DNA from: Cellvibrio sp. PSBB023
GTDB lineage: Bacteria; Pseudomonadota; Gammaproteobacteria; Pseudomonadales; Cellvibrionaceae
DNA: 64,000 bases
NCBI RefSeq assembly: GCF_002007605.1
Contig: NZ_CP019799.1
Coordinates: 1,364,001 to 1,428,000, forward strand
Reading direction: 5' to 3'
Positions 1 to 64,000 of this stretch are shown here, piece by piece. The position numbers and the translations under genes were made by a program. Numbering within the stretch: position 1 is the first letter of the stretch; each line of letters starts with the position of its first letter. The notes beneath the pieces were generated by a model. The model had not been told where the DNA came from. It ran no database searches and saw only the letters and a list, made by a program, of their open reading frames with translations.

Positions 1-313
1 CATTTTCAAACACCGTCTGGTCGGTAAACAGCGCGCCCATTTGAAACAGCATTCCCATTTTGCGTCGCAACAAAAATAACTTTTGTGCATTTAATTCCGC
101 CACCGACTGGTTATCCACCAACACGCGCCCGGAAGTTGGCCGCACCTGCCCGCCAATCAAACGCAGGATTGTCGTTTTGCCACAACCACTACCGCCCATA
201 ATGGCAACCACCTTGCCACGGGGAATACGCAAACTGATGTTGTGTAAAATTTTGCGCGAGCCATAACCAAAAGAAACCTGCTCCAACGCCACCATCGCCG
301 ATTGATCACTCAT
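1..313 (-). CDS. mlaF: MlaF, phospholipid-transport ABC ATPase (5' part, cut by window edge)
   Basis: Reading the minus strand from an ATG at 313 gives the first ~104 residues of an ABC ATPase, continuing off the left edge. Seen: the Walker A motif GGSGCGKTT near residue 40, then RLIGGQ and MLFQMGALFTD. That last stretch is the Q-loop signature of MlaF (YrbF). MlaF hydrolyses ATP in the inner-membrane MlaFEDB complex, which moves phospholipids between the inner membrane and periplasmic MlaC to keep the outer membrane asymmetric. mlaEDCB would be expected further left, outside the window. Walker B and the signature motif are not visible. Confidence 0.9.
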   Translation of the reverse strand, partial: MSDQSAMVALEQVSFGYGSRKILHNISLRIPRGKVVAIMGGSGCGKTTILRLIGGQVRPTSGRVLVDNQSVAELNAQKLFLLRRKMGMLFQMGALFTDQTVFEN

Positions 314-480
314 GCCAATTTGCCATCCCTTTTAAGATAAAAAGACATTAGCCTAAGTGTCGTCTTATAAGGGAAAAATACAAGCAAGGACTCTGATATG
401 GATCAACTCTAAGAGAATTAAAACGAGTGTGCTAATAGGTAAGGAGTCTAAAAAAATCTATTCAAGCCCATTCAGGCAGC

Positions 481-1995
481 ATGAATAAAATAAGCCATGT
501 AAACTCCACATTCGATGATCGATATATTGGAAGCCCAGTGGAAAAGCCAGTCAAGAATGCGGTAGACATCGCGACAGTAAAACGTTACTTACCGTGGTTA
601 GTGGCAATCGCACTGTTCATGGAGCATTTGAATGCAACCATACTCAACACTGCGGTGCCTGCGATTGCCGCCAGTCTGGAAGTAACGCCCCTGAGTTTGA
701 AAGCCGTTGTGAGCTGTTACGTATTGAGCCTCGCCGTGGGTATTCCCGTCAGCGGCTGGATGGCAGACCGTTTCGGCACCCGGCGCATATTTGCAGCCGC
801 TGTAGGAATATTCACTTTTGCCTCCATCCTCTGCGGGCTGGCGCAAAATGTACCCATGCTGGTGGCTGCGCGAATATTACAAGGAATTGGCGCAGCCATG
901 ATGCTGCCCGTTGGGCGGCTCGCCATAGTGCGCACTTTTCCCAAATCCGAATTATTGGCTGCAATGAATTTCGTGATTATTCCCGCATTAATCGGCCCGC
1001 TGCTCGGGCCAACCATCGGCGGTTTAATTGTGTATTGGCTACCCTGGCAAGCCATTTTTTTCGTGAATGTTCCAGTCGGAGTGATTGCGTTATGGCTGAT
1101 TCATCGACACATGCCAGATTACCGATCCGATGATCCGCCGCCGCTGGATATTATCGGCCTGGTACTTTTTGGCTGCGGTATTGCCCTGCTCTCCTGGGTG
1201 CTGGAAATTTTTGGCGAGCATTATCTGGATGCAACATTAATCGGTATTTTGATCGGCCTTTCGTTAACACTGCTTGCCGCCTATGGCCTGCATGCCCGCC
1301 AACATATTTACCCTTTGCTACAACTAGCGCTCTTTAAAACCCGTACATTCCGCGTCGCGGTCGCCGGTGGATTCATTACCCGCCTCGGGCTGGGCGGCAT
1401 GCCCTTTTTATTACCACTGCTGTATCAAGTCGGCCTCGGGCTGCCCGCATGGCAATCCGGCTTATTACTCATGCCCGCCGCCGCGGCCGCTATGTTTATG
1501 AAAGTCATTTCAATTCGTTTGCTAAAACAATTTGGCTATCGCTCGGTGCTGATCGTCAATACATTATTGATCGGCACCACCATCATGTTGTTTTCCACGG
1601 TAAGCAGCTCAACCGCCATCGGCTGGATAATTGCACTCAGTCTCGCGCAAGGCCTGTTTAACTCTTTGCAATATTCCAGTATGAATTCCATGGCCTACGC
1701 CGACGTATCCTCCGAACAAGCCAGCATGGCCAGCACCATCGCCAGCTCACTGCAACAATTATCCATCAGCTTCGGCCTAGCATTCGCCTCCATTATTGCA
1801 GGCCTATACCTCGGCGACTCACCACAATCAGACCGCATCGCCCTTACCAACGCACTACATAACGCCTTCCTCACCCTCGGTGGCCTTACCATTATTTCAT
1901 CACTGTCTTTTTGGTCACTGCGTAAGAATGATGGGGATAATGTGAGTCGCGGCAACAACAACCGCGATGCAGAAAATACTGAGCGGATAGGGTAA
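481..1995 (+). CDS. MFS drug efflux transporter, DHA2 (EmrB/QacA/MdtD-like), 14 TM
   Basis: 504 residues with a ~35-residue polar N-terminus, then a run of hydrophobic segments that fits the 14-helix DHA2 family. Seen: the loop 2-3 motif GWMADRFGTRR (motif A of MFS antiporters) and the helix-5 motif C type sequence LIGPLLGPTIGG, characteristic of drug/H+ antiporters. Predicted role is proton-driven export of a small toxic compound; the substrate cannot be told. It stands alone, without the HlyD-type partner seen with the second pump at 18.5-21.2 kb, which resembles the stand-alone MdtD type. The start follows AGGCAGC just upstream. The gene ends 68 bp before the CRISPR trailer. Confidence 0.85.
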   Translation: MNKISHVNSTFDDRYIGSPVEKPVKNAVDIATVKRYLPWLVAIALFMEHLNATILNTAVPAIAASLEVTPLSLKAVVSCYVLSLAVGIPVSGWMADRFGTRRIFAAAVGIFTFASILCGLAQNVPMLVAARILQGIGAAMMLPVGRLAIVRTFPKSELLAAMNFVIIPALIGPLLGPTIGGLIVYWLPWQAIFFVNVPVGVIALWLIHRHMPDYRSDDPPPLDIIGLVLFGCGIALLSWVLEIFGEHYLDATLIGILIGLSLTLLAAYGLHARQHIYPLLQLALFKTRTFRVAVAGGFITRLGLGGMPFLLPLLYQVGLGLPAWQSGLLLMPAAAAAMFMKVISIRLLKQFGYRSVLIVNTLLIGTTIMLFSTVSSSTAIGWIIALSLAQGLFNSLQYSSMNSMAYADVSSEQASMASTIASSLQQLSISFGLAFASIIAGLYLGDSPQSDRIALTNALHNAFLTLGGLTIISSLSFWSLRKNDGDNVSRGNNNRDAENTERIG

Positions 1996-2063
1996 AACAA
2001 CCGGACAACTTATCGTGATTACACTCACTCGAAAGTTTCAATTCACAACCAGAGGAATCAGAA

Positions 2064-5000
2064 AGATTCATCCCCACGGACGTGGGGAACGCGGGTTCGG
2101 GGAGCGTAGCGACTAGGGCGCGGCCGGTTCATCCCCACAGGCATGGGGAACGCTGGCCGCGAATGTTGCGACCCTGGAGTCGGACCGGTTCATCCCCACG
2201 GGCGTGGGGAACGCATCTCAGGCCTCCGCCGGGAATACCCCAAACGCAGGTTCATCCCCACGGGTGTGGGGAACGCTGTGATTTCGCCTGCGCTTTCGCT
2301 CATTTCTGCGGTTCATCCCCACGGGTGTGGGGAACGCCGATTACAGGCCGCCATGAACATTCCCAGCTCCGGTTCATCCCCACGGGCGTGGGGAACGCTA
2401 ACCCAGCGCCTGTGCGAGTACGCAAACGCGCGGTTCATCCCCACGGGCGTGGGGAACGCGGGCAGCTTTGGGTCTTCTCTCACCGAACTAACGGTTCATC
2501 CCCACGGGCGTGGGGAACGCGAAATCGCCCGCATTAACCGAGAATGCAGACTCGGTTCATCCCCACGGGCGTGGGGAACGCTGTGGAGTTAGCTGCATGC
2601 AACCCGGCAAATGCGGTTCATCCCCACGGGCGTGGGGAACGCTGGTGGCGCACCGGGTTTTCCTAATGCTGTAACGGTTCATCCCCACGGGCGTGGGGAA
2701 CGCAAGCGAAGAGGTGCGCAAAATCACCTCATTGCCGGTTCATCCCCACGGGCGTGGGGAACGCCTATCAGAAAGCTACCAAGGGCAGATTAAATGCGGT
2801 TCATCCCCACGGGCGTGGGGAACGCATGAGAAAGAACAAAAGTGGAAGCGTATCATACGGTTCATCCCCACGGGCGTGGGGAACGCAGCTACACCAACAC
2901 GTGCAGTAATACCTGCAGCGGTTCATCCCCACGGGCGTGGGGAACGCTCAATGCGATTGTTGCGAGCAGCGTGAACCATCGGTTCATCCCCACGGGCGTG
3001 GGGAACGCCCAAGTGTTAATGTCCTGATTTTGCTGCGCAACGGTTCATCCCCACGGGCGTGGGGAACGCAAAACTGGCAGAAGTCGTGTCAATTCTATTC
3101 GCGGTTCATCCCCACGGGCGTGGGGAACGCTTAGATTCAATACTGATGCCACGCCTTCTACCCGGTTCATCCCCACGGGCGTGGGGAACGCTTACCTGCG
3201 TCCCAATTGGCACGGTGTAAACACGGTTCATCCCCACGGGCGTGGGGAACGCACTCCGATGACGTGAAGGGCGACAACGTTAAGCGGTTCATCCCCACGG
3301 GCGTGGGGAACGCAGTGGTGAATTTGCACCGCAGTGTTATTTGCTCGGTTCATCCCCACGGGCGTGGGGAACGCGCTGGCATGTATCACACGCAGTGGGC
3401 AAAGCACGGTTCATCCCCACGGGCGTGGGGAACGCCACCTAAAAACGAGCACGGCTATGTGCCAGATCGGTTCATCCCCACGGGCGTGGGGAACGCGGTT
3501 TTTCCGCCCAATCAAAACAGAGCGAGAGCGGTTCATCCCCACGGGCGTGGGGAACGCTCGAATCGATGCTGGCAAGGGCGTTATGGTCGCGGTTCATCCC
3601 CACGGGCGTGGGGAACGCACTATGGCGATGAGGCTCGCCGCGTTGAGTACCGGTTCATCCCCACGGGCGTGGGGAACGCCACCAAAGTTTGAACCAGTTA
3701 CCACGCACCGCCGGTTCATCCCCACGGGCGTGGGGAACGCCATATTGCGACAAGAGAAAGGAGGTTCATATGCGGTTCATCCCCACGGGCGTGGGGAACG
3801 CCGGATGGAGTTGGACTACCACTTGTATCTATGCGGTTCATCCCCACGGGCGTGGGGAACGCTTCAGCCTCCGGCCCCGCTAGCGTGGCTATTACGGTTC
3901 ATCCCCACGGGCGTGGGGAACGCGGTTTGTATAGCCAACTATAAAAAAACGACAGCGGTTCATCCCCACGGGCGTGGGGAACGCTCGATAATTTCACATT
4001 TAACAATCTCGCCGCGCGGTTCATCCCCACGGGCGTGGGGAACGCTGAAATGGGGATAGCAAAATGAAAACAGGAAACGGTTCATCCCCACGGGCGTGGG
4101 GAACGCAATGTTGTAGCTGACGGCATCCGGCTCAGAAACGGTTCATCCCCACGGGCGTGGGGAACGCTTGAAAGCTGACCTGCAATTTTACCTCCATTCC
4201 GGTTCATCCCCACGGGCGTGGGGAACGCTGCATCCCTCGCGGTTATTGTTAAGCGGTCTACGGTTCATCCCCACGGGCGTGGGGAACGCTCACCGGGAAT
4301 AGGTACGGTAGTGTGCCCCTGCGGTTCATCCCCACGGGCGTGGGGAACGCTCACCGGGAATAGGTACGGTAGTGTGCCCCTGCGGTTCATCCCCACGGGC
4401 GTGGGGAACGCTGCCCTTGATCGACCTGCAACCGGCGAAAATGCGGTTCATCCCCACGGGCGTGGGGAACGCCCATGTACTTATAGAGTCACCCACTAAA
4501 CAAACGGTTCATCCCCACGGGCGTGGGGAACGCTCATCTATTAGTTCATAATATCCAAGATTTATCGGTTCATCCCCACGGGCGTGGGGAACGCCCGAAG
4601 AGCTTGCCGCAGCTACCCAGCAATTGCGGTTCATCCCCACGGGCGTGGGGAACGCCCGAAGAGCTTGCCGCAGCTACCCAGCAATTGCGGTTCATCCCCA
4701 CGGGCGTGGGGAACGCATCGCGCTGTCACCCCTGTTACGTTTCTGCGACGGTTCATCCCCACGGGCGTGGGGAACGCGATTTCAGATTCAAAGCAGGCAT
4801 ATGTGCAGTCGGTTCATCCCCACGGGCGTGGGGAACGCTTAACGTGTGAGACTCTAGGTCATACTCAACGCGGTTCATCCCCACGGGCGTGGGGAACGCT
4901 AATTTTTCATCACTAAAATCGCGCGCTGCGCCGGTTCATCCCCACGGGCGTGGGGAACGCAAATCATTGACCAAAATGATTTGCCCGAGCTGCGGTTCAT

Positions 5001-5388
5001 CCCCACGGGCGTGGGGAACGCTTGTTCTGACCAAAGCATGAAGTCTTTGGGCGCGGTTCATCCCCACGGGCGTGGGGAACGCTTCCTCTGCCAACAGCAG
5101 ATTAAACAAGCGCTCGGTTCATCCCCACGGGCGTGGGGAACGCTTACCACCGTATTGCATGGGTTTTGCCAAGAACGGTTCATCCCCACGGGCGTGGGGA
5201 ACGCTCGCCTCTGCGCATTGCCAATATATCACGCGCCGGTTCATCCCCACGGGCGTGGGGAACGCCGATTTTGTTCTATTATTTTTGCAAAACCGTCCGG
5301 TTCATCCCCACGGGCGTGGGGAACGCGTCTGAAGCGCAAGTTCAACTCGCCATGGCTGGCGGTTCATCCCCACGGGCGTGGGGAACGC
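2064..5388 (-). CRISPR. Type I-E CRISPR array, 55 repeats / 54 spacers
   Basis: 29-bp repeats alternate with 32-nt spacers (61-bp period); spacers 3 and 54 counted from the left are 33 nt. In the transcribed (minus) orientation the repeat begins GCGTTCCCCACG and ends CGTGGGGATGAACCG, with a 7-bp stem CCCCACG/CGTGGGG, close to the E. coli type I-E repeat. I counted 55 repeats by locating each copy. The left end is the old trailer: the first two repeats carry 3 and 2 substitutions, and the fourth and fifth share a C-to-T change (GGGTGTGGGG). The right end is uniform and abuts cas2, so the leader is on the right and transcription runs leftwards. Spacers 37 and 38 are identical, as are 42 and 43. 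Chance open frames inside the array are not genes. Confidence 0.99.
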
Positions 5389-5489
5389 ACTTAATGCAAC
5401 CCATTGATCTACCGAAAGAAAAATGGGTTGCGGAATTCTACCGATTTTTAAAGAGCAAAAACACACCGATCACAAATGATGATCATGTG
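5389..5489 (-). promoter_or_regulatory. CRISPR leader
   Basis: 101 bp of AT-rich DNA lies between the newest repeat and the cas2 stop codon. Besides the IHF-like site (own entry) it holds a 9-bp inverted repeat, GCAACCCAT at 5396-5404 and ATGGGTTGC at 5423-5431. A weak promoter fits transcription into the array: TTGTGA (5470-5475) and TTTAAA (5447-5452), 17 bp apart on the minus strand. An imperfect palindrome at 5472-5490 overlaps the cas2 stop. Position is certain; the promoter is tentative. Confidence 0.8.
5397..5409 (-). promoter_or_regulatory. IHF-like binding site in the leader
   Basis: On the minus strand GATCAATGGGTTG matches the IHF consensus WATCAANNNNTTR at every specified position except the first W. 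It sits 9-21 nt upstream of the leader-repeat junction, about where IHF binds in the E. coli type I-E leader to bend DNA for Cas1-Cas2 spacer integration. The function is inferred from that precedent. Confidence 0.6.
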
Positions 5490-6710
<1,221 letters not shown>

Positions 6711-6718
<8 letters not shown>

Positions 6719-7214
6719 TGGCTAACTCCAAAATCTGTGCAACCAGCGCATCACTTAAAAAATAACCTGAGGCAATTAGTTCTTGCAATTTTAGCTTAAC
6801 AGCAGGCAATAAACCTTTGCGTTTAGCCAGCAATAACACACCGGGAGCGCCAATTATTTTGAGGTGATGAGCTTTGGCCGCTAAACGCCCCAAACGCTCA
6901 TCAATCAAGACAGTTGCCTGTTCGACCAGTGCGTATTCCAAGGCGGTTTGTTCACCGCGATCCAAATGCGATAACGACACGCGCACTTGCGGGTCAGGTA
7001 CAACAAGTAAAAAACCAGCATGGATTGCAGCTTGGACTCGCTGCGCGTCAAGGCGCTCCAACTTAACCAAGCACTCAGCCGCTACGCTTTGCGTAACGCA
7101 GACCTGATCAAAAAGCCCGCACAAGGCTTGTAAAAAATCAACGCGCGCCAACGCCAATAATGGGCTGGTATCAGCTACCAATAATTGATTAGTCCTTGAA
7201 TTGCTCAAGCTCAT
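6711..7214 (-). CDS. DUF3368 PIN-like toxin embedded in the cas operon
   Basis: 167 residues from the ATG at 7214, which has AAGGAAGAG nine bases upstream; an earlier ATG at 7244 is possible but would overlap the antitoxin more. Seen: LLVADTSPLLALARVDFL (first PIN acidic residue), LDRGEQTALEYAL (Glu), VLIDERLGRLAA (Asp) and IIGAPGVLLLAKRKG, the standard layout of DUF3368 proteins, which are PIN-related putative RNases paired with UPF0175 antitoxins. It overlaps the antitoxin gene by 26 bp and the cas1 start by 8 bp. Inferred role: toxin of a type II module that may stabilise the CRISPR locus or act if Cas expression is disturbed. RNase activity is inferred from family only. Confidence 0.85.
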
Positions 7215-7515
7215 CCGCCAACTCTTCCTTTGAGTAATCAACAACAGGGATCTTTTTCTTTGCCAATATATCCATCATTTCAGAGGCAGATACACCAGCC
7301 ACACGCGCAGCTTGCACCAAGGTTGCCTGATGACTTGCAAACAACCGTATCGCCAGAGACATCCCAACACCAGATTCCAACAAAGCGTCATCAAACGGCA
7401 CTGCCACAAATACTGGCTGCCCATGTTTGGTGATAAGCGACAAATGCCCCAACTCCGCCTCGCGGATAAGCTCCCCTGTGCGATTGCGCAGGTCACGAAC
7501 CGTAAACATCTCCAT
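7189..7515 (-). CDS. Phd-UPF0175 type antitoxin embedded in the cas operon
   Basis: 108 residues from the ATG at 7515, preceded by GAGG; the longer frame starting at 7581 would run through the promoter and operator and is not preferred. The N-terminal ~45 residues (FTVRDLRNRTGELIREAE, then HGQPVFVAVPFDD) are Phd/YefM-like DNA-binding antitoxin. The C-terminal ~60 (SLAIRLFASHQATLVQAA, then ILAKKKIPVVDYSKEELADE) match UPF0175, which normally neutralises DUF3368 toxins. It therefore looks like a two-part protein that binds its operator and its toxin. It lies 109 bp downstream of cas6e. Confidence 0.85.
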   Translation of the reverse strand: MEMFTVRDLRNRTGELIREAELGHLSLITKHGQPVFVAVPFDDALLESGVGMSLAIRLFASHQATLVQAARVAGVSASEMMDILAKKKIPVVDYSKEELADELEQFKD

Positions 7516-7527
7516 AAAAACCTCAAT

Positions 7528-7549
7528 TGTGCCAACAAGTGTTGGCACA
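7528..7549. promoter_or_regulatory. Palindromic operator of the toxin-antitoxin pair
   Basis: A perfect inverted repeat: TGTGCCAACA, 2-bp centre AG, TGTTGGCACA. It lies 12 bp upstream of the antitoxin start and directly after the predicted -10 box. Phd-type antitoxins typically bind such palindromes to autorepress, so this is the likely operator. Confidence 0.75.
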
Positions 7550-7577
7550 TTTTGCGCGCCGGATGGTTGTTTTTCAA
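7549..7577 (-). promoter_or_regulatory. Internal promoter for the toxin-antitoxin-cas1-cas2 segment
   Basis: On the minus strand TTGAAA (7572-7577) and CAAAAT (7549-7554) are separated by 17 bp, a plausible sigma-70 promoter in the only sizeable gap downstream of cas6e. It would transcribe antitoxin, toxin, cas1, cas2 and possibly the array, separately from the Cascade genes. Sequence match only. Confidence 0.5.
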
Positions 7578-7624
7578 GCAAACATGTCTAAACACATCGA
7601 ATTCGAGGGGTTTAGGCGTAGCCA

Positions 7625-8395
7625 TCAAATGCGGCGTACAAGCATCAAACCACAGCCGAAGGCTTTAGATGGCCCCAAACCTGATACCAGCATCTGCATG
7701 AACAACTCAGGATCTTCAACCGTCACAACCCCCTCGTAGTCCATCGAGCTAAAACCCGCGTTGCGATCCTTTTCAGGTAAAGCATTCCACCGATAGCCAG
7801 TCGCCTCAACGCTGTTCAACTCATAGCCATGAGTAACGCCACGTTTTTTGATCCAATCTACTGCCGCAGTTTCAGTTGCCACATCCAAAGCATCAGAAAA
7901 CTCTTTGCGTTGCTCATAATTTTGAAAGTCAGCATGACCAAATAAGAGTGCTCGCAAATCGCTTTTCTTCTCCAAGCATGACAATCCTCGTGCTTTGCAT
8001 GCAGCAATCAAAAATTGGCGCTGAGCATCCATCACCACATCGTGCTTGCTGGAGTTTTTCTTACCCTCCACTTTGCGCGCAACTATAGGATTTGCTCGCA
8101 ACTTAAAGGCTAGCTGATCACCTCTACTTAAACTGGGCGAAAATGGTTTTGTATCAATCTTAAAAATGGGTGATTCCAACACCGGCTTCTCTACCGAGAG
8201 AACATAGTAAAGCGGTAAATGCCTCTCCATCCCCAACTGGTCTTGAGTGTTTTCTTCACGGAATAAAAACCGCTCTTTAGACTCGAACAAGTCCCACAAA
8301 AGCCTGTGCATACCGTAGCTACGCTCTTTGAGTAATAAACCCAATTGCGAGTAATTGGCTATGGCAGCGGTTAATTCAATGCGTGATAAATACAT
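7625..8395 (-). CDS. cas6e: Cas6e (CasE), pre-crRNA endoribonuclease
   Basis: 256 residues, longer than the ~200 of E. coli CasE. Seen: MYLSRIELT start, GMHRLLWDLFE with the probable catalytic His near residue 30, FKLRANPIV, YEGVVTVED and the C-terminal glycine-rich loop GLGPSKAFGCGLMLV. It cuts pre-crRNA at the base of the repeat hairpin, leaving the 8-nt 5' handle (AUGAACCG here), and stays on the crRNA 3' hairpin in Cascade. It starts at the cas5e stop. The extra ~55 residues lie mostly in the middle (about 100-190). Confidence 0.95.
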   Translation of the reverse strand: MYLSRIELTAAIANYSQLGLLLKERSYGMHRLLWDLFESKERFLFREENTQDQLGMERHLPLYYVLSVEKPVLESPIFKIDTKPFSPSLSRGDQLAFKLRANPIVARKVEGKKNSSKHDVVMDAQRQFLIAACKARGLSCLEKKSDLRALLFGHADFQNYEQRKEFSDALDVATETAAVDWIKKRGVTHGYELNSVEATGYRWNALPEKDRNAGFSSMDYEGVVTVEDPELFMQMLVSGLGPSKAFGCGLMLVRRI

Positions 8396-9186
8396 CAGCT
8401 AGCCTCCTTACTTGTGTCTAACTTGCTGTTATGCAACCACAGGTATTCCGTGCGTGGTGCAAACTGCCAGCGACGGCGCGATGTTGGTTTGTCATGACGC
8501 GAAAGTTTTTGTACATGCTGCGGATTAAAAATCTGATCCTGTGCAGAAAAACTGTGTAAGTCGCCCTCCCAGTAATAATGCGTCAGATCATCGTGAGGCA
8601 ACCAACGAGCATCACTCTCCCATTCGTATTTACCGCTCAATAAGGTTTTTACTGAATAGTCATCCAGTGCTTGACGAAAATTATCGGCAGTAATAATTTG
8701 CGCAGCCAGAGGTGCAGACAAGGGACAAGACTTGCGCCCTAAATACAAATGAAACTTGGGTGACTGCAACGCGTCTTGTAACGATTGCAAATCATAAGGC
8801 GCTCCATCCAACGCTTTGATGGCAATAATTGCTTGCGCATCGGTGCGATATTCACGAGTTGATAACACAGTTCCCAAACGATCTTTACCCTGCACAATTT
8901 CATCGCGCCGCGTACGGTAGCGAAACTTGCCTACAGAATCCGGCGCTTGGGCAGTGTGGTAATCCTTGAGCACCTGCCCGGCTTTTAGTAACTTAACTGC
9001 TTGCCAATAACCTTCGGTTAATTGGTTATGCAACTCCTCTTGCTCACGCCGAATGCCCAGCGCCGCTGCCAATAAACCAGTAATGGCAGACTTGCTTGGG
9101 TAGACTGCACTGTGGCGCGCCTCCCCTACTGCAATTTCCCCCCAACTGGCCATTGGCCCATAGAGGCGAAAAACTAAAAAGTCCAT
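8395..9186 (-). CDS. cas5e: Cas5e (CasD), Cascade subunit
   Basis: 263 residues. Seen: FRLYGPMASWGEIAVGEAR then YPSKSAITGLLAAALGI at the N-terminus, typical of Cas5e, and YLGRKSCPLSAPL in the middle. Cas5e caps the 5' handle of the crRNA and contacts Cas8e and the Cas7 backbone. It lies 8 bp after cas7e and shares its last base with the first base of cas6e, in a tightly packed operon. The family assignment is firm. Confidence 0.95.
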   Translation of the reverse strand: MDFLVFRLYGPMASWGEIAVGEARHSAVYPSKSAITGLLAAALGIRREQEELHNQLTEGYWQAVKLLKAGQVLKDYHTAQAPDSVGKFRYRTRRDEIVQGKDRLGTVLSTREYRTDAQAIIAIKALDGAPYDLQSLQDALQSPKFHLYLGRKSCPLSAPLAAQIITADNFRQALDDYSVKTLLSGKYEWESDARWLPHDDLTHYYWEGDLHSFSAQDQIFNPQHVQKLSRHDKPTSRRRWQFAPRTEYLWLHNSKLDTSKEAS

Positions 9187-9194
9187 ATCGCCTC

Positions 9195-10268
9195 CTAGTG
9201 AGTTACAAATTCAAGTAACTCACTCATGCTGCCTTCCGCTGTTATCGCATTGAGCTTGTAAGACGCATCACTGCAATTGCCATAAACTTTATCAAAATTA
9301 GCTGCTTGTAATTCCAACGCGGCAATAGATTCAGCCGCATAATCTTCTGCATTTTTACCCAAGGGTTTTAAGAAGGCGACAGACAACGAACGCGGCTGTT
9401 GATTGCCCAGCTCAGCACGAACATAGGACGCATAAGCGCGGCTGCCAAAACTGTTTTGTTTGCCCGCAGGCGCCACTTTAATCGCCGCTTCGGTTAGGGC
9501 TTGAATCGCTTTGTCGGCGAGTGCTTTATCGCCATTAAGGTTTTCGATAAGCAGCTCTTTATTGATGCAGATGTAGGAATAAAACAGGCCTGCAGCAAAA
9601 CCCGTTTCGCCAATGTGCGCTGCACCCGCATCCTCATTGTGATCATTCAAATCATCTACCGCAGTAAAGTAATCGTCTTCAATCACCACACCGTGAACAG
9701 AAATAGCGTGGGCAACTTGGCAAGCGGCCTCAACATTAAATGAAGGTTTGGAAGCCAACATACGACCAAACAAAGCAATGTCTGCTGCCATTTCGCTTGC
9801 GCGCAATATAGTTAATTCGTTTTCTTCGGGCGCCCGCTGTTCGGCAATTAACGTTTTCACCAAACTATCAATAACTGTTTGTTCGGCTTGACTGACATGC
9901 ACTAACTGCTCAATCTCCAAGTCATTAAAAGGGTTATTTGCGTCTTCTTTTTTGAGCTTTCCAAATTGCCCTGCAATAGCCTGTGCCCAGGTTTTGGCTT
10001 TTTTATCTACTATGCCGCCTGCCAATAACTGCTGGTATACATTTACACCAAGCATTTTTGAGCGAACCCCCACATGTCCATGCAAAGCATCTTGAAACAA
10101 ATCCGACGTGCGCCAAGTACGCTTTAAACTTTGCGATGAAACCCTCAGGCGATCCACTCCACCCATTTTGGCTGTCTTGGGGCGCCCTAAATCATCGCGG
10201 TTTAAATTGGCAGGAGGATAAGAAGTAAGTAAATGTAATTGTAAAAAACGGTTTTCTTGATTAGTCAT
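9195..10268 (-). CDS. cas7e: Cas7e (CasC), Cascade backbone subunit
   Basis: 357 residues from the ATG at 10268, chosen because AAGGAG lies a few bases upstream; an 18-residue longer frame reaches back to 10322 but would overlap cse2. Seen: FLQLHLLTSYPPANLNRDD, then RLRVSSQSLKRTWR, and GFAAGLFYSYICINKE, all Cas7e landmarks. Six copies form the helical backbone along the crRNA spacer. The gap to cse2 is 25 bp. Confidence 0.96.
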   Translation of the reverse strand: MTNQENRFLQLHLLTSYPPANLNRDDLGRPKTAKMGGVDRLRVSSQSLKRTWRTSDLFQDALHGHVGVRSKMLGVNVYQQLLAGGIVDKKAKTWAQAIAGQFGKLKKEDANNPFNDLEIEQLVHVSQAEQTVIDSLVKTLIAEQRAPEENELTILRASEMAADIALFGRMLASKPSFNVEAACQVAHAISVHGVVIEDDYFTAVDDLNDHNEDAGAAHIGETGFAAGLFYSYICINKELLIENLNGDKALADKAIQALTEAAIKVAPAGKQNSFGSRAYASYVRAELGNQQPRSLSVAFLKPLGKNAEDYAAESIAALELQAANFDKVYGNCSDASYKLNAITAEGSMSELLEFVTH

Positions 10269-10293
10269 GGTATAGCTCCTTGTGAAATTAGAA

Positions 10294-10851
10294 TTAGTCT
10301 TTAAATGCGGCGTAGTAATCACTGGCCCAACGAACCGCCAAGCGGTCTTCGGGTTTACTGGCGGGGCCAGTGCGAAATTCGATTAACCAATGGGCGATGT
10401 CGTCGGCCAGCGAGGCGATATTGGCTTTACCTCCCAACAGATTTACCGCCCGACAAACGCGGGTAAAAAAATCTTCCGGTGAACGGCTTTTTTGTAATTG
10501 CTGAAAACGCAGCTCACTCATAGCAGCTTTACCACCCGCCTCTTTCGGCAGCGCTAGCGATTTAGCAAAGCTAACATCTGCTTTTTGTGGTTCGCTTTTT
10601 ACCCGCGCTAAAACTGCTGCAATCAGCGCGATTTCAGAAATAGAAAGCACAACTCCTTTACCGGTTGAACCTGTACCCCAAGTTTCTGGCATAGCCTGGA
10701 GAAAATGTGCAAATGCCGAAGTTAACAGCACATCATCCGCATTAGCCGCACGGCGCAATTGGGCACGATCACCACGCTTATCATCCAGCCCTGCCCACCA
10801 GCGCTTTAAACAGCTTGCATCCTCTTCGCTGATTTTTTTTAACTTAATCAT
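10294..10851 (-). CDS. casB: Cse2 (CasB, Cas11e), small Cascade subunit
   Basis: 185 residues, mostly helical, close to the size of E. coli CasB. Seen: LKRWWAGLDDKRGDRAQLRR near the N-terminus, a Cse2 hallmark, and SRSPEDFFTRVCRAVNLL. Two copies form the inner belly of Cascade and stabilise the R-loop. It overlaps the cas8e stop by one base. Function follows from family and position. Confidence 0.95.
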   Translation of the reverse strand: MIKLKKISEEDASCLKRWWAGLDDKRGDRAQLRRAANADDVLLTSAFAHFLQAMPETWGTGSTGKGVVLSISEIALIAAVLARVKSEPQKADVSFAKSLALPKEAGGKAAMSELRFQQLQKSRSPEDFFTRVCRAVNLLGGKANIASLADDIAHWLIEFRTGPASKPEDRLAVRWASDYYAAFKD

Positions 10852-12434
10852 TACGCCACCTCCTCTGTTGTAGCTGCCAACTGCTCTAAATGTTGCAGGC
10901 TTTTTAACTTGCCCAAGTTAATTAATAAAAATCGGCGCGCACTGGTAATTCGCTTCATGTCCATGTCTTCCGCATCGCCCTCTAACACCCAGTAGTCAAA
11001 TAACGTCAAGGCTTGGTTAAACATAAGTTTTCGCCAAGTAGCGGCCACGCTTGCAGGCATAGTGCGGGTGTTACTGGGCTGTTCAGCGAGTATTTTTAAT
11101 TGCTGATAGAAAACAGGTTCTGTAGCTTGCCAGAAGGATTGATCAATCATGCTGGTATCGCCTTTAACATCCTTAGGGCGACTAAACCAACCGGACTTTA
11201 CTTGTGAACGCAATTCTTTAATTACATCTCTTGCGCTATTAAGCAGATCAGAAACCAGCTTAAAAAATAGCTCCCTATATTCTTCGCCGATAGCAATAAC
11301 TGGCATGGTCTGCTCGTACCAGCAGCGGGCTTTCATGTTGTCCATGTCATAACCAAAGCTCCACAGTTTTACCGCATCGCATGAATCCAATACGCGCAGT
11401 TTGCTGTCGTAAAAATGCTTGATGCTCAAGGCAGCTGCATCACCATTACTCGGATCTGCCCACATAAGCCCCAACCAATGCCTATAGCCCAAGCCGCCCT
11501 GCTGACCTTTAAGGCTGAGTGGCGGTTGTTCATTTTTTGGATCAAAGCGATAGGGTGTTAAGGGATGAACCCAGGGACCTTCATAGTTCACACCGTAATT
11601 CTTGGTGCGGAAATGGGAAAATAATTCAGTGCAAGCATCGCCACATAAATCACACACGCCTGCGCCTTGGGTTGGCTCAAGGCGAATACGTCGCGGCATA
11701 CCCCAATACATTTGTAGCGGATGAACATCATCAGGCAGGGTTGCGCCGCCAGTTTTGTCGGACACTCGGGTAGCAGCCATCCAAGGGAAAATATCACCAC
11801 TGGGTGTGTGAGCTTTGGGGGCTAATTCTTCTTCAGTTAACACGTTCAACCACAGTTTTTGCCACAAACTCGCATGAGCGCTTTCGGGCAGCAACAAGCT
11901 CGTTAATGGGCCACCACCACGCAATCCAACGCGATGCCCCACCCCGCCCGAGGGCGCATTAGTTTGTAACGTAAATAAGGCGCTCGCGGTACAACTGGCG
12001 CAAGCACCTGCCAGCGTGCCACCTTTTACAAAGTGATCGAGATGGTCTTTAAGGGTTTTACCGCCGGGGGCATCTATTAACAAAGCCGCCAATTCCTTGG
12101 GCTCATCATCCAGAACTGTAAAGTCCTGCAGAAAAGCCAAGCCTTGCGGGTTAAAAAATTCAAAGGCGCCGGAGAAAGGTGCCAGCACCTCTTTTAGTTG
12201 CTCGGTACTGGGCGGAGCCTGCCAATACTTTAGCCACTCGTCTTCATCCTCGGACGCAAAGCTGGTTTGCAAAAGTCCAATTAAAAACTGATACAAAGCC
12301 CCCTGAAAATCTGGCCTTGGGGCAGCCAGCTCCACCACTGAATTTCCTGTATCAGTTAGTTGCCAGGGCGCAATTTTGCCCCTTTGTCCATCCGCATGAA
12401 TAACGGGTATCCACGGATCATTGATTAAGTTCAT
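10851..12434 (-). CDS. casA: Cas8e (Cse1, CasA), large PAM-recognising Cascade subunit
   Basis: 527 residues from the ATG at 12434 (AGGAGG just upstream; an in-frame GTG lies one codon earlier). Seen: LINDPWIPV at the N-terminus; the glycine-rich segment GGVGHRVGLRGGGPLTSL, part of the DNA-contacting region; and a Cys-rich stretch CDLCGDACTELFSHF. Cas8e reads the PAM, opens the duplex and recruits Cas3. It lies 15 bp downstream of the small ORF at 12450-12608 with no terminator between, so the two are probably cotranscribed from the promoter at 12639-12667. Confidence 0.96.
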   Translation of the reverse strand: MNLINDPWIPVIHADGQRGKIAPWQLTDTGNSVVELAAPRPDFQGALYQFLIGLLQTSFASEDEDEWLKYWQAPPSTEQLKEVLAPFSGAFEFFNPQGLAFLQDFTVLDDEPKELAALLIDAPGGKTLKDHLDHFVKGGTLAGACASCTASALFTLQTNAPSGGVGHRVGLRGGGPLTSLLLPESAHASLWQKLWLNVLTEEELAPKAHTPSGDIFPWMAATRVSDKTGGATLPDDVHPLQMYWGMPRRIRLEPTQGAGVCDLCGDACTELFSHFRTKNYGVNYEGPWVHPLTPYRFDPKNEQPPLSLKGQQGGLGYRHWLGLMWADPSNGDAAALSIKHFYDSKLRVLDSCDAVKLWSFGYDMDNMKARCWYEQTMPVIAIGEEYRELFFKLVSDLLNSARDVIKELRSQVKSGWFSRPKDVKGDTSMIDQSFWQATEPVFYQQLKILAEQPSNTRTMPASVAATWRKLMFNQALTLFDYWVLEGDAEDMDMKRITSARRFLLINLGKLKSLQHLEQLAATTEEVA

Positions 12435-12449
12435 CACACCTCCTCTATG

Positions 12450-12608
12450 TCATGCCTTGTTTTTCGATATTACTAAGATGCCAAATATCAACGCCATCCC
12501 AGCCACAACCCCAAAGATCAACGCCAGTGCAACTAAAGCGCTCGCAGACGGTGAAAGTTGATTTAACTGCTCAAAAAGCTGTAATAGAGACTGAAACAAT
12601 TGCGCCAT
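12450..12608 (-). CDS. Small hydrophobic membrane peptide, first gene of the Cascade operon
   Basis: A 52-residue frame: ATG at 12608 with a strong GGAGG eight bases upstream, stop TGA at 12450-12452. It begins MAQLFQSLLQLFEQLNQLSP (amphipathic, Gln/Leu-rich). A probable transmembrane helix of ~25 residues follows (from about A22: ALVALALIFGVVAGMALIFG), then the basic tail SKNKA. I recognise no family. It sits between cas3 and cas8e, 15 bp from cas8e, and is the first cistron after the predicted cas promoter, whose -35 is the predicted target of the CreR-like guide. It could be a Cas accessory membrane peptide, a leader peptide, or a CRISPR-repressed toxin. Whether it is translated is unproven, but the ribosome site and hydrophobic pattern favour it. 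Confidence 0.65.
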   Translation of the reverse strand: MAQLFQSLLQLFEQLNQLSPSASALVALALIFGVVAGMALIFGILVISKNKA

Positions 12609-12638
12609 AACACGACCCTCCGTCATCAAGTTGAATAC

Positions 12639-12667
12639 AAGATAACCAGGATCATTATTTTTGTAAA
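12639..12667 (-). promoter_or_regulatory. Predicted promoter of the small ORF-cas8e-cse2-cas7e-cas5e-cas6e operon
   Basis: Minus strand TTTACA (12662-12667; 5 of 6 to TTGACA) and TATCTT (12639-12644; 4 of 6 to TATAAT) with exactly 17 bp between. Transcription would start near 12632, giving a ~24-nt leader to the small ORF. A second, weaker pair (TTGATC/TAAGAT) lies further upstream. The -35 box overlaps the AAG of the guide target. Confidence 0.55.
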
Positions 12668-12688
12668 GTACATACGGGTTTTTTATTT
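12666..12688 (+). promoter_or_regulatory. Predicted Cascade target site: AAG PAM plus 15-nt seed match to the CreR-like guide
   Basis: AAG at 12666-12668 is followed by TACATACGGGTTTTT (12669-12683), identical to the first 15 nt of the guide at 12752-12766. The match then degrades (17 of 20 overall). AAG is the canonical E. coli type I-E PAM and lies immediately 5' as required. A partial match of this kind is expected to allow binding without cleavage. The site covers the -35 box of the cas operon promoter. Confidence 0.65.
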
Positions 12689-12709
12689 TATCTTATTGGA
12701 AATAACCTG

Positions 12710-12715
12710 TATGAT
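12710..12715 (+). promoter_or_regulatory. Candidate -10 box for the crRNA-like RNA
   Basis: TATGAT (5 of 6 to TATAAT) on the plus strand would start transcription near 12721-12723, exactly where the first degenerate repeat begins. No good -35 box is visible at 16-18 bp (TTTATC at best), so activity may be modest or activator-dependent. Confidence 0.4.
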
Positions 12716-12720
12716 CAAAA

Positions 12721-12800
12721 CCGTTCTCTGGAGACTTTCAGAGATGAACCGTACATACGGGTTTTTCAAATACGTTCCCCACCTTCGTGGGGATTTTTTA
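12721..12800 (+). ncRNA. CreR/CreA-like crRNA-like guide RNA (degenerate repeat - 20-nt guide - degenerate repeat)
   Basis: First degenerate repeat 12723-12751: internal sequence diverged, but a 6-bp stem TCTCTG/CAGAGA remains and it ends in ATGAACCG, the exact 8-nt crRNA handle of this locus. Guide 12752-12771, beginning TACATACGGGTTTTT. Second degenerate repeat 12772-12800: 19 of 29 positions match the array repeat in the same orientation, including CGTTCCCCAC and CGTGGGGAT, forming a perfect CCCCAC/GTGGGG stem with loop CTTC. That stem runs straight into TTTTTT, so it is also an intrinsic terminator. Cas6e could process it into a short crRNA. Established precedent: CreR (Cas-regulating RNA) and CreA use Cascade and a partial match to repress a promoter. 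The second repeat overlaps the antisense strand of the cas3 3' end. Expression is unproven. Confidence 0.7.
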
Positions 12801-15477
12801 CCCCCAACCATCCATCTACAGCCCGATACAAACACTCAGCACCCTGAATAAGGGGTATTAGCTCTACCCACCGCAGACTCACTTCACGCTCTTTGAGCTG
12901 CTCCAAAGACTCCATCAAACCCTTTGGAATCAGCTTCTTAGCCTGCTCCCACTCAGCCTTGGGTAAACTCAATTGGCTTAATGCCCACTTGTGCGGAACA
13001 TCGCCCGCATAGGCAACCCAATTACCATCATCACCCTGTTTTACCAACACACAGGTCACCGTATCGCCACCCAAACGCGTGGGGATATTGACCTCCTCAC
13101 TCCAGCCGCCATTGTGAATAGCGCTCGCTTGGGTGTAACCCTTATCCAACTTCAGCTGATTAAAATTGCCCATACCAGCCTCAGCTCGCTGTTCGCCTTC
13201 GGCTTTTTTGCTCGCCGCTGTTAATTCATTGGGAATTTCATCTTGAGCATCGTCGCTATAAACCCCCTCAATCAATTCGCGGGCATCCTGCGGCATGGAA
13301 AAACCATCATTTTTTAACAGCACTTTGGTGGTTAGCCAAAGCTGGCCAACATTGGGATAAACCGCTTGGGTGCCGGGCAACAAGCCACGCAACCATTGGC
13401 TATCTGCAACCTGTGCCGGATCGGGCGATAAAAGCCACAAGCAAGGCGGCTCACGCTGCTCTTGTGCATCCTCACCGATTAAAGGCTCGCCCTGCATAGT
13501 TCTGATATGACGCTGCAACCGGCCTGCTCGCTGGATTAATAAATCAACTGGCGCCAAGTCGCTAACCATTACGTCAAAATCCAAATCCAAGCTTTGTTCT
13601 ACAACTTGAGTAGCGATGAGAATCTGCCCTGCGCGATCCGCTGCTTTTGAGATCTTACCGAAGCGTCGCAACACATCCGACTCAACCATTTGACGATCAA
13701 CCATTACATAACGGCTGTGAAATAAACTGAGTTTTTCCGGCTCTCTCCACGATTGGCTTTGCAAATACTGATAAGCATTGCGCGCATCTTTAACAGTATT
13801 ACGAATCCAACATACACACCGCCCCTGCTCCACCATTTTCTGAATTAACGCAAAGGCTTCATCTTCATTATTCAAACGTTGCACAGCCACACGCCGCTCA
13901 ACACTTTTACGAGAAGCAACAGGTGACTCCTGAAAATTTTCTTTACTTAATTGAGTCACCCAAGGGTAAGTGGCTTGCTCATTTAACTCTGGGGCTAACA
14001 AACTTGCACCTCGCGCAAAGGCCCCGGTTAGCTCACTACGAAAACGATAGGGCAATGTCGCAGAAAGCAAAATAACACTGCCACCTTGCGCGGCATGTGC
14101 CTGCAACAAAGCCACCAACAAGCTACGCATATAGGGATCAAAGGCGTGAACCTCATCCACTAGCAATACCTTATTCGTTAAACCCAATAAACGTAGGGAT
14201 TGATGGCGCGCTGGTAAAACACCCAATAAAGCTTGATCAATGGTGCCGACACCTACATCAGCCAATAAAGCTTTTTTGCGGCTATCAGCCAACCAATGAT
14301 TGCAATAAGCGCTGGCCGACAACTCATTGGCTTCATAATTTTTGTCGTCTGTCTGTGTCAATAAAGCAACTGAATCACTAAAAGCTTTTGATAATTTACT
14401 GGCACCATGAGCCAAGACCAAAGAAGGCAATTCTTGTTCAGCGTATAAGCTGCGATAACTTTCCGACATGCGCTTGTACATAGCATTAGCCGTCGCCATA
14501 GTCGGCAAACCAACATATAAACCACTTGCCAAGCCTGCCGCCATCAACCTATGTACCAACACCATGGCAGCCTCGGTTTTCCCTGCGCCGGTAACATCCT
14601 CAAGAATAAATAGCTGCGGAGCTTGCCCCAACTCAACAGTTTGCGCATAAGCCTGCAAGGGCGTTGGGCTTTTAATGAAATCGAACTGTTGGCGAATGGA
14701 TACAAATGGATTAACAAGCCTATTACCGATACCCGCAAGCTCAACCGCCTCAACTGCTTTAGGTAACGCTCTGGTTTCCCAGTAGTCTTTGAGTGGCATT
14801 GACTCAACACAGTATTTAAAAACCGCCTGATTGGAACCTAACCAATCCGCCAAAACAGCCAATCCCGCAAATTGCCATGAGACTTGCTTAAAGATTTTTT
14901 TATCAACTGACTGTAATGGCGTCAGGTCAGGCATCCATTGCGCAATAACATCTGCAACAAACTGCTCTGCAGCTATTTCATCTTCTTCCAACAGGTAAGG
15001 TTTAATAACCCGTAAACTTTCCGGCGGCTTTCCATGATGACCGCACACAACCTCTAACCACCCCTCAAAAATACGAGAATATTCGGCAGGGATTGACTGC
15101 ATCATTTTTTTATTTAAAACGTTCACCCATAAAGCGAAACCGAGCGTGTCATGCCTTTTGTCATAAATACAATTATTATCAAAAGGCACAAGTGAAGAGG
15201 ATAGATTTGGTGCGAGATTCTGAAATGCGCGGCAGAACTTCCCTAAATCATGCAGCATCAAACAAAAGCAAAACCACGATTGTAACCACCGAGGATCAAC
15301 ATTTAATTGAGTAGCCAAGTGCTTGCATAGTAGCTTTTCAGGATCGAGCAATGAATAACCCACCGCCGCCACATCCAAACAATGGTATGGCAACAAGTGA
15401 TAATCAGGCCCTTCGGCCTGCGGGTCTTTTTTTGCTTTACCCCAATACTGAAAATAACTTTCCACTGCTTTCCTCAT
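12766..15477 (-). CDS. cas3: Cas3, HD nuclease-helicase
   Basis: 903 residues. The N-terminal HD nuclease domain has HDLGKF (H76, D77) and HHGKPPE near residue 150. The helicase follows, with EDVTGAGKTEAA (Walker A), LLVDEVHAFDP (DEVH box), ILLSATLP (motif III) and IQRAGRLQRH (motif VI). Cas3 is recruited by Cascade at a full R-loop to nick, unwind and degrade target DNA. All catalytic motifs are present. The last codons (PHEGGERI) coincide with the second degenerate repeat of the guide RNA on the other strand. It is separated from cas8e by ~330 bp, so cas3 has its own promoter, probably within 15478-15583. Confidence 0.97.
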   Translation of the reverse strand: MRKAVESYFQYWGKAKKDPQAEGPDYHLLPYHCLDVAAVGYSLLDPEKLLCKHLATQLNVDPRWLQSWFCFCLMLHDLGKFCRAFQNLAPNLSSSLVPFDNNCIYDKRHDTLGFALWVNVLNKKMMQSIPAEYSRIFEGWLEVVCGHHGKPPESLRVIKPYLLEEDEIAAEQFVADVIAQWMPDLTPLQSVDKKIFKQVSWQFAGLAVLADWLGSNQAVFKYCVESMPLKDYWETRALPKAVEAVELAGIGNRLVNPFVSIRQQFDFIKSPTPLQAYAQTVELGQAPQLFILEDVTGAGKTEAAMVLVHRLMAAGLASGLYVGLPTMATANAMYKRMSESYRSLYAEQELPSLVLAHGASKLSKAFSDSVALLTQTDDKNYEANELSASAYCNHWLADSRKKALLADVGVGTIDQALLGVLPARHQSLRLLGLTNKVLLVDEVHAFDPYMRSLLVALLQAHAAQGGSVILLSATLPYRFRSELTGAFARGASLLAPELNEQATYPWVTQLSKENFQESPVASRKSVERRVAVQRLNNEDEAFALIQKMVEQGRCVCWIRNTVKDARNAYQYLQSQSWREPEKLSLFHSRYVMVDRQMVESDVLRRFGKISKAADRAGQILIATQVVEQSLDLDFDVMVSDLAPVDLLIQRAGRLQRHIRTMQGEPLIGEDAQEQREPPCLWLLSPDPAQVADSQWLRGLLPGTQAVYPNVGQLWLTTKVLLKNDGFSMPQDARELIEGVYSDDAQDEIPNELTAASKKAEGEQRAEAGMGNFNQLKLDKGYTQASAIHNGGWSEEVNIPTRLGGDTVTCVLVKQGDDGNWVAYAGDVPHKWALSQLSLPKAEWEQAKKLIPKGLMESLEQLKEREVSLRWVELIPLIQGAECLYRAVDGWLGVKNPHEGGERI

Positions 15478-15583
15478 TCACTGCTGTTCGCACAGGCTGA
15501 CTTTACACACATCAAAATAGTTAGCAAGACTGCACAAAAACACAGGTAAACAGACTGTAGAGGCTTTTGGCAATTACAGGGTA

Positions 15584-16432
15584 TTACCCCTCAAACAACC
15601 ACTCTTTTATGTCCAGTAAGTTGACACATATCAATTGCTGGGCTTCGGGAGTACCGTCCAGCATTTTGGTGCTGACTTGCATTTCGCGGAGTAAATATTG
15701 AACCAAGCAACCTTTGGTGGTGATGTGCAATTGGCCGTTTTGCATTTGATAGTCGTTTTCCAGCACTTCGCATTTTGCCGGGCTTAAACGAGGGTCGGGT
15801 TGCAGGATGATGGTGACGAGGGTGTTCCAGCCGTAATCTTGTTCGGTAGTGTGTTGGGTTTTATCGCGCAATAAGGGTACACCGCGAAAACGGCTGAGTA
15901 CAAAATCGCGATAGTCCTCAGATTTTTCACACCACGCACGCAAATGCCAACGCAAACCGGTATTGATAAAACTGTGCGGGGCGATGGTGCGGCCCTCGCG
16001 ATTAGGGTTATTCAATGAAACGTAATCCACATCTATACGTTTTTGTTGGCGCATAGCAGCGACAAGACCGCGCATTATTTCCGGTGCAATTTTGCGTGCG
16101 GGTAATTGCAGGTTTTCTGATAGTGATATGCCATAAACAGGCAATTGACGCTCGCCTGTACTGAGGTGACCGGAATGAAACCAGTGGAGATATTCGTCCG
16201 GGCGAGTGGAGATATAGCGGGGAGTAAATGTTGCAGTGGGTAAATAGGCCTTGTGCGAGGTGCAGTAATGCAGGTTGTTGGGCAATTGCTGTTTGTAGCG
16301 ATTGATGTCCGCACTGCTTTGCTGTCGGCTGAGCTTAAAATAACTTTCCAGATCTTTCGCGTTTACTCGCCCTTCCCAATAGGCGAGTAATTCGAGCAAT
16401 TGAAAGCGCTGGTGAGTGATAGTTTTTTCCAT
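15584..16432 (-). CDS. WYL-domain transcriptional regulator next to cas3
   Basis: 282 residues from the ATG at 16432 (GGAG six bases upstream; a GTG two codons earlier is the alternative). N-terminal winged helix (TITHQRFQLLELLAYWEG, then FKLSRQQSSADINRY). Central WYL domain: IDVDYVSLNNPNREGRTIAP, GLRWHLRAWCE and FVLSRFRG. The C-terminal extension fits the wHTH-WYL-WCX build of defence-associated regulators such as BrxR and CapW. WYL proteins often bind nucleic-acid or nucleotide ligands and control CRISPR and phage-defence loci. It lies 106 bp upstream of cas3 in the same direction, so control of cas3 is plausible but inferred. Confidence 0.85.
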   Translation of the reverse strand: MEKTITHQRFQLLELLAYWEGRVNAKDLESYFKLSRQQSSADINRYKQQLPNNLHYCTSHKAYLPTATFTPRYISTRPDEYLHWFHSGHLSTGERQLPVYGISLSENLQLPARKIAPEIMRGLVAAMRQQKRIDVDYVSLNNPNREGRTIAPHSFINTGLRWHLRAWCEKSEDYRDFVLSRFRGVPLLRDKTQHTTEQDYGWNTLVTIILQPDPRLSPAKCEVLENDYQMQNGQLHITTKGCLVQYLLREMQVSTKMLDGTPEAQQLICVNLLDIKEWLFEG

Positions 16433-16518
16433 GTGCACTCCATGTGGTTATGCTTTTTTCAACGCTACCACAATTTTCACGCCTGCGTCATTCCATTTGT
16501 TTGCGTGCTATTTTTAAA

Positions 16519-18009
16519 TCATGTACTGAGCCACTGCTGCATCGCCCCCTGCCAACACGCAAAGCGCTGCAACAAAACCGGATTCTCCTGAGGTACAAAC
16601 ACATCTTCCTGTATAAGGGGCTTCCAGCTTTCGGGTAAGCCAGCGGCCATGCAGGCGGTGCCTTGCAAGGTTGCATCGGCGTTGTCGCTGCGGTGAATGT
16701 TGGCACGAGTGAGGTCTGCTATTTTTTGGCAGACGGCACCGGCTTTGCTGAAGCCGCCGCTGATAATAATTTTTTGTACCGGCCCGAGTGAATTCATTAA
16801 TTGCACATTGATAACAATTTGAAAAATAACTGACTCGATCCAGGCGAGGATTTTTTCTTGTGGCGATAAGCCTTGGCTGAAGTGCGATTGCAAATCGGTT
16901 CGCCAATAAGGCGCACTTAAACCGCCAACCGCATTTAATAAATAACAATCGCCCGCCGGATTTAATTCCAGTGCAGCGTTTATGTTTGCCGGTGTTATGG
17001 CGAGGCCGGTTTGCTCTTGCATAAAATCGATGGCAGCGGCTGCGCCATTGACTGTGGCTTCCCATGCGTAGAATGTCTGTTGATGTTTGGATTCAGGAAA
17101 CCATAGCGGGCTGACTAATAAACCGTCTGGCGCTTGCAACTTGTCACTCAGGCGTTGGATAAACGCACCGGTGCCGATGTTGATGTAAACACAATCCGCT
17201 TGCGGCAAACCGCGCGCGAATAATGAAGCACCTTGATCGCGTGCGCAGGCGGTAAAAGGTATGGAATGATCACCCACTAATAAATCGCCAAAGTGGCTGT
17301 TGTGATGCAAACACTCCGGTAATACCGCGCGCGGAATTTTAAAATGTTCTAACAGCGTTGATTCCCATTCATTGCGCTGCAAATTCCACAACAGCGTGCG
17401 CTGGGCGTGACCGGGGTCGATAACGGATTTTGTATGTTGTGTGCGTGGTCGATCCAGCAGATGCCAGAATAAATAACTGACAATCGGCCCTATGCTTAAA
17501 CAGTGATTGTGTTGTGCGGCGATAACGGCGCTGCTGTGCTCCAAACACCAGCGCATTTTGCTCACGCCATAATGGGGTGATAAACGCAAACCGGTTAATT
17601 GTTGTAGCTCTTGGTTGTCCAAGAGAAATTGCGCTAAATAAGGTTCGCCGCGAATATCCTGCCAACTCAGTACCGGTGTTAATGCATCGCCCGTGTGATT
17701 ATTCCAACACAACAACGACGAGCCCTGCCCTGCAAAACCAGCGCTGGCAATATATTGCACATCGGCTCCCAAATATTGCTGGATGCTGTGAAGGCTATCG
17801 CGGATGCCCGCCAAAATTGCCGCACCATTTTGTTCAATGTGTGGGTAGGCAGAATCGGCCGCGCGTGAATGTTGTGTGGCGCAGGGCGAAGAATAGGCAC
17901 AGATCTGCTGCCCAGCTGCGGTGTAAATGGCAACGCGAGTGCTTTGGCCGCCCTGATCGATGGCGAGGTGCAGGTTGTTATTGAACTGGCTGGAAAAAAC
18001 CGGGGGCAT
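16519..18009 (-). CDS. FGGY-family carbohydrate kinase
   Basis: 496 residues, the usual FGGY length. Seen: LHLAIDQGGQSTRVAIY at the N-terminus (phosphate 1 loop with the catalytic-fold Asp), SWQDIRGEP, YINIGTGAFIQ (phosphate 2 region) and KIIISGGFSKAGAVCQKIADL (C-terminal adenosine loop). It should phosphorylate a sugar or polyol with ATP in the cytoplasm; glycerol-kinase-like kinases are nearest in feel, but the substrate is not determinable. No sugar transporter or catabolic gene is adjacent, so it appears to be a single gene between the CRISPR locus and DUF1820. Confidence 0.85.
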   Translation of the reverse strand: MPPVFSSQFNNNLHLAIDQGGQSTRVAIYTAAGQQICAYSSPCATQHSRAADSAYPHIEQNGAAILAGIRDSLHSIQQYLGADVQYIASAGFAGQGSSLLCWNNHTGDALTPVLSWQDIRGEPYLAQFLLDNQELQQLTGLRLSPHYGVSKMRWCLEHSSAVIAAQHNHCLSIGPIVSYLFWHLLDRPRTQHTKSVIDPGHAQRTLLWNLQRNEWESTLLEHFKIPRAVLPECLHHNSHFGDLLVGDHSIPFTACARDQGASLFARGLPQADCVYINIGTGAFIQRLSDKLQAPDGLLVSPLWFPESKHQQTFYAWEATVNGAAAAIDFMQEQTGLAITPANINAALELNPAGDCYLLNAVGGLSAPYWRTDLQSHFSQGLSPQEKILAWIESVIFQIVINVQLMNSLGPVQKIIISGGFSKAGAVCQKIADLTRANIHRSDNADATLQGTACMAAGLPESWKPLIQEDVFVPQENPVLLQRFACWQGAMQQWLST

Positions 18010-18065
18010 AATACTTGCTCGACAGTGATGATCTTATCGAGCAAGTGTAGCGAGAAATGCGGAAA

Positions 18066-18407
18066 TTATTCACCCGACTGGGGGCCAGGCATAAAACCGC
18101 TGTAGGGGAATTGGGCAATCTTGTCGCTGCCGCCTTTGACTTCGGTAATTTTGGCGGGGCCTTCTTTTTCCACTTCATCGATGCGCACAATCGAATGCAT
18201 GGGAATATAGGAGCGCTTGACGCCCGCAAATTCGGTTTTGAGCTTTTCTTCGGCGGGGTCGATTAACAAGCCGCTGCGTTCACCAAACACGAATTCTTCA
18301 ATTTCGATAAAGCCATACATTTCGCTCTGGTAAATCGCCGAGCAAAACACCTCGTATACCTGGCTTTGGTTGAGGAATATCACTTTGTAAACAGGTTTAA
18401 CTGCCAT
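18066..18407 (-). CDS. DUF1820 family protein
   Basis: 113 residues from the ATG at 18407; the longer frame to 18452 adds an unlikely 15 residues. Seen: VYKVIFLNQSQVYEVFCSAI, MYGFIEIEEFVFGE, then YIPMHSIVRIDEVEKEG. This matches DUF1820, a small conserved gammaproteobacterial family of unknown function. No signal peptide or membrane segment, so probably cytoplasmic. It stands alone between the kinase and the efflux operon. I cannot assign a role. Confidence 0.8.
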   Translation of the reverse strand: MAVKPVYKVIFLNQSQVYEVFCSAIYQSEMYGFIEIEEFVFGERSGLLIDPAEEKLKTEFAGVKRSYIPMHSIVRIDEVEKEGPAKITEVKGGSDKIAQFPYSGFMPGPQSGE

Positions 18408-18560
18408 AACACTCTCTACTGAAATGCGTTCCGGACGGACGCGGTAAAACACACCCCTCTTGACGGGCGAACCCCGGCAAGGGGCGCGAAGAATAGCACA
18501 CCTTTTGGCGATTCTCGCCCCACTTGCTTATTTTCCATACAACCCGCCGGAACGCGCCTG

Positions 18561-20117
18561 TTATTCCATAGCGATGTTGGTCTCTGTAGCGGTGTTTTTG
18601 GGTGGTCGGCGCAGCAGTAACAACAGAGGCAGAGAAGCTAAGGTAATCCACATCATTAACTGAAAGTCCTGCAAATAGGCCAGGGTTGCGGCCTGCCGCT
18701 GCACTTCATTGTTGATGGCCACCAGGCCCTGGGTGGTGTGAATATTCCAGTAACCGCTCTCGCCCACCTTGAGCAGCGCCTGATTGTAGGGGGTGATGTA
18801 ATCGGCAAAGGCGGCGTGGTTACGCTGGATATTTTGCTGTAATTCCGCCATCACCACCGAGATTCCCACGCTGCTGCCAATATTGCGCGTGAGGCTAAAC
18901 AGTGCTGTGCCTTCTGTGCGGTAGCTGGCGGACATGGTGGAAAAGGCGATGGTAGTGAGCGGAGCAAACACCAAACCTATGCCAAACCCCTGGATTATGC
19001 TGGTTCTAACCAGCACCCACGCGGCGCTGTCGAGGCTGAACAGGGTCATCTCCCACAGCGAAAACGCGGTGAGTACCAAGCCGGTGAAAATCAGCTTTCT
19101 GGGATCGACTTTGCCAGAGAGGCGGCCGACCAGCATCATCGCCACCATCACTCCGGCACCGCGCGGTGCCATGAGCATGCCAACATCCAACACCGGGTAG
19201 CCCATCAGGTTCTGTAAAAAAGGCGGCAGCAAGGCCATGGTCGCCAACAAAATAATGCCCACGATAAACATAAACACCATGGCGACGGAAAAATTGCGAT
19301 CCTTGAAAATGGCAGGTTCGATAAAGGGATTGCGGTGGGTGAAGATATGGGCCACAAACCAGTAAAAACCGAGCGCCATGAGAATCGCTTCCGTGATAAT
19401 TTCCGGGCTGTGAAACCAGTTCTGGCTCTCACCGCGATCCAGCATCATTTGCAGTGCGCCTAACCCAAGACTGAGGAAGGCAAAGCCCAGTAAATCAAAG
19501 CGGCGCGCGTGGTTGATGGTGGTTTCCTTAACCGAGGTCAGAATGCCCAACAGGGCCAAGATCCCCAAGGGTAAGTTGATGTAAAACACCCAGCGCCAGT
19601 TGTAATGCTCCGTTAACCAACCGCCCAGTGTCGGCCCGAGGATGGGCCCCAACATCACGCCCATGCCCCACATCGCCATAGCGGAACCGTGTTTTTCACG
19701 CGGGTAGGCATCCAGTAATACCGATTGCGATAAAGGCACTAAAGCCGCGCCAAATATGCCCTGCAGCAGCCGGAAGCCCACCAGTTGGGGCAAGTTTTGT
19801 GCGGCACCACAGAGCATGGAAGCGATGGTAAAGCCCACAACCGACCAGACAAACAAGCGCTTGCGCCCAAAGCGATCCGCCACAAAGCCGGTCAGTGGCA
19901 AGAAAATCGCGGCCGCGACTATATAAGAAGTTAATACCCAGGAAATCTGATCCTGAGTGGCAGACATACTGCCCTGCATATGGGGCAAGGCAACATTGGC
20001 GATGGTGGTATCCAGCGCCTGCATAATGGTCGCCAGCATGACCGATACCGTTAGCAGCACCGGTGTTGCCGGGCTGGCAGGTGCTGTCGCCTTGGCCACA
20101 GCCGTCGAACTAGACAT
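18561..20117 (-). CDS. emrB: EmrB-like DHA2 multidrug efflux permease
   Basis: 518 residues with 14 predicted membrane segments. Seen: QALDTTIANVALPHMQGSM (helix 1 motif of DHA2 pumps), GFVADRFGRKR (motif A), MLGPILGPTLGGWLTEHYNWRWVFYINLPLG (given here only as landmark motif C and its WRW loop), and TRNIGSSVGISV. With EmrA and an outer-membrane TolC-type channel it would export hydrophobic toxic compounds across both membranes by proton antiport. It is the last gene of marR-emrA-emrB; the gap to emrA is 24 bp. The specific substrate is unknown. Confidence 0.9.
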   Translation of the reverse strand: MSSSTAVAKATAPASPATPVLLTVSVMLATIMQALDTTIANVALPHMQGSMSATQDQISWVLTSYIVAAAIFLPLTGFVADRFGRKRLFVWSVVGFTIASMLCGAAQNLPQLVGFRLLQGIFGAALVPLSQSVLLDAYPREKHGSAMAMWGMGVMLGPILGPTLGGWLTEHYNWRWVFYINLPLGILALLGILTSVKETTINHARRFDLLGFAFLSLGLGALQMMLDRGESQNWFHSPEIITEAILMALGFYWFVAHIFTHRNPFIEPAIFKDRNFSVAMVFMFIVGIILLATMALLPPFLQNLMGYPVLDVGMLMAPRGAGVMVAMMLVGRLSGKVDPRKLIFTGLVLTAFSLWEMTLFSLDSAAWVLVRTSIIQGFGIGLVFAPLTTIAFSTMSASYRTEGTALFSLTRNIGSSVGISVVMAELQQNIQRNHAAFADYITPYNQALLKVGESGYWNIHTTQGLVAINNEVQRQAATLAYLQDFQLMMWITLASLPLLLLLRRPPKNTATETNIAME

Positions 20118-20141
20118 GAATCCCCCTCACCCCTTACCGGC

Positions 20142-21173
20142 TTAAATGGAAATACCGAACAGTGAACGTTTGTAATGGGTATCTATCGCCACATGGCTGC
20201 TCAGTCCAGCCTGTAAGGGTGGTGCATCATCCTGGGGCTGCAAGCGAATGCGGACTGGTACGCGCTGGGCGATTTTCACCCAATTGCCCGTGGCATTTTG
20301 CGCCGGAATAACCGAGAACTCGGCGCCCGTTGCGGGGCTGATACTTTGCACTTCGCCCTGCCAAACGCGCCCGGGGTAGATATCCAGGGTCACATCAACC
20401 ACCTGCCCTACGCGCACATGGGTTAAATCGGTTTCAACAAAGTTGGCCTCTACCCACAGGTTATCGCTCGCTACCAGCGACATGGCTGCCGCGCCGACAG
20501 GTAAAAACTCGCCCACTTCTGGTGGTTTAGTGACAATACCGTCCCGCGCGGCCACCACGCGGGTGTAACCCAGATTCAATTGCGCCTGTTCAACCTCGGC
20601 AATGGCGGCGCGGTAACTGGGGTGTTGTTCCAGCGGCAAATCCACATCGCCCCCCAATGATTCGGCGATGCGCGCCAAATCGCGCTCCAGTGTGATGACC
20701 TGCTGCTCCGCGATACGGCGGTTATGACTGACTTCATCGTAGGCGGCTTTTGCCACCAGCTTGCGGCTGGCCAAATCGGCCTGACGCGCTTGCTCGCGGG
20801 TGGCATAGTCCTGATTCTCGCGGGCCAATTGCAATTCCGACTGTTTTTCACGATAGCTCGCTTGTAAGGCCGCCAGACTGGTACGCACTTCATCGAGCTT
20901 GGCCCCGGCCTTGGCGAGGGCGACCTGATAGGGAGCCGGGTCCACTACAAACAGCAGATCACCGGCGTTGACCTGATCGTTCTCTGCTACCCGTCGCTCG
21001 CTCACTACACCTGCCACCTGTGGCCGAACACTGATGACATCGGCCTTGGTATAGGCATTTTCAGTGGTGGCATAACGGCCACCGACCAGATAAATAATCA
21101 ACCCTGCGAACAACGCCAGGGTGGGAATTACCACCAGCAGCAACAGGCGGCGCGATGGTTGTTTATCACTCAT
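20142..21173 (-). CDS. emrA: EmrA-like membrane-fusion protein (HlyD family)
   Basis: 343 residues from the ATG at 21173, which overlaps the marR stop codon. N-terminal cytoplasmic tail, one membrane anchor (LLLLVVIPTLALFAGLIIYL), then the split lipoyl domain (TKADVISVRPQVAGVVSER and GFTRVV-type return at LNLGYTRVVAARDGIV), a coiled-coil hairpin, and a beta-barrel (VEANFVETDLTHVRVGQ). It links the EmrB pump to an outer-membrane channel through the periplasm. Operon order and overlap with marR support joint regulation. Confidence 0.9.
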   Translation of the reverse strand: MSDKQPSRRLLLLVVIPTLALFAGLIIYLVGGRYATTENAYTKADVISVRPQVAGVVSERRVAENDQVNAGDLLFVVDPAPYQVALAKAGAKLDEVRTSLAALQASYREKQSELQLARENQDYATREQARQADLASRKLVAKAAYDEVSHNRRIAEQQVITLERDLARIAESLGGDVDLPLEQHPSYRAAIAEVEQAQLNLGYTRVVAARDGIVTKPPEVGEFLPVGAAAMSLVASDNLWVEANFVETDLTHVRVGQVVDVTLDIYPGRVWQGEVQSISPATGAEFSVIPAQNATGNWVKIAQRVPVRIRLQPQDDAPPLQAGLSSHVAIDTHYKRSLFGISI

Positions 21174-21717
21174 GATTGGATACCTCATTGGAATCTACTG
21201 ATGTTTTGCTTGCTGTGCGATTAAGTACGGTCAGGTTGTCGCGCAATTGATTCATGCCTACAAACAGCGCTTCCACCTGTGCAGGCGAGAAACCTGCCAG
21301 CGCACGCTGCTGGAATTCACGGGTGGCGGCATTGATCAACCTAATCACCGGTGCCGCTGCCGGCGTTAAATAAAGCTGGAAAGCGCGACGATCCTTGGGG
21401 TCGGGGCGGCGCTCAATCAGCCCACTTGCCGCCAACTGATCCAGCAGGCGAGCCAGACTGATGGGTTGAATCTCCATAAAATCTGCCAAATCCACCTGCC
21501 GGATTCCCTGCCAGCGATAAACCCCTAAAAGCGCGCGCACTTGCGCCAGGGTCAGTTGGTGCTGCTCAAAGTAAGGCGCCGCAATGCGTCGCGTTAAACG
21601 CAGCGAATCTGCCAGTAAAAACGCCAGGCTTTCCTGTTCGGATAAGAGCGATGCTATCGATGATTCGGGAACGAGCGATGCGGTATCTGCATCCGGGGGA
21701 TTGGTGGTCGGTTTCAT
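21166..21717 (-). CDS. MarR-family repressor of the efflux operon
   Basis: 183 residues. A long N-terminal tail precedes the MarR winged helix: TLAQVRALLGVYRWQGIRQ, LADFMEIQPISLARLLDQL (recognition helix), SGLIERRPDPKDRRAFQLYLT (wing with the conserved DxRxxxL-type pattern). MarR proteins of this kind (EmrR, SlyA) sit ahead of emrAB and are released by phenolic or drug ligands. It is the first gene of the operon with a palindromic site 17 bp upstream, so autorepression is likely. Ligand unknown. Confidence 0.88.
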   Translation of the reverse strand: MKPTTNPPDADTASLVPESSIASLLSEQESLAFLLADSLRLTRRIAAPYFEQHQLTLAQVRALLGVYRWQGIRQVDLADFMEIQPISLARLLDQLAASGLIERRPDPKDRRAFQLYLTPAAAPVIRLINAATREFQQRALAGFSPAQVEALFVGMNQLRDNLTVLNRTASKTSVDSNEVSNHE

Positions 21718-21733
21718 AAGCCATCCTCATAAC

Positions 21734-21760
21734 AAGCTAAAAATATAATATACATAGCTT
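21734..21760. promoter_or_regulatory. Candidate MarR operator and promoter region
   Basis: Inverted half sites AAGCTA (21734-21739) and TAGCTT (21755-21760) flank an AT core with TATAATATA. The layout and position just before the marR start fit a MarR-type operator overlapping the promoter -10. Sequence-based only. Confidence 0.45.
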
Positions 21761-21923
21761 ACTAATTTACGAAGGAACCTTTAGTGCGGAAAAACGGCAC
21801 CTAAAGCCACTTTTGGTTATAAAACACTCGTTATCTTGTGCCAGAGAGGCGACCATTCCCCCTGAGCGGAGCATTAACCGGTATACTGCGCGCCACTTTT
21901 TTACCTTTCCCAGTCGATTATTT

Positions 21924-23288
21924 ATGAATTTTGCTTCGCTCGGTCTTGCCCAGGAACTGCTTCACGCCATTAAAGTCATCGGGTTTAAAACCCTAACTCC
22001 CATCCAGCAGGAGGCGATTCCCGCTGCCCGTCGCGGTATAGACCTGCTCGCGACCGCGCAAACCGGCACGGGTAAAACCGCCGCCTACAGCTTGCCGGTC
22101 TTGCAGCAAATGCTGGAGAAACCCAAACACACCGAAGCCGGTTTTGCACGCACCCTGATACTGGCGCCAACGCGCGAACTGGTAGAGCAAATTGCCGCCG
22201 CCATGCAGCAATTTGCCCAATTCACGCCCTACAAAATCGCTACTGTGTATGGCGGGGTCAAACTCACCGGCCAGAGCGCCAAACTGCGCGCAGGTGTGGA
22301 TATTCTGGTCGCCACTCCCGGGCGCCTGAAGGAGCATGTGGAGCTAGGCAATATCAACCTCGCCAAAACCGAATTTGTGGTGTTGGACGAAGCTGACCGC
22401 ATGATGGATATGGGGTTCGTGAACGATATGCACGGCATACTCACCAGTATTGTGCGCAAGCACCAAACCCTGTTTTTCTCGGCCACCAGCTCACCGCTGG
22501 TAACCAACCTTGCCAAGCAGGCAATGAATCGCCCTACCCTGATCTCCATCTCCAAGCGCAACTCGGTGGCTGAAACCGTGGATCACGTGCTCTACCCAGT
22601 GGACAGCACCCGCAAGTACGAGCTGTTCATCCATTTGCTGCGCGAGCAAAACTGGCATCAAGTCATGGTGTTTAGCAGTACCCGCGACGAAGCCGAAAAC
22701 CTCTACAAAGCGTTGAAAGAAGATAAGGTGGATGCTGCGGTCATTCACAGCGAAAAGACCCAGGGCTCACGTCGCCGCGCCCTGCAGGAATTCAAAGAAG
22801 ACAAGCTGCAAGTATTAGTGGCCACCGAAGTCGCCGCGCGCGGGTTGGATATCCAGGGGCTGGATTTTGTGGTCAACCTCGACTTGCCGTTCTTCACCGA
22901 AGACTATGTTCACCGCGTGGGACGCACTGGTCGCGCTGGTCAGAAAGGGGTGGCCATTTCATTGGTTACACCCGCTGAAGAACACAAAATCTCGCTCATT
23001 GAAGAAGTGATTGGCACCAAAATCCGGCGAGAAAAAATCAAAGGTTTTGAAGTGACTGAGCAGGTTGTAAAAACGGTTACCAAACCCAAAAGTGGCCTGT
23101 TGAAATTGACAGAGAAAAAGCCCGCCAAATCACGGGCAGGCGATCCGAAAAAATCAGCGTTTGCCAAACCGGGCAAGCCCGGCACAAACAGCAGTCGTAC
23201 CGCCGCCAAAAAACCGGTACGCAAAGGTAGTAAAGATGCCCGCCCAGCCAGTAAATTGGGCTCATCCACCCGCCCCAAAAAGAAATAA
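21924..23288 (+). CDS. rhlE: RhlE-like DEAD-box RNA helicase
   Basis: 454 residues from the ATG at 21924; the frame is open further upstream but that part is not helicase-like. Motifs in order: Q-motif GFKTLTPIQQEAIP, ATAQTGTGKT (I), PTRELVEQ (Ia), TPGRL (Ib), VLDEADRMMDMGF (II), SATS (III), VFSSTRDEAE (IV), TEVAARGLDIQ (V), HRVGRTGRAGQKG (VI). A ~75-residue lysine-rich tail (KKPAKSRAGDPKKS and similar) would bind RNA, as in RhlE-type helicases of ribosome assembly and RNA decay. It ends at a strong hairpin terminator. Confidence 0.9.
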   Translation: MNFASLGLAQELLHAIKVIGFKTLTPIQQEAIPAARRGIDLLATAQTGTGKTAAYSLPVLQQMLEKPKHTEAGFARTLILAPTRELVEQIAAAMQQFAQFTPYKIATVYGGVKLTGQSAKLRAGVDILVATPGRLKEHVELGNINLAKTEFVVLDEADRMMDMGFVNDMHGILTSIVRKHQTLFFSATSSPLVTNLAKQAMNRPTLISISKRNSVAETVDHVLYPVDSTRKYELFIHLLREQNWHQVMVFSSTRDEAENLYKALKEDKVDAAVIHSEKTQGSRRRALQEFKEDKLQVLVATEVAARGLDIQGLDFVVNLDLPFFTEDYVHRVGRTGRAGQKGVAISLVTPAEEHKISLIEEVIGTKIRREKIKGFEVTEQVVKTVTKPKSGLLKLTEKKPAKSRAGDPKKSAFAKPGKPGTNSSRTAAKKPVRKGSKDARPASKLGSSTRPKKK

Positions 23289-23310
23289 CCCGGCGGATGT
23301 GATGGCAATA

Positions 23311-23340
23311 AAAAAGCCGCAACTCTGTGCGGCTTTTTTA
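23311..23340. terminator. Bidirectional intrinsic terminator between rhlE and the PEP-CTERM gene
   Basis: AAAAAGCCGCA, loop CTCTG-like, TGCGGCTTTTTT: a GC stem flanked by A and T runs. It can terminate both convergent genes. Confidence 0.9.
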
Positions 23341-23352
23341 TTGGAAAAAATT

Positions 23353-24189
23353 TTATATATGCTTGCGTCGTTGACGACAGACACCTAACCCTAGCAATCC
23401 TAAACCCATCAGCCACAAGCCCTGAGGTTCAGTTACGGTAACAGATGAGTTATCGTCAATGGTTATACTGACCTCATTCGCAGAAAAATAAAATTGCTGC
23501 ATATTGAGTATCGTATCTGATTTCAAAATGAAACCATCCGCATCGAAATAGTTAGTTGTCAGATAATGCCCCTGGGCAAGCCATCCACCACCACCCAAAG
23601 TATTAAAACCTGTTACAAGTAAAGTGTCTTCAAATGAAGTGCGCGCTAAATCGCCTTCCAAAGAAAAAGAGGTATAAAAATAATCGTAAAAATCGGAATA
23701 ACTACCATCTTCCCCGTAAGTTCTTACCGGGCTAGATCCATTCAATTGCAAATTCAACGAAAAGTTACTGCTGGTAGAGTCAAAGCTTGTATAGATACCT
23801 GGATCATTACTGCCACGATTAAATACTATGGGCGCCCCCAACTGCGTATTTTGAAAGTTCACCTGATTAGACAAAATATTATTTGGTGTGGTGCCATCAA
23901 TGAACATAAAGAAGTCATTGATATCAGGGCTTCGATAGAATTTGGTCATTGACCCTAAATCGCTAGTATCAAGAGAAAAACTTGCACTACCTGATAGGCT
24001 GCCATATACGGCAGCATCTGATACTGTACTAGTGACGCCGGTACTTGCATCGTATGTTAATACGCTGAGCGTTTCTACTGAGCCTGGATTCGGGCTTGCG
24101 TTGACATTATAAGTAATCAACGCGGCATAACTGCTAATGCTAAAACAGCCCAATCCGATTGCGGTGAGCAATGAGAAGTATTTTTTCAT
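23353..24189 (-). CDS. PEP-CTERM sorting domain protein, exported, function unknown
   Basis: 278 residues from the ATG at 24189 (the frame extends 20 residues further but lacks a signal there). N-terminal signal peptide MKKYFSLLTAIGLGCFSISS, cleavage near YAA. The middle is Ser/Asn/Asp-rich, beta-strand-like and without cysteines in the mature part. The C-terminus has TEPQGLWLMGLGLLGLGV followed by CRQRRK: the PEP-CTERM pattern of motif, membrane helix and basic end, recognised by exosortase (EpsH/XrtA). Such proteins are processed at the envelope, often with exopolysaccharide. No exosortase is in this window. Confidence 0.75.
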   Translation of the reverse strand: MKKYFSLLTAIGLGCFSISSYAALITYNVNASPNPGSVETLSVLTYDASTGVTSTVSDAAVYGSLSGSASFSLDTSDLGSMTKFYRSPDINDFFMFIDGTTPNNILSNQVNFQNTQLGAPIVFNRGSNDPGIYTSFDSTSSNFSLNLQLNGSSPVRTYGEDGSYSDFYDYFYTSFSLEGDLARTSFEDTLLVTGFNTLGGGGWLAQGHYLTTNYFDADGFILKSDTILNMQQFYFSANEVSITIDDNSSVTVTEPQGLWLMGLGLLGLGVCRQRRKHI

Positions 24190-24318
24190 AACCAATCTAC
24201 CCTGTTTGGTGTTTAATATTTGATAGGTGTAACCACTAAAGCAATGCAAGTGCTTTGCATGCTGATCATATATTGAAATAGCAGTGTGTTACATCACCAA
24301 ATTGGTTGGGTTTACCAA

Positions 24319-24651
24319 TCACTCATCAAACCCATCATCGTCATTATCAGCGTATTCACCGTTTTCATCACGCGGCTTGCGAATACCCGGGGCGGCGATA
24401 ATCTCCACATAAAAGCTTTCGCCACCTGCGGCTTTGACTTCATCCATCTTTTTGGTGATTTCACCCAAACGCACCACCTCGGCCTGCTCGGCGGTGACGC
24501 CGAACTTGCAATCAAACGCCCAGAAATCCACACCTTTTGGCAGGGTTTTGCGGCGCTCGCGCTTCACGTATTTACGCACTTCGTGCTTGATGGCCTCCAA
24601 TAAACGATCGGGATGTTTACCTTCGACTTGGAGTTTGAACGTCTTTTTCAT
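24319..24651 (-). CDS. DUF6172-like conserved small protein
   Basis: 110 residues from the ATG at 24651 (MKKTFKLQVEGKHPDRLLEA); an 18-residue longer hydrophobic extension is unlikely. Seen: IKHEVRKYVKRERRKTLP, GVDFWAFDCKFG and a very acidic tail (DNDDDGFDE). Many proteobacteria have this small basic-then-acidic protein, annotated DUF6172; the family name is from memory. The basic N-terminal half could bind nucleic acid or another acidic partner, but nothing shows this. Cytoplasmic. No operon partner. Confidence 0.7.
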   Translation of the reverse strand: MKKTFKLQVEGKHPDRLLEAIKHEVRKYVKRERRKTLPKGVDFWAFDCKFGVTAEQAEVVRLGEITKKMDEVKAAGGESFYVEIIAAPGIRKPRDENGEYADNDDDGFDE

Positions 24652-24854
24652 GATGTACCTGTAGTAAAGGAAGGCTGTAATAAAAATGCTGGTAATAAAA
24701 ACCATGGCGGCAAGGCACTAAATTGGCGCGCATGGTAACACGGGCGCGATTGCCAAGGGGCTTTTGTGTAGGCTTTAGGCCCTAAGATAGCTATAATGCG
24801 CGCCTTCTTTTTTTGCATGTTTTTTAATCAGACTTTTTACCCAGGTAGTATTAG

Positions 24855-26228
24855 ATGTCGACCACCGAAATGCCGATCAAAAAGCTCTATATCAAAACCC
24901 ATGGCTGCCAGATGAATGAGTACGATTCTTCGCGCATGAAGGATTTGTTGGGTGAATCGCACAATATGGTGCCAACCGAGAACCCGGAAGAAGCCGACGT
25001 TATCCTGATTAATACCTGCTCAATCCGCGAAAAAGCCCAGGAAAAGCTCTTCCATGAACTGGGTCGCTGGAAAAACCTGAAAAAGAAAAATCCCGATTTG
25101 GTGATTGGCGTAGGCGGCTGTGTGGCCAGCCAGGAAGGTGATGCCATTGCCAAGCGAGCGCCCTATGTGGACCTGATTTTTGGCCCGCAAACCCTGCATC
25201 GCCTGCCGGAAATGATGGAAACCAAACGCGAAAATGGCGTAGTCGTGGTGGATGTCAGCTTCCCGGAGATCGAAAAGTTTGACCGCCTGCCCCAACCCGA
25301 TGCCGATGGCGTAAGCGCCTTTGTATCGATTATGGAAGGCTGCTCTAAATACTGCACCTTCTGTGTAGTGCCCTACACTCGCGGCGAAGAAGTCAGCCGC
25401 CCGGTGGCAGACGTGATGGCGGAAATCCTCCACTTGGCGCAACAGGGTGTACGTGAAGTCAACCTGCTCGGCCAAAACGTAAACGCCTATCGCGGGGCAA
25501 CGGCCGACGGCACCTTTATCGACCTCGCCGAATTGATTACCTATGTCGCCTCTATTGAGGGTATTGATCGCATTCGCTTCACAACGTCCCACCCCGTAGA
25601 ATTTACCGATGCGCTGATTGAGGTATACAACCAGGTGCCCGAATTGGTGAGCCACTTGCACTTGCCAGTACAGAGCGGCTCCGACCGTATTTTGATGGCA
25701 ATGAAGCGCGGCCATACCGCGCTGGAGTACAAATCCAAACTGCGCCGCATTAAAAAGAATCGCCCGAATATCAGCTTCTCTTCCGATTTTATTATTGGCT
25801 TCCCCGGCGAAACTGATGCCGATTTTGAAGCGACGATGAAACTGATCCACGATATGGATTTTGATACCTCTTACAGTTTCATCTACAGCCCGCGCCCCGG
25901 CACACCGGCGGCAGATTTGCCCGATGACACACCGGAAGAAGTGAAAAAACATCGCCTTGCAATCCTGCAGGATCGCCTGATCCAGCAAGCCATGGCGATC
26001 AGCCGCCGCATGGTGGGTAATACCGAACGTATTTTGGTGACCGGTTATTCGCGCAAAGACCCAGGTCAATTGTGTGGCCGAACGGAAAACAATCGCGTTG
26101 TTAATTTCCGTAGCGACAATGCCGATTTGATTGGCAAGTTCGCCGATATTTTGATTGAAGAGGCGCTGACCAATTCACTGCGCGGCACCTTGCTCAGTTC
26201 TGAATTGGATGCTGACTGGGTAAAATAA
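24855..26228 (+). CDS. miaB: MiaB, tRNA-2-methylthio-N6-isopentenyladenosine synthase
   Basis: 457 residues, collinear with the MiaB family. N-terminal UPF0004 domain with three cluster cysteines ([27 protein letters not shown]). Radical-SAM core with CxxxCxxC in [40 protein letters not shown], then [14 protein letters not shown]. The C-terminal TRAM domain binds tRNA ([19 protein letters not shown]). It adds a methylthio group to i6A37 of tRNAs reading UNN codons, using two [4Fe-4S] clusters and SAM. An intrinsic terminator follows. Confidence 0.98.
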
Positions 26229-26261
26229 CGCTCATCGCTCACCGTTAATTCCCACAACGAA

Positions 26262-26297
26262 AAACCCCGTGCTGGCATAGCCAACACGGGGTTTTGT
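26262..26297. terminator. Bidirectional terminator after miaB
   Basis: AAACCCCGTG and CACGGGGTTTTG form a strong stem enclosing a ~13-nt loop that contains a smaller TGGC/GCCA pair. It separates miaB from the convergent small lipoprotein gene. Confidence 0.85.
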
Positions 26298-26319
26298 TTG
26301 CCAAGACTGCCGATGAAGG

Positions 26320-26526
26320 CTAGCAGTTCTTGTCGGACGCTTTTTCGCAAGCATCCTCAATACCATCCTTGATCTCATCTGCCGCGTCATCCAATTTATC
26401 GCGGGTTTCATCAAGCGCTTTATCAACATCCTCGCCCAACTTTTCTGCCGGCCCGTCATTAGAGTCACAAGCGGCCAAGGGCACAGCTAACAAAGCGATG
26501 ATAAATACACGTTGTAGTAAATTCAT
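26320..26526 (-). CDS. Small acidic lipoprotein
   Basis: 68 residues from the ATG at 26526, preceded by AGGGAG. Signal peptide with lipobox: MNLLQRVFIIALLAVPLAAC, cleaved before Cys20. The mature part is ~48 residues, strongly acidic and helical with repeated Asp/Lys/Glu (EDVDKALDETRDKLDDAADE), ending in a second Cys-containing stretch (EDACEKASDKNC). Related small lipoproteins are common in Cellvibrio and Pseudomonas relatives; no function is known to me. It would be anchored to the inner or outer membrane by LolCDE (encoded in this window). Confidence 0.7.
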   Translation of the reverse strand: MNLLQRVFIIALLAVPLAACDSNDGPAEKLGEDVDKALDETRDKLDDAADEIKDGIEDACEKASDKNC

Positions 26527-26709
26527 AAAAATACTCCCTATGCATTGTTGTAGTAACACTTAATACATTGCGTATTACGTGCCAACCTTGCAAAACCGCG
26601 CAATAGCAGGGTTTAACGCACAAAACCGGATATATCCATCGCCATGATACCGAGCCCGTATTGCAAATTTTACAAAACCCTGGCGATAGCTACAAAAAAA
26701 CAAAACCAC

Positions 26710-28638
26710 TCACGCCAAAATCGCCTCAAGCTGCGCCAGCGATACAGGCTTTAATAAACTCGCGGTTACACCCGCTGCTGCCGCGCGCTGCGCATCCACC
26801 GCTTCACCGCTGGCGATAATAATGCGCACATCGGCATTGCGCTCACGAATCTGGGCAGCGCACACATAGCCATTCATATCAGGCAAGTGCAAATCAATGA
26901 GTACACTGTGCAGGTCATGCTCATCCAACAGGCGCAAGGCAGCGGCGGCATATTGTGCACTGAATACCTGCCACCCCAATAAGCTCAACAAACCGGTCAT
27001 AGCAGCCAGCGTATCCGCATCATCCTCAACCACTAAAATAGATTTTGCCTGCGATGTACCGGATACAGGATTAGGTGCAGGTGTTAAAAACCGGGCCAGA
27101 CAATTGTAGAGCCGGGCCTGATCCAGTGGCTTGCCTAAATACGCCGTAAAACCCGAGGCAAAACAGCGATCCATATCGCCCTTCATGTGCGCAGCAGTCA
27201 ATGCCACCAATGGCAAACTAAAGCCATCCCGTCGCAATTGTTGCGCTGCCTGATGGCCATCCATCACCGGCATATGAATATCCATTAACACCAAATCAAC
27301 AGGATTAGCGGCGTTTTTTTCAGCATGCAGAATACGCACTGCATCTGCGCCGTCAGACGCATAGATCACCTCAGCCCCCGTTAACTGGACAAAATGGCCG
27401 ATCAGTGTGCGAATATCGCGTAGGTCATCCACCACCAATACGCGCCCGCGAAAATTGGGAACACTCACTGTTTGCTCTGTTACCCTATCCACGTTTAATG
27501 ACAAAGGCGCGGTTTCTGCCAAGTCCAGCTCATCTACCGCCAGGGTAAAACTGAATTCGCTGCCCAGACCAACCTGACTACTCACCTGAATATGCCCGCC
27601 CAAGCGTTCCACCAATTGTTTGCTGATGGTAAGTCCCAAACCTGTGCCTACACGCGGGTGTATTTGCGCATTTTTGGATTGCACAAAAGGTTCAAAAATC
27701 ACCTTCTGTGTTTCTTCACAAATGCCAATGCCGGAATCTTTTACGGAAAAACGAATTTTATTGCTCTGGTCTTCATAAACCCAATCAATGGTTAACAACA
27801 CCTCGCCTTGATGGGTAAATTTAATCGCATTCCCCATGAGGTTCAGCAGAATCTGGCGCAAGCGCATAGGGTCTGTCGTAATAGTGACGGGTAATGGTTG
27901 GGGCGCTTCTATACGCAGTTGTAAATTTTTATCGGCAGCAGCGCCCTGCATTAAAAAATAAATATCGGTAAGAAAGGCAGCAAACAATACCGGCTGTTTT
28001 TCCAGCTCTAACTTTCCGGCTTCAATTTTCGAGAGATCCAGAATATCGTTGAGCAAACCGAGTAAATGTTTACCGTTGCGATGCACTATTCGCAAATGCG
28101 CAGCATTGTCTGTATCTGTTGTTTTGGTTAACAGGAGTTCGGTAAACCCCAAAATAGCAGACAAAGGCGTGCGCAATTCATGGCTGAGGTGCGCGAGGAA
28201 TTCACTTTTTGAGCGGTTCTCCGCCTCTGCTTTTAACCGCTCTACCCGCTCACGCTCCACGTCGCGGCGCGCCAAGGCATAACGAATGGCGCGAGCCAGT
28301 TGTTCGGCACTGAGTGTGGACTTCACCAGATAATCCACAGCCCCTGCTTGTAACGCTTGCCGATCCACTTCAATTTGATGCATGCCAGTTAAGAGAATAA
28401 CCGGGCCGGAAAATCCCACTTCATGGGCAAACTTTAGCAACTCAATACCGTCGCGCGCGCCAAGTTTGTAATCCATCAAACACAAATCGTGTTGGTCTTG
28501 CTGCAATAATTGCTGGCCGACCTCATAAGTGGGCGCCCAATCCAATACACAAGTTTGGCTGATATCAGTCAACAAATCCTTGACGAGAAAAAAGTCATCT
28601 TCATCGTCATCAATCATTAACAGCTTTACATTTTGCAT
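26710..28638 (-). CDS. Hybrid histidine kinase, REC-HisKA-HATPase-REC-REC
   Basis: 642 residues, no membrane segment. Order: receiver 1 (LLMIDDDEDDFFLVKDLL, phospho-Asp in LCLMDYKLG, ~residue 55), a helical linker, HisKA with H-box FLAHLSHELRTPLSAILGF (~150), HATPase_c with DSGIGI and GTGLGLTISKQLVERLGG, receiver 2 (VLVVDDLRDIRTL; LVLMDIHMPVMDG), receiver 3 (ILVVEDDADTLAAM; SVLIDLHLPDMNG). All phospho-acceptors are present. It is a cytosolic phosphorelay node, last in a five-gene operon with a CHASE3 kinase and an Rcp1-like regulator. Signal and output are unknown. Confidence 0.92.
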   Translation of the reverse strand: MQNVKLLMIDDDEDDFFLVKDLLTDISQTCVLDWAPTYEVGQQLLQQDQHDLCLMDYKLGARDGIELLKFAHEVGFSGPVILLTGMHQIEVDRQALQAGAVDYLVKSTLSAEQLARAIRYALARRDVERERVERLKAEAENRSKSEFLAHLSHELRTPLSAILGFTELLLTKTTDTDNAAHLRIVHRNGKHLLGLLNDILDLSKIEAGKLELEKQPVLFAAFLTDIYFLMQGAAADKNLQLRIEAPQPLPVTITTDPMRLRQILLNLMGNAIKFTHQGEVLLTIDWVYEDQSNKIRFSVKDSGIGICEETQKVIFEPFVQSKNAQIHPRVGTGLGLTISKQLVERLGGHIQVSSQVGLGSEFSFTLAVDELDLAETAPLSLNVDRVTEQTVSVPNFRGRVLVVDDLRDIRTLIGHFVQLTGAEVIYASDGADAVRILHAEKNAANPVDLVLMDIHMPVMDGHQAAQQLRRDGFSLPLVALTAAHMKGDMDRCFASGFTAYLGKPLDQARLYNCLARFLTPAPNPVSGTSQAKSILVVEDDADTLAAMTGLLSLLGWQVFSAQYAAAALRLLDEHDLHSVLIDLHLPDMNGYVCAAQIRERNADVRIIIASGEAVDAQRAAAAGVTASLLKPVSLAQLEAILA

Positions 28639-28660
28639 ACCAACCTCGCACAGCAGGTGA

Positions 28661-29104
28661 TTATGGCAACTCTACAAACTCCACCCAATATTTGCCCAAG
28701 GTGCGCATCAACTCCACCAGTGCATCAAATGTCACAGGTTTGGTGATATAAGAGGCAGCACCAAGGTCATAACCTTTCACCATGTCCTCTTCTGCTTTCG
28801 AGGTGGTCAGGATAACAACCGGAATACGGCGCAAACCGGGGTCAGCTTTTATTTCTGCCAAGGCTTCACGCCCATCCATTTTGGGCATATTCAAATCCAG
28901 CAAAATCAGCCCGGGCATTGGGTAGGTTGTGCGCTCAGCAAATTCACCCTCACCGCGCAAATAACGCAATAGCTGCACACCATCTTCCACAAAATACAAT
29001 TCATTCAGCACCCGGCTTTCGTGCATGGCATCCTGCGCTAACAAGCGATCATCGGCATCGTCATCTGCCATTAAAATCACTAGCGTCTTTTTGGGAATAT
29101 TCAT
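28661..29104 (-). CDS. Rcp1/CheY-like single-domain response regulator
   Basis: 147 residues, a lone receiver. Seen: VILMADDDADDRLLAQDAM (acidic pair), the enlarged loop YLRGEGEFAERTTYPMP typical of Rcp1-type regulators that partner phytochromes and similar kinases, LILLDLNMPKMDG (phospho-Asp), VVILTTSKAEEDM (Thr), ASYITKPVTFDAL (Lys). It has no output domain and so acts through protein contacts or as a phosphate shuttle. It lies between the CHASE3 kinase (36 bp) and the hybrid kinase (22 bp), probably linking them. Confidence 0.9.
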   Translation of the reverse strand: MNIPKKTLVILMADDDADDRLLAQDAMHESRVLNELYFVEDGVQLLRYLRGEGEFAERTTYPMPGLILLDLNMPKMDGREALAEIKADPGLRRIPVVILTTSKAEEDMVKGYDLGAASYITKPVTFDALVELMRTLGKYWVEFVELP

Positions 29105-29140
29105 GGGTAAATCCTTGATGTCTGAAACAACGATATAGCT

Positions 29141-30670
29141 CTACGGAGTATCTGCAAGCAGATCCTGCAGAGGTTCGATAATGGTTTGTGTCATAGGTAA
29201 AAAGAGTGTGAATACGGCACCTTCACCCGGCTCGCTCTGGGCCGTAATAGTGCCACCATGGCGCTCGACAATTTTGCGGCACAGTGCCAAACCGATACCC
29301 GTGCCTGAATATTCATCGCGCCCATGCAATCGCTGAAATAAACTGAATACCCGCTCGGCATACTGCGCCTCAAATCCGATGCCCTGATCAGCAAAACGCA
29401 AACGACACCAACACCGTTCATCGCCTTCCATTGGCGATTCCAAATTCGTTTCACTGGTTACCGTTACTATAGGGCGATGGCCCGGTGCATGGAATTTCAG
29501 GCTGTTTGCCATTAAATTCATAAACACTTGCGCTATTTGCGAGCCATCGGCATCAATGGTGGGCAAAGGGTCTATATGCACCTGGGCACTGCTCTCTTCA
29601 ATCGCATAATCCAGGTCATCCAACACACTGTGCATGATCTTATTTAAATCCACCGGCACAAAGGGACGCTGCTTGGTGGTTACGCGGGAAAAGCTGAGCA
29701 AATCATCAATTAACGCTGACATACGCCCGGAAGCCGCCTGCATACGCAATACATAATCTGCCCCCGTTTCACCTAATTCGGCAGAAAATTTTTGTTGCAG
29801 GCGATCACCAAAGGCGCGAATTTTTCGCAGTGGCTCTTGTAAATCGTGCGAAGCCACAAATGCAAACTCTTCCAATTCGCGATTACTGCGTTGTAGCTCC
29901 TCCGAATATTGCAACAAGGCCTGGGTACGCATGCCCACTTTTTCTTCCAACTCGGCATTGGCAGCGGCCAGCGCGGAATTCAATTGCGCCACACGGGATG
30001 CATTGCGATACCATGTGTAAAAAACCCCCAGCGATAACAGCAACCCAATACCGTTGGCCAGCAATAAGGCCATGAGAATAAATTCGCGGTTGTCAGCGGC
30101 AACAGCTTTATTGCTTTCCAACAGCAACAGCTCTTCGCTTTCCATCTCTCCCAGTAGCTGGGAAATAGCGCGCATCAGTTCAATACCTTCGTCAGTTTTC
30201 ACTTGCCGTATAGCTGCGCGAATTTCCTCGCGATTAGTCAACACCACAATCCGCTGCATTTCATCAATTTTATTACGCACATAATGACGCAGGGATTCAA
30301 AACGTTTTGTTTGCACCGGCGAGCGAGCTGTGGAGTCGCCTAACTGCGTTAACAAATCGTCCACCACCGAAAGAGTTTGATGATAAGGCTGCAAATACTC
30401 CGGGTCGCCCGTCAGTAAATAACCGCGCTGACTGGACTCCGCCGCCACGAGCTCCCGATTCAAGTCCTTAATCAGGTTAATGGTCTGTAAAGTGTTATTG
30501 ATGCTGATATTGTTTTGCGTAATCACATCAATGGAGCGATAAGCCAAGACTGCGCTAACCGCAAAAAAGGTCACTGCCGCCGCCAGCGCCATCACCCAGA
30601 CGGAATTAGGTAATTTGTTGGTAATAAACTGATTGAATGAACTCTTACCTTGGAGGGCGTCGTCGCTCAT
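29141..30670 (-). CDS. CHASE3-domain sensor histidine kinase
   Basis: 509 residues. First membrane helix VMALAAAVTFFAVSAVLAY, a ~150-residue periplasmic helical CHASE3 domain (AAESSQRGYLLTGDPEYLQPYH is the family hallmark region), second helix ILMALLLANGIGLLLSLGVF, a coiled coil, then HisKA (FVASHDLQEPLRKIRAFGD) and HATPase_c (FADQGIGFE, GTGIGLALCRKIVERHGG). The H-box type SHDLQEPLRK is that of phytochrome-like kinases paired with Rcp1 regulators, fitting the next gene. It begins inside the end of the small DHp gene (4-bp overlap). Confidence 0.92.
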   Translation of the reverse strand: MSDDALQGKSSFNQFITNKLPNSVWVMALAAAVTFFAVSAVLAYRSIDVITQNNISINNTLQTINLIKDLNRELVAAESSQRGYLLTGDPEYLQPYHQTLSVVDDLLTQLGDSTARSPVQTKRFESLRHYVRNKIDEMQRIVVLTNREEIRAAIRQVKTDEGIELMRAISQLLGEMESEELLLLESNKAVAADNREFILMALLLANGIGLLLSLGVFYTWYRNASRVAQLNSALAAANAELEEKVGMRTQALLQYSEELQRSNRELEEFAFVASHDLQEPLRKIRAFGDRLQQKFSAELGETGADYVLRMQAASGRMSALIDDLLSFSRVTTKQRPFVPVDLNKIMHSVLDDLDYAIEESSAQVHIDPLPTIDADGSQIAQVFMNLMANSLKFHAPGHRPIVTVTSETNLESPMEGDERCWCRLRFADQGIGFEAQYAERVFSLFQRLHGRDEYSGTGIGLALCRKIVERHGGTITAQSEPGEGAVFTLFLPMTQTIIEPLQDLLADTP

Positions 30671-30897
30671 TCCTGCATCTCGCTATTATTTTCATCGCGC
30701 ACAAAACGGGTATGTTGCAAGCCTTCCAACAACTGACTGCACTGACGGCATTCAGCCAGAATTGTGTCGAAGATACTAATGGCTTTGCGAATGTCCCCTG
30801 TGCGCTCCAGCGTTAATTTACCCAACTCAGCATTCACAGAAATAGTATTTAGCGGATTACGCAAATCATGTACAAAACGATTTTTTTCGCCATCCAT
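30667..30897 (-). CDS. Stand-alone DHp (H-box) mini-kinase protein without ATPase domain
   Basis: 76 residues from the ATG at 30897 (GAGGG upstream). It consists almost only of a histidine-kinase phosphoacceptor domain: RFVHDLRNPLNTISVNAELG carries the H-box His and Pro, followed by a second helix (AISIFDTILAECRQCSQLLEGL). There is no HATPase domain and no membrane segment. It overlaps the CHASE3 kinase start by 4 bp and follows the sigma-54 regulator by 10 bp. Possible roles: an HPt-like phosphotransfer intermediate, or a decoy dimerising with the neighbouring kinases. Reported as a separate gene because spacing and ribosome site look genuine. Confidence 0.65.
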   Translation of the reverse strand: MDGEKNRFVHDLRNPLNTISVNAELGKLTLERTGDIRKAISIFDTILAECRQCSQLLEGLQHTRFVRDENNSEMQE

Positions 30898-30907
30898 ATT
30901 TATGCCC

Positions 30908-32247
30908 TCACAGCTCAACATTGCCATAACTATTTAAACGGTTATATAAGGTTTTTAAACTGATTCCCAACATATCGGCGGCTTGCTTTTTATCACCATC
31001 AAAATGCTCCAGGGTAGACTCAATCAGTTCGCGCTCCACTTCCTCAACAGTTTTCCCGACCCGAATGCCGGCTTGAGGTTGCGCAGCGACTTTTGAAAAT
31101 GGCGATGACAGGTTATCGGGTAACACTAATAATTTTTTCTGTTGATCTGCCATTATGTAAGCGCGATGAATCGCGTGGCGCAACTCGCGCACATTGCCCG
31201 GCCAATCATATTGCTGCAAACGCAGCAGTGATTCTTCACTAATGCCAATATCGCTCGAATATTCCTGATTAAATGCCGCCAAAAAATGTTCGACTAAAAG
31301 CGGTATATCTTCCTTGCGCGCACGCAAGGGGGAATATGGATAGGGAAGACCGCCAACCGGAAGTACAAATCTTCACGCAGGCAACCTTGCAAGGCCATAT
31401 CCTGCTCGGTGCGATTGGTTGCCGATACCACACGCCCCTCAATATCCACACTGGAAGTAGCGCCCAGGCGAGTCACTTTTTGCGTTTCCAATACCCGCAA
31501 CAGGTTGGGTTGCAAATCAATGGGCATCTCAGTTATTTCATCTAAAAAAAGTGTCCCTTTATTGGCTTGCTCAAACACACCTATTTTGCGATGTGTTGCC
31601 CCGGTAAACGCGCCCTTCTCATGACCGAACAATTCACTGTTAATCAACTCGCGTGAAAATGCCCCGCAGTTAGCGGCTACATAATCGCCCTCTGTTTTAC
31701 TGGCATAGTGAATAGCCGCCGCTACCATTTCCTTACCTGCCCCGCTTTCCCCCAGAAGCATCACATTGGCTTTGGTGGTGGAGACACGCTCAATCATTTC
31801 GTACAGCTGTTGCATGGGTGCCGACTCGCCCACCAAATGATTAAAATGTAAACGGACCGATGAGGGTGATGTTGTCGAGGTTAATTTTTTATCGTCAAAC
31901 AGGGATTCAAGTTGCTGTAAATCAATGGGCTTAATAAGGTAATTAATGTTGGAGCCGTAAAGATTCTTAACAATGGATTTAATGGAAGGATGGCCGGTGA
32001 TGAGCGTAATTTTTATGGTGTGTTGTGCGGGCAAAGCTTCAAGTAAATGCAGCCCGCTGCCATCCGGTAATATCAAATCCAGAATCATGTGCGTGTATTG
32101 TTTACGCCCTATTAATTCGCGTGCCTGTGCCACAGAATCCGCTGTTGTTACACTGTGCCCCAACAATCCTAATAATTGTGCTGTTGCATCCAGAAAGCGC
32201 TTGTCATCGTCAACCAATAAAACCTCAGCCACGATCGATATCCTCAT
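30908..32247 (-). pseudogene. NtrC-like sigma-54 response regulator, split by a frameshift
   Basis: Two frames make one protein of about 446 residues. The first (32247 to 31294) has the receiver (LLVDDDKRFLDATAQLL, MILDLILPDGSGL) and most of the AAA+ domain: GESGAGKEMVAAAIH (Walker A), GHEKGAFTGATHR (GAFTGA sigma-54 loop), GTLFLDEITEMP (Walker B), LREDLYFRLAVFPIHIPP. The second (31327 to 30908) continues with RARKEDIPLL, DWPGNVRELRHAIHRAY and a Fis-type HTH (KKQAADMLGISLKTLYNRL). The break is at a run of five C (plus-strand G at 31328-31332); one more C restores IPPLRARKEDIP. It is a recent mutation, a slippery site or a sequence error. The start could also be the GTG at 32232. Confidence 0.85.
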
Positions 32248-32344
32248 GTTAGCCAGTTAGCATCCAGGCTCATTCTAGCACCAGTCAGATAAAAGAACGC
32301 AGCACCCATCAACAACTTAGCGATGCAATTCACTTTTTAAACAC

Positions 32345-32587
32345 TCAGGAAAATGGCCACAACCTCAAACCGGGAAAGGCAGCCCGGCACAATTTGTGTG
32401 ATAGCGAATCCTTGGGTGCAAAAATAGCCCCAGCGACAACACCTGTCAGCAATGGCGCCACACCAAAGGTGATAAAAAAAGCACTGAATGTAGGTGCAGT
32501 AAGGCGCGCATGCAATTGTCGCTGTAACTCAGCCCCCTGCAACTGCAATTGTTCATTCTTTTGTTTTACTGCAACGGTTAAATTCAT
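32345..32587 (-). CDS. Small YqjK-position membrane protein
   Basis: 80 residues from the ATG at 32587 with GGAG eight bases upstream. It starts with a charged helix (LTVAVKQKNEQLQLQGAELQ) and has one hydrophobic segment (FSAFFITFGVAPLLTGVVAG). It overlaps the end of the YqjE-like gene by 35 bp and is third in a yqjD-yqjE-yqjK-like order, although the sequence itself is not clearly YqjK. Probably an inner-membrane protein with the two genes upstream. Function unknown. Confidence 0.6.
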   Translation of the reverse strand: MNLTVAVKQKNEQLQLQGAELQRQLHARLTAPTFSAFFITFGVAPLLTGVVAGAIFAPKDSLSHKLCRAAFPGLRLWPFS

Positions 32588-33035
32588 CTTGGGTACTCCG
32601 CACAAATTGGTCAATTTGCGCACGGGTATAAGGGAATGTCATGCGCGTGCGATATTTTACAAACAGCCAACGACACACGAATAGAAGTAAAACCTGCAAT
32701 AGGAAAAATGTCAGCATCCCTAATCCGACTTGCCCACTGGCAGCCACGACTGACCAAGCCATTAACGCAGAAAATGCACACCAGGTTAACAAGATAATAG
32801 GCATCATCATCAACCATAGCATCATGAGTTTTGGCAAAGTACGCACAGCAAGCAGTGCTTCTACCCGAGCCAAATCCACGACACCGCCCACAAAACCAAC
32901 AAGCTGTTCACCCAATTGCAAGGTTTGCGCTACGTCGGCTTCCCAATTAGCAGCAGGTTTATGACTTGACGGAGAAAAAGCATCCTGGGGCTGTGCAGCC
33001 CCAGGTGCATTTTCATTTCGCTCATGGGTATTCAT
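32553..33035 (-). CDS. YqjE-like membrane protein (phage holin superfamily III fold)
   Basis: 160 residues from the ATG at 33035; the upstream frame reaches into the DUF883 gene and is not preferred. A ~55-residue polar N-terminus (Pro/Ala/Ser-rich) leads to a short amphipathic helix, LARVEALLAVRTLPKL, then two membrane helices (MMMPIILLTWCAFSALMAW and GLGMLTFFLLQVLLLFVC) and a basic C-terminus. This is the layout of the YqjE/Phage_holin_3_6 family, found beside DUF883 proteins. Inner membrane; stress-linked in enterobacteria, role unclear. Confidence 0.7.
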   Translation of the reverse strand: MNTHERNENAPGAAQPQDAFSPSSHKPAANWEADVAQTLQLGEQLVGFVGGVVDLARVEALLAVRTLPKLMMLWLMMMPIILLTWCAFSALMAWSVVAASGQVGLGMLTFFLLQVLLLFVCRWLFVKYRTRMTFPYTRAQIDQFVRSTQDEFNRCSKTKE

Positions 33036-33045
33036 GACTGAATAC

Positions 33046-33342
33046 TCAGTGACGACGATGTAACAGATGGGATACCAACCAGCCCGCTGCAAACGCTACA
33101 CCTACTGTTACCAAAGGCTTGGCTTTAACCACTTCTTCCGCTTTTTCCTCCAGCTCAATAGCACGCGCTTTTCCTTCGTTCAGGCGAACCTTGGCATTGG
33201 CAGCGGTAGCACTTCCAATTGAACCAACAGCATCGTAAATACTGGATGTTGCTTCCTTGAATTGGGCAATAGCTTCAGACATGGTGATGTCATCTACTGA
33301 TTTACCGTTTGCATGGCTTTTTACTGATGTTTGAGTGCTCAT
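33046..33342 (-). CDS. DUF883 family membrane-anchored protein (ElaB/YqjD-like)
   Basis: 98 residues. A soluble helical part (ITMSEAIAQFKEATSSIYDA, then KVRLNEGKARAIELEEKAEE) and a C-terminal tail anchor, VTVGVAFAAGWLVSHLLHRR. ElaB and YqjD in E. coli are C-tail-anchored inner-membrane proteins that bind ribosomes in stationary phase; the same is possible here by family. First gene of the three-gene yqjDEK-like operon, 10 bp before the YqjE homologue. Confidence 0.85.
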   Translation of the reverse strand: MSTQTSVKSHANGKSVDDITMSEAIAQFKEATSSIYDAVGSIGSATAANAKVRLNEGKARAIELEEKAEEVVKAKPLVTVGVAFAAGWLVSHLLHRRH

Positions 33343-33450
33343 GGGTATTACCTCTTGGTTGTTAACAATGACTTAAAAATGAATGTTAAAAATAACAGTT
33401 AAAATTCACTTCACAAAAACGAATAACCTTTACTGCAATCAACCGGCGAA

Positions 33451-33612
33451 CTAAAGCCGACGTTTACCAAAGATAAGTGACAGTACAAACAACACCAGAA
33501 AAACAAAAAATAATATTTGCGCTATTCCTGTTGCTGCACCTGCTATACCACCAAAACCAAACAGACCTGCAATGATGGCAATAATAAAAAACACTACGGC
33601 GTAATAAAGCAT
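33451..33612 (-). CDS. DUF1328 (UPF0391, YtjA-like) small membrane protein
   Basis: 53 residues, ATG at 33612, stop at 33451-33453; AAGGAGAAT precedes the start. It begins [20 protein letters not shown], with [20 protein letters not shown] behind, forming two membrane helices and a basic end (FGKRRL). The GFGGIAG motif is diagnostic for the DUF1328 family, common in proteobacteria and often osmotic- or stress-induced. Function not established. It is surrounded by other envelope-stress type genes. Confidence 0.9.
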
Positions 33613-33670
33613 GGGATTCTCCTTGTCATGTGTTCAATGTATTGAGGTCAATCACACACGTTCACTTAAA

Positions 33671-33883
33671 CTAATTCAATGAACGTGCCAACTCCTTTTG
33701 TTTTTTATAAAGCCGCACTAAATGTGCTATTCGTTCACCCTTTTTATTCACCAGAAGTCTATTAACAGCAGCGGTTAGCGGAATCAGGAAGGGAATAAGC
33801 CAATAAACAGAGGATCACAAGAAAAAGCGGAAGACAAAGGACAACACCACTACGATGGCGTCACCCAAAGCTGTAAATTTCAT
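33671..33883 (-). pseudogene. Possible small membrane protein interrupted by an in-frame TGA
   Basis: From ATG 33883 the frame reads 22 residues (MKFTALGDAIVVVLSFVFRF and FL), hits TGA, then continues open for 47 residues: YWLIPFLIPLTAAVNRLLV and a basic helix KKGERIAHLVRLYKKQKELA, stop at 33671. The whole would be a 70-residue protein with two hydrophobic segments and a positive tail, consistent with TGG (Trp) mutated to TGA. There is no good ribosome site at the ATG. It may be a decayed gene or chance; no homologue is recognised. Confidence 0.35.
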
Positions 33884-33960
33884 TGAAATTTATGCAAAAC
33901 CTACAAATCGGTGAAAAATTTACATTGCTCGATACGGTGGAAAGCAATGTACCCAACCAA

Positions 33961-35076
33961 CTACTGGCGGGAAATATCACCATCCAGAATATTGATCCAG
34001 CAACCAATAAGATTGAGGTGTGACGCTAAAATCTTGAAGCAGACCAACAAGGGAATCGCGATTAATAAACCAACAACACCCCATAGCCAGCCCCATGCAA
34101 ACATCCATAACACAACCAATAAAGGGTTCATATTAAAACGCTGACCTAATACTGTTGGCGTTACCAATTGCGATTCAATAAAGTTCAAAAACAGGAAACT
34201 TCCCGGCACCATTAGCGCCATACCCCAGGTGTTGTATTCCAAAAATCCTACCGCCGTCAGAATCACGCTCAACACCAAAGGCCCGATATAAGGTGCAAAA
34301 TTCAATATCGCCGCCAGCGCGCCCCATAACAATGGATCTTCCACACCTAACACAGCCATAACGCAGGCTGTTGCCAATCCCAAACCAAGATTGATGATGG
34401 AGATCAGCAATGCGTAGCGGGATATATCATCGCGCACGGTTTGAAAAATAATCACCGCTTTTTTCTTCTCCGCAAAGGATGACTGGGCGCGAACAAAGTT
34501 GCGCATTAAATTATCGCCATATACCAGAAAAAAATACGTGATCACAAATACGGCAGCCACCTGTACCAATAGCATTGCTGTTGTACCCGCCACCAATGAT
34601 AGTGCCGAAAAAATAATAGTTTCCAATGCACTGCCAATGGCATTACTGTCGCCATTGGCATCCGGCATGACCTGCGAGCGGAGCAATTTAAATTGATCAG
34701 ACCAACCATTGATATGGGCGGTGAGCTTATCGCCAAGCGCGGGCAAACTATCCAACCAATGCGCCGCAGGTCCCACCAGAAATACACAGGTTAGCCCCAG
34801 CAACAATACCAACAAGATAACTACCAATGCCGCCGCCAGCGCATGCGGTATTTTAAAATCCGCCAGAAAACGCACCAGCGGACTTGAAAATAAAGCGATA
34901 AAACCCGCGACAAATATGGGCAATAACAAGGTGCGACAAAAATACACGCTATAGAGCACAGCAATAACCACCAGTATATTCAGTGCCACACTGGTCGCAC
35001 GTGCACATCGATGCTGCTGTATTTCCGAATGATGTGGTGCACCTTCCCCACCGCGAAACATAAATGGATTGTTCAT
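33961..35076 (-). CDS. AI-2E family transporter (PerM/YhhT/TqsA-like)
   Basis: 371 residues from an ATG at 35076 (another at 35079; AGGGA lies six bases before the former). Typical order: two N-terminal helices (LNILVVIAVLYSVYFCRTLL and LLPIFVAGFIALFSSPLV), a helix pair, a soluble helical middle, then the C-terminal membrane part with AILNFAPYIGPLVLSVILTA and NPLLVVLWMFAWGWLWGVVG. Members export autoinducer-2 or exchange ions across the inner membrane; most are uncharacterised and this one cannot be assigned a substrate. Confidence 0.85.
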   Translation of the reverse strand: MNNPFMFRGGEGAPHHSEIQQHRCARATSVALNILVVIAVLYSVYFCRTLLLPIFVAGFIALFSSPLVRFLADFKIPHALAAALVVILLVLLLGLTCVFLVGPAAHWLDSLPALGDKLTAHINGWSDQFKLLRSQVMPDANGDSNAIGSALETIIFSALSLVAGTTAMLLVQVAAVFVITYFFLVYGDNLMRNFVRAQSSFAEKKKAVIIFQTVRDDISRYALLISIINLGLGLATACVMAVLGVEDPLLWGALAAILNFAPYIGPLVLSVILTAVGFLEYNTWGMALMVPGSFLFLNFIESQLVTPTVLGQRFNMNPLLVVLWMFAWGWLWGVVGLLIAIPLLVCFKILASHLNLIGCWINILDGDISRQ

Positions 35077-35441
35077 CATTATTCCCTGCCATTGTGATGC
35101 TGATCCTGAGCACTTGCCATTTTCATACCAGAACAACTCAGCCACGAGCTACAACTATTTTTTGTGAAACGCATCCATGTAGATTTAAATAAAATTTACA
35201 TTTTTTTGTAGTTCTTGCAAAAAAGGCATTCTTACAACTTCACTCATGACACCGCCACAACCTGTGCTGCGCGCGTCAACACCAGAAAAATAAAGGCCTC
35301 CTCAGGATTCACACATAACTGGCATGAAATCAGCTTTAGCCTTTGTATGCGTTCTTTTTTGTTGATCGCATATTTTTCAATCAAGCTATTTTTTATTAGC
35401 TGAAAAATGGTTTGAAAAATAGTTATCAAAGGAGATAAACG

Positions 35442-36119
35442 ATGAAAACCTCATTCTTACACAGCATTACTATTCCCTTGAGCGCCCTTGCACTCACCGC
35501 ATCCTTGTCTGCCACTGCTGCGGGCGATAAGGAATCCAGCTCACAGACTGGCGCTTACACCGAAAAGAGAAGTGCCGCTGAATTCTGGGCGGACTTTAAA
35601 CAAGACAGCAAACAAACCTGGAAGGACAGTAAAACGGCTTTTAAAGACGGCTGGATTGAAAGCAAACTGGCGACAGCACTGGTTCTTAATGAACACCTGA
35701 ATGCGTTCAAGATTGATATCGACGTCGATAATGACATGGCCACCTTGAGTGGTGAGGTTCATTCCGACATCGAAAAAGAACTGGCTGAAAATATTGCACT
35801 AGGTGTTGAAGGTATCGATGCCGTCACCAACAACATCAAAGTCATTGAAAAACCTGCCAGAACCGCAGAGCCTGCCACGCCGAAAGGTCGCAACTTTGCG
35901 CAGTATGTGGCCGATGTTTCAACCACAGCATCAATTAAAACCGAACTGCTCGCCTCGCCCAATATCAAAGGCCTTGCGATTGATGTGGATACGCTCAATC
36001 ACAAAGTGACATTGTCTGGACAGGTGGGTTCGCTGGAAGAAAAAGCGCTGGCGCAAGCGATTGCGGCTAAACATGAAAATGTGAAAGGCGTGGTGAATAA
36101 CTTGCAAGTAAAATCCTGA
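35442..36119 (+). CDS. Periplasmic protein with two BON domains (OsmY-like)
   Basis: 225 residues. Signal peptide SITIPLSALALTASLSATAA. A linker (AEFWADFKQDSKQTWKDSKT) leads to BON domain 1 (ESKLATALVLNEHLNAFKID, then LSGEVHSDIEKELAENIAL) and BON domain 2 (ASIKTELLASPNIKGLAIDV, then LSGQVGSLEEKALAQAIA). BON domains bind phospholipid surfaces; OsmY-like proteins act in osmotic and envelope stress. AAAGGAGATAAACG precedes the ATG. Followed by a GC-rich hairpin at 36156-36176. Confidence 0.88.
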   Translation: MKTSFLHSITIPLSALALTASLSATAAGDKESSSQTGAYTEKRSAAEFWADFKQDSKQTWKDSKTAFKDGWIESKLATALVLNEHLNAFKIDIDVDNDMATLSGEVHSDIEKELAENIALGVEGIDAVTNNIKVIEKPARTAEPATPKGRNFAQYVADVSTTASIKTELLASPNIKGLAIDVDTLNHKVTLSGQVGSLEEKALAQAIAAKHENVKGVVNNLQVKS

Positions 36120-36155
36120 TGCCACACAAACAGGATTTGTGCGTAAAGATGTCTG

Positions 36156-36176
36156 CCGGGGTGCGTGCCACCCCGG
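36156..36176 (+). terminator. GC-rich hairpin after the BON gene
   Basis: CCGGGGTG, loop CGTGC, CACCCCGG: an 8-bp perfect stem 37 bp after the stop codon. No U tract follows, so it may be a rho-type pause or an mRNA-stabilising structure rather than a classic terminator. Confidence 0.5.
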
Positions 36177-36404
36177 TTCGGCGGCGACACATCAACAACC
36201 GCAAACTTCTATAACCCAAGGCTCTTTAACCGCAGCGACCACAAACGACAACCGTCACTTAAAACCAGGATTTGCCTGACAAAAATAACAACAAATACAA
36301 CCAGTTACTGAATATACCTCATAAACCTGTGTAACTTTAACGCGCAATTTAGTGCACATTCAGCTGCAATTTAGGCTTTATCCCTCCCGCCGAATGGTTT
36401 AGTC

Positions 36405-37511
36405 TTGCTTTTAATTGAGTCACAAGAGCTTACCAACCACTTGAACACCCAGGTTATATCCCCCCCGGAAATTATTACCCAGCCGCTAACGCTGGAGCCC
36501 AGCGATAGTCGTCGCCTTGCCAACCTCAATGGTCTGCTCGGTCAACACCTGCGCCAAATCGAAGAGCGCCTCGATATCGAAATACGCAATCGTGGTTCGG
36601 AATTCCAACTGGTAGGCCCCGCCACAAAAACGCGTGCTGCCGCCGAATTACTGCGCAACCTCTACGAATTCACCGGGCACAGCGAACTCACCCCGGATGA
36701 AGTCCATCTCGCCCTGCAAACCTCAGGAATTGAACAGCTTATGCAACAACTCGATAACGCCGAGTCTCTTGTTGATGACACCAGCGCTACCGCACCCGCC
36801 GCCGACAATACTAGCGACGAAGGTGGAATTACCCTTATCCGCACCAAAAAATGCACCATCAAGCCTCGCGGCTTGAATCAGCAGCGCTATGTGCGCGCTG
36901 TGCAACGCCACGACATTAACTTTGGTATTGGCCCTGCTGGTACAGGCAAAACCTACCTCGCCGTTGCCTGCGCGGTAGAAGCCCTGCTGAAAAATGAAAT
37001 CGAACGCATTCTACTGGTGCGTCCGGCGGTTGAAGCCGGTGAAAAACTCGGTTTCTTACCGGGCGATCTGGCCCAGAAAGTAGACCCTTATTTGCGCCCA
37101 CTCTACGATGCCTTGTTTGAAATGCTGGGCTTTGACACTGTAGGCAAACTCATGGAACGCGGCGTGATTGAAGTAGCGCCCCTTGCGTTTATGCGTGGTC
37201 GCACCCTGAATAATTCCTTTGTGATTCTGGATGAAAGCCAAAACACCACCCGTGAACAAATGAAAATGTTCCTGACCCGTATCGGTTTTGGCACCACAGC
37301 CGTGATTACCGGCGACCCGACACAAATCGACCTGCCACGAGGTATGGCCTCTGGCCTGCGCCATGCGATTGAAGTGCTGGATAACGTCAATGGCATCAGC
37401 TTTACCCACTTCACCTCCAAAGATGTGGTGCGTCACCCGATTGTCCAGCGCATCGTAGAAGCCTATGACGCTTTTGAGCAAAAGAACCCAAAACCGGATG
37501 ACGCGCGCTGA
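36405..37511 (+). CDS. ybeZ: PhoH-like ATPase (YbeZ)
   Basis: About 355-368 residues. No ATG lies at the N-terminus: the frame opens with TTG at 36405, and another TTG at 36441 would give a start nearer to E. coli YbeZ, so the start is uncertain. Seen: an N-terminal KH-like region ([20 protein letters not shown]), then [20 protein letters not shown] (Walker A), [37 protein letters not shown] (Walker B) and [11 protein letters not shown]. YbeZ works with YbeY in rRNA maturation. It is first of the ybeZ-ybeY-corC-lnt block, with 2 bp between it and ybeY. Confidence 0.93.
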
Positions 37512-37513
37512 TC

Positions 37514-37981
37514 ATGGCCTATCAAATTGATATAGAAAGTAACAGCCAAAGCCAACAAATTCCTGCTCTGGCTGAACTGGAGCGCTGGGTTAGCGCCGCA
37601 CTGCAAAGCCAAAAACTTGAAGACGCAGAAGTGAGCCTCTATATAGTCGACGAAGACGAAAGCCAGGAGCTCAACAATCAGTATCGCGGAAAAGATTACC
37701 CCACCAATGTGCTCTCCTTCCCGGCGGATATTCCCGAAGAAGTAGGCGTGCCGCTCTTGGGCGATTTGGTGGTCTGCGCTCCCGTTGTGGAACGCGAGGC
37801 ACGGGAGCAAGGTAAAACACTGGCGGCGCACTGGGCCCATATGCTGGTGCACGGCAGCTTGCATTTGCTGGGTTTCGATCACATCGACGATGGTGAAGCC
37901 GAAGAAATGGAAGCGCTGGAAACTGAAATCATCACCGGGCTGGGTTATCCCGCTCCCTATCAAGAACTTACGGCAGAATAA
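37514..37981 (+). CDS. ybeY: YbeY, rRNA maturation endoribonuclease
   Basis: 155 residues, normal for the family. The zinc-binding HxxxHxxxxxH motif is intact in [19 protein letters not shown]. Also [18 protein letters not shown] and [15 protein letters not shown], both family signatures. YbeY is a metal-dependent single-strand RNase for 16S rRNA 3' processing and 70S quality control. Its coupling to the upstream phoH-like gene and downstream corC is the standard gammaproteobacterial order. Confidence 0.97.
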
Positions 37982-38001
37982 AAACCTTGGGAACTACCAT
38001 C

Positions 38002-38877
38002 ATGTCGGACGACCATCCGAGTAGCACCACTACTGAAAAAAACGAACGCAGCGATAAACACGAGCGATCATGGCTGGATAAAGTACTTCACGCGTTTAGC
38101 GCGGAGCCCAAATCCCGCGACGAGCTGCTGGAAATTATTAAAGACGCTGCCGACAACCAATTGCTCGACCAGGAAGCCCTGAGCATCATCGAAGGCGCAT
38201 TGGATGTATCCTCCCTGCAAGCGCGTGAAATTATGGTGCCGCGCTCACACATAGTCGCCATCCGCTTGGAAGACTCACCGCAGGAATACCTGCCACAAAT
38301 TATTGAATCCGGCCATTCACGCTTTCCGGTGATTGGCGAAAACATCGACGATGTAAAAGGCATTTTGCTGGCCAAGGATCTACTGCCCCTCGCCCTGAAA
38401 GGCACCGATAACTTCAATTTGGAAACCATTCTTCGCCCCGCCAACATTGTGCCGGAGAGCAAGCGTGTCAACGTATTGCTGCGCGAATTCCGCGAAAACC
38501 GCTACCACATGGCGCTGGTCATGGACGAATACGGCGGTATTACCGGCCTACTCACGATCGAAGATATCCTTGAAGAAATTGTTGGCGAGATTGAAGATGA
38601 AACCGACGAAGAAGAGGAAGCCTCTGACTTTATCAAGCGCGTGAGCGAAACCGACTACATAGTCAAAGCGCTGACGCCGATTGAAGACTTCAACGAATTC
38701 TTCAACACCCAATTCAGCGACGAGGACTTCGATACCCTGGGCGGTATTTTGATGCAGGAGTTCGGTCACCTGCCCAAGCGCAATGAAGTCGTACAAATGA
38801 ACAATATGCAATTCCGCGTACTTTACGCCGACAATCGCCAAATCCACTTATTGCGCTTAACGATCGCAAGCGATTAA
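38002..38877 (+). CDS. corC: CorC-like CBS-domain protein (YbeX)
   Basis: 291 residues from the ATG at 38002; an in-frame TTG five codons earlier is not needed. No membrane segment. Two CBS domains: IMVPRSHIVAIRLEDSPQEY with HSRFPVIGENIDDVKGILLA, and RENRYHMALVMDEYGGITGL with TIEDILEEIVGEIEDETDEE. The C-terminal CorC_HlyC domain has DTLGGILMQEFGHLPKRNE. It is linked to Mg/Co efflux and, as YbeX, to ribosome metabolism; CBS domains bind adenine nucleotides. A terminator follows at 38908-38935. Confidence 0.94.
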   Translation: MSDDHPSSTTTEKNERSDKHERSWLDKVLHAFSAEPKSRDELLEIIKDAADNQLLDQEALSIIEGALDVSSLQAREIMVPRSHIVAIRLEDSPQEYLPQIIESGHSRFPVIGENIDDVKGILLAKDLLPLALKGTDNFNLETILRPANIVPESKRVNVLLREFRENRYHMALVMDEYGGITGLLTIEDILEEIVGEIEDETDEEEEASDFIKRVSETDYIVKALTPIEDFNEFFNTQFSDEDFDTLGGILMQEFGHLPKRNEVVQMNNMQFRVLYADNRQIHLLRLTIASD

Positions 38878-38907
38878 TCTTCACGCTTGCAACACACCAC
38901 GCTCTGG

Positions 38908-38935
38908 AAATCCCGCCCACTGGCGGGATTTTTTT
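38908..38935 (+). terminator. Intrinsic terminator after corC
   Basis: AAATCCCGCC, loop CACT, GGCGGGATTTTTTT: strong GC stem and U tract, 31 bp after the corC stop. lnt downstream would need some read-through or its own promoter. Confidence 0.9.
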
Positions 38936-38961
38936 AACCGCCCACACAAGATTACTGATCC

Positions 38962-40500
38962 ATGGCCGATACGTTTCGCAACCTGTCCACCCGCCTTGCC
39001 CTGCTGCTCGCACTCATTAGCGGCGCCCTGATTACCCTGAGCTTTGCGCCGTTCGACTTCTGGCCAATCAGCTTGCTGAGCTTGACGGTGTTCGCCTTAC
39101 TCCTCAAAGAGCAAACCATGAAGCAGGTACTCTGGCGCAGCTTTGCCTTTGGCCTGGGGTTATACGGGGCAGGTATTCACTGGATTTACGTCAGCATCCA
39201 CAACTTTGGCGGCGCTGCCCCCTTATTTGCTGCCTTTTTGGTGTTTGTATTCGCCTGTTTTATGGCGCTTGTTTTTGTACTGCCGTTTTATCTCTATGGC
39301 CGCTGGTTTAGCTTTCACCGCTATGCCCTATTAATCGCCCTGCCCACCTGCTGGCTATTGGGCGAGTGGTCGCGCACTTGGTTGCTCACCGGATTCCCCT
39401 GGCTATTTTTAGGTTACAGCCATTTGGATACCTGGCTAGCCGGCTGGGCGCCGATTGGCGGGGTTATGAGCATCGGACTTATTCTGACTGCCAACGCCGG
39501 GCTGATTGCTGAGCTGGTCTGGCAAGGCCAGTCAGCACGCACACAAAAACCGCTAATGATCAGCGCCATTGCGCTCAACCTTGTATTTTGGGTTGCAGGT
39601 GCCGTTTTAAACACCATCACTTGGGCCGAACCTGAGGCAACCCCCATCCGCATTGGCATGGTGCAACCCAACGTGGATCAAGGCACCAAGCTGACCTTCA
39701 ACGAGACCACCACCATCGCCGCATTGGACCAATTGCGCGAACTCAGCACCGATCTGTGGGATAACGACTGGGTCGTTTGGCCAGAAGCCGCCATTCCTAC
39801 CACCTTGACCTTCCATGAGGCGCTGCCATTCCTGGAGGAGATGAACAGCAAAGCCTCCGCCGCCAATGCCGCGCTTTTTACCGGCGTCATCTACGAAGAC
39901 CGCGACAAACATAAGTTCTACAACTCGGTGGTTGGCCTGGGAGAAGGCTATGGCTTCTACCACAAGCGACGCCTGGTTCCCTTTGGTGAATACGTGCCAT
40001 TGGAAGACCAACTGCGCGGACTGATTGAATTCTTTAACCTGCCAACCTCGTTTATCCACATTGGCCCGCAGGATCAACATGGGCTAATCGCCAAAGGCGT
40101 GCGCATTACCCCGGCGATTTGCTATGAAATTGTCTACCCGGATCTCGTCGCCCAAGCGGCCAAAGAAACACAGGTGCTGCTCAGCGTGAACAACCTTGGC
40201 TGGTTCCTGAATTCGATCCAGGCCAAACAATTTATGCAGATGGCACAGATGCGCGCCCTGGAAACCGGCCGCTACCTGGTGTACAGCACTAACAACGGCC
40301 CCAGCGCGATTATCGACAACAAAGGCAAGATCATCAGCCAGAGCGATTCATTCCGCGCCCAGACCTTTACTGGCGTTATTCATGCGGTGAAAGCGTGGAC
40401 ACCCTTTATGGTAAGCAGTAGCGGGCCATTGGTGATTATCGCCGCCCTACTCTTATTGGCCCTGCAGGCGCCCGCTTTGTATCGCAAACAACCAGACTGA
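38962..40500 (+). CDS. lnt: Lnt, apolipoprotein N-acyltransferase
   Basis: 512 residues, family-typical. An N-terminal block of about six membrane helices (from ALLLALISGALITLSFAPF) is followed by the periplasmic nitrilase-fold domain, RIGMVQPNVDQGTKLTFNE onward. The catalytic triad is visible: Glu in VWPEAAIPTT, Lys in YHKRRLVPFGEYVPLE, Cys in ITPAICYEIVYPDL. A last membrane helix is at the C-terminus. Lnt adds the third acyl chain to lipoprotein N-terminal Cys, the step before LolCDE export (genes at 58.6-61.8 kb). Confidence 0.97.
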   Translation: MADTFRNLSTRLALLLALISGALITLSFAPFDFWPISLLSLTVFALLLKEQTMKQVLWRSFAFGLGLYGAGIHWIYVSIHNFGGAAPLFAAFLVFVFACFMALVFVLPFYLYGRWFSFHRYALLIALPTCWLLGEWSRTWLLTGFPWLFLGYSHLDTWLAGWAPIGGVMSIGLILTANAGLIAELVWQGQSARTQKPLMISAIALNLVFWVAGAVLNTITWAEPEATPIRIGMVQPNVDQGTKLTFNETTTIAALDQLRELSTDLWDNDWVVWPEAAIPTTLTFHEALPFLEEMNSKASAANAALFTGVIYEDRDKHKFYNSVVGLGEGYGFYHKRRLVPFGEYVPLEDQLRGLIEFFNLPTSFIHIGPQDQHGLIAKGVRITPAICYEIVYPDLVAQAAKETQVLLSVNNLGWFLNSIQAKQFMQMAQMRALETGRYLVYSTNNGPSAIIDNKGKIISQSDSFRAQTFTGVIHAVKAWTPFMVSSSGPLVIIAALLLLALQAPALYRKQPD

Positions 40501-40596
40501 TCGCCGGGGCAACAACAGTGAGCAGCGGGTAACCATCGCCACCATACGCTGCTCACCGCCCCCTCGGCACCAACACTAGCGCTCTATAAACTACAA

Positions 40597-40612
40597 ACAC
40601 TATATGTAGTCA
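40597..40612. promoter_or_regulatory. NrdR-box-like site upstream of nrdA (distal)
   Basis: ACACTATATGTAGTCA matches the NrdR box consensus (acaCwAtATaTwGtgt) at 13 of 16 positions with the core intact. It lies about 590 bp before nrdA, far for direct control unless the promoter is also distal. Confidence 0.4.
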
Positions 40613-40759
40613 TAAATCAACAATAGAACTATTAGAAAAAAGTCTAAGTCTCGCGACAAATAGTCACAATTCGCATAGATGGCCCATTCCATGGCGTTTG
40701 CGGCGCAATGCCTGAGGATTACTGACTTGCCCCCAGTTTGTACCCCTGTCACCCACACC

Positions 40760-40768
40760 TTATCCACA
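40760..40768 (+). promoter_or_regulatory. DnaA box upstream of nrdA
   Basis: TTATCCACA is a perfect consensus DnaA box, about 430 bp before nrdA. In E. coli nrdAB transcription is controlled by DnaA at such boxes, so a role in replication-linked control is reasonable. A single 9-mer can also occur by chance. Confidence 0.45.
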
Positions 40769-41029
40769 GCTTTTCAAGCTTGCATAAAACCCGCAATCGC
40801 ATTATCTTGTAGCCCATTCACGATTTACCCCTAGATATAGGTGTTGGGCGCGCCAAATGCACTAGCAGCGCCTAACCTTGCAGAGCTAAATCGTCAAGCA
40901 GAATTTTGACCCAATTGAACGCTAATTCACTATTTTGCTACATAGGTAGCAGTGATTAGCGGCTGGCGACACGCTCCACGCGTGTTTGCCTGGCATCAGC
41001 GGTATGGGCACAAGGCGTGATTGCGTCTA

Positions 41030-41047
41030 CCACAATATCTTGTGGTC
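41030..41047. promoter_or_regulatory. NrdR-box-like palindrome upstream of nrdA (proximal)
   Basis: ACCACAATATCTTGTGGT is a perfect 7-bp inverted repeat with centre TATC; 13 of 16 positions match the NrdR consensus. About 150 bp before the nrdA start, it is the better candidate for repression by NrdR with dATP/ATP. Confidence 0.5.
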
Positions 41048-41198
41048 AGACAAAACACGCAACATGGTGTTGTAGACCCTGATTTTAATAACAACGGCCG
41101 CGCCCAAGTATCGCGCCCGGGTCATCCGACACAGGCTTTATCACAACTTTTACCAACCAGTCATTTCAACCAGGAAAGACCTCACGCGGGAGACGTCT

Positions 41199-44144
41199 AT
41201 GCAAACTGACATTGAAACCACCACCGGTACACGCAACGTGCAACAGGACATTCACGGCGGCGCAGCCACACTCACAGCCACGGCACCGGGCCAATTACGC
41301 GTGATCAAGCGCAACGGAACGGTGGTTCCCTTCGATGCCAGCAAAATTGCCATCGCCATGACCAAAGCCTTTCTGGCCGTAGAGGGCGGCACTGCTGCGG
41401 CCTCCACGCGCGTGCATGAAACGGTCAATAACCTCACCCAACAAATTACTGCCACCTTCAAACGCCGCATGCCATCCGGCGGCACTATTCATATTGAAGA
41501 GATTCAGGATCAGGTTGAACTGATCCTGATGCGCTCCGGCGAACAAAAAGTGGCCCGCGACTACGTGCTCTACCGCGAAGAGCATGCTCGTCTGCGCGCC
41601 CAGAAGCAGCCCACGACCTCCCATGAGCCAGACCCGGACTACCCCAGCCTGAATGTGATTCTGGCCGATGGCAGCCGTGCTCCCCTGGACATTGGCCGTA
41701 TGCGCACCATTGTGCGTGAAGCCTGTGCTGGCTTGGCCGGTGTAGCAGAGAAAGCCATTCTCGACGAAGCCATGCGCAACCTCTATGACGGTGTAGCGGA
41801 AAAGGACGTAAACACCTCATTGGTGATTACCGCCCGTACACTGGTAGAGAAAGAACCTAACTACTCTTTTGTAACCGCTCGTCTGCTGATGGACAAACTG
41901 CGCGCTGAAGCCCTGAGCTTCTTCGGTGTGGCCACCTCTGCCACCCAGGCTGACATGGAAACCCTCTACGCCCAAACCCTGCCGCTCTATATCAAGAAAG
42001 GCGTTGAGCTGGAGCTGATCTCTCCCGAGCTGCAAAACTTTGACCTGGAAAAACTGGGCAAAGCCCTGATCGCCGAGCGCGACTTGCAGTTCACCTACCT
42101 CGGCCTGCAAACCCTGTATGACCGCTACTTCATTCACAGCAATGACACCCGCATCGAACTGCCGCAAATATTCTTTATGCGCGTAGCCATGGGCTTGGCG
42201 ATCCAGGAAGACAACCGTGAAGATCGCGCGATTGAGTTCTATCGTCTCTTGTCATCCTTTGACTACATGAGCTCCACCCCAACCCTGTTCAACTCCGGCA
42301 CCTTACGCCCGCAGTTATCCTCTTGCTACCTGACCACCGTGCCGGACGACCTTCACGGCATTTACGGTGCGATTCAAGACAACGCCATGCTCAGCAAATT
42401 TGCAGGCGGCCTGGGTAATGACTGGACCCCGGTGCGCGCATTGGGCGCCTACATCAAAGGCACCAACGGCAAGTCACAGGGTGTAGTTCCCTTCCTGAAA
42501 GTAGCCAACGACACCGCTGTGGCGGTAAACCAGGGCGGCAAGCGCAAAGGCGCCGTCTGTGCGTACCTGGAAACCTGGCACCTGGATACCGAAGAATTCC
42601 TTGAGCTGCGCAAGAACACCGGCGATGACCGCCGCCGCACCCACGATATGAACACCGCCAACTGGGTGCCCGACCTGTTCATGAAGCGCGTATTTGACGA
42701 TAAAGAGTGGACCCTCTTCTCGCCGAACGACGTTCCCGACCTGCACGATTTGTACGGCAAAGCTTTTGAAGAGCGTTACGCGTTCTACGAAGCCGAAGCC
42801 GCTGCTGGTCGCATCAAAGTCTTCAAAACCGTACGCGCATTAGACCTGTGGCGCAAAATGCTGGGCATGCTGTTTGAAACCGGCCACCCATGGATCACCT
42901 TCAAAGACCCATGCAACCTGCGCAGCCCGCAACAGCATGCCGGTGTGGTTCACTCATCCAACCTGTGTACTGAAATCACCTTGAATACCAAGGCGAACGA
43001 TGAAATCGCGGTGTGTAACCTCGGTTCTATCAACCTTGCGCAACACATTGTGGATGGCAAACTCGATCAGGCAAAACTGGAGCGCACCGTTAAAACTGCG
43101 ATCCGTATGCTCGATAACGTGATCGATATTAACTACTACGCCGTGGCGACCTCCAAACAGTCCAACCTGCGTCACCGCCCTATCGGCCTTGGCATCATGG
43201 GCTTCCAGGATGCGCTCTATGAACAACGTATCGCCTACAGCTCACAACAAGCCGTAGATTTTGCCGACACCTCCATGGAAGCCGTGAGCTACTACGCCAT
43301 CAAAGCCTCCAGCGAACTGGCGGCCGAGCGTGGCAAGTACTCGACCTTTGAAGGTTCTTTGTGGAGCAAAGGCATTCTGCCTATCGACTCTATTGAAATC
43401 CTCGCGCAAAACCGTGGTGAGAATTACATCAAAGTCGACCGCAGCCAAACCTTCGACTGGGCAACCCTGCGCGAGCAAGTGAAAACCCAGGGTATGCGCA
43501 ACTCCAACGTGATGGCGATTGCCCCAACGGCAACCATCTCCAACATAACTGGCGTAACCCAGTCGATTGAACCGACTTACCAAAACCTCTACGTGAAATC
43601 CAACCTCTCAGGCGAATTCACCGTGGTTAACCCGCACTTGGTACACGACCTGAAAGCCCGTGGCCTGTGGGATGCGGTAATGGTTAACGATTTGAAATAC
43701 TACGAAGGCTCACTGCAAAAGATCGACCGCATCCCGGCCGACCTCAAAGCCATCTACTCCACCGCGTTTGAAGTAGAACCCAAGTGGATCGTAGAAGCCG
43801 CCAGCCGTCGCCAAAAGTGGATTGACCAAGCACAGAGCTTGAACCTCTACATCGCGGGCGCTAACGGTAAAAAATTAGACATTACTTACCGCATGGCGTG
43901 GTTCTCCGGCTTAAAGACTACGTATTACCTGCGTGCCTTGGCAGCAACCACCACCGAGAAATCCACCATCAATACCGGCGCCTTGAACGCGGTATCCGCT
44001 GGCGGTGCAAACGGTGGACTGGCAGCAGCCCCTGCCGCCGCAAAACCGGCAGTCGCCGAGGTAGAAGAAGCGAGCTTTGCCCAAGCGGCGCCAGTGCCAC
44101 TGGCCTGTTCGATTGATAATCCGGATTGCGAAGCTTGCCAATAA
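41199..44144 (+). CDS. nrdA: NrdA, class Ia ribonucleotide reductase large subunit with two ATP-cones
   Basis: 981 residues, ~220 longer than E. coli NrdA. ATP-cone 1 (LRVIKRNGTVVPFDASKIAI, ending DYVLYREEHARLRAQ), ATP-cone 2 (LNVILADGSRAPLDIGRMRT), then the barrel: SSTPTLFNSGTLRPQLSSCY (first redox Cys), SSNLCTEITLNT (thiyl Cys) with NLGSINLAQH, and the C-terminal redox pair CEAC in NPDCEACQ. Two N-terminal cones resemble Pseudomonas NrdA. It reduces ribonucleoside diphosphates with NrdB; the cones provide dATP/ATP activity control. 130 bp separates it from nrdB, occupied by REP-like inverted repeats. Confidence 0.97.
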   Translation: MQTDIETTTGTRNVQQDIHGGAATLTATAPGQLRVIKRNGTVVPFDASKIAIAMTKAFLAVEGGTAAASTRVHETVNNLTQQITATFKRRMPSGGTIHIEEIQDQVELILMRSGEQKVARDYVLYREEHARLRAQKQPTTSHEPDPDYPSLNVILADGSRAPLDIGRMRTIVREACAGLAGVAEKAILDEAMRNLYDGVAEKDVNTSLVITARTLVEKEPNYSFVTARLLMDKLRAEALSFFGVATSATQADMETLYAQTLPLYIKKGVELELISPELQNFDLEKLGKALIAERDLQFTYLGLQTLYDRYFIHSNDTRIELPQIFFMRVAMGLAIQEDNREDRAIEFYRLLSSFDYMSSTPTLFNSGTLRPQLSSCYLTTVPDDLHGIYGAIQDNAMLSKFAGGLGNDWTPVRALGAYIKGTNGKSQGVVPFLKVANDTAVAVNQGGKRKGAVCAYLETWHLDTEEFLELRKNTGDDRRRTHDMNTANWVPDLFMKRVFDDKEWTLFSPNDVPDLHDLYGKAFEERYAFYEAEAAAGRIKVFKTVRALDLWRKMLGMLFETGHPWITFKDPCNLRSPQQHAGVVHSSNLCTEITLNTKANDEIAVCNLGSINLAQHIVDGKLDQAKLERTVKTAIRMLDNVIDINYYAVATSKQSNLRHRPIGLGIMGFQDALYEQRIAYSSQQAVDFADTSMEAVSYYAIKASSELAAERGKYSTFEGSLWSKGILPIDSIEILAQNRGENYIKVDRSQTFDWATLREQVKTQGMRNSNVMAIAPTATISNITGVTQSIEPTYQNLYVKSNLSGEFTVVNPHLVHDLKARGLWDAVMVNDLKYYEGSLQKIDRIPADLKAIYSTAFEVEPKWIVEAASRRQKWIDQAQSLNLYIAGANGKKLDITYRMAWFSGLKTTYYLRALAATTTEKSTINTGALNAVSAGGANGGLAAAPAAAKPAVAEVEEASFAQAAPVPLACSIDNPDCEACQ

Positions 44145-44151
44145 ACCTCAG

Positions 44152-44225
44152 TGTTGGGGTTCGCTTCGCTCACCACCAACCTACAGAGTGCTTCGTAGGT
44201 TGGTGGTGAGGAACGAACCCCAACA
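44152..44225. repeat. REP-like inverted pair between nrdA and nrdB
   Basis: TGTTGGGGTTCG...CACCACCAACCTAC (44152-44184) and its near-perfect inverse GTAGGTTGGTGGTGAG...CGAACCCCAACA (44195-44225) form a long hairpin. The same end sequences bound the ~155-bp repeats around the transposase at 46.9 kb, so this is a REPIN of the same family. In the nrdAB mRNA it may shift the stoichiometry of the two subunits by stabilising or attenuating. Confidence 0.85.
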
Positions 44226-44274
44226 AATATGCAGAATACGCGATACACGCACACAGAATTAAACGAGGAACACC

Positions 44275-45585
44275 ATGCTAAGTTGGGATGAATTCGATAC
44301 CGAAGAAGCGGTAAAAGAAACAGCACGTCAAGACGCCATCAGCGCCGCGCAAACCAAAGCCGCCGCGCCCGTAGCGCAACCGACCCAAGCGCAAGTGGCG
44401 CAAGCACAGGCCGCACAAGTAAGCGCCGCTGCTGATGCCCAAGCCGTTAACACCGCCTTTGCTGCTGCCGCCAAAGAAGCAGGCATTAGCCCTGAACTGG
44501 CCAAAGCGCGCGCCAGCCTCGCCGCACTTGACCCGGCTCCCGGTTTGCAAGAATTGGAAATGGGTGCCGCCCGTATCCAGGTTGATGAAAAGCGCATGAT
44601 CAACTGCCGCGCAGACTTGAACCAACTGGTTCCCTTCAAATACGACTGGGCATGGCAAAAATACCTTGATGGCTGCTCCAACCACTGGATGCCACAAGAA
44701 GTAAATATGACCGCCGACATCGCCACCTGGAAAAGCAAAGACGGCCTGACCGATGACGAGCGCCGCATCGTTATGCGCAGCCTCGGTTACTTCTCTACTG
44801 CTGACTCATTGGTAGCGAACAACCTCGTCCTCGCGATTTACCGTTTGATCACCAACCCCGAATGCCGCCAATACATTTTGCGTCAATCATTCGAAGAAGC
44901 GATCCACACCCACGCTTATCAATACTGCATTGAATCGCTGGGTATGGATGAAGGCGAAATCTTCAACATGTACCGCGAATTGCCAAGCGTTGCGAACAAA
45001 GCCGCATGGAGTTTGAAGCACACCCAAACCCTGGGTGACCCAACCTTCACTACCGGCACACCAGAAACTGATCAGGAATTGCTGCGCAACCTTGTCGCGT
45101 TTTATGTAGTGACCGAAGGTATTTTCTTCTACTGCGGATTCAGCCAAATCCTCAGCATGGGACGCCGCAACAAAATGACCGGCGTTGCCGAGCAGTTCCA
45201 ATACATCCTGCGCGATGAATCCATGCATTTGAACTTTGGTATCGATGTCATTAACCAAATCAAATTGGAAAACCCGCACTTGTGGACTGCAGAATTCCAA
45301 CAAGAAGTTATCCAAATGATTCTGGAAGGCACCGAGCTGGAAATTCAATATGCCCGCGACTCCATGCCACGCGGCGTACTCGGCATGAATGCCGCGATGA
45401 TGGAAGAATACCTCCACTTCATCGCCAACCGCCGCTGCGCACAAGTCGGCCTGAAAGAACAATTCCCCGGCGCACAGAATCCATTCCCATGGATGAGTGA
45501 GATTATGGATTTGCGTAAGGAGAAGAATTTCTTTGAGACGCGCGTGATTGAGTATCAGACTGGTGGGGCTTTGAGCTGGGATTGA
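44275..45585 (+). CDS. nrdB: NrdB, class Ia ribonucleotide reductase small subunit
   Basis: 436 residues. A ~85-residue Ala/Gln-rich, low-complexity N-terminal stretch ([20 protein letters not shown]) precedes the normal radical subunit. Di-iron and radical motifs: [10 protein letters not shown] (Asp ligand), [17 protein letters not shown] (Glu, His and the radical Tyr), [12 protein letters not shown] (Glu) and [14 protein letters not shown] (Glu, His). It generates the tyrosyl radical for NrdA. Its start MLSWDEFD and end ALSWD echo each other. AGGAAC precedes the ATG. Confidence 0.96.
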
Positions 45586-45815
45586 TTTAAAAAATTTAAT
45601 TATTAGCAAGGATGCTAAGAAATTATTTTGAAGAATTATTGCGAAATTATTTATTTCGCTAAAAACAAGAAACCCCTGCAATCGCGCAAACGATATACAG
45701 GGGTCTTGACTGTAGCAAAACTGAATCAGACTACAGGTTGCAATTGAAATTCATCAATCACACAGTGCTTTTTGGTCGAAGCGGGGGCGATTATGATGAT
45801 TTCCTTAGCAATGTG

Positions 45816-45853
45816 TCAACACTCAAATTGTTATTAAAAAATTTGAGTGTTGA
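45816..45853. repeat. 14-bp perfect inverted repeat upstream of the YjzC-like gene
   Basis: TCAACACTCAAATT (45816-45829), 10-nt spacer, AATTTGAGTGTTGA (45840-45853). It lies 35 bp before the small gene at 45889. It could be an operator for a dimeric regulator or an mRNA hairpin; there is no U tract after it. Confidence 0.8.
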
Positions 45854-45888
45854 GCTGATTCACATTGTAGCCAAATAGGAACCATACT

Positions 45889-46074
45889 ATGTCTATTAAA
45901 AAACGCCCCGGTCAGAGCACCGGAAAAAGCGGTGGAATTTTTCAAGAAATAGGACCAAAAGGTGGCTTAAAACCTAATTTTGCAACTGTTTCCGATAACA
46001 AACCGCTCCCGCCGACGAGCAAACCAAAAAGCTACTGGACACCAGTAGAAACAACGCCCAACAGTAACCGCTAA
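45889..46074 (+). CDS. YjzC-like small protein
   Basis: 61 residues, basic and glycine/proline-rich, no signal or membrane segment: KKRPGQSTGKSGGIFQEIGP, then NKPLPPTSKPKSYWTPV. The RPGQ...SGGIFQEIGPKGG pattern matches small YjzC-family proteins found in many bacteria, of unknown function. It has no clear Shine-Dalgarno but a conserved-looking composition, and is followed after 14 bp by the KTSC-like gene, possibly as a pair. Confidence 0.7.
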   Translation: MSIKKRPGQSTGKSGGIFQEIGPKGGLKPNFATVSDNKPLPPTSKPKSYWTPVETTPNSNR

Positions 46075-46088
46075 TTTGAGGTGAACTG

Positions 46089-46334
46089 ATGGCTATCACT
46101 AAGTACAGAAACTTAAATGGTAACTCCAGCGTAGCTGGATATGAAATCACTCCATACCACATCGATATTGTGTTCAATGACAATTCACTATATCGATACG
46201 ATTATGGAGTTACTGGCCAATCGCATGTTGAAACAATGAAATCTCTTGCATTAAGAGGCTGGGGACTTTGTAGTTACATACAACGATTTGTTAAAAAGAA
46301 ATATGCAGCGAAATCCAAATATCTTAGCATCTAA
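46089..46334 (+). CDS. KTSC-like domain protein
   Basis: 81 residues; TTGAGGTG precedes the ATG. Seen: SSVAGYEITPYHIDIVFNDN, SLYRYDYGVTG, then LALRGWGLCSYIQRFVKKKY. The short beta hairpin 'xVAGYD...L.V.F.....YRY' followed by a helix resembles the KTSC domain (small, often next to nucleic-acid or lysyl-tRNA synthetase functions). The family call is tentative. It follows the YjzC-like gene by 14 bp. Accessory region; possibly horizontally acquired. Confidence 0.55.
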   Translation: MAITKYRNLNGNSSVAGYEITPYHIDIVFNDNSLYRYDYGVTGQSHVETMKSLALRGWGLCSYIQRFVKKKYAAKSKYLSI

Positions 46335-46570
46335 TCGCTAGATAGAAGCACAAGGAAGTGCATTTTCCGCATCGATACAATTTTATATTTAATCCGCGAA
46401 AAACTGGGGCCACATCTATACGATTAAGCTGGTCGAGCTGAAAAATCCTCTACAAAAATAACACGAAACCTGGATAGATTGGTTACAGGCACGGCGAGAA
46501 ATATTGTTTTCGCACAAGCACACCACAATGACTTATTGAATCACCCCATCAAAAAGGCAATACCTGCATG

Positions 46571-46724
46571 TATGGTTGGCGGTGAAATTGCGAACCCCAA
46601 CATTCGTAATCGCAATGGCACATTGCTTTGGAAATGCGAAAACCAATTAACGGTACACGGATTTTGGTTTTGATGGTTGCGGATACATGGTCATGTTGGG
46701 GTTCGTTCCTCACCGCCAACCTAC
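46571..46724. repeat. REPIN-type repeat copy A (upstream of the RAYT)
   Basis: About 155 bp: left end GGTTGGCGGTGAAATTGCGA, inner region with ATTCGTAATCGCAA and GATACATGGTCATG, right end GTTGGGGTTCG...CACCGCCAACCTAC. The two ends are inverted copies of each other. Same family as copies B, C and D. Confidence 0.85.
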
Positions 46725-46752
46725 GCCCCCTGAATTGAATTACGCGCGAACC

Positions 46753-46908
46753 GTAGGTTGGTGGTGAGCTTGCGAACCCCAACATTCGTAATCGCAAATG
46801 GCACATTGTTTTGCGAATGCGAAAAACCAATCAACAGTGCACGAATTTTGGTTTTGGTGGTTGCGGATACATGGTCATGTTGGGGTTCGTTCCTCACCGC
46901 CAACCTAC
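46753..46908. repeat. REPIN-type repeat copy B (just before the RAYT)
   Basis: Starts GTAGGTTGGTGGTGAGCTTG and ends CACCGCCAACCTAC, with the same inner sequence as copy A. It ends 50 bp before the transposase start. Confidence 0.88.
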
Positions 46909-46957
46909 GGGTGCGATGAAATAATTTGGGAATGGTTTTTTATGACAAGGAGTGGTT

Positions 46958-47419
46958 ATGCAATACCGGCGGGTTTATGTTGAGGGTGGGTGTTATTTTT
47001 TCACCTTGGCATTGGCGGATCGCAAGAGCGATTTATTGGTGCGGGAAATTGATTGTTTGCGGGCAGCGGTAAAAAGGGTAAAACAAAACCATCCATTTGA
47101 GATTAATGCGATGGTGGTTATGCCCGATCATTTGCATTGCTTGTGGACATTACCGCGCAATGACTTTGATTACTCTACCCGCTGGGCGTTGATTAAAGCT
47201 AACTTCTCCCGCCGCATTGCAAAGGATGAATTAATAAAAACCACGCGGTTAAAAAAGGGCGAACGTGGAATCTGGCAACGCCGCTTTTGGGAACACACCA
47301 TCCGCGACGAGCGGGATTTTTACAACCACATTGAATACATACATTACAATCCCGTAAAACACGGTTACGTAAGCAACGCACAAGACTGGCCATATTCAAG
47401 CATCCACCAGTTCGCGTAG
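46958..47419 (+). CDS. REP-associated tyrosine transposase (RAYT)
   Basis: 153 residues from the ATG at 46958 (AAGGAG upstream). Y1/HUH single-strand transposase: the metal-binding HUH in VVMPDHLHCLWTLP, the catalytic Tyr region in FYNHIEYIHYNPVKHGYV, and WQRRFWEHTIRDERD between, all RAYT hallmarks. RAYTs recognise and cut REP sequences and are thought to spread them in cis or trans. It is flanked on both sides by the repeats (copies A and B before, C after), and the stop codon TAG is formed by the first bases of copy C. The length is normal and catalytic residues are intact. Confidence 0.93.
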   Translation: MQYRRVYVEGGCYFFTLALADRKSDLLVREIDCLRAAVKRVKQNHPFEINAMVVMPDHLHCLWTLPRNDFDYSTRWALIKANFSRRIAKDELIKTTRLKKGERGIWQRRFWEHTIRDERDFYNHIEYIHYNPVKHGYVSNAQDWPYSSIHQFA

Positions 47420-47571
47420 GTTGGTGGTGAGGAACGAACCCCAACATTCGTAATCGTAAATCGCACATTGTTTTGGAAATACGAAAAACCAATTTATGGC
47501 GCACGCATTTTGGTTTTGGTAGTTGCGGATACATGGTCATGTTGGGGTTCGCAAGCTCACCACCAACCTAC
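47416..47571. repeat. REPIN-type repeat copy C (overlaps the RAYT stop codon)
   Basis: Begins GTAGGTTGGTGGTGAGGAAC at the RAYT stop codon and ends CACCACCAACCTAC. Inner sequence as in copies A and B with a few substitutions. Confidence 0.88.
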
Positions 47572-47619
47572 CCGTCTCATCAAATTTGGTTTAAGGTGTT
47601 GAGATATTTTGGAGTTTTT

Positions 47620-48039
47620 ATGAGCGATTATTCTTTAACACCCAAAGCCGAATCCCTAATCTGCACCGAACTGCAAAAAGCCTTCTCCAATGCACTCGGT
47701 ATTTACGCCTTCGGCAGCCGCATACAAGGCACGGCCAATGCACAAAGCGATTTGGATTTGGCGGTATTGGTCGCCGGTTATGCCGCCCCATTGCAGCTAT
47801 TTGAAATGGCCAACCAATTGGCCGACAAGTTCGGTTACGAGGTAGACTTGCTCGACCTGCGTGCTGCATCTACTGTGATGCAACACCAAGTTATCACTAC
47901 AGGCCGCCGCTTGTGGGCGAAAGATATGCAGGCCGATTTATTCGATGTATTTGTATTGAATGAAAAAATGGCTTTAGACGAACTGCGCGCTGAACAACTC
48001 AATGAAATCCGCGAGACCGGACGTATTTATGGCAAATGA
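47620..48039 (+). CDS. mntA: MntA-like nucleotidyltransferase antitoxin
   Basis: 139 residues from the ATG at 47620, with GGAG upstream. Minimal nucleotidyltransferase with the GSx10DxD motif: YAFGSRIQGTANAQSDLDLAVL, here named by its G-S at ~residue 33 and D-L-D at ~45, and a later Asp in YEVDLLDLRAAS. MntA antitoxins inactivate the partner HepT by adding AMP to a tyrosine near its active site (type VII toxin-antitoxin). It overlaps hepT by 11 bp, the usual antitoxin-first arrangement. It lies directly after repeat copy C. Confidence 0.88.
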   Translation: MSDYSLTPKAESLICTELQKAFSNALGIYAFGSRIQGTANAQSDLDLAVLVAGYAAPLQLFEMANQLADKFGYEVDLLDLRAASTVMQHQVITTGRRLWAKDMQADLFDVFVLNEKMALDELRAEQLNEIRETGRIYGK

Positions 48040-48442
48040 TATTCTGATTAACAAAGCCGCCAGCATAGAGCGCTGCATTAACCGTGTGCGCGAGGAATAC
48101 ACCAAGGCCGGTGCCGACTTTGCGACCGACTACAGCCGACAAGACGCCGCAATTCTAAATATTCAACGCGCCTGCGAAGCCGCCCTAGATATGGGGCAAC
48201 ATATCATCCGCACAAAACAACTCGGCGTAACGCAAAGTGCACGTGACGTATTTACCCTGCTCGCCCAAGCAAAGCTAATCGACAGCACCCTTGCTGAAAC
48301 AATGAAACGCATGATCGGCTTTCGCAATATTGCCGTTCACGATTACCAAGCGCCGCTATTGCCTATCGTGGAAAACATCATCACAAATCACTTGGATGAT
48401 TTCGTTAATTTTTCAAAACAACTTTTGCAACATAATAATTAG
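48029..48442 (+). CDS. hepT: HepT-like HEPN RNase toxin
   Basis: 137 residues from the ATG at 48029 inside the mntA end; a frame from 48002 is less likely. All-helical HEPN fold with the RX4HXY motif intact (FRNIAVHDYQ), which carries the RNase His and the tyrosine AMPylated by MntA. DYSRQDAAILNIQRACEAAL is also typical of HepT. Target RNA unknown (in studied cases tRNA or mRNA). The intact motif suggests an active module. Confidence 0.88.
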   Translation: MANDILINKAASIERCINRVREEYTKAGADFATDYSRQDAAILNIQRACEAALDMGQHIIRTKQLGVTQSARDVFTLLAQAKLIDSTLAETMKRMIGFRNIAVHDYQAPLLPIVENIITNHLDDFVNFSKQLLQHNN

Positions 48443-48450
48443 CCCACAAA

Positions 48451-48575
48451 GTTCGCAGTTGCAATTTGCCCATTGTTTTGTGAATACGAAAAACCAATTA
48501 ACGGCACATGCATTTTGGTTTGGGGGTTACGGATGTATGGTCATGTTGCGGTTCGCAAGCTCACCAGCAACCTAC
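48451..48575. repeat. REPIN-type repeat copy D (left end missing)
   Basis: Begins in the inner region (GCAGTTGCAATTTGCCCATTG), carries ACGAAAAACCAATTAACGGC and ends CACCAGCAACCTAC. More diverged than A-C and truncated, so probably older. Confidence 0.75.
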
Positions 48576-48874
48576 ATGTGCTTCTGCATCCGTAAAAAAA
48601 TATCTGCCAAACCTGCAATTGCCTGCGGTGGCAACTCCACTTCTTGATCAATCTTGTTGCACAAGGCTTGCAACAGGAATACCTGTTCTCGCAACCGACA
48701 AATATTATTTTCATCGATATCTTTTTGTACAGAATGACCAACAAGCTCCAAAAATTGACCATCTGGTGATTGGAGTTCAATGCAACTTTGTTGGTAAAAC
48801 GCGTATTGGAATGGATCGAGAGTAATAACGCAGGAGGATTTGGTGTCGGGCACCAAGGGAGTGATATTGTCCAT
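48572..48874 (-). CDS. Hypothetical protein
   Basis: 100 residues, ATG at 48874. A hydrophilic, Gln/Leu-rich protein: TLDPFQYAFYQQSCIELQSP, HSVQKDIDENNICRLREQVF, ELPPQAIAGLADIFLRMQ. No signal or membrane segment; predicted mixed then helical. I do not recognise the family. The last few codons run into repeat copy D, so the original C-terminus may have been replaced. The ribosome site is weak. Composition and length support a real gene, not conclusively. Confidence 0.5.
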   Translation of the reverse strand: MDNITPLVPDTKSSCVITLDPFQYAFYQQSCIELQSPDGQFLELVGHSVQKDIDENNICRLREQVFLLQALCNKIDQEVELPPQAIAGLADIFLRMQKHM

Positions 48875-49367
48875 AATTCGTACTCATAGTCTTGATTGCA
48901 AAACCCGCCCCATGAGGTTGCAATTCATGGAGGCGGACTGGACAAGGTTGCAACCACCGGCTCAAGACCAACACCGGCCCGCCCGAGAGCGGCCTCGCCC
49001 AGCCGCCATAACAACAGGCAAAGCTGTACGAGGACACAAAAACTCACGTTTTTGCGCCGGTCTTGAAATTGTCGGGGGTTGCAATCCCGGCAGCGGATTT
49101 ACGCTGCGTGAGCAGGGTAGAAGATGGGGTTTTGACTGTCAATCAATGAATAGCGCTTTAGACATTTGCCAGGTGGCTACTTACACCCAATAACACCTTA
49201 ATTGAGCGCGCAAAATAAAAGTGATCAGGATATGGACATTGTTTCAATGCCAATTACACATCGGCATAATATGCCCCAAAAGAATTGACGCGCTGACAAT
49301 AGATATAATCACAACATAGCAACACAAATCGCCCAAAAAACTGAACAAATAACAAGGAGCAACATCA
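48875..49367. other. Gene-poor interval, partly GC-rich
   Basis: About 490 bp. The first ~270 bp are GC-rich and repeat TTGCAACC/GGTTGCAA-like words (48919, 48945, 49079), unlike the surrounding AT-rich DNA; a plus-strand frame (48840-49193) there has no ribosome site and looks accidental. The last ~120 bp are AT-rich and precede the small lipoprotein gene. No RNA gene is recognised. Confidence 0.5.
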
Positions 49368-49631
49368 GTGGTAAGAGTATTTTTTATCGTAGTAATAGCA
49401 AGTTTTCTAACGGCCTGTACAAGCCAACAAGCATGGAATACAGCTCAGGTCATTAAGGATTTGGACTGCAACTATAACAGCAGTATTGTCTATAAACGCT
49501 GCGACACGAGACTAGAAGAGGAGTTTCAAAGAGAACAGGAGCAAAAACGCTACCTGAAAGAACAAGATGAAAAAGAGCGAGCTATTCAAGCGGCGCTAGA
49601 GCGCAGCGCGCCCAAGAAGGAAACCAAATAA
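49368..49631 (+). CDS. Small lipoprotein with charged coiled-coil tail
   Basis: 87 residues starting with GTG at 49368, with AAGGAG eight bases before. Signal peptide and lipobox: VFFIVVIASFLTACTSQQAW, lipidated Cys at about residue 17. Two further Cys (DLDCNY, YKRCDT) could pair. The C-terminal half is a highly charged helix (EEEFQREQEQKRYLKEQDEK). Function unknown. Confidence 0.75.
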   Translation: MVRVFFIVVIASFLTACTSQQAWNTAQVIKDLDCNYNSSIVYKRCDTRLEEEFQREQEQKRYLKEQDEKERAIQAALERSAPKKETK

Positions 49632-49737
49632 CACAAAGATGGCAACAACTAAAAATTGTGCCTGCAATACAACCATTTACACCGCAATAGCTGACCCAGC
49701 GTATACTAGGTGGCCCTCATCAGGATGCTCCAGCACC

Positions 49738-50481
49738 ATGCCCTCCACCGCCCTTTACACTGATCTTTCCAGCTATTACGACTTGATGTGCGCCGACATC
49801 AACTATCAGGAACAGAGCGCTTATGTACGCAGGCTTCATGATTTATTGGGCAATAAAGGAAAAGACTATCTGGATTTAGCCTGTGGCACCGGGCCGCATT
49901 TGCGGCATTTTATCGATTTTGGCTATACCGCCACTGGTGTAGATATTAACCAGCCCATGCTCGATATTGCGCAACTGCGCTGCCCCGAGGCGCAATTTAC
50001 CCAACAGGATATGAGCCACCTGAATATGGTGACGCAAATGGATTTAATCAGCTGTTTTTTATACTCAATCCACTATAACCAAAGCATTGCCGCACTCACC
50101 GAATGCATTACCAGTGTTCACCGCGCACTCAAACCCGGCGGGCTGTTTTGTTTTAACGCCGTGGATAAAAGCACTATTGATAACCGTGATGGTATTAAAC
50201 GCCAGCTCACGCATGACGACAGCGACTTTAGCTTTCAGTCCAATTGGTATTATTGCGGTGAAGGCGACCTGCAACAATTACAACTGAGCATTGAGCGAAC
50301 CACCAATGGTATAACCGAACAGTGGCGCGATCATCACCCGATGGTCGCCCTCACCTTTGCGCAGTTGCAACAATTGCTTGAACCCTATTTTGAAGTGCAT
50401 ATTTTTGCACATGATTACCAGCGGATTACGCCATGGGAAAATAGTGCGGGAAATGCTTTTTTTGTAGGGATAAAACATTAA
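49738..50481 (+). CDS. SAM-dependent class I methyltransferase
   Basis: 247 residues from the ATG at 49738; the frame is open to 49639 but the added part is not family-like. Rossmann-type motifs: YLDLACGTGPHLRHFIDFG (motif I, SAM), ATGVDINQPMLDIAQ (motif II acidic), DLISCFLYSIHYN, ALKPGGLFCFNAVD. YTDLSSYYDLMCADINYQEQ at the N-terminus resembles small-molecule methyltransferases near YjbR and sulfotransferase genes. Substrate unknown. The following sulfotransferase and YjbR genes lie within 33 bp of each other, so it may be one operon. Confidence 0.82.
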   Translation: MPSTALYTDLSSYYDLMCADINYQEQSAYVRRLHDLLGNKGKDYLDLACGTGPHLRHFIDFGYTATGVDINQPMLDIAQLRCPEAQFTQQDMSHLNMVTQMDLISCFLYSIHYNQSIAALTECITSVHRALKPGGLFCFNAVDKSTIDNRDGIKRQLTHDDSDFSFQSNWYYCGEGDLQQLQLSIERTTNGITEQWRDHHPMVALTFAQLQQLLEPYFEVHIFAHDYQRITPWENSAGNAFFVGIKH

Positions 50482-50513
50482 CCCTTCGCTATTCACTACT
50501 GCCATACAACCTT

Positions 50514-51161
50514 ATGAACAAACTTTTCATCATCGGCCTACCCCGCACAGGTACTACCAGCATTAGTGTGGCGCTGCTGGATTGCGGTTTTAAGGTTGCT
50601 CATACCGCTTATACCAAGCGTGCATTTGAGTTGGCAGATGTAGTGTCTGATGCGCCGTGTTTTTGTGACTACAAAGAATTGGACCAACTCTTTCCCCGTT
50701 CAAAATTTGTGTATCTGGAACGCAGCCTTGAGCACTGGGTGCCGTCCATGCAAATGCTATTAGGTAAAATGCTGCCCGAACTTGCGCCCAAAACCGGTTA
50801 TTTAAACCCGGTATTAAAACGAGTGATGAATCAAACCTTTGCGCCTTTTAGTACCAATAATCCCTTAAGCAAAGAACATCTGGAAGCCTGTTATATGCGT
50901 CACGAGCAACAAGTGATGGATTTTTTCGCGCAGCGAGAGGATTTTTTACGCATTGATATTAGCCACAGTAATAGCCTGCAAGCATTATTGCGCTTTATAG
51001 GTATTGAACCGCTAGCCACCAACCTATTTCCGCATTTAAATAGCGGCAAACAAGTCGACAGTTGGAAAGCCATAAAACACCCGAATAAAATTAATTCGCT
51101 CAGTGCAGGCACAGAACATCGCCAATTTTTGGATTACCGACAACTCGGACTGAACAGGTAA
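50514..51161 (+). CDS. Sulfotransferase-family protein
   Basis: 215 residues. N-terminal PAPS-type loop FIIGLPRTGTTSISVALLDC (5'-phosphosulfate binding), FVYLERSLEHWVPSMQMLL (3'-phosphate region), and FLRIDISHSNSLQALLRFIG near the C-terminus. This is the Sulfotransfer_4/NAD-dependent-epimerase-like bacterial type. It should transfer sulfate from PAPS to a hydroxyl or amine; acceptor unknown. Lies 32 bp after the methyltransferase. Confidence 0.78.
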   Translation: MNKLFIIGLPRTGTTSISVALLDCGFKVAHTAYTKRAFELADVVSDAPCFCDYKELDQLFPRSKFVYLERSLEHWVPSMQMLLGKMLPELAPKTGYLNPVLKRVMNQTFAPFSTNNPLSKEHLEACYMRHEQQVMDFFAQREDFLRIDISHSNSLQALLRFIGIEPLATNLFPHLNSGKQVDSWKAIKHPNKINSLSAGTEHRQFLDYRQLGLNR

Positions 51162-51169
51162 TTTAGGTT

Positions 51170-51553
51170 ATGAACCCTAATAAAGCGTTGCATCAGTATT
51201 TAATCAATTTGCCAGCGGTTTTGCTGGACTACCCTTTTGGTGATGACATCCATGTATACAAAGTGGAAGGGAAAGTGTTTGCGATTTATTTTCAGGATGC
51301 AAATAGCAGGCGACTGAACCTGAAGTGTGACCCGGTACTGGCAGAACAACTGCGCAGCGTGTTCAGTGAGGTAACACCCGGCTATCACATGAATAAAAAG
51401 CACTGGAATACATTGGACTTAACCGGTGACTTACCGCAAAGCGAGGTGTTCAAGCAAATAGATCACTCCTATGCACTCATCGTAAAAAAACTCCCCAAGG
51501 CAGTGAAGCAGCGTTTGCGTATTCAGCATGAAAGCTTGGCTTGGTTAAGCTAG
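51170..51553 (+). CDS. MmcQ/YjbR family protein
   Basis: 127 residues. Family landmarks: LLDYPFGDDIHVYKVEGKVF, LNLKCDPVLAEQLRSVF, TPGYHMNKKHWNTLDLTGDL, then IDHSYALIVKKLPKAVKQRL. MmcQ/YjbR proteins have a CyaY-like fold and are described as DNA-binding; the biological role is not settled. Eight bases after the sulfotransferase, so probably in the same transcript. Confidence 0.88.
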   Translation: MNPNKALHQYLINLPAVLLDYPFGDDIHVYKVEGKVFAIYFQDANSRRLNLKCDPVLAEQLRSVFSEVTPGYHMNKKHWNTLDLTGDLPQSEVFKQIDHSYALIVKKLPKAVKQRLRIQHESLAWLS

Positions 51554-51643
51554 AACTTCATACACCTGAGTTAACTGCTGCGCCCGATTGCAAAAGCCCT
51601 CATAATAGCGCCCGTTACTGCCACTAAGCCCCCTGATGTACTT

Positions 51644-53281
51644 ATGGAAAACCTAGCGATTATTCGTCCGTTATTTAATCACCGCTATTTATTGCTGTTG
51701 CTGTTATTGACCGGCGCTATTTTTTTAAAGGGCATGACGCCCTCTTTCTCTTCCGATGACTTTGTACATTTGGAAAACAATATTCATTTCCAGAATCTGG
51801 CAGAGGCATCCGAGGTTTTTATCAAACCTTATGGTCGAGAGTACCGGCCTTTGGTACGTCTGTCTCTGTGGCTGAACCATCAAATGGGTGATACGGCACT
51901 GGCCTACAAGCTCAGCAATTTATTTATGCATTTGCTGTGTGTCGCCTTACTTTACGGGGTGATGTTGCGTGTAGGGGTGACCAAAACCACAGCATTAATT
52001 GCCGCCAGCCTTTTTGCTTTCCACCCGATTCACACCACCAGCGTACATTTTATTTTGGGGCGTACTGATTTGGTGGCAGCCGTGTTTTATTTGGCCACGC
52101 TCTATTGCGTGGCAGGCTGGAAGCAATCGCCTCGCCTTGGGCAACAGGCCATCACACTGGTTTGGTTTGTTGCGGCGCTCCTGTCCAAAGAGCTGTCCAT
52201 CACCCTGCCCGCCATGATGCTTGCTATTTTGCTTGTGCAGCGCAAAAACTTCGCACTTCCTCACATAGTGCGAACCGCCCTATCACTCTGGCCCTATGCA
52301 CTTCTGGCACTGATTTATTTACTCGCACGCCTTTATCAATGGAAATCCATGGATGCTGCTGTTGCGGTGTATACCGACTTTTCGCTGCGCAATATTGTCA
52401 CCAATTATGCCGAATGGGCCTTTGCACTGCTCTACCCGTTTGACCTTTACGTCGCCCGTGAATGGCAGCTTTTGCACACAAACTTATTCATTGCGTTATC
52501 GATAATGGCGAGCCTGTCGGCAGCAGTTGTTGCTGTGTATATTTGGCGCCCCGCCACTGCCAGGCTGATGCGCTCACCACTCTTCTGGCTCGGGTTATTC
52601 TGGATTCTGGTGACACTGATTCCGATGATGGGAGGCAATTCGCATCGCTGGTATTTGTATTTACCCAGCGCTGGTTTGAGTTTGATGATGGCGGCTGCAT
52701 GGCCCGAGACCAGTGGACACAGACGCACGCTGTTAAACCTGCTGCTCGCTGTCACCCTGTTGGTTTATAGCGGCGAAACATGGCGCCAATCACTCATTTG
52801 GCACACACAAAGCCAAATGACTGAACGCCTGCTATCTGAAGCAGAAACCATAGAATTGCGCCAATACCCTGAAATCGCTATTGCCAATATGCCTTTCGGT
52901 TATCAGAGTGCGTTTCTGTTTACCCACAGTGCATTTGAAGAGGCGCTGCGGGTTCGCTACGGCAGCAGCCCGCGTATTAAGGTGCTGAGCTACATGAATT
53001 TGGATGTGCAAAATCCAGTTAAACTCAGCCGCTCAGCGCATGAAGTGAGCTTTACGATTTCACCTAATGCATTCCGCTACTTTCGCTTGCCCAACCAACA
53101 GATCTTTTTTACCAAGCCCGATGTTTACCCTCAAGGTGATATGACTTTACGCATAGACCAACTTGATGCCGCTGGGCGCATCAGCGCATACAGCCTGCTG
53201 CTTCCGGTTAATGATGTAGTGCCGCTGTATTATTTTGATGGTGAGCGCTTCATTCGCCTGCCCTCTACCACTAGCGAATAA
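51644..53281 (+). CDS. Multi-spanning GT-C-type glycosyltransferase-like membrane protein
   Basis: 545 residues with ~10 membrane helices in the first ~390, then a ~150-residue periplasmic C-terminal domain. A DD motif follows the first helix (SSDDFVHLENNIHFQ), with YRPLVRLSLWLNH and FHPIHTTSVHFILGRTDLVA, similar to TMTC/PMT-related GT-C proteins that use polyprenyl-phosphate sugars. Substrate and acceptor unknown. It overlaps the end of the convergent moeA by 11 bp. Confidence 0.75.
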   Translation: MENLAIIRPLFNHRYLLLLLLLTGAIFLKGMTPSFSSDDFVHLENNIHFQNLAEASEVFIKPYGREYRPLVRLSLWLNHQMGDTALAYKLSNLFMHLLCVALLYGVMLRVGVTKTTALIAASLFAFHPIHTTSVHFILGRTDLVAAVFYLATLYCVAGWKQSPRLGQQAITLVWFVAALLSKELSITLPAMMLAILLVQRKNFALPHIVRTALSLWPYALLALIYLLARLYQWKSMDAAVAVYTDFSLRNIVTNYAEWAFALLYPFDLYVAREWQLLHTNLFIALSIMASLSAAVVAVYIWRPATARLMRSPLFWLGLFWILVTLIPMMGGNSHRWYLYLPSAGLSLMMAAAWPETSGHRRTLLNLLLAVTLLVYSGETWRQSLIWHTQSQMTERLLSEAETIELRQYPEIAIANMPFGYQSAFLFTHSAFEEALRVRYGSSPRIKVLSYMNLDVQNPVKLSRSAHEVSFTISPNAFRYFRLPNQQIFFTKPDVYPQGDMTLRIDQLDAAGRISAYSLLLPVNDVVPLYYFDGERFIRLPSTTSE

Positions 53282-54494
53282 AGCGATCAAACGGGATAAC
53301 ACTGACCCATTCGCCTGCGGCCACTGGGCCGCGTTCGCGCTCCAGGCAGATGTAGCAATTCGCTTTCGCCATGCCGCTGAGTACGCCGGAGCTTTGTAAA
53401 CCTGCGCTCACAACACGGTTCTGCCCTTCAGGGCAGCTGAGCACGCCGCGCTGGAAATCCATGCGCCCCGGTTGTTTTTTTAAGGGGCTGAGCACCTGCG
53501 CGATGATGGTTTCTGCCGGGGAAAACACCTCCCCCGCCAAATGCCGCAACGCAGGAACAACCAGTTGGTGATAAGTCACAGCGGTGGAGACCGGATTGCC
53601 CGGCAAACCAAAAAACCAGCTCTGCCCCAAGCGCCCAAAGGCGAAAGGTTTACCTGGCTTCATGGCGATTTTCCAGAAATCGATAGCACCCAATTCCGCC
53701 AATATGGTTTTGGTGTAATCCGCATCGCCCACCGACACACCGCCAGTAGAAATCACCACATCAGCCCACTCGCTGGCGCGAATAAAGGCGCGACGCAGCG
53801 CCAGGGGATCATCAGGGATAATCCCTATATCAAGCAATTCAACCGGTAACCGCTGCAACAGCGCTGCAAGTAAAGGGCGATTGCTGTCATAGATTTTCCC
53901 CTGCACTGGCGCTGCGCCGGGCACCAGCAGCTCATCGCCCGTGGTGAGCAGCGCGATGCGCACTTTGCGAATCAAGGGGAGACTGGCGCAGCCTACTGAG
54001 GCCAATAATCCAATATCCAGCGCATTGATCATTTTACCGGCGGACAATAATTGGGTGCCTAGCGCAATATCTTCACCGGCGCGACGAATATTCTCGCCTA
54101 TCCGCGGTATTGCGTTAATGGTGACAAGGTCGCCCGAGCGCTGGGTATTCTCTTGCATTACTACCGCATCAGCACCAGCGGGAATCAGGCCGCCCGTCAT
54201 AATACGCACAGCTTCGCCTGCCGCTAATGCGCCCGCAAAAGGGCGACCGGCAAACACATCGCCGATCACACGCAATGGCGATGTGCAATCTGCCGCACGC
54301 AGTGCGTAACCGTCCATGGCGGAGTTATCGCCAGAGGGAACATTAACGGGGGCAACAACCGCACTGGCCAGTACGCGATCCAATCCATCTGCAAGGGCAA
54401 GTGTTTCATGATCGGCAAGCGGCACTAACTGGTTGAGGATGCGCTCGAGGGCAAGCTCAACCGGCAGCAAATCAGGTTGTGAACAAGGATCCAT
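53271..54494 (-). CDS. moeA: MoeA, molybdopterin molybdotransferase
   Basis: 407 residues, normal. PSGDNSAMDGYALRAAD (substrate loop), FAGRPFAGALAAGEAVRIMT, VVMQENTQ, RIALLTTGDELL, DVVISTGGVSVGDADYTKTI (MPT binding), WFFGLPGNPVSTAVTYHQLV (domain IV link). MoeA inserts molybdate into adenylated molybdopterin made by MogA/MoaB. Divergent from the TMEM220 gene and convergent with the GT-C gene. Other moa/mob genes are not nearby. Confidence 0.96.
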   Translation of the reverse strand: MDPCSQPDLLPVELALERILNQLVPLADHETLALADGLDRVLASAVVAPVNVPSGDNSAMDGYALRAADCTSPLRVIGDVFAGRPFAGALAAGEAVRIMTGGLIPAGADAVVMQENTQRSGDLVTINAIPRIGENIRRAGEDIALGTQLLSAGKMINALDIGLLASVGCASLPLIRKVRIALLTTGDELLVPGAAPVQGKIYDSNRPLLAALLQRLPVELLDIGIIPDDPLALRRAFIRASEWADVVISTGGVSVGDADYTKTILAELGAIDFWKIAMKPGKPFAFGRLGQSWFFGLPGNPVSTAVTYHQLVVPALRHLAGEVFSPAETIIAQVLSPLKKQPGRMDFQRGVLSCPEGQNRVVSAGLQSSGVLSGMAKANCYICLERERGPVAAGEWVSVIPFDRFIR

Positions 54495-54665
54495 GGGGTG
54501 GTTTCCGCTGGGTAAAAGTGCTGTGCAGTTTAGCGCTTTAGGCTCGGATCGTGGCAGACAATTACACGACAGGAAACAGACCCTTAACGCGTACTTGGCG
54601 ACAAGCTGAATGACTTGTTACTATCGCGCCCTACTCGCCTGCCCGCGTTGCCATGAGAATAACCT

Positions 54666-55055
54666 ATGCGCTATTTAAGTAATGCTGTATTGAGCATCAA
54701 CCTGCTATTGCTGCTCGCTTTTTCTGCCGTGCAATGGAACGATCCTGATCCCTTGTTGTGGATTGCCTTTTATTTGCTCTGCGCGGCGGTACCGCTATTG
54801 GTACTACTCAATAAGCCCAAGCCGGTAAAAATTCTGGTTGTACTTGCGCTGATTGCCTGTGCACTTGAAATGACCCGAACCGCAGCCGGTGCCTACAACT
54901 ATTACCTGCACATGACGGAAGAAGCGCTTATGCAAGGGATGAATCCCAATAAACCTTATATTGAAGAAGCCCGCGAATTTTTGGGCGCGTTGCTGGCGGC
55001 ACTCATGGTCGTTATCAGTCAGTGGCTTGCACGATTCCGGTTAAACAACCGATAA
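54666..55055 (+). CDS. Transmembrane 220 (TMEM220) family protein
   Basis: 129 residues with four predicted membrane helices. The family signature VQWNDPDPLLWIAFYLLCA is clear, followed by VKILVVLALIACALEMTRTA and a last helix LGALLAALMVVISQWLA. Function is unknown in bacteria and eukaryotes alike. It starts 5 bp after GAGAATAACC. The neighbouring small gene at 55121 is on the same strand. Confidence 0.8.
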   Translation: MRYLSNAVLSINLLLLLAFSAVQWNDPDPLLWIAFYLLCAAVPLLVLLNKPKPVKILVVLALIACALEMTRTAAGAYNYYLHMTEEALMQGMNPNKPYIEEAREFLGALLAALMVVISQWLARFRLNNR

Positions 55056-55120
55056 TTTTTACTTTCAGATTTAATCACACGATTAATTCCACATTTCATA
55101 ACAACAGGAGTGAACTCGCG

Positions 55121-55354
55121 ATGCATTTTCAAAAGAAATTGGGCATAGGTTTTATTGTCTTTGGCGCCTTGGTGATTGCCCTTGCGTTTTTAATGACCAG
55201 TAGCGGCGGCTTTGTATTTTCCGCGCTGATCGGGTTGATGGCGGTCTTGTTTGGCGCCTTTCAGATCATGCTATCCAAGCTGGCAGTACAGTCTAAAGCC
55301 GCAGGTAAACATCACTCCGCCAAACCCATCAAAACCAGAAAGGTTCGCCGTTAA
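55121..55354 (+). CDS. Small two-helix membrane protein
   Basis: 77 residues from the ATG at 55121 (AGGAG upstream); the longer frame back to 55022 overlaps the TMEM220 gene. Two hydrophobic helices (LGIGFIVFGALVIALAFLM and GFVFSALIGLMAVLFGAFQI) and a basic tail (KTRKVRR). No family recognised. Convergent with comEC, 40 bp apart. Confidence 0.6.
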   Translation: MHFQKKLGIGFIVFGALVIALAFLMTSSGGFVFSALIGLMAVLFGAFQIMLSKLAVQSKAAGKHHSAKPIKTRKVRR

Positions 55355-55394
55355 GTATTTCTGATTGTCCCTCCGGTGCTGGCGGTTATCGCGA

Positions 55395-57806
55395 TTAAAA
55401 GCCATACCAATAGCGCCGCGCTTGTTCGCGATACCGTTCAACTGCCTGTAATTCCCCATGGCGCCAACGAAACACCACCGCGCCGGCCAGTGCTGTATTA
55501 ATCGCCTGACTTCCCACCGCCTCATAGCGTGCTTGTACCTGCGGATGCGGATGACCGTGTTGACTGCGATACCCTGCTGAATAGACCACGTAACGCGGCC
55601 GCGTTCGCTGCACCCACAAGGTACCGGATGAGGTGCGACTGCCGTGGTGAGCGGCAACCACCAGAGCCAAGCCTTCAGGTACCTGATCCGTATAAAGCAA
55701 TTGATGTTCGATACGGGTTTCTATATCGCCCGGTAATACTATGTGCTGATCGCCATAGCTGATTAACAACACGCACGAGCGATTATTGGCATTATTGCGC
55801 GCGGTTTCCGGTACGACTAAAAACCGGAATTGCACCGCCTGCCACTGCCAGGCAGGAAAGCTGTGACACGCCTGTGAAGACGGAGCGTTGTTATTGGACG
55901 ATACTACAGGCACAGGTTCACCCATTAACAACTGCCCTACCTCTACCCTCTCCAATAATCCATTCATGCCACCGGCATGGTCCATGTCGCGGTGGCTCAC
56001 TACCAAATAATCAATGGCGCGAATTCCTTGGGCAAATAAATAAGGAGCGACTATGGCGCTGCCTGCATCAAAACTGTGGGTGTATTGCGGCCCGGTATCG
56101 TACACCAGGGTACTAGCGCCCACCTGTACAACAATCGCCGTCCCTTGGCCAACATCCAACAGGGTGACTTTTAAATCCTCCTTGATCGGCGCAGGGACCA
56201 GAAATGCCAGCACCGCTCCAATCCCTAAGCCAGCAATACCAAGGTATCGGGGTAAGAATCCACGGGGCAATATCAACACCACTACGCTGAGGCTGAGCAG
56301 TAATAAAAGACTGGGCGAGAAGGCAACAACCGGGCTCGCCCAGGATCCGGCGGCAGCCAGCAGTCCATCCAAAAACACAGCGAGCAACTCCATGGCCTTG
56401 GCTGCGGCAGCCAGCAGTAACTCGCTCAACCCGAGCCATGCATCACCTACGGCAGCGCCCATAAGCAACAAGGGCACAACAAAAAAGGTGATTAACGGAA
56501 TGGCAATCGCATTGGCGATGGGCGCCACCAAAGACACTGTGCTGACCAGCAAACTGAGCGGCAAAATGAGCCCGATAAACATCACCCACTGGGAGCGAAT
56601 AAAACCGATGACCATGTCCTTCAGCGTGAAGCCAGACCAGGGAGCCGATGAAGGTTTAACCACAAGGCGGCCGGAAAAATAGACTAGCAGCAACCCTACA
56701 GCACCAAACGACAACCAAAAACCCATGTCGTAGGCCGCCAAAGGGTCCAGCATGACCACCAGTACCAGTGCCCAACAAAAAATATCGATAACCCGTAGAT
56801 TACGGCGCAATAAGCAAGAGGCATAAAACACACTGAGCATGATCAATGTGCGCACCGTGGGAATATTAAAACCGGCCAGGGCAGCATAAAACGCAGCGCA
56901 TGCAATCGCACTGGCCCAAGCGATCATCAACGCCGGGCAACGATGCCACAGCAATTGCACACACTTGCCCAGTAACAAACCAACGTAAAACCCAAAAAGC
57001 GCGAGAAAACCGACATGCAAACCGGAGATCGCAATCAAATGACTGGTGCCTGTTTGCTGCATACGCTGCCATTGGACTTTTTCCACCAGCGCGGAGTCAC
57101 CAATAAGCAGCGCCACTAAAATACCGCGCTCGCTGCTGTCGGTGTGTTGCACTACCCATTGCTGCAGGTTGTGGCGCCGCTGGTTAATCCAATCTTCCCA
57201 GTGAAATGAAGTGACTGCGGGTGTTATTGGACGATTATCTTTTTTGGCTACCACATAGCCGGTAGCACCAACGCCCTGTCGTAACAGCCAGGCCTGATAA
57301 TCAAAACCGGCCGGATTCACAAACCCGCGCGGTTGTTTTAAACGTAGGGTCAATTGCCAATAATCACCGATAACCAATGATGGCAATTCAGTTTTATCAC
57401 TGGTATCCCGAGAGCCATAGGTACGTGGGCGATACCAACTCAATTGCAAAACCTGCGGAAAATGATCAACGGCAACTGGCTCACCACTACTGGTGCTAAC
57501 CGACTGGACACGAAAATCAAAACGCACGCGCTGGCTATCGCGCTCGGGTAAGCCACTGATTTGACCAGTCACCACCATATCGCGCCCGACAAACTCTGCA
57601 GGCAACTGCTGTTGCTGGAGTTGATGCCCTGCCACAATCCCCCAGGCGACACCTGCCACCAAGGCAGCGCCATACCAAAGGCGCGGCCAATACCAGCAGC
57701 ACAAGAACAGCGGCAACAAACACAAGATCCACCACTGGGAAGGTAAATAGGGCGAGTATCCAAAGGCGATAACACCTAAGGCAAACAGCAGCATTTTTAG
57801 CGGCAC
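55395..57806 (-). CDS. comEC: ComEC/Rec2 DNA-uptake channel
   Basis: 803 residues; GTG start at 57806 with AAGGA eight bases before (an ATG four codons in is possible). Three domains: N-terminal OB-like region between membrane helices (DUF4131: VTGQISGLPERDSQRVRFDF), competence membrane domain (TGTSHLIAISGLHVGFLALF, then FNIPTVRTLIMLSVFYASCL), and a C-terminal metallo-beta-lactamase domain (LLDVGQGTAIVVQVG, SHRDMDHAGGMNGLLE, VAAHHGSRTSSG). ComEC passes single-stranded DNA across the inner membrane; the beta-lactamase domain may degrade the second strand. All metal motifs are present. Confidence 0.95.
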   Translation of the reverse strand: MPLKMLLFALGVIAFGYSPYLPSQWWILCLLPLFLCCWYWPRLWYGAALVAGVAWGIVAGHQLQQQQLPAEFVGRDMVVTGQISGLPERDSQRVRFDFRVQSVSTSSGEPVAVDHFPQVLQLSWYRPRTYGSRDTSDKTELPSLVIGDYWQLTLRLKQPRGFVNPAGFDYQAWLLRQGVGATGYVVAKKDNRPITPAVTSFHWEDWINQRRHNLQQWVVQHTDSSERGILVALLIGDSALVEKVQWQRMQQTGTSHLIAISGLHVGFLALFGFYVGLLLGKCVQLLWHRCPALMIAWASAIACAAFYAALAGFNIPTVRTLIMLSVFYASCLLRRNLRVIDIFCWALVLVVMLDPLAAYDMGFWLSFGAVGLLLVYFSGRLVVKPSSAPWSGFTLKDMVIGFIRSQWVMFIGLILPLSLLVSTVSLVAPIANAIAIPLITFFVVPLLLMGAAVGDAWLGLSELLLAAAAKAMELLAVFLDGLLAAAGSWASPVVAFSPSLLLLLSLSVVVLILPRGFLPRYLGIAGLGIGAVLAFLVPAPIKEDLKVTLLDVGQGTAIVVQVGASTLVYDTGPQYTHSFDAGSAIVAPYLFAQGIRAIDYLVVSHRDMDHAGGMNGLLERVEVGQLLMGEPVPVVSSNNNAPSSQACHSFPAWQWQAVQFRFLVVPETARNNANNRSCVLLISYGDQHIVLPGDIETRIEHQLLYTDQVPEGLALVVAAHHGSRTSSGTLWVQRTRPRYVVYSAGYRSQHGHPHPQVQARYEAVGSQAINTALAGAVVFRWRHGELQAVERYREQARRYWYGF

Positions 57807-58002
57807 AAACAGAATCCTTTCATGGGTAATAGAGGTCTGAACGAGTTCCCTGTCATCAGATTGCAGCGAAGCTTATGTTAGGGTTTGCCATGCAACAAGT
57901 AGTGCGCAGGCAAAGCTCTTGGGCAAGTAAGATATTGTATAGGCATTGCAACTATTCATAGGCATAATGCCTTCTCATTTTTGCTTTACTCTGGTTTTTT
58001 GC

Positions 58003-58542
58003 ATGGCACGAAATCTACTCAAGCGATTTATCCCGACCCCAGCCGCAATCAAAAACACCCCAGGGCTGCATTTTCTCGGCGATCTGCTGCACGACCCCAA
58101 CCTGTTTCACTTGAACCGCCATTCAGTGTCTGTTGCCATGTTTTGGGGGTTATTTGTCGCCCTGCTTCCCATACCTGGCCAAATGCCAGTAGCTGCCGCT
58201 GCCGCACTGATATTTCGCTGCAACCTGCCACTCAGCGTTGCGCTGACCTGGATTACCAACCCGGTGACCATGCCATTTTTCTTTTTTATCACCTATCAAA
58301 TGGGCAGGTTGATACTTCAAACAGACCCTATCAACCTCACCACGCCGGAGTTAAGTTGGGATTGGCTTGCCAATGAATTTGGCCATTTATGGAAACCCTT
58401 ATTAGCGGGTTCAGTCATCACCGGTTTATTATTTGGCGCCTTGGGCTATGGAGTCATGCAGCTTTACTGGCGCTGGCATGTAAATAACAACTGGAAGAAA
58501 CGCAAGAAAATGCGCGCACAGAAAGCAGGACAAGCACTATAG
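58003..58542 (+). CDS. DUF2062 membrane protein
   Basis: 179 residues from the ATG at 58003. Seen: FLGDLLHDPNLFHLNRHSVS, FWGLFVALLPIPGQMPVAAA, LTWITNPVTMPFFFFITYQM, the standard DUF2062 pattern with a C-terminal helix and a basic tail (WKKRKKMRAQK). Three to four membrane helices. Function unknown; conserved beside comEC and lolCDE in Pseudomonas relatives. A terminator follows. Confidence 0.88.
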   Translation: MARNLLKRFIPTPAAIKNTPGLHFLGDLLHDPNLFHLNRHSVSVAMFWGLFVALLPIPGQMPVAAAAALIFRCNLPLSVALTWITNPVTMPFFFFITYQMGRLILQTDPINLTTPELSWDWLANEFGHLWKPLLAGSVITGLLFGALGYGVMQLYWRWHVNNNWKKRKKMRAQKAGQAL

Positions 58543-58569
58543 AAAAAGCCCGCAGTTGCGGGCTTTTTG
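58543..58569. terminator. Terminator between the DUF2062 gene and lolE
   Basis: AAAAAGCCCGC, loop AGTT, GCGGGCTTTTT: symmetric, so it can serve both convergent genes. Confidence 0.92.
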
Positions 58570-58597
58570 TTGGGCGAAGATTTGATTTGTGGGCAAA

Positions 58598-59827
58598 CTA
58601 TTCGTAGCGCAACGCATCGGCAGGTTGAATACGTGCGGCGCGCCATGCCGGGTAGAGGGTGACAAAAAAGCTGATCACCAGTGCCGTAATCACCACTTTG
58701 GCAACATCCGCTATCACCAGTTCGGAAGGTAAATAAGTAATCGGGTAGACATCCGAGTGTAAAAACTGGACACCAAACGTGCGCTCAATCCATTGCACCA
58801 TGGGTGTAACCCAATGCGATAACAAAATCCCCAGCACTAATCCAATCGATGTACCAATCAAGCCAATCAAGCCACCCTGCACCATAAAGATCGCCATAAT
58901 TTCATAAGTCGAGGCACCCATAGTGCGCAGGATCGCAATATCGCCCTGCTTGTCTACTACCACCATAATCAGCGTAGAAACCAGATTAAACGCGGCAATC
59001 GCAATGATCAAAAACAGCAACATGCTCACCATGTTTTTTGACATCTGGATGGATTGGTAAACACTGCCGTGAGTGCGCATCCAACTGACCCCATAATAAT
59101 CCGCTGGCAAATTCTGCATTAGCTCGCGCACAATTTGCGGGGCGGCAAATAGATCATCCACTTTCAGCCGTATACCTGTCACCTGCCCAGGATGTCCGGA
59201 CAGCTCGGCCGCGCTTTCAATATCCATCAATGCCAATGCATTATCGACGTCGGTATGAGTATCCAGAATCGCCAATACCTTCAGTACCTTTACCTTGGGC
59301 GCCGTATTACCTTCAGTGGGCAGAATCAGGCTCAGGCTATCGTCTTTATTGAGGTTCAATTTTTCAGCGACACCGCGACCAATCACAATCGCGGATTTAT
59401 CGCCAGCCAGATGCTCCAGTGTACCCGGAGACAAAAATGTCGGCAGTTTGGAGGTAGTGTGTTCCACCTTGGCATCTATGCCAAAAATAACGACCGGGGC
59501 AACACGCTTTTGCTGGCTCAACAACCCTTGCAATTGCACAAAAGGGGTTGCTGCCAATACCCGCGGGTGGCGCTTTAACTCCGCCATTAATGCCTGAGGG
59601 TCTTCAATTGCCTGGCGGTGATACACCATTGCCTGCGGCATCACGCCCAAAATATTCTCGCGCAGTTCTTTTTCAAAACCGCTCATGATCGACATCACCA
59701 GAATAAGTAATGCCACCCCAATCACCAAGCCGGCAGTTGATAGGCGCGAAATAAATGACACCAAATGACTTTGGCCACGCGCAATACCGTAGCGAGTACC
59801 AATCAAAAAAATCGTGCGGCTTAACAT
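58598..59827 (-). CDS. lolE: LolE-type permease of the lipoprotein-releasing ABC transporter
   Basis: 409 residues. N-terminal cytoplasmic leader and helix (VSFISRLSTAGLVIGVALLI), MSIMSGFEKELRENILGVMP, a ~210-residue periplasmic domain, then three FtsX helices (NMVSMLLFLIIAIAAFNLVS; VQGGLIGLIGTSIGLVLGIL; and the last before PAWRAARIQPADALRYE). It extracts lipoproteins from the inner membrane for LolA with LolC and LolD. The ATG overlaps the lolD stop (TGATG). Confidence 0.92.
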   Translation of the reverse strand: MLSRTIFLIGTRYGIARGQSHLVSFISRLSTAGLVIGVALLILVMSIMSGFEKELRENILGVMPQAMVYHRQAIEDPQALMAELKRHPRVLAATPFVQLQGLLSQQKRVAPVVIFGIDAKVEHTTSKLPTFLSPGTLEHLAGDKSAIVIGRGVAEKLNLNKDDSLSLILPTEGNTAPKVKVLKVLAILDTHTDVDNALALMDIESAAELSGHPGQVTGIRLKVDDLFAAPQIVRELMQNLPADYYGVSWMRTHGSVYQSIQMSKNMVSMLLFLIIAIAAFNLVSTLIMVVVDKQGDIAILRTMGASTYEIMAIFMVQGGLIGLIGTSIGLVLGILLSHWVTPMVQWIERTFGVQFLHSDVYPITYLPSELVIADVAKVVITALVISFFVTLYPAWRAARIQPADALRYE

Positions 59828-60582
59828 CAGTAAGCACCGGTCACAGCAGAGGCATCTGTATCGCGAACCAAAGCGCCATCCACCAAACGCAAGGTGCGAT
59901 CCATGCGAGCCGCCAGCCGTGGGTCATGAGTGACCACCACAAAACTGGTGCCAATTGATTGGTTTAACTCCAGCATCAAAGCCTGGATAGCATCAGCCGC
60001 CTGGCTGTCCAGATTACCTGTCGGTTCATCCATCAACACACACGCCGGATTAGTCACCAAAGCACGAGCAATCGCCACTCGTTGACGCTCGCCACCGGAA
60101 AGCTCTGAAGGCTTGTGATCAACCCGCTGTGCCAAGCCCACACGCGCCAATAAATCCAGTGCACGCGCCTTGGCTTGAGCCGGTGCACAATTGCCAATCA
60201 ATAATGGCATGGTCACATTTTCCAGCGCGGTGAATTCCGGCAGTAGGTGATGGAATTGGTACACAAATCCCAAGCTGCGATTGCGCAAACGGCCGCGCGC
60301 ATCTGCGCTTAAGCGCGACAACTGTTCACCGGCAACAATTACCTCGCCACTGTCAGGCACATCCAATCCACCCAGAATGTTCAGCAATGTTGATTTGCCC
60401 GAGCCGGATGCCCCCACTATGGCAACACGCTCACCCTTATTGATCTGAAAATCCACACTGTGCAGCACATCAACCGCCAGTGAACCCTGGCGATAGGATT
60501 TACTCACCTGACGACAAATCAATACGGCAGCATCATTCATAACGGTTTTTGGATTACTCATAACAGCCTTCGGATTATTCAT
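59827..60582 (-). CDS. lolD: LolD, ATPase of the lipoprotein-releasing transporter
   Basis: 251 residues from the ATG at 60582, which overlaps the lolC stop (ATGAATAA). ATGs at 60561 and 60540 are alternatives, because a ~21-nt unit (ATGAnTnATCC...GTT) is repeated about three times here. Motifs: [19 protein letters not shown] (Walker A), [12 protein letters not shown] (Q-loop), [15 protein letters not shown] (signature), [12 protein letters not shown] (Walker B), VVTHD (H-loop). It drives LolCE. Confidence 0.95.
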
Positions 60583-61816
60583 AACGCAGCGCTTCGGCCG
60601 GTTCAATTTGAGCCGCGCGATAGGCGGGGTACAGGGTGGCGATAAAACTCAACAAGAGCGCTACAGTGCAAATAAAAGCCACATCCTGCCAAAGCAGTAA
60701 TGAGGGCAACTGAGTGATGAAATAGACTTCAGGGTCAAATACCTCTAAACCGAGCAGGCTTTCAAAAAAGCCCATAATGGGTGTCAGTGACAATGCGACC
60801 ATACAACCCAGCAGGGCGCCAATCAACGTACCAATCAACCCCACCGCACTGCCCTGCACGATAAAAATGGCCATCACCTGCCGTGCACTCACGCCCATGG
60901 TGCGCAGTACAGCAATATCAGAACGCTTGTCAGCCACCATCAATACCAAGCTGGAAACAATATTGAATGCCGCCACCGCAATGATGATCATCAACAGCGA
61001 ACCAATAACGATTTTTTCCATTTTCACCGCTTGAAACAAACTGCCCTGGGTTTGGCTCCAATCCTTCACTTGAAATGTTTGCTCACCCAATTGCTGACGC
61101 AACTCAGCCATAACACGCCCCGCGCTGTACAGGTCTGTCGTTTTCACATGCAAACCTTGCACACCCGGCTGGCGGAGGAACTTTTGGGCATCACTCAAAT
61201 GAATCAGGGCAAGGGTTGAATCCACCTGCGCCTTCACCTCAAATACCCCAACCAAGGTAAAACTGCGTGACCGGGTAAAGGCTCCCATAGGAGTCATATT
61301 GATCTCCGGCGAGGTGACACGCACCTTGTCGCCAGGGGTTAGCATTAAACGGCTTGCCAGCAAACGCCCCATCACAATGCCGTATTCCCCCGGCTGTAAC
61401 GCGGCCATATCGCCCACCAACATACGCTGGTTCACAATAGATACTCGCGCCTCAGCCTCTGGCAATACGCCTTGCAGCTCAATCGCCTCAAAGCCGCCGG
61501 CGTAACTCACCATGGCACTGCTGGCGATATAAGGTGCAGAGGCAACAACGTCTGGATGCTGCTCAACACGCGCTGCCAAAGCCTGCCAGTCTTTAAGTGC
61601 GGGTACCTCATCAATGTAGCCATGGGGAATCACACTGAGAATGCGCTCTTTCATTTCACGATCAAAGCCATTCATCACCGACATAACAATGATGAGTGCC
61701 ATTACACCCAGCGCCATGCCGACCAATGAAAAGGCACTAATGAAAGAAATAAATTGATTGCGGCGTTTGGCGCGGGTGTAGCGCAAACCGATATAGAGGG
61801 GGATATTTTTTAGCAT
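60575..61816 (-). CDS. lolC: LolC-type permease of the lipoprotein-releasing ABC transporter
   Basis: 413 residues from the ATG at 61816 ([20 protein letters not shown]); 25 more residues upstream are in frame but atypical. [20 protein letters not shown], a periplasmic domain, three C-terminal helices ([40 protein letters not shown]), ending [18 protein letters not shown]. Paralogue of lolE; order C-D-E with overlapping ends. PilZ gene diverges upstream. Confidence 0.93.
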
Positions 61817-61942
61817 AGGCGCATTAAACCCAATTGCCTTGCTTTGCTCAAGTAAAACCACTGTCGCCCCCCGATAAATCGGCGCCGGCAAGATCAGCTT
61901 GTGCTATGTTTACTCAATCGTCATAGCGGGAAGATTTATGTC

Positions 61943-62515
61943 ATGAGTGAACGTCGCAGTTACTTTCGCATCGATGAAAGTATCGCCATTGAATTTAAAG
62001 AGGTGGAAGAGATCACCGCCAACACGGCTGCGCCTGAGCTGCAGTTTCCTGATACCTTGTCATTAAAGTTTTTTGCCGAGCTGCGCAAGATCGACAATGA
62101 CAATGCCCACCTCTTTCACCAGATCAAAGAAACAAGCCGTGCTCTGGGCGAATACCTGCAAAACCTCAATCGTAAAATCGAGATAATTAGCCAGCAGCTG
62201 ATGATTGACTCCAAGCCCCTACCCCCCTCAAAAACCATCAAACAGGTCAACCTGAGCGAAGGCGGTGTGGCATTTGGTAGCTCGCGCCTGGTGAATACGG
62301 GTTCGTTTATTGCCATGCGCTTAATTTTTTTACCCAGCAATGCGGGGATAGTGCTATTTGCCAAAGTGATTCGCTGTGAACCCAATAACAGTGGTGAATA
62401 TCAGATTGCGGCAAAATTTCATCGCGCTACTGAAGCACAGCAACAATTGATTGGCCAGCAAATCATGCGCGCCCAAATGGCTGAGCGCCGCAAAAGCCAA
62501 CATTACCTGCAATAA
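61943..62515 (+). CDS. PilZ-domain protein
   Basis: 190 residues from the ATG at 61943. It starts SERRSYFRIDESIAIEF (the RxxxR arm of PilZ c-di-GMP sites), has a ~85-residue helical insert (ELRKIDNDNAHLFHQIKETS), then VNLSEGGVAFGSSRLVNTG (the D/NxSxxG motif) and a beta-barrel end. It probably binds c-di-GMP; target unknown. Same gene order next to lolCDE and sthA in Pseudomonas, by recollection. Confidence 0.78.
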   Translation: MSERRSYFRIDESIAIEFKEVEEITANTAAPELQFPDTLSLKFFAELRKIDNDNAHLFHQIKETSRALGEYLQNLNRKIEIISQQLMIDSKPLPPSKTIKQVNLSEGGVAFGSSRLVNTGSFIAMRLIFLPSNAGIVLFAKVIRCEPNNSGEYQIAAKFHRATEAQQQLIGQQIMRAQMAERRKSQHYLQ

Positions 62516-62542
62516 CCAGATGTTTAATCACCGGAGAATCCA

Positions 62543-62881
62543 ATGGTGAGTATGACCAACTCTCTACATAAGGCTATCGCCGCCGCCGGACTACTACTTT
62601 GTACTACGGGTATAGCGACATACGCCAATGCCGAGCAAATCAAAATTCCTATTGGACAACAAACAGCGGCACAGTCGGCTCAAATGCCAGCCAAAGGTAT
62701 GACAAAAGCGCGCGTACAAGCAGTGTTTGGTGAGCCACTGGAAATCACTCCCGCCAAAGGCCAACCACCCATCTCTAGTTGGAAATACAGTGAATTCGTG
62801 GTGTATTTTGAAAATGACCATGTCATTCACAGTGTGGCGATATTCAAACCACAACAGGATCAAGCAGCACCTACGGAATAA
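62543..62881 (+). CDS. Small secreted protein of unknown function
   Basis: 112 residues; GGAG precedes the ATG at 62543. Signal peptide AIAAAGLLLCTTGIATYANA. The mature part has GMTKARVQAVFGEPLEITPA, PPISSWKYSEFVVYFENDHV and IHSVA: an OmlA/BamE-like 'M..V...FG.P......PPI..W.Y..F.VYFE...V' pattern. Related proteins beside sthA in Pseudomonas are sometimes labelled phosphodiesterase without good reason. Periplasmic. Confidence 0.7.
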   Translation: MVSMTNSLHKAIAAAGLLLCTTGIATYANAEQIKIPIGQQTAAQSAQMPAKGMTKARVQAVFGEPLEITPAKGQPPISSWKYSEFVVYFENDHVIHSVAIFKPQQDQAAPTE

Positions 62882-62899
62882 ACTTTCGCCCCACTAATA

Positions 62900-62925
62900 A
62901 ATAAGGGCGCCTGAGCGCCCTTATT
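62900..62925. terminator. Bidirectional terminator between the small secreted protein and sthA
   Basis: AATAAGGGCGC, loop CTGA, GCGCCCTTATT: an 11-bp perfect stem between convergent genes. It has short A/T flanks rather than a long U run. Confidence 0.85.
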
Positions 62926-62948
62926 GACTATCCATCAAACATCATCAC

Positions 62949-64000
62949 TTAACGACGGCTGATACGGTTAATACCATCCAATGCCGCAACACGGTAGGCT
63001 TCTGCCATGGTTGGGTAGTTAAAGATATTGTTCAGGAAATAATGAATACTATTGCCCTCGCCTTTTTGCGTCATGATCGCCTGACCGATATGAACAATTT
63101 CTGCGGCCTCAGCACCAAAGCAATGAACGCCCAAAATCTCATGGGTATCAACATGGAACAGCAGTTTTAGCATACCTACATCTTCGCCGCTAATTTGGCC
63201 GCGTGCAGTATTTTTAAATAGTGCACGCCCTACTTCATAAGGCACTTTAGCTTGCGTCAGCTCCGTCTCGGTTTTGCCGACTGAACTAATTTCCGGCAGA
63301 GTGTAAATGCCTGTTGGAACATCCTGCACCGGGCGACATTCATCACCAAAAATACCACCAGATACCGCGCGCCCCTGCCCATAAGAGGAACTCGCCAAAC
63401 TCGGCCAACCAATCACATCACCCACAGCGTAAATATTTTCTACTTGGGTACGATAGCTTTGGTCCACTTGCAGATTACCGCGATGATCCGCTTCAAGCCC
63501 AACAGCAGCCAAATTCAGTTGGTCGGTGTTACCACTGCGACCGTTACACCACAAAATAGCATCAGCCTTCAGTCGCTTTCCGGATTTCAAAAAGAGGGTA
63601 ACGCTACTGTCGCTCGCCTCTATGGCTTCATACTCTTCACCGTGACGCACGGTTACGCCGCTGTCACGCAGGTGATAGCTGAGCGCATCAGAGATTTCAT
63701 CGTCCAAAAATGACAATAACCGCTCGCGGTTATTAATCAAATCAACACGCATACCCAAGCCCGAAAAAATGGATGCGTATTCACAACCAATAACACCCGC
63801 ACCGTAAATAATGATGTGGCGCGGTGTGTGCTGCATATCCAGAATAGTATCGCTGTCATAAATACGTGGATGGTTAAAGTCCACATCAACCGGACGATAA
63901 GGGCGCGAACCGGTTGCGATCACAATATTGTCAGCATGGATTGTTTCAATACCGCCATCGAGCATAGCCAGGTTGATCATATTGGCATTGATAAAGGATG
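62949..64000 (-). CDS. sthA: SthA, soluble pyridine nucleotide transhydrogenase (3' part, cut by window edge)
   Basis: About 350 C-terminal residues are visible; the frame is open to the right edge, so the FAD-binding N-terminus is outside. Seen: [14 protein letters not shown] [34 protein letters not shown] (NAD(P) Rossmann), [31 protein letters not shown], and the dimer end [19 protein letters not shown], collinear with E. coli SthA. SthA lacks the redox dithiol of related reductases and moves hydride from NADPH to NAD+, lowering NADPH in excess. Confidence 0.95.

Follow-up and report, generated by a model that had tools for sequence, protein, structure and literature searches.

Between cas3 and cas8e of the type I-E CRISPR-Cas locus of Cellvibrio sp. 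PSBB023 lies a short sequence that resembles a CRISPR guide and whose beginning is repeated beside a predicted promoter reading toward cas8e. An earlier note on this DNA proposed that Cascade loaded with the guide represses its own synthesis by acting on the promoter of the cas8e operon. The question raised by the locus is whether it holds such a guide-directed switch and which gene the switch would control. The analysis covered a stretch of 64,000 nucleotides, referred to here as the window, from the complete 4.7-Mb genome of this member of the genus Cellvibrio, as well as cas8e loci of related bacteria. Autorepression is probably half the story, since the first gene under the predicted promoter is not cas8e but an ORF for a 52-amino-acid membrane peptide that the earlier note had missed, since hydrophobic small ORFs recur after the targets in relatives, and since there is a type I-E precedent in Citrobacter rodentium.

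The guide, its target and the predicted promoter

The type I-E genes of the window are on the minus strand in the order cas3, cas8e, cse2, cas7e, cas5e, cas6e, cas1e and cas2e, followed by the main CRISPR array, whose spacers are 32 nt long (Table 1). The start codon of cas8e is ATG 12434, with GTG 12437 as a possible alternative. In the main array a repeat-spacer unit is duplicated exactly at two places (4261-4412 and 4566-4716), and between cas1e and cas6e the minus strand encodes a toxin-antitoxin-like pair consisting of a DUF3368/PIN-like protein and a Phd-like/UPF0175 protein (6711-7244 and 7189-7581).

Table 1. Features of the type I-E locus, in window positions
Feature	Position	Strand	Basis or remark
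Main CRISPR array	2066..5388	-	period 61; crRNA sense on minus strand; handle ATGAACCG
cse2, cas7e, cas5e, cas6e (rest of Cascade)	7625..10851	-	open frames above family cut-offs
cas8e (cse1/casA), first Cascade gene	10851..12434	-	TIGR02547, 378 bits
52-aa ORF, candidate Cascade-repressed toxin	12450..12608	-	ATG inside longer TTG ORF 12450-12629
Predicted promoter TTTACA-17-TATCTT for membrane-peptide ORF and cas8e	12639..12667	-	consensus scan; -35 overlaps PAM
AAG PAM adjoining the target of the guide	12666..12668	+	sequence match
Target (protospacer), identical to guide nt 1-15	12669..12683	+	exact match
Degenerate 5' repeat of mini-CRISPR	12723..12751	+	stem TCTCTGGA/TTCAGAGA
Guide	12752..12771	+	20 nt if repeat boundaries kept
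Nearly normal 3' repeat of mini-CRISPR	12772..12799	+	stem 12776-12793, then T6; overlaps cas3 3' end
cas3	12766..15477	-	last codons overlap guide and 3' repeat of mini-CRISPR

The guide belongs to a two-repeat mini-CRISPR (12723-12799) that forms a separate unit between cas3 and cas8e; a main-array spacer was rejected as its identity because it lies outside the array. The 5' repeat ends in the crRNA handle ATGAACCG (12744-12751), the same as in the array repeats, and as RNA the unit folds into two repeat hairpins (-25.9 kcal/mol, z -2.9). The 3' boundary of the guide was deduced from how far away the 3' stem lies. This stem and the T6 that follows it were also scored as terminator-like by a scan (shuffles average 0.4), and they possibly double as a terminator. 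A promoter scan of 12400-12900 found no promoter for the guide. By eye, TATGAT at 12710-12715 is a possible element of such a promoter, which, if there, would put bound Cascade near its -35 too.

As the earlier note had claimed, the first 15 nt of the guide recur exactly, with AAG on the correct side. The plus strand of the window carries two copies of TACATACGGGTTTTT, one being the target and the other (12752-12766) the beginning of the guide, and without mismatch this 15-mer is present at exactly two places in the whole genome; a shuffled window contains a mean of 0.08 sites for it with up to 2 mismatches. When AAG was combined with the first 11 guide nucleotides and position 6 was left free, one perfect site was found in the genome, which is the target itself, and 0 of 20000 Markov shuffles of 12438-12735 yielded AAG plus the 15-mer at up to 2 mismatches.

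The hexamers TTTACA and TATCTT and their 17-bp spacer are present on the minus strand as described before, and the scan returned them as the sole promoter-like site in 12400-12900. Since shuffles average 1.2 sites, which is within chance for a consensus scan, the promoter call is a prediction only. The overlap of the AAG with the -35 element was borne out in part, as only the two A's of the AAG are inside the hexamer (12662-12667). Transcription is predicted to start near 12632, and cas8e is the second gene after the predicted promoter, with no other promoter-like site between them by scan. Guide-directed binding of Cascade at the predicted promoter is very probable, given the pairing profile of relatives described below, and repression of cas8e by way of the guide is likely.

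Guide-target pairs in related loci

Loci with cas8e were collected from the family (19 of 144 genomes), the order (33 of 390) and the class (37 of 369), from 14 further stretches and from the best 80 of 457 named matches. The resulting set of 174 loci (L009-L182), in which the cas8e start was found in 160 and of which 132 are distinct, leans to near relatives and is not an estimate of prevalence. A search rule that privileged no guide position asked for the handle AACC[GAT], a hairpin on both sides, and an AAG-flanked target at most 300 nt away with at most 3 mismatches in 13; it replaced an earlier scan that had left position 6 free (3 of 520 shuffles). Matches to the rule were found in 39 of the 132 distinct loci versus 12 of 660 shuffled loci before a filter on handle and position (handle xT[GCA]AACCx, pair upstream of cas8e), after which 36 of the 132 loci remained. 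Matches dropped by rule were those of L035, L074 and L133 and the second matches in L071, L078, L123 and L160, and those dropped by eye were L070, L090, L118, L131, L169 and the second L157 match. The count of 36 is not exact, as it leaves uncounted several loci that are likely real, namely L024, L151, L052 and L137 (another handle or a sub-threshold hairpin) and L062 and L087 (PAMs AAA and AAT), and as L041 holds a peptide gene with a relic of the element.

The guide is always on the strand opposite to cas8e in the 36 loci, and its start is separated from the PAM of the target by 58-160 nt. In four of them (L020, L121, L126 and L128) guide and target are on different strands. The guides fall into 19 clusters, and each matches a site in its own locus. 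Distances from the guide start to the 3' stem form two classes, 24-27 nt (13 loci; 24 nt in the window) and 36-37 nt (22 loci), with 38 nt by eye in L047. The guide lengths of the 36 loci appear as two classes 12 nt apart, of about 20 and 32 nt. A step of 12 nt equals two Cas7 footprints, so the guide of the window would be 20 nt long instead of 32.

Among the 5' repeats, 18 of the 36 loci share a common register, and 96% of their stem cells pair, a percentage that is partly circular since a hairpin was required for entry. These degenerate repeats keep a stem through changes on both sides: the cells so changed number 28 in the 18 loci versus 7.3 in shuffles, with 0 of 500 shuffles reaching 28, while the number of pairs with a change on both sides is 5 versus 3.3 and was reached by 45 of 500 shuffles. 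The window's own stem has another register and is outside this count. By eye, the guide ends of L114, L123, L141, L151, L161 and L165 are inverted repeats of each other (ATTCTATC...GATAGAAT in L123), and such a guide could fold on itself and hide the seed. Upstream of cas8e in L022 and L024, two AAG-flanked copies of the target are present for one guide.

Agreement between guide and target across the 36 pairs is 97-100% at positions 1-5, 7, 8, 10, 11 and 13, 89% at 9 and 14, 69% at 15, 44% at 16 and lower beyond, and only 28% at position 6 and 28% at position 12. The first 13 nt contain 26 mismatches at position 6, 26 at position 12 and 8 across the other 11 positions together; Fisher p for the excess at 6 and 12 is 1e-43, or 7e-23 with one locus per guide cluster (19). 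Positions 6 and 12 are the bases that Cascade flips out. The pair of the window itself is matched at both, so that the mismatch rhythm comes from the relatives only. When the PAM was not asked for, the best 11-nt match of each locus was flanked by AAG alone in 30 loci and tied with AAG among the candidates in 6, AAG having been an entry condition. The relatives thus display type I-E guidance, with seed pairing, free positions 6 and 12 and an AAG-type PAM, the last of these being part of the search. A Cas9 or an antisense-RNA mechanism was rejected, since the 6-nt rhythm of the relatives is taken to fit Cascade. Binding without cleavage would be expected to leave a pairing profile like theirs, and in this respect the earlier interpretation, which invoked binding without cleavage by Cas3, is well supported.

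According to PMC5904413, type I-E interference in E. coli has its optimal PAM in AAG, off-target binding of Cascade there left local expression unchanged, and a study cited in that paper found promoter repression to be much lower with 6 PAM-distal mismatches. These findings imply that pairing over 15 nt may repress only weakly. The natural pairs, with positions 6 and 12 free and contact to about nucleotide 15, are a record, left by nature, of what may be required for Cascade to act without cleavage.

The membrane-peptide gene in front of cas8e

The 52-aa ORF has GGAGG 8 nt before its ATG and ends 15 nt before cas8e. The peptide has one predicted TM helix, and an AlphaFold2 model based on 19 sequences has a helix-kink-helix shape in which helix 2-18 is separated from helix 22-51 by a break at SPS (mean pLDDT 83). 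No Pfam family was found above cut-off, KilA-N included, and no NCBIfam family at E 0.001. A large protein database gave 32 matches, of which one is the window's own peptide and none has a Pfam domain; the names of these 32 offer nothing beyond hypothetical or uncharacterized and no relative of known function. No description of the family was found in a literature search outside of which lie Liu 2023, Shu 2024 and Li 2021, which may describe it.

The peptide of the window and those of Saccharophagus, Microbulbifer, Methylomonas and others form one family (profile A3), which is present in 16 of the 132 distinct loci at positions ranging from adjoining cas8e to about 0.6 kb upstream of it. The initial count was 12 of the 36 mini-CRISPR loci versus 4 of the 96 others, and three of those four (L151, L052 and L137) proved to carry a mini-CRISPR as well, for a total of 15 of 16; the remaining locus, L041, has the peptide with only a relic 3' repeat. 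Whole-genome searches at E<=1e-4 found the family in 3 of 144, 5 of 381 and 1 of 340 genomes, six of them distinct, and in each the gene is no more than about 100 nt upstream of cas8e. In the 381- and 340-genome sets scoring was limited to 20-22 candidates per genome, so that absence from other places is not strictly established there. The 144-genome search also gave two weaker matches (E 0.004-0.006). Pooled pN/pS across seven 36-aa A3 genes is 0.21, which indicates that the protein is the conserved thing.

Small ORFs after the target extend beyond this family. In 20 of the 36 loci the target is followed, at a distance of 10-170 nt, by the start of a 30-66-aa ORF with a hydrophobic stretch, 16 of these ORFs having a ribosome site, versus 43 (1.4%), 13 with a ribosome site, of 3084 placements made with the identical rule and offsets in 91 loci without the element, a control that excludes L024, L041, L052, L137 and L151. 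One of the 20 (L020) is a doubtful ORF without a ribosome site. With a stricter rule that took cas8e as its anchor, such ORFs were counted in 10 of 36 loci against 1 of 93. The hydrophobic small ORFs of L022, L047, L059, L126, L136, L138 and L175 gave no match to profile A3 at E 0.01, and no hydrophobic ORF was found by rule in 16 of the 36 loci. By eye, a small ORF of lower hydrophobicity is present in L048, L089 and L171, and in L161 and L165 (Tamilnaduibacter, Alloalcanivorax) and L145 the hydrophobic ORF is replaced by a small basic or polar one of about 48-51 aa; these basic or polar ORFs are other candidate Cascade-repressed products. In certain Methylomonas and Methylobacter loci, HicB and HicA are encoded between the membrane-peptide ORF and cas8e (L121:3033-3475, by Pfam; L123 and L128 by eye), and L116 has by eye HicB-like only.

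The small gene bears on whether the guide does anything beyond adjusting Cascade. As PMC12737573, PMC13131331 and PMC12948488 relate, CreR (Liu et al. 2023, Cell Host Microbe) is a crRNA-like RNA, described for types I-B, I-E and V-A, that brings the effector to the promoter of its own cas genes and senses both anti-CRISPRs and the supply of crRNA; according to PMC12737573, it is generally not coupled with a toxin gene. The guide of the window resembles CreR in its limited complementarity to the predicted promoter of its own type I-E cas operon, but differs in having a conserved membrane-peptide gene, a candidate toxin, between promoter and cas8e. On a pure CreR reading the guide only tunes the level of Cascade, and the peptide is either a leader that does no harm or a membrane factor with an accessory role. 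Such promoter-directed autorepression being on record for type I-E, and cas8e following the 52-aa ORF at 15 nt, this reading accommodates the window, and it suits the 9 of 36 loci whose target is 23-131 nt before cas8e, an arrangement that fits plain autorepression; five loci (L053, L057, L066, L071 and L078) have no ORF by rule in the 23-105 nt between target and cas8e. It is difficult to reconcile with L126 and L136, in which target and ORF are 2.9 kb upstream of cas8e and before a cas3 gene, so that the ORF tracks the target rather than cas8e, with conservation of the peptide as a protein, or with whole-genome searches that, within the candidates scored, found the peptide only beside cas8e. 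We regard pure CreR as unlikely, though worth keeping in view.

Related systems and the place of the cassette in type I-E biology

CreTA (Cascade-repressed toxin-antitoxin) applies the principle of CreR to a toxin. The closest system is the type I-E CreTA of C. rodentium, with which the window was compared by its published description (PMC12055562). There, in the cas3/casA gap, a guide on the opposite strand has its target, with the PAM ATG, over the UP element of a promoter that is followed by a 96-bp ORF without annotated relatives and then casA. The ORF arrests growth only if translated, from which a Cascade-repressed toxin was concluded, and deletion of casD was harmful in mice only while the CreTA region was present (PMC12055562). 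The window agrees in the order of parts, the guide strand, the PAM-flanked target and the small ORF before casA, whereas its own ORF encodes 52 aa, belongs to a conserved TM family and stands 15 nt from cas8e, and its PAM is AAG.

In the type I-B system of Haloarcula hispanica, deleting the creTA region cut transcription from cas8 to cas2 by 72-93% (PMC9458426), a sign that in that system a single promoter region is shared with cas genes. A degenerate two-repeat unit beside cas8 is common to H. hispanica and the window. In H. hispanica the toxin consists of RNA that contains rare AGA arginine codons (PMC9458426, PMC8501985, PMC12737573), unlike the 52-aa ORF, which has zero arginine codons; an RNA toxin of that kind was rejected for the window on this ground. 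The elements of a CreTA system are recognizable in the window as a crRNA-like gene with intact handle between degenerate repeats (12723-12799), partial complementarity beside a PAM at the predicted promoter, and a small gene (12450-12608) directly under that predicted promoter. Based on the order of parts in C. rodentium and the promoter region serving cas genes in H. hispanica, we hold with moderate confidence that the region of about 12438-12800 is a type I-E CreTA-like cassette in which the membrane peptide is the likely toxin, co-regulated with Cascade as the first gene of the Cascade operon. Toxicity of the 52-aa peptide, taken for itself, is somewhat favored by analogy.

In the proposed mechanism, the plus-strand mini-CRISPR would give rise to one crRNA-like RNA whose 5' handle is normal and whose guide is short. 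With this RNA, Cascade would bind AAG-TACATACGGGTTTTT, which lies immediately upstream of the -35 of the divergent promoter and touches it, and would thereby block RNA polymerase; because pairing stops after nucleotide 15, Cas3 would not be engaged. From this promoter the single-TM peptide, a probable growth-inhibiting toxin, would be expressed first, and read-through would then extend to cas8e and the remaining Cascade genes. Loss or inhibition of Cascade, or competition that displaces the guide, would open the promoter, whereupon the peptide would guard the locus and more Cascade would be made.

A Cascade-repressed peptide might instead serve mainly as an anti-anti-CRISPR alarm leading to abortive infection, rather than for addiction. 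It would then work like CrePA, whose protein toxin is freed when an Acr disables the effector, and the candidate protein toxin of the window would likewise be under a Cascade-guided promoter; CreP, though, typically has KilA-N (PMC12737573), and that domain is lacking in the window peptide, which led to rejection of CreP by domain and makes the alarm reading improbable. That the match is a chance repeat or a decayed spacer without function is very hard to credit, as the earlier note had argued with respect to chance, because the absence of the cassette from a type I-E relative in the same genus is outweighed by the result of the 20000 shuffles and by recurrence in relatives with unlike guides and Cascade-type mismatches.

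That relative is Cellvibrio sp. 79, the other type I-E Cellvibrio, cas8e having been matched in only 2 of 21 genomes of the genus. Its Cas8e is 77% identical to that of the window, and its cas3 overlaps cas8e by 4 nt, with no guide and no peptide between. The CreTA-like cassette thus comes and goes as a unit and is dispensable.

E. coli K-12 MG1655 has a related element, a mini-CRISPR, between cas3 and casA (L194:1640-2072), where TTCCCTACTTAAGTAGGGATAAACCG, then TTATTGGTCTTATTATCG and then a second stem are found opposite to casA, the handle being ATAAACCG (also noted across L195-L197). A partial match, AAG-TTATTCGTTTTATTATTA, is located about 160 nt away on the casA side and was equalled in 11 of 20000 shuffles. 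In strain JNE151685 the G at position 7 is replaced by A in guide and target alike, and within the first 13 nt the two differ at 6 and 12; two other E. coli strains have mismatches at 6, 9 and 12. Of 5426 E. coli genomes, 1105 have a near copy of the region at 80% coverage or more; four were inspected. The divergent antisense anti-Pcas transcript known from this gap would then be a guide RNA. No literature on the K-12 element was found in a search that left outside Liu 2023, Shu 2024 and Li 2021, any of which may hold it.

Autorepression by CreR-type RNAs has been published (PMC12737573 and PMC13131331), and guide-directed autorepression and Cascade-repressed toxins are both already known. New here are the conserved membrane peptide tied to the target of the guide, the position of its gene as the first of the Cascade operon, and the rhythm of pairing seen in natural guide-target pairs. 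A single sequence match has thereby become a testable system in which a guide RNA, a DNA site, a membrane-peptide family with no known function and the Cascade genes would be placed under one switch. We tentatively suggest, with more doubt than confidence, a recurrent type I-E module whose single Cascade-guided promoter ties the Cascade genes to a conserved single-pass membrane toxin, with relatives of the guide element in other type I-E cas3-casA gaps, including that of E. coli K-12. If this is true, inhibiting Cascade would at once trigger a membrane alarm and the production of new Cascade, and the antisense side of the E. coli K-12 cas promoter would be a guide gene rather than noise. The findings suggest that, in a good share of type I-E loci, Cascade may guard and regulate the very locus that encodes it, in which case hosts of this kind may not be indifferent to its deletion or inhibition.
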